From assembly GCA_028715225.1 (NCBI GenBank), contig JAQUSH010000017.1, forward strand, positions 1 through 10,771: 10,771 nt of DNA, given 5' to 3'. Source of the DNA: Candidatus Aenigmatarchaeota archaeon (GTDB taxonomy: Archaea; Aenigmatarchaeota; Aenigmatarchaeia; Aenigmatarchaeales; Aenigmatarchaeaceae). The position numbers and the translations under genes are program-made. The stretch's first letter is position 1. Every line of letters begins with the position of its first letter. Of this stretch, positions 1 to 10,771 are shown in pieces. A model generated the notes under the pieces. The model was given only the letters and a program-made list of their open reading frames with translations. It made no database searches and was not told the origin of the DNA.

Positions 1-659
1 CCAACTTTGCTTTCAGTGTAAGCAAATTCTTCTTCATCCATTACCTTTGGTTTTCCGCTCATCATATGCGCAGCGACCAATGGTCCTATTCCGTCTCCTA
101 CCGGCACACCATCTGCAAAAGCTTTTGTTGCCTTTGTTGCAGATTTTGCCATATCAATTATCATAGGCAACTGCATTTGCAATATCATAGCCAATTGGAA
201 CATCTTGTATTTTTTGATAAGTTCAAGCATGTGCCTTACTATTTTTGCTATCTGATGAGTTGTTATTGCTCCGCTTAATGCTCCCTTTAGATTTCTTTTC
301 TGAACAACCGTAAAGTCCGGAACTATAGAATCTACAAAATAATCAAATCTCTTGTCAGCCTGCTTTATTATATGGTCTAGTTTTTTCATAACTCCATACG
401 GATCTGTAGATACAGGCGTCACTGCAAAGAATTCCATGAAGTTTCTTATGCTTTCTTTGACTTTTGGAGTTGGTTTCTTAGAAATATAATTGAAAACATA
501 TCCTTTTGACTCAGCTGCCAACTTCTCTAAATCAGCTACATCTCGTTCTAATTTCAAAACAGACTGTGTTACCATTAATCTTGGTCCAAACAGCAGGAAA
601 AATATGAATAATACAAACCATATTATTGTTGACCAGATATCTCCTTCCATTCCGAACAT
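1..659 (-). CDS. DUF1512 family protein, C-terminus cut by window edge
   Basis: A minus-strand reading frame is open from ATG at 659 to the window edge (219 codons seen, no stop), so the protein is partial. Residues 9-26 form one hydrophobic N-terminal helix, followed by a charged helical segment (about 34-52). The core then has features I recall from the archaeal DUF1512 family: FMEFFAVTPVSTDPYG (74-89), KIVRHMLELIKKYK (139-152), LAMILQMQLP (156-165) and PVGDGIGPLVAA (186-197). The biochemical role of DUF1512 is not known to me; the architecture suggests a membrane-tethered cytoplasmic domain. The gene follows the kinase-like gene by 32 bp but carries its own TATA box at 681-689, so it can probably be transcribed alone as a leaderless message. 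No better in-frame start lies upstream. Family assignment is from memory of motif shape, with good confidence; function is unknown. Confidence 0.88.
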   Translation of the reverse strand, partial: MFGMEGDIWSTIIWFVLFIFFLLFGPRLMVTQSVLKLERDVADLEKLAAESKGYVFNYISKKPTPKVKESIRNFMEFFAVTPVSTDPYGVMKKLDHIIKQADKRFDYFVDSIVPDFTVVQKRNLKGALSGAITTHQIAKIVRHMLELIKKYKMFQLAMILQMQLPMIIDMAKSATKATKAFADGVPVGDGIGPLVAAHMMSGKPKVMDEEEFAYTESKV

Positions 660-680
660 ATCAAATACATTAATTTCGTT

Positions 681-689
681 ATTTATAAA
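681..689 (-). promoter_or_regulatory. TATA box of the DUF1512 gene (leaderless promoter)
   Basis: The minus strand reads TTTATAAAT here, between the stop codon of the kinase-like gene (692-694) and the DUF1512 start. Its centre (685) is 26 bp from the A of the ATG at 659, the usual archaeal TATA-to-start distance, so transcription should begin at or next to the start codon. The identical nonamer sits at the same distance before the M50 gene. Confidence 0.65.
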
Positions 690-691
690 TG

Positions 692-1255
692 TTATAAAGA
701 AAACAGTAAACCGACAGCCAGAGGTATTGTTACATTGTCATCAAGCTTTGGAAGCATTTCTACAAATGTTGCGCCTAATGCTATGTACCAGGCTTTAGAC
801 GGATCAAAGAACATCAGTATAAAGAATGTCATTGTAAAGAATGCAATACTGCCTTCCCAGCTTTTCTTGTTGTTTATAGGCAAATGATGCCTTCCATATA
901 ATTTTCCTATCAGCGTTGAGAATGCATCTCCTCCTGCTAATACAGCTATGCATGCTGCTGTTATGTTTATTGGAAACAGGATTGTTGCTAAAAGTATACC
1001 TAAAATATAAGACACAACTCCCTTGAAGTACTCGCCTTGTCTCTCGTATGTCTTTAATTCACACATTATGAAATCTTCAATCTTAGAAAGTCCATTTATT
1101 CTTATGTTAGATTTTCTCATCAGACCCCACATCAAGAAAAATGCTAAACCTAAAGCAAATATTATCGCTGAGTATGTTTTTCCAAATAATTGCAATACTA
1201 AAATTAGCAATATTCCTGATGCATGAACCATCTGTCTCTTTAACTCGACGTGCAT
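692..1255 (-). CDS. CTP-dependent polyprenol/diacylglycerol kinase-like membrane protein (SEC59/DGK1 superfamily)
   Basis: This 187-residue integral membrane protein has the hallmark blocks of the dolichol/phytol/diacylglycerol kinase and phosphatidate cytidylyltransferase-like superfamily. These are an N-terminal KRQMVHASGI (6-15), the GGDAFSTLIGKLYGRHHLP block (108-126) leading into NKKSWEGS (129-136), and a C-terminal EMLPKLDDNVTIPL (166-179). Hydrophobic helices lie around 14-45, 76-106 and 137-162. Family members transfer phosphate from CTP to a lipid alcohol at the membrane. In archaea a polyprenol or geranylgeraniol substrate, for glycan carriers or lipid salvage, is plausible, but the substrate cannot be read from the sequence. 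The length is typical for short archaeal members. The start at 1255 is supported by GGGGAG six bases upstream and lies inside the end of the preceding gene, implying translational coupling. The linked surface-protein gene carries many N-glycosylation sequons, which would fit a dolichol-phosphate role; this is inference. Confidence 0.82.
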   Translation of the reverse strand: MHVELKRQMVHASGILLILVLQLFGKTYSAIIFALGLAFFLMWGLMRKSNIRINGLSKIEDFIMCELKTYERQGEYFKGVVSYILGILLATILFPINITAACIAVLAGGDAFSTLIGKLYGRHHLPINNKKSWEGSIAFFTMTFFILMFFDPSKAWYIALGATFVEMLPKLDDNVTIPLAVGLLFSL

Positions 1256-1557
1256 CTCTTTCTCCCCAATAATTTAATTGGCCAAGCTAGTATTTGAAGG
1301 AAATACTTGATGAAGTGGAAGAACTCATATACTAGGTATATACCGACTGCCATTGCAGCAAACTCAAGGCTCGTCTGATTATTTACAGCTATGTCTAAAG
1401 GCAGCTTAAGATACTGAACAATGTAAGGGAAAAGAAATCCAGCTATGGCAGCTGCTGCTGATTTTAACAAAATTCTGAATAATTTGTAAAGCACAAATAC
1501 GACAATGATGAATATTGCAAACATTATCACTGTGTCTGTTGTTAAATCATAAACCAT
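1240..1557 (-). CDS. Small membrane protein of unknown function
   Basis: This 105-residue protein is not one I recognise. Residues 9-31 form a strong hydrophobic helix (many I, V, F), about 33-50 a second more alanine-rich helix (KSAAAAIAGFLFPYI), and about 64-93 one or two further hydrophobic stretches rich in aromatic residues (YEFFHFIKYFLQILAW). The tail is short and basic, ending GRKRCTSS. The gene is the first of the minus-strand series; its last 16 bp overlap the start of the kinase-like gene, so the two are probably co-expressed and may act together in the membrane. The start at 1557 is supported by a TATA-like box centred 26 bp upstream, indicating a leaderless message. No catalytic motif is visible. 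Confidence 0.75.
   Translation of the reverse strand: MVYDLTTDTVIMFAIFIIVVFVLYKLFRILLKSAAAAIAGFLFPYIVQYLKLPLDIAVNNQTSLEFAAMAVGIYLVYEFFHFIKYFLQILAWPIKLLGRKRCTSS
1262..1267 (-). promoter_or_regulatory. Shine-Dalgarno site fixing the kinase-like gene start
   Basis: The minus strand reads GGGGAG six bases before the ATG at 1255. It lies inside the coding sequence of the upstream membrane protein, consistent with internal, coupled translation start in a shared transcript. Confidence 0.55.
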
Positions 1558-1578
1558 AATAATATCTTGTTTTGATGC

Positions 1579-1587
1579 ATTTAAAAA
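1579..1587 (-). promoter_or_regulatory. TATA box of the minus-strand membrane operon
   Basis: The minus strand reads TTTTTAAAT, centred at 1583, exactly 26 bp from the A of the ATG at 1557. It is adjacent to the TATA box of the divergent M50 gene at 1590-1598, making a back-to-back promoter pair. Confidence 0.6.
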
Positions 1588-1589
1588 CT

Positions 1590-1598
1590 TTTATAAAT
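1590..1598 (+). promoter_or_regulatory. TATA box of the M50 protease gene
   Basis: TTTATAAAT is centred at 1594, 26 bp before ATG 1620. This spacing implies a leaderless transcript and is the main reason for choosing the start at 1620 rather than the earlier in-frame ATGs at 1572 and 1575, which would lie upstream of the box. Confidence 0.65.
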
Positions 1599-1619
1599 TA
1601 CAAATTAATAGGTTGTATT

Positions 1620-2195
1620 ATGAAATTCACATACAGAGAAGTAAGAGATCTGGCTGTATCTGTTACAGTGCTAGCTCTGGTATTTAGCGGATTTGATATC
1701 TCTTTGCTGATACCAACATTGTTCATAATGACAGCAGTTTTCTTGTCTCATGAAATACTTGGGCACAAGATGGTTGCTCAGCACTATGAATGCGAAGCTG
1801 AATACAGAATGTGGCCTTTGGGTCTGCTATTAGGAATGGTTACTGCTCTGCTTGGCGGTTTCATATTCGCAGCGCCTGGCGCAGTTTACATATCGCCTGT
1901 TATTAGAAAGAATTTCACATTTAATGTTTCAAGACTTACTCAGAGAGAATATGCATTTATTTCAGCAGCAGGTCCTATTGTGAATATAATAGTTGCATTC
2001 GGTATGATTGCTATAAATCAATTTTATCCATGGGATATTTTCATGCTGACAGCTAAGTTATCATTCTTTTTAGCATTGTTTAACCTAATACCATTTCCTC
2101 CACTTGATGGTGAAAAAATAATCAGGTGGAACTGGAAATTCTGGCTCGTTATTTTGATATCTGCAATAGCCGGTTACGTTCTTATTTATCTATAG
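1620..2195 (+). CDS. M50 family (site-2-protease-like) membrane zinc metalloprotease
   Basis: From ATG 1620 this is a 191-residue multi-pass membrane protein. The zinc-binding HExxH motif is HEILGH (residues 44-49) within a hydrophobic helix. The second family motif is N-x-P-x4-LDG, read as NLIPFPPLDG (155-164), where D163 should be the third zinc ligand. Between them lie the membrane segments LGLLLGMVTALLGGFIF and the small-residue stretch AAGPIVNIIVAF (about 126-137) found in archaeal M50 proteins. Such enzymes cleave substrates within the membrane (regulated intramembrane proteolysis) or process membrane proteins; no PDZ or CBS domain is attached, so this is a minimal version. All expected catalytic residues are present. 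Transcription is likely leaderless from the box at 1590-1598. The gene end overlaps the opposite-strand gene ending at 2182 by 14 bp. The target substrate is unknown. Confidence 0.88.
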   Translation: MKFTYREVRDLAVSVTVLALVFSGFDISLLIPTLFIMTAVFLSHEILGHKMVAQHYECEAEYRMWPLGLLLGMVTALLGGFIFAAPGAVYISPVIRKNFTFNVSRLTQREYAFISAAGPIVNIIVAFGMIAINQFYPWDIFMLTAKLSFFLALFNLIPFPPLDGEKIIRWNWKFWLVILISAIAGYVLIYL

Positions 2196-2547
2196 CTATT
2201 TTGAAGATCAGACTTATAGCCACTATAAATCCAGCCACACCTAAACCAATCATCAAGTTTATCAACGCATTTACCAGAACAGTGCTTCCAATTTCAGTGA
2301 ACAAACCTGCTGATGACCAAGCCATTATTACGATGAATAATGAGGCTACTGCCATCAAGAAGCTGTTTTCTTCTTCGAATCTTATGTTATAAATTGCAAC
2401 CATTGCACCACATATAGCCAAAATCATCCATACTATTAGTGATGATAGGTTTGATTCTACTACCGCTGCTAGCAATGAAATTACTAATATTGCTAGAAAC
2501 CAGACTGTTCCTGCGTTTATTTTTATTACTGGTCTTTTCTTAGCCAT
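2182..2547 (-). CDS. Four-helix membrane protein of unknown function
   Basis: This 121-residue protein begins with a short basic cytoplasmic-looking N-terminus (MAKKRPVIKI). It then has four hydrophobic segments near residues 13-31, 34-54, 62-80 and 89-117, ending in KIAIDK. The segment between helices two and three (RFEEENS) is charged. I do not recognise a family and see no catalytic motif; size and topology alone suggest a small integral membrane protein. The start is supported by a TATA-like element centred 26-27 bp upstream. The gene converges on the M50 protease gene with a 14 bp overlap of coding ends, and its promoter shares a palindrome-containing region with the large plus-strand operon starting at 2752, so it could be co-regulated with that operon. 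Confidence 0.72.
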   Translation of the reverse strand: MAKKRPVIKINAGTVWFLAILVISLLAAVVESNLSSLIVWMILAICGAMVAIYNIRFEEENSFLMAVASLFIVIMAWSSAGLFTEIGSTVLVNALINLMIGLGVAGFIVAISLIFKIAIDK

Positions 2548-2569
2548 AACCTATTATTAAGAAAGCTGG

Positions 2570-2577
2570 TTATTAAA
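2570..2577 (-). promoter_or_regulatory. TATA box of the four-helix membrane protein gene
   Basis: The minus strand reads TTTAATAA, centred 26-27 bp before the ATG at 2547, predicting a leaderless message. The palindrome at 2579-2596 begins one base upstream, where the BRE (TFB contact) would lie. Confidence 0.55.
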
Positions 2578-2578
2578 G

Positions 2579-2596
2579 ATTTCTATGTGTAGAAAT
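2579..2596. promoter_or_regulatory. Perfect palindrome between divergent promoters (putative operator)
   Basis: ATTTCTA, four bases (TGTG), TAGAAAT: a perfect 7-4-7 inverted repeat. It sits between the TATA box of the minus gene (2570-2577) and the first TTAAAT box on the plus strand (2603-2608), abutting both core promoters. A dimeric regulator bound here could affect both directions. This is inferred from position and symmetry only. Confidence 0.45.
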
Positions 2597-2602
2597 ATCC
2601 AC

Positions 2603-2634
2603 TTAAATGTTTTTCGGTCTATATATTATTAATA
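2603..2634 (+). repeat. Copy 1 of a duplicated promoter-like motif
   Basis: TTAAAT, two bases, TTTTCGGTC (2603-2619), followed after one extra base by ATATA and a short AT-only palindrome (2624-2634, TATTA-T-TAATA). The same 17 bp pattern recurs 82 bp downstream. TTAAAT has TATA-box character and would place a start near 2632. No convincing gene lies immediately downstream, so it may be an alternative promoter of the 2752 operon or a spare regulator site. Confidence 0.5.
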
Positions 2635-2674
2635 AGAAAAATGACCTTCGCTTATTGTCTTGTTTTAGAGGGTA

Positions 2675-2700
2675 ACCGATAGGTTTAAATCCTTTTCGGT
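2675..2700. promoter_or_regulatory. Imperfect palindrome enclosing the proximal TATA-like box
   Basis: ACCGA (2675-2679) pairs with TCGGT (2696-2700), and inside these AGG (2681-2683) pairs with CCT (2691-2693), leaving TTTAAAT (2684-2690) as the centre. The symmetric arms lie on both sides of the likely TATA box of the 2752 operon, where a bound protein would compete with TBP/TFB. It could also fold as an RNA hairpin if transcribed from the upstream copy of the promoter motif. Confidence 0.4.
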
Positions 2701-2718
2701 CATATACTATCTTATAGT
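2685..2718 (+). promoter_or_regulatory. Copy 2 of the duplicated motif: likely promoter of the 2752-10404 operon
   Basis: TTAAAT, two bases, TTTTCGGTC (2685-2701), then ATATA and a 5-3-5 palindrome ACTAT-CTT-ATAGT (2706-2718). Taking TTTAAAT at 2684-2690 as TATA box, the start is predicted near 2713, inside that palindrome. This leaves a leader of about 40 nt carrying a Shine-Dalgarno site, unlike the leaderless genes nearby. The palindrome at the start site is a plausible operator. Confidence 0.5.
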
Positions 2719-2742
2719 GATAACTAAGTAGAAGTAAAAACT

Positions 2743-2749
2743 AGGTGAT
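2743..2749 (+). promoter_or_regulatory. Shine-Dalgarno site of the first operon gene
   Basis: AGGTGAT matches the archaeal 16S anti-SD consensus. It lies two bases before ATG 2752 and five before ATG 2755; the second spacing is more usual, so translation may begin at 2755, shortening the protein by one residue. Confidence 0.6.
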
Positions 2750-2751
2750 TT

Positions 2752-4443
2752 ATGATGGCTGAAGATAAAATAAATGAAAAATTTGGAAAAATTAAAAAAC
2801 AGTTTGAAAGTGGCAGAATGAAGCCAGAAATATATGCTATTGCTCTTGATGGAATGTTTGAAGCTGGTCTTTCAGAAGAAAGGTATGCTCAAGAAATTAT
2901 TGGATTGAGTAAAAAAGGTTATATTAATGCTGAAGAAAAATTCAAAGAAGAAAATATTGATCCTTCTAAATATTTACCAAAAAATAATGAAATGACAAAC
3001 TTAGAAAAACTTGAAGAGCTTGTCAATGAAAAACCAACTCCGCCTTCAGGAGAAACAGTTGAAGATTTGTTAAACACACTTGCAGAAGAAGATTCAAAAC
3101 CAAAACAACCAGAGCATTCAATGATTGATATAATTTATCAAAAATACCAAAGTGGTGATTTTGATAGATTTGTAGATGAAGGAACAATGAATGCCGAAAC
3201 TTTTAATTCCAAGTTAAAACAACTTTTAGATCATCAAAAAATAACTCCAGAAGAATATCAAAGTCATCTTAGAACAGAAAAAATAGTAGCACCTGAAGAA
3301 ATTGTAATAGCACAGAAAACAGATAATAGACTTTATGATAAGGAACATTCTATATATTGGAATGATGTTGAAGAAAAACTTGAAAAACATCTTAAAATAG
3401 ATCAACCTGCCGATGATGAAAATAATTATACATGCACTACATGTGCGATTAACAAAGTAAATACTGCTGTAGGTGAAAATCAAGATATTTGTCATGTGTG
3501 TAATGATAATTTAGTATCAGAAGATGGAGAAGAATTGCCAAAAGAAATTTCACTAGAAGATGAAACGACAAATGAAGAAACATTGAAAAATAATGATAAT
3601 TTTAAGAAAGAAGCTTTAGGTGTTTTGACAGATATAGAAGTAGATCCTACTGTTTTAGATATGATAAAATTCTATGCAACTACTAACGGATATACTGTGG
3701 AAGAGGCAGATTGTATTGCAAATTATATTTCTGGAATGAGTGAAGATCTTATTATGAGTAGGCGTATAGAAGGTAAATTTACACCTGAAATGCTAGATGA
3801 AGCAATTAAATTGACTGACAAAGAATATTCTGTTAAAAGAAAATCTTCAAGTGATTTGCTTTTAGAAGCAGCTGATCTTACAAAAAAATATGATGAAGAA
3901 ATAAAACAAAAGGAAGAAGACATCGCAAAAAAAGAAAGTGAATTATTGGAAAAAGAAATACACTTGATTAAAGCAACTGAAGCGCAAGAATTGACTGAAA
4001 GTGAAATAAGTGAAGGAATAAGAAATCTAAAAGCTGAAAGAGAGAGGCTTGAAAAAGAAAAAAATGAAACTGAAAAAAGAGCAGCTAAGATGCAGAAATA
4101 TTTAGCAGGTGTTTTATCACCTAAATTTAAAGAACTTCAATATATGTCTGAAAGAAATGTTGAAACAACATATGATGGTATTCGTTCAGAAACAGAAAAA
4201 ATGTTTACACAATACGAAAAAGCTCAGAAAAGATTTTTGGATTTTTTTGATGAATTAAATGATATGACGGATGATAAAGGATTTATAATGTCTGAATTTG
4301 GCCAAAGTCTTCAAGATTGGATGGAATCTGAATATTTCCCTAGAGAAGATCTTGATGCTCCAGTTGGATTATTTGTAGATAAGATAAAAACAACTGTAGA
4401 ACTTAATAATTTTTTAGAAAAACTAAGAGGTGAAAAACAATGA
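2752..4443 (+). CDS. Acidic coiled-coil protein with zinc ribbon and SHOCT-like helical repeats, unknown function
   Basis: This 563-residue protein has no signal peptide or membrane segment and is very rich in E, K and D; I do not recognise it as a whole. The N-terminal half contains short helix-turn-helix modules resembling SHOCT-type repeats: GRMKPEIYAIALDGMFEAGL (21-40), KKGYINAEEKF (54-64) and GTMNAETFNSKLKQLLDHQK (144-163, running on to PEEY). A related half-module, EGKFTPEMLDEAI, is at 340-352. A four-cysteine zinc ribbon lies in the middle: C228-x2-C231-x15-C247-x2-C250. Residues about 365-450 form a long charged coiled coil, followed by a helical C-terminal domain (about 455-563) with aromatic-rich patches (FLDFFDEL, DWMESEYF). 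The gene opens the operon, and its stop overlaps the next start (ATGA), so the two products are probably made together. A cytoplasmic scaffold or adaptor is a reasonable inference. Alternative start at 2755. Confidence 0.8.
   Translation: MMAEDKINEKFGKIKKQFESGRMKPEIYAIALDGMFEAGLSEERYAQEIIGLSKKGYINAEEKFKEENIDPSKYLPKNNEMTNLEKLEELVNEKPTPPSGETVEDLLNTLAEEDSKPKQPEHSMIDIIYQKYQSGDFDRFVDEGTMNAETFNSKLKQLLDHQKITPEEYQSHLRTEKIVAPEEIVIAQKTDNRLYDKEHSIYWNDVEEKLEKHLKIDQPADDENNYTCTTCAINKVNTAVGENQDICHVCNDNLVSEDGEELPKEISLEDETTNEETLKNNDNFKKEALGVLTDIEVDPTVLDMIKFYATTNGYTVEEADCIANYISGMSEDLIMSRRIEGKFTPEMLDEAIKLTDKEYSVKRKSSSDLLLEAADLTKKYDEEIKQKEEDIAKKESELLEKEIHLIKATEAQELTESEISEGIRNLKAERERLEKEKNETEKRAAKMQKYLAGVLSPKFKELQYMSERNVETTYDGIRSETEKMFTQYEKAQKRFLDFFDELNDMTDDKGFIMSEFGQSLQDWMESEYFPREDLDAPVGLFVDKIKTTVELNNFLEKLRGEKQ
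4426..4433 (+). promoter_or_regulatory. Shine-Dalgarno site of the single-pass membrane protein gene
   Basis: AGAGGTGA lies six bases before ATG 4440 and within the 3' end of the upstream coding sequence. With the ATGA stop/start overlap, this indicates coupled translation. Confidence 0.6.
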
Positions 4444-5723
4444 AAACAGATCATAATGATATATGGCATGCAAAACAGGCAGAGAAAAGAACAGAAGCAG
4501 AAAGACTTATGAAAAATCCTTATTTTATTTTAGCAGCCGCATCAATGGTAACTCCATCTGATAAAGGATATAAAGAAATGTCTAAGAAAAAATGGTCAAC
4601 TGGAGAAAAGATAGCTGTTGGTGGAACTGCAGCAGCATTGCTTCTAGCAGCAGTTGGTGTTGGTTTATACAAAATAGACAGTGATAAAAAGAACAATAAA
4701 ATTAATGAATTAGAAAATAAAAAAACACCAATGTATGATACAGTTGATGGCAAAGTTCAATTCATGAATGTTCTTAAACACCTGAATCAAACAGAAAGAT
4801 CAGAAATATTTTCAAATCTTCCTCAGGAAGTTGGAGCTGGTTCTGATGTTCAATTAGCATTAGACGCCATATTAGATGATCGTTATGGAAACTACGAACT
4901 TACAAGTCATACTGATAGAAACTGGGGTCTTTCAATACACATGGTTCCAGACGGAGAAGGATCATTTGCTTATACAGTTAAAAATGATACCATAGAGAAA
5001 GGTGTAGTTAGACAGAACATAAGCACAGCAACTTCATACAAATTGCTTCATTTGATAGGAGATGTTGCAGGTGAACCTTTAGAATATGAAGGACAAGGAA
5101 TAACTCCATCTAAATTAATGCAAATTAATGATTTAGTAGAATTTGATAGAAATGTTAGAACTGCTTTAGGAAATTACACATCATTAACATTAGATGCAAA
5201 AAATGCTTCACAAGCTGGACGTGTAGCTGAAATGATTGAGAAGGTTCCAGAACTTGCAGGAATACAATATAGAATGAATATGCAAGGAGATGTAAAGAAT
5301 CTTACATTTATTGATTTACAAGATGATGCAGCAGGAACACCAAATGGTGGTGGAAGTATTGCAGTTGCATATAATGAATCAGGTATGCCAGTTGATGTTG
5401 TAGTAATTGGAAAAAATAGCACAAGAAACTGGGTAAATGATTATTATGGAAAGGTTTCTAGCACAAGAAGTGGAACAAGAAGTGTAGAACTTACTTATGA
5501 CGAGAAAAGAATATCAACAAAAGGTCTAAACAAACATAATAAAAAAGCAATGAAAAGAGGAATTTCTCACATAGAAAAAGAAATGAAAGAAAATGGAATT
5601 GCTTACCTAAATTCAGAAAAGGTTCGTCCTGGAACACTTGCTATTTACGGAATTAACAAGGATACAAAGGAAGTAGCGGTCTACACAGTTAATCATAGAG
5701 GATACGGAAAGAAGATCCTTTGA
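4440..5723 (+). CDS. Single-pass membrane protein with large C-terminal domain, unknown function
   Basis: This 427-residue protein is not one I recognise. A charged N-terminal region of about 50 residues includes a mildly hydrophobic patch (NPYFILAAASMV, 26-37) and ends in a lysine cluster (KKKW). One clear transmembrane helix follows (about 57-77, AVGGTAAALLLAAVGVGLY). The positive-inside rule puts the N-terminus in the cytoplasm and residues 78-427 outside. After a short charged linker (KKNNKINELENKK), the rest reads as a mixed alpha/beta globular region with strands such as WGLSIHMVP and SIAVAYNES. A basic segment (about 352-385) precedes the C-terminus GYGKKIL. No catalytic motif or cysteine pair is evident. 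The gene overlaps the upstream coiled-coil gene by 4 bp and is followed 11 bp later by the giant surface protein, so it may couple a cytoplasmic scaffold to an extracellular protein; this is inference. Confidence 0.78.
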   Translation: MKTDHNDIWHAKQAEKRTEAERLMKNPYFILAAASMVTPSDKGYKEMSKKKWSTGEKIAVGGTAAALLLAAVGVGLYKIDSDKKNNKINELENKKTPMYDTVDGKVQFMNVLKHLNQTERSEIFSNLPQEVGAGSDVQLALDAILDDRYGNYELTSHTDRNWGLSIHMVPDGEGSFAYTVKNDTIEKGVVRQNISTATSYKLLHLIGDVAGEPLEYEGQGITPSKLMQINDLVEFDRNVRTALGNYTSLTLDAKNASQAGRVAEMIEKVPELAGIQYRMNMQGDVKNLTFIDLQDDAAGTPNGGGSIAVAYNESGMPVDVVVIGKNSTRNWVNDYYGKVSSTRSGTRSVELTYDEKRISTKGLNKHNKKAMKRGISHIEKEMKENGIAYLNSEKVRPGTLAIYGINKDTKEVAVYTVNHRGYGKKIL

Positions 5724-5730
5724 GGTTGAT
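5722..5730 (+). promoter_or_regulatory. Shine-Dalgarno site of the giant surface protein gene
   Basis: GAGGTTGAT, a one-base-expanded GAGGTGAT, lies four bases before ATG 5735 and overlaps the stop codon (5721-5723) of the upstream gene. Confidence 0.5.
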
Positions 5731-5734
5731 ATAA

Positions 5735-8700
5735 ATGTTTAAAAAAATCCTTTTTTCGATTTTTGTAATGTTTTTGTTAGTTGGAAATGTATTTGCTTTT
5801 GCAGCTGATACTGGAGAAACAACAGATGGTACATACTCTTTAACAATAAATGTATTTACTTCAGGAGGTTCATCTCTGAATGGAAATATAAGAGTGTATA
5901 ATCCTTCAAACACATTGGTTTGTACAGCAGACAATGTTCAGCAAAAGATATGTCAACTGACTTCTGGATTGGTATATTCGTATACAGTTTCAAACCCAGC
6001 ATACAATACAGGAACAGGAAGCGTGATGCTTAGTGGGAATACTGTAAGAAATGTTTATCTTATAGCAGATACTACAGCGCCAACTATGATGACTTTAACA
6101 TCATCTACTCATCCAAATCAAAATATTTATTACAATAACAATGATCCTTCATTTCAGTGGACATCTTCAGACAATGTAGGAATAGATGGATACAGCTTTA
6201 CAATTGATCAGTCAGCTGGAACAGTTCCAGATACAAGTAAAGACGTAGAAGAGACAACAACTTCTACTTCATATACAAACTTAGCAGATGGAATATGGTA
6301 TTTCCATATCAGACCTGTAGATAATGCAGGCAACTGGGGTTCTGCACTACATTATACAGTAAGAATAGACACAGCTGGTCCTGTATTTTCAGGATGCACA
6401 GTTAATCCAGCAAGTGGTTCACCTTATTCACCTGGGCAAACTTATACTTTTAGTTGTACAGTTACAGATATTTCAGGAGTAAGTTCTGTTACATTTAATT
6501 TTGGCGGAAGTTCAAAGACAGTAACTAAGTCTGGAGATGTTTATACAGCGACATTCAGCAACCTGAATGCTAATACTTATTCATACACATGGGCAGCAAG
6601 AGATTCAAACAATATACAGAGCACAAATACTGGTTCATATGTAGTTTCACAAGCTCTTACACAGATGCACATTGCAATAAATGATGTTGAATCAGATGCA
6701 AGTTTCATGGTGCCTGAAGATTTTTCAATTAAAACTTGGCCAGATGTTTCAGACGGAACATATTATGTATACAGAAACGGCGTTATTTTGGATTCTGGAA
6801 CAAGTACAGTTCCTGTTGTACACTGGGAATCAATAGTTGTGCCAGGCACAATTACTTACAGAATGACATATTCTGGTACAAATTATTATGCAAATGATGT
6901 GATTAGAACAGTTACAATTCTGCCAGATAATGTATTGCCAACAATAGTTCATACAGAAAATCCAACATCACCAACAACTTATGCGCCAGGACAGACATAT
7001 ACATTTACAGCAACTATCACAGATAATGTTGGTGTTCAGAGCGCACAGTTTTATTTTGACGGGGTTAATTATGTTTACACACAAACTGGAAATACTTACA
7101 CAGTTATGTTGAATGATCTTTCAGCAAATACTCACACATATGAATGGAGAGCAACTGATATAAACGGAAACGCAGCAACAACAGGAGTAATTAATTATAT
7201 AATCAACAGAGCTGCACCTGTAGCTCATTTATCATTGAATGGAGTAGAATCAGATCAGACAATAACTTACGGCGTATTATCAACAGCTCTTGGTTGGATA
7301 ACAACAGGAGAAACAGATGGAATACTGCAGAGAGACGGTGTTACTGTGACAAATCCTGAAACAGAAACACTTGCAGCAGGAATCTATACTTATGATTACA
7401 TTTATCCTCAAACTGAAAACTATACAACACTTACAATAACAAGAACATTAACTGTAGACAAAGCAACACCAGTATTATCTTTAGGAGCAAATCCAGGATG
7501 GACAGTTGCTTATCCAAACACAATAACAATCACAGGATCAGAAACAAATCAGGGAGATTCTGATTTAACTTATGAATTAGTTAGAGATGGAATTGTTGTA
7601 TCTAATCCAGACACTGTTTCAAATGCAGGAACATATAATTATGAATTTAGAACAGCTGGTGGAGAAAATTATACAGCAGGAACAACAGGTGTACAGGTTG
7701 CAACAATAACAAAACAGACACCAATTTTAACTTTAACATTCAATCCAGTTTCACCAATAACTTATGGCACACAGATGACAGCAATTTGCACTGTTGATAA
7801 TTTGGAACAGACACCTGTTCTTTACAGAGACGGTGTAGATGTATCTGCTGAAAACAGTGTACCTGTTACTTTGAATGCAGGAACATATTCATACTCTTGC
7901 GAAGTTTTAGAAAGTGCTAATTATGCACCTTCAACAGTTGGTCCAGAACCATATACAGTTAATCAGGCAAATGTAGTTGATCCATCTAATCCACTGATAC
8001 ATTTAGCATTGAATGGAATAGAGAGCGACCTGACAATAGCTTTAGGTTTGCAGTCAAATGCGACAGGATGGAAAGACATAGCAGATGGTACACTTACTCT
8101 ATTGAGAGACGGCGCACCAGTTGGTTTAGAAGATGTGCAGACTTTGCCAGTTGGAGTTTATAATTATACTTTGGTATTTACAGGAAATGTAAACTATGCA
8201 GATGCATCAGTAACTAGATTTGTTTACGTTTCAGATTCAACAGCACCGATTATCACAATAACAGCACCTTTAACTGGACAGTATACTTCAAATGAAACAT
8301 GGCTAAATGCAACAACCGACGAGAGTGCAACATGTTATTTCGGAACATCAAGTAATCCAACAAATCCAATGACATCAGTCGGAACAGACCACTCAACATA
8401 CTTAACAGGTTTGCCATACGGTTCAAACACTTATTATGTAAGGTGTGCTGACGTTTATGGAAACGAAGCAGAGACTTCAGTTACATGGAATGTTGTTCCT
8501 CATTATGATATTGAAATAACTAGCGGATGGAATTTGATATCTTTGCCACTTATACCAGTGTCACCAATTTTGACTTCAGATCCAATGTGGGGCACAAATT
8601 ATATTATACAGCATTACAATGCAAGCTTAGGAATAGTTCAAGAATATGATTCATCTAATCCAGGAGCAGCAACTTTATCTGAATTAGTTCCAGATTACGG

Positions 8701-9985
8701 ATACTGGGTACATGCAAACACAGACAGAACATTTACTTATTTAGGTACAGAACCAGGAATCAGAACAGTTCCATTAGTTAACGGAACAAACATGGTTGGA
8801 TGGACATCTAATGAATCAGTAAACATGCAGATAGCATTATACTTCATATCAGCAAACGTAACATCAGTTGAATGTCAAGACACAACAGACACAAGCATTC
8901 AGGCATTAAGAGTATGCAACATATCTACTGAAAGCTTTGAACCTGGAAAAGGTTATGTGATTAATGTTTCAAGCGCAAGCGAATGGAGCTATGTGCTAAA
9001 TGTTCCACCTACAGCTAACGCTGGATCAGATCAATCTATAACAGTAAGAGGCGGAATAACAGCAGATGGTTTAGGATCTTATGATTTAGATGGTACAATT
9101 GTTTCATACGTATGGACATTAGGCGGTGAAACAAAAACAGGAGCAACAACAACTTGGGAATTCAATACAGTTGGCACTTACACAATAACACTTACTGTAA
9201 CAGACAATGAAGGAGCAACAGATACAGATGATTTAATTGTAACTGTTACTGCACCATCAGGCGGAGGTGGTGGAGGCGGAGGCGGTGTTAGTACTACATT
9301 GCCAAGCACATCAGGATTCATAATTATAAATCTGACAGCACCTGAAACAGTTACTGCAACAAAAGGACAATCTGTAACATTTACAGCAACAGTTTCAAAC
9401 ATAGGTCAGACAGATGTTTATAACATCTATTTAGAAGGGGTTCCACCTTGGGTAACAATGACACCAGTGAACATAGAGCATCTTGGTAAAGGAGAATCTG
9501 GAAACTTCATAATAACACTTAGCGTTCCTCAAACAGCACCAAGCAGACAGATACTTACGTTAACTGCTAAAGGTTCAAATCCAAATGCTACAGCTGAAGC
9601 ATCAGCTACAATAGAAATTATTGGAAACGCAGCAGAATGTGAAAACTGTGCACAGCCAACAGCATGGACAACTTGTGATGTAAACGGTACACAAACTAGA
9701 ACAGTTTATACTTGCGATGCTGAAACAGGATACAATTGTGTAGAGACAACTGAAACAAGAGCATGTGGCGGATTAACAGGTTACTTCCTGTTGTTATCAG
9801 ACAATCCTGTACTGAGTGCAATAATTGGAATTATAATAATTTTGATAGCTGTATTTGGATACTACTACAGCAGAAACAGAGAAAAAGTAAGAGGAAAGAT
9901 AAGCGCAATGCTTGCTAAATTCAAACCTGCTAAAAAGGAATCTAAACCACAGGGAATAGACTTTAATGTTGAATATAAGAAATGA
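5735..9985 (+). CDS. Giant multi-Ig/PKD surface protein, C-terminally membrane-anchored
   Basis: This 1416-residue protein is exported by Sec: signal peptide 1-23 (MFKKILFSIFVMFLLVGNVFA, then FA before a likely cut at 23/24). Domains in order: beta-rich PEGA/carboxypeptidase-regulatory-like (about 32-111); Ig/FN3-like (113-213); Ig-like (212-303); module A1 (312-397); Ig-like (398-492); A2 (498-576); two related Big_3-like Ig modules (577-660, 661-744); A3 (756-834); Ig-like (835-921); a GWNLISLP domain (926-1088, motif at 931-938); PKD (1089-1172, NVPPTANAGSDQ ... GTYTITLTVTDNEG); a nine-glycine linker (1176-1184); a CARDB/NPCBM-like domain (about 1192-1297); a six-cysteine thrombospondin-1-like element (1302-1344, W..C..NGTQTRT); a transmembrane helix (about 1357-1378); and a basic cytoplasmic tail (1379-1416). 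Likely an adhesin or envelope protein standing well off the cell. All 15 N-glycosylation sequons lie after residue 561. Domain labels other than PKD are by pattern. Confidence 0.92.
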   Translation: MFKKILFSIFVMFLLVGNVFAFAADTGETTDGTYSLTINVFTSGGSSLNGNIRVYNPSNTLVCTADNVQQKICQLTSGLVYSYTVSNPAYNTGTGSVMLSGNTVRNVYLIADTTAPTMMTLTSSTHPNQNIYYNNNDPSFQWTSSDNVGIDGYSFTIDQSAGTVPDTSKDVEETTTSTSYTNLADGIWYFHIRPVDNAGNWGSALHYTVRIDTAGPVFSGCTVNPASGSPYSPGQTYTFSCTVTDISGVSSVTFNFGGSSKTVTKSGDVYTATFSNLNANTYSYTWAARDSNNIQSTNTGSYVVSQALTQMHIAINDVESDASFMVPEDFSIKTWPDVSDGTYYVYRNGVILDSGTSTVPVVHWESIVVPGTITYRMTYSGTNYYANDVIRTVTILPDNVLPTIVHTENPTSPTTYAPGQTYTFTATITDNVGVQSAQFYFDGVNYVYTQTGNTYTVMLNDLSANTHTYEWRATDINGNAATTGVINYIINRAAPVAHLSLNGVESDQTITYGVLSTALGWITTGETDGILQRDGVTVTNPETETLAAGIYTYDYIYPQTENYTTLTITRTLTVDKATPVLSLGANPGWTVAYPNTITITGSETNQGDSDLTYELVRDGIVVSNPDTVSNAGTYNYEFRTAGGENYTAGTTGVQVATITKQTPILTLTFNPVSPITYGTQMTAICTVDNLEQTPVLYRDGVDVSAENSVPVTLNAGTYSYSCEVLESANYAPSTVGPEPYTVNQANVVDPSNPLIHLALNGIESDLTIALGLQSNATGWKDIADGTLTLLRDGAPVGLEDVQTLPVGVYNYTLVFTGNVNYADASVTRFVYVSDSTAPIITITAPLTGQYTSNETWLNATTDESATCYFGTSSNPTNPMTSVGTDHSTYLTGLPYGSNTYYVRCADVYGNEAETSVTWNVVPHYDIEITSGWNLISLPLIPVSPILTSDPMWGTNYIIQHYNASLGIVQEYDSSNPGAATLSELVPDYGYWVHANTDRTFTYLGTEPGIRTVPLVNGTNMVGWTSNESVNMQIALYFISANVTSVECQDTTDTSIQALRVCNISTESFEPGKGYVINVSSASEWSYVLNVPPTANAGSDQSITVRGGITADGLGSYDLDGTIVSYVWTLGGETKTGATTTWEFNTVGTYTITLTVTDNEGATDTDDLIVTVTAPSGGGGGGGGGVSTTLPSTSGFIIINLTAPETVTATKGQSVTFTATVSNIGQTDVYNIYLEGVPPWVTMTPVNIEHLGKGESGNFIITLSVPQTAPSRQILTLTAKGSNPNATAEASATIEIIGNAAECENCAQPTAWTTCDVNGTQTRTVYTCDAETGYNCVETTETRACGGLTGYFLLLSDNPVLSAIIGIIIILIAVFGYYYSRNREKVRGKISAMLAKFKPAKKESKPQGIDFNVEYKK
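6668..8236 (+). repeat. Protein-level Ig module repeats inside the surface protein
   Basis: Three modules begin with a shared signature, H-[IL]-[AS]-[IL]-N-[DG]-[VI]-ESD, at nt 6668 (HIAINDVESD), 7226 (HLSLNGVESD) and 8000 (HLALNGIESD), each about 80-86 residues. Two more modules between them (about 7463-7966) share the later part, RDGxxV followed by NAGTY-[NS]-Y and NY. The order is A1, unrelated Ig, A2, B, C, A3. The copies differ strongly, so the duplications are old and not recent DNA tandem repeats. Confidence 0.75.
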
Positions 9986-9990
9986 TTATT

Positions 9991-10098
9991 ATGAAAACAA
10001 AACAAAAAACATTAGACGATAAAATTACAGATATATCACTTTTACCACCTAAATATAGAGCAAAGCCAATCAGAGCAGATAACATAATGTATGCGTGA
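9991..10098 (+). CDS. 35-residue protein with C-terminal LPP-x11-IMYA motif
   Basis: A short frame (MKTKQKTLDDKITDISL at the N-terminus) lies in the 119 bp between the surface protein and the 99-residue gene, starting 5 bp after one and ending 6 bp before the other. A weak TGAT Shine-Dalgarno-like site (9983-9986) precedes the ATG, as for other genes of this operon. The protein is basic and hydrophilic, with no membrane segment. It ends LPP (18-20), eleven residues, IMYA (32-35). The next gene ends with LPP, nine residues, IMYA. This shared C-terminus, encoded with different synonymous codons (tatgcg versus tacgcc), is the best evidence that the short frame is real. It could be a carrier of a C-terminal docking or sorting peptide, or a degenerate remnant of a longer paralogue. 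Function unknown. Confidence 0.6.
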   Translation: MKTKQKTLDDKITDISLLPPKYRAKPIRADNIMYA

Positions 10099-10104
10099 TT
10101 TGTT

Positions 10105-10404
10105 ATGAAAGGAAAAGATGCGTATCTAATGGAAAGAGCAATAAAAGATGAAGCTTCTGATAGAAGGATTCATTACGATTTTGAATTAATAGTAGATTCT
10201 CCATATGCGATGTTTGCAATTATTAATGCTGCATCTAAACAACTTGGAAGTGATTTGCGAAAGTCATTTGAAAAAGATCACGAAAAAATAATAGAAAGAT
10301 ATAATGAACTTTTGACTAGAAAGCTGTTTCATCTTATAAAAAGCACTGGTGAACTTCCTCCACTGTTTGAGATAAGTGATGAGTCGCAAATAATGTACGC
10401 CTAA
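10105..10404 (+). CDS. 99-residue helical protein ending in IMYA, unknown function
   Basis: This last gene of the operon starts 6 bp after the 35-residue gene, with GTGAT (10095-10099) five bases before its ATG, overlapping the previous stop. The protein is soluble and mostly helical: a charged N-terminus (MKGKDAYLMERAIKDEAS), a more hydrophobic stretch (FELIVDSPYAMFAIINAASKQLG, with its halves at about 26-37 and 38-48), and a long amphipathic helix (about 50-79). The tail carries LPP (84-86) and terminates in IMYA (96-99), matching the C-terminus of the 35-residue protein. I do not recognise a family. Its position between a surface protein and a HerA-like ATPase suggests a small accessory or adaptor subunit whose tail binds a common partner, which is inference. 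Confidence 0.75.
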   Translation: MKGKDAYLMERAIKDEASDRRIHYDFELIVDSPYAMFAIINAASKQLGSDLRKSFEKDHEKIIERYNELLTRKLFHLIKSTGELPPLFEISDESQIMYA

Positions 10405-10408
10405 AACC

Positions 10409-10419
10409 TTTTTATTTAA
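10409..10419 (+). promoter_or_regulatory. TATA-like box of the HerA-like gene, possibly also operon terminator
   Basis: TTTTTATTTAA is centred about 24 bp before ATG 10438, consistent with a leaderless start. It begins 5 bp after the stop of the 99-residue gene. Its T-rich strand (TTTTTATTT, 10409-10417) is also what archaeal intrinsic termination uses, so the same 11 bp may end one transcript and start the next. Confidence 0.45.
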
Positions 10420-10437
10420 CCTATTCTAAATTTAAGT

Positions 10438-10771
10438 ATGGCGCTAGAAGACATTATAGTCGGAAGAGATCCAGAAGATATAAGAAAATATGGAAAGAAA
10501 GGATGCATCTATATCGGCAAAAATGTAGTAGGTTCTGGTTTTGATTCTCATATGACTAATCCTATTCTGATGGATGTAGTGCGACCTCATGTAATTCTGA
10601 TAAGTGGAAAGAGAGGTTCAGGTAAATCATATACAGGTGCAGTTATAGTTGAAGAAATAATGGAACTGCCAGATGATGTCAGAAATGACTTATCGTGTCT
10701 GATGATTGATACAATGGGAATATTCTGGTCTATGAAAAATCCAAACGAGAAAGATTATAATTTATTAGTTG
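10438..10771 (+). CDS. HerA/DUF87-like P-loop ATPase, C-terminus cut by window edge
   Basis: The frame opens at ATG 10438 and is uninterrupted to the window edge (111 codons). It reads MALEDIIVGRDPEDIRKYG..., then a small beta segment (GCIYIGKNVVG, 22-32) and the approach strand RPHVILISGKRGSGKS, whose Walker A GKRGSGKS is at residues 57-64. The stretch LMIDTMGIFW (88-97) matches the early Asp-containing strand that follows Walker A in HerA/FtsK-type ATPases (often written as D-x-x-G-x-[FY]). The family forms hexameric rings that move DNA or, in conjugation- and secretion-related relatives, power macromolecule export. The part that would tell these apart, including Walker B and the arginine finger, lies beyond the window. 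It has its own TATA-like box but sits 33 bp behind the operon and could be functionally linked to it. Confidence 0.82.
   Translation, partial: MALEDIIVGRDPEDIRKYGKKGCIYIGKNVVGSGFDSHMTNPILMDVVRPHVILISGKRGSGKSYTGAVIVEEIMELPDDVRNDLSCLMIDTMGIFWSMKNPNEKDYNLLV

Follow-up and report, generated by a model that had tools for sequence, protein, structure and literature searches.

Two adjacent small proteins of an Aenigmatarchaeota archaeon end in the same LPP...IMYA tail, for which the 20S proteasome is a candidate reader

Two neighbouring small genes of a Candidatus Aenigmatarchaeota archaeon encode proteins of 35 and 99 residues, called here sm35 and sm99, which end in the same way although their bodies differ. 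They lie in a stretch of 10,771 nucleotides (the window), which is the entire contig C33 of a 671-kb genome assembled in 104 contigs (86.7% complete, 5.45% contamination; G000 in the comparisons below). We propose, with a probability of roughly 0.3, that selection may have kept the shared tails as handles for docking, on small proteins that evolve fast and act as adaptors or regulators, and that they would be read by the alpha-ring of the 20S proteasome, which may be the likeliest single receptor and is put forward here as a candidate only.

Reading of the sequence confirmed the two ends and the two spacings of the original prediction, namely LPP-x11-IMYA for the product of 9991-10098 and LPP-x9-IMYA for that of 10105-10404. 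The first protein ends LPPKYRAKPIRADNIMYA and the second LPPLFEISDESQIMYA. On the plus strand, LPP is encoded by TTA CCA CCT in sm35 (10042..10050) and by CTT CCT CCA in sm99 (10354..10362), while IMYA and its stop are read from ATA ATG TAT GCG TGA at 10084..10098 (ATAATGTATGCGTGA) and from ATA ATG TAC GCC TAA at 10390..10404 (ATAATGTACGCCTAA); in both proteins MYA satisfies the HbYX motif, the nearest C-terminal motif known, which the original prediction does not name. The synonymous codons do differ, as had been claimed: Leu, both Pro, Tyr, Ala and the stop are written differently in the two genes, the Ile codon is identical, and Met has a single codon. The bodies are also as unlike as had been stated, with no resemblance outside LPP and IMYA beyond that of many gene pairs. 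Because IMYA followed by a stop is unique to this pair in the genome, the codons differ and the bodies are unrelated, selection at the protein level is a better account than a recent DNA duplication, which agrees with the preference expressed originally. The broader idea of a functional free C-terminal tail survives in part. The codons, the unrelated bodies and the similar ends of genes at the same position in other genomes, the last being a pattern formed post hoc, speak for it; the HerA-like ATPase that had been suggested as its reader finds no support, as set out below. A single-sequence model of sm99, of low confidence (mean pLDDT 53.5), is mostly helical, with a helix over residues 49-81 and about 15 unstructured residues at the end.

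The small genes close a tight co-directional array (2752-10404, plus strand), one of whose products is a giant surface protein and in which genes overlap by four bases at 4440 and 9982. Its first member is a 563-residue protein (2752..4443), coiled-coil by inspection and with two CxxC pairs, which is a probable operon member and gave no Pfam, PHROGs or PADLOC match. The start of the following 427-residue protein (4440..5723), with one likely transmembrane segment by inspection, shares four bases with the preceding stop; this protein has no Pfam match at E 0.001, and PHROGs and PADLOC were also empty. Next comes the 1416-residue Ig/PKD surface protein (surf, 5735..9985), with a C-terminal transmembrane segment by inspection and the tail QGIDFNVEYKK. 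The last residues of surf (window 9950-9982) are conserved in relatives, as QGIDFNVEYKK, QGIDFSIEYGDKK, EGIDFSINYGDK, and QGIDFSIEYKK followed by a further 11 residues, and two additional relatives of the protein were found (P0003, P0004).

The surface protein forms the upstream border of a slot that is occupied here by sm35 and sm99. Counted from the ATG at 9982, where it shares four bases with the end of the surface-protein gene, sm35 has 38 residues (9982..10098, ending RADNIMYA). In two relatives the slot begins with another gene, and this too runs into the surface-protein stop, the overlap being four bases in G006 and one base in G007; given these overlaps, the 35-residue frame is likely a real gene. 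The ORFan sm99 (10105..10404, ending ESQIMYA) starts 6 bases past the sm35 stop. It is followed by a 33-bp spacer (10405..10437, AACCTTTTTATTTAACCTATTCTAAATTTAAGT) in which a T-run and a TATA-like stretch can be read, which suggests that sm35 and sm99 form the end of the surface-protein operon, with sm99 as its last gene, and that the HerA-like gene is transcribed separately from its own promoter-like element after 10404. The N-terminal part of this conserved HerA-like ATPase (10438..10770, plus strand) is the downstream border of the slot, and the remainder, ending KEKN, lies on contig C92 of the same genome. C92 begins inside the truncated gene of the window with one residue different (window 10525-10770; L032 3-248), which suggests that strain variation broke the assembly.

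A HerA-like gene is present in 15 of the 17 genomes of the order. Named records with a related gene are labelled for the most part as Aenigmatarchaeota or Nanoarchaeota, and in a few cases as Micrarchaeota, Pacearchaeota or Nanohaloarchaea; a single distant match is bacterial, and the nearest record is isolate KR11_0.1_MetaG.mb.10. The distribution of sm99 is very different (1 of 17), so the two are not conserved together, and no small gene was called before the HerA-like gene in G001, G004, G005 and G008. Since the ATPase is present where the tail genes are absent, its proposed role as the tail reader is unsupported. In G005 (L030 7031-9613) the HerA-like gene is an 860-residue frame that, by inspection, carries an intein-like insert immediately behind its Walker A sequence, GKRGSGK.

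In three other genomes the slot is filled by small genes that are unrelated by sequence. The sister species G006 has six of them between the surface protein and the HerA-like gene (50, 157, 105, 82, 103 and 31 residues) and G007 has two (159 and 71 residues). The single 136-residue gene of G013 stands behind a 576-residue surface-type protein, itself located after a 1382-residue frame that matches surf; no similarity of the 576-residue protein to the C-terminal part of surf was detected. G003 offers only an uncalled 80-residue frame ending GGP, and the HerA-like gene comes immediately after the surface protein in G001 and G005. The small genes before the HerA-like gene in G009 and G010 (74 and 81 residues) come without a surface protein and were excluded from the slot genes.

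Homology searches connect few of these proteins. Among 5.8 billion proteins sm99 found only itself; within the 17 genomes of the order it occurs only in its own genome, and viral contigs were empty, so that no orthologue of sm99, with or without the tail, came to light. Neither sm35 nor sm99 has a Pfam match (E 0.001), including PAC2-type, PAN OB and AAA domains, and sm35 was also without match in PHROGs and PADLOC. When 18 slot and operon proteins were compared with each other, sm35 and sm99 had no match at E 1 among the slot proteins of relatives. The same comparison linked the 563-residue protein to a 531-residue protein of G005 (E 1e-5) through coiled-coil-like sequence. The 563-residue protein and the 105-residue slot protein of G006 have similar starts, MAEDKINEKFGKIKKQFE (2755-2808) and MTEDKVIKNFGKFMERVE (L034 3918-3971), with 44% identity over 18 residues (E 0.31). 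The slot proteins of the relatives gave nothing over the cut-off in Pfam (seven of nine scanned) and, in PHROGs (six of nine scanned), only weak matches of three proteins to families of unknown function (E 0.017 to 0.041). PADLOC returned a weak DrmC match (E 0.025) for the 157-residue protein of G006, and the 50-residue protein of that species, the one of the nine searched in the protein database, returned only itself.

Two other origins of the slot were considered and rejected. A viral source was set aside because scans of viral contigs turned up no relatives of sm99, the surf C-terminus, the HerA-like ATPase or the 427-residue protein. A defence system was rejected as well: PADLOC matches the HerA-like ATPase (14 families) and none of sm35, sm99 and the 563- and 427-residue proteins.

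The occurrence of the exact end was measured with a 15-base pattern, IMYA in any codons followed by T-R-R, using the reversed pattern as a control. Both of the occurrences in the genome itself are in the window, and the control gave none; in 156 genomes of the class there were 22 occurrences against 9 for the control. All 20 matches outside the window were read. Five continue with TGG, which is no stop, and in the other 15 the frames from start to stop reach 33 residues at most, so none of the 20 is a convincing gene end. Thus, the suggestion that related archaea could be searched for further proteins with this tail did not bear fruit in the 156 genomes of the class, where very short genes are possible. 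A 26-residue frame ending KDSIMYA in G005 (L033 1045-1125, minus strand) is possible coding only.

A looser likeness appears when all the slot genes are compared. The 11 called slot genes end IMYA and IMYA in G000; PYIA, KGDL, TGDL, GGFG, IGEL and KVVY in G006; DGFA and LYSK in G007; and VNYG in G013. Six of them, in four genomes, end with an aromatic residue, an optional further residue and Ala or Gly ([YF].?[AG]), compared with 4 of 539 other genes (1 of 318 in the same 28 loci and 3 of 221 in stretches sampled from G000 and G006, 16 in all, which cover part of each genome). Outside G000 the share is four of nine slot products, without the G013 gene it is five of ten, and among proteins of up to 160 residues it is 6 of 11 versus 1 of 176. 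The pattern was formed after MYA, YIA, GFA, NYG and YIG had been seen, and GGFG, from the 82-residue protein, was added later, though it had been displayed previously; p-values of 2.5e-9 and 5.8e-8 therefore overstate the case. Less tailored counts give a final Ala in 4 of 11 slot genes against 19 of 539 (p 6e-4), and a final Ala or Gly in 6 of 11 against 49 of 539 (p 2e-4). Genes were called with a simple codon-usage caller; those cut at the ends of stretches or shorter than 30 residues were left out, and the 80-residue frame of G003 stands outside the 11.

The four matches outside the slot are the Cdc48 of G000 (SRYIG), a 118-residue protein of G006 (NAYIG), a 247-residue protein (FLA) and a 345-residue protein (FTFG). 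The 118-residue protein (L151 18104-18457, minus strand) adjoins an L21e-looking ribosomal gene, belongs to no family over the cut-off and has no match in the other loci compared. Moreover, three of the six slot proteins of G006 (L034 3445-4810) end KGDL, TGDL and IGEL, which may be another shared tail.

The proteasome is a candidate context for such ends. Both 20S subunits are encoded in the genome (alpha by alignment, beta by inspection). The alpha subunit aligns without gaps over the pocket region of 1pma_A, a Thermoplasma chain, and keeps the equivalents of K66, L21, P17 and V24, with V in place of T13 and M in place of T78. K66 is reported to be required for tail binding, and L21 to line the hydrophobic pocket (PMC12352868). 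Cdc48 is the only detected two-domain AAA frame of the genome and ends YIG, and among the 15 of the 17 genomes in which this end was read YIG was found in 14 and YIR in one, with varying residues before it. The Cdc48 frame of G006 (G006:C19 5848-7986, 1215 residues) has extra sequence at about query residues 137-146, possibly an intein. The PAN OB domain (PF16450) does not reach the cut-off in any of the order's 17 genomes, which are incomplete MAGs, and exceeds it in all four archaeal controls; G015 has a match just under the cut-off (21.1 bits versus 23).

HbYX ends have been reported on 0.93% of archaeal proteins, with 44 such proteins in Archaeoglobus fulgidus, most of them with unknown functions (PMC11475706), and the archaeal VAT, a Cdc48, is reported to have HbYX (PMC5070193). 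Most Cdc48 proteins from yeast to human are described as ending LYX (PMC6008533); the YIG of this order is thus a departure, and its docking is assumed. A literature search combining DPANN and HbYX found no paper. Several points count against the 20S reading: a strict HbYX end is present on 2 of 11 slot genes, both of them in the window, versus 2 of 539; five of the 11 do not fit even the looser pattern (GDL, GDL, GEL, VVY and LYSK), nor does the GGP frame of G003; HbYX proteins are not all proteasome binders; T13 and T78 of the aligned alpha chain are replaced; G015 comes close to a PAN match; and the YIG of Cdc48 is not a strict HbYX.

If the 20S reading is right, the bodies of the small adaptors or regulators would be free to change while the tail is kept as a docking handle. 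LPP and the residues that follow would serve as a flexible spacer, and MYA, a canonical HbYX end, would enter the pocket between 20S alpha subunits, which is the least certain step. The slot proteins would then occupy intersubunit pockets otherwise used by Cdc48, whose YIG is only presumed to dock there, and their bodies could bring substrates encoded in the operon to the 20S, shield products of the operon, or compete with Cdc48. A still broader version, which we consider doubtful, is that the slot holds small proteins, unrelated and rapidly replaced, all of which plug into the 20S with a tail of the HbYX or Cdc48-like kind, so that a lineage lacking PAN at the cut-off used would be diversifying its adaptors or inhibitors by swapping their bodies.

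The tail could also dock on a partner from the same operon, such as the 427-residue membrane protein, the 563-residue coiled-coil protein or the surface protein at its cytosolic end, and thereby take part in assembling a species-specific surface machine. We regard this as a real, if tentative, possibility. The tight co-directional array with its four-base overlaps fits it, and the 563- and 427-residue proteins, which have no tblastn match in 11 loci, are as lineage-limited as the tails. There is also a weak coiled-coil-like match between sm99 and the 563-residue protein (35% over 37 residues, E 0.011 among the 18 proteins); the surface protein keeps a short end of its own, and the unrelated 136-residue slot protein of G013 ends SFTVNYG. 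Yet no shared partner sequence explains the like ends in four genomes whose operon proteins are largely unalignable. Reading the tail as a C-terminal degradation signal, hydrophobic and closed by Ala somewhat as in ssrA, through which Cdc48 and the 20S would take up the small proteins as short-lived substrates, accommodates the ends that join an aromatic or aliphatic residue to Ala (4 of 11 slot genes versus 2 of 318, a class chosen post hoc) and the probably unstructured end of sm99 in the low-confidence model. We find it unlikely, as Cdc48, which one would not expect to be a short-lived substrate, carries such an end almost invariably, and as the titles and opening lines of abstracts returned by a search on archaeal C-terminal degrons mention nothing of such form.

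Two explanations remain, chance and an old duplication. In a whole-window reading some coincidence may be picked out, and this observation was made post hoc and involves only four contiguous residues. Among 197 adjacent same-strand pairs in the loci, three share at least three last residues, compared with 1 of 137 in the sampled stretches; besides IMYA/IMYA they are GDL/GDL, in the same slot of G006, and the HerA-like gene with its downstream neighbour in L046. Chance nevertheless seems rather unlikely to us: judged by the composition of gene ends, the probability that a given pair of proteins agrees in its last four residues is about 4e-5, the pattern is unique in the genome, and three other genomes have related ends in this slot. 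Across 53,956 pairs, from 329 called genes in 28 loci, seven share at least four last residues, sm35/sm99 being one and at least some of the others being orthologues. An old duplication, by which sm35 would have diverged from the C-terminal part of an sm99-like gene and the tail would be simple homology, could account for two adjacent genes on the same strand with LPP and then IMYA in both, and only 7 of 20,000 shuffles give a C-anchored alignment of the last 30 residues as good as theirs. But 569 of the 53,956 real pairs align equally well, there is little likeness beyond LPP and IMYA, most codons of the shared residues differ, and selection would still be needed to retain only the tail, all of which makes this origin improbable.

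Docking on the 20S, if it takes place, would reveal easily recognised, fast-evolving small proteasome partners in archaea without detectable PAN, together with a simple C-terminal rule for finding them. Should the tails instead bind operon partners, the rule would still mark small proteins that homology search leaves unconnected, and the C-terminus would become a handle on lineage-specific dark proteins.

Known systems resemble these tails to different degrees. Like the HbYX activators and regulators (PAN, Rpt5, Cdc48/VAT), sm35 and sm99 have a free end of the form hydrophobic-Tyr-any, in a genome that encodes a 20S with the K66 equivalent, and the Y-A end is common to them and human Rpt5, reported to end ANLQYYA (PMC8907193); unlike those activators, they are small and without family match, and sm99 is found in one genome only. 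Among the archaeal PAC1-PAC2 homologues PbaB and PbaA, PbaB provides a precedent for a non-ATPase with an HbYX tail, being described as an archaeal 20S binder whose flexible C-terminal tail ends Gly-Tyr-Leu in P. furiosus (PMC3605417); it differs in being tetrameric, with homologues widespread in archaea, whereas sm35 and sm99 have no Pfam family. The Cdc48 of the order has a short free C-terminal tyrosine tail, YIG, of the same aromatic-(x)-Ala/Gly pattern, but its tyrosine is third-last, compared with second-last in IMYA, and it is a conserved AAA unfoldase. Finally, bacterial ssrA-type degrons are hydrophobic tails ending in Ala that are added by tmRNA, in contrast to IMYA, which is encoded in the genes themselves; no archaeal equivalent of such a system was identified here.
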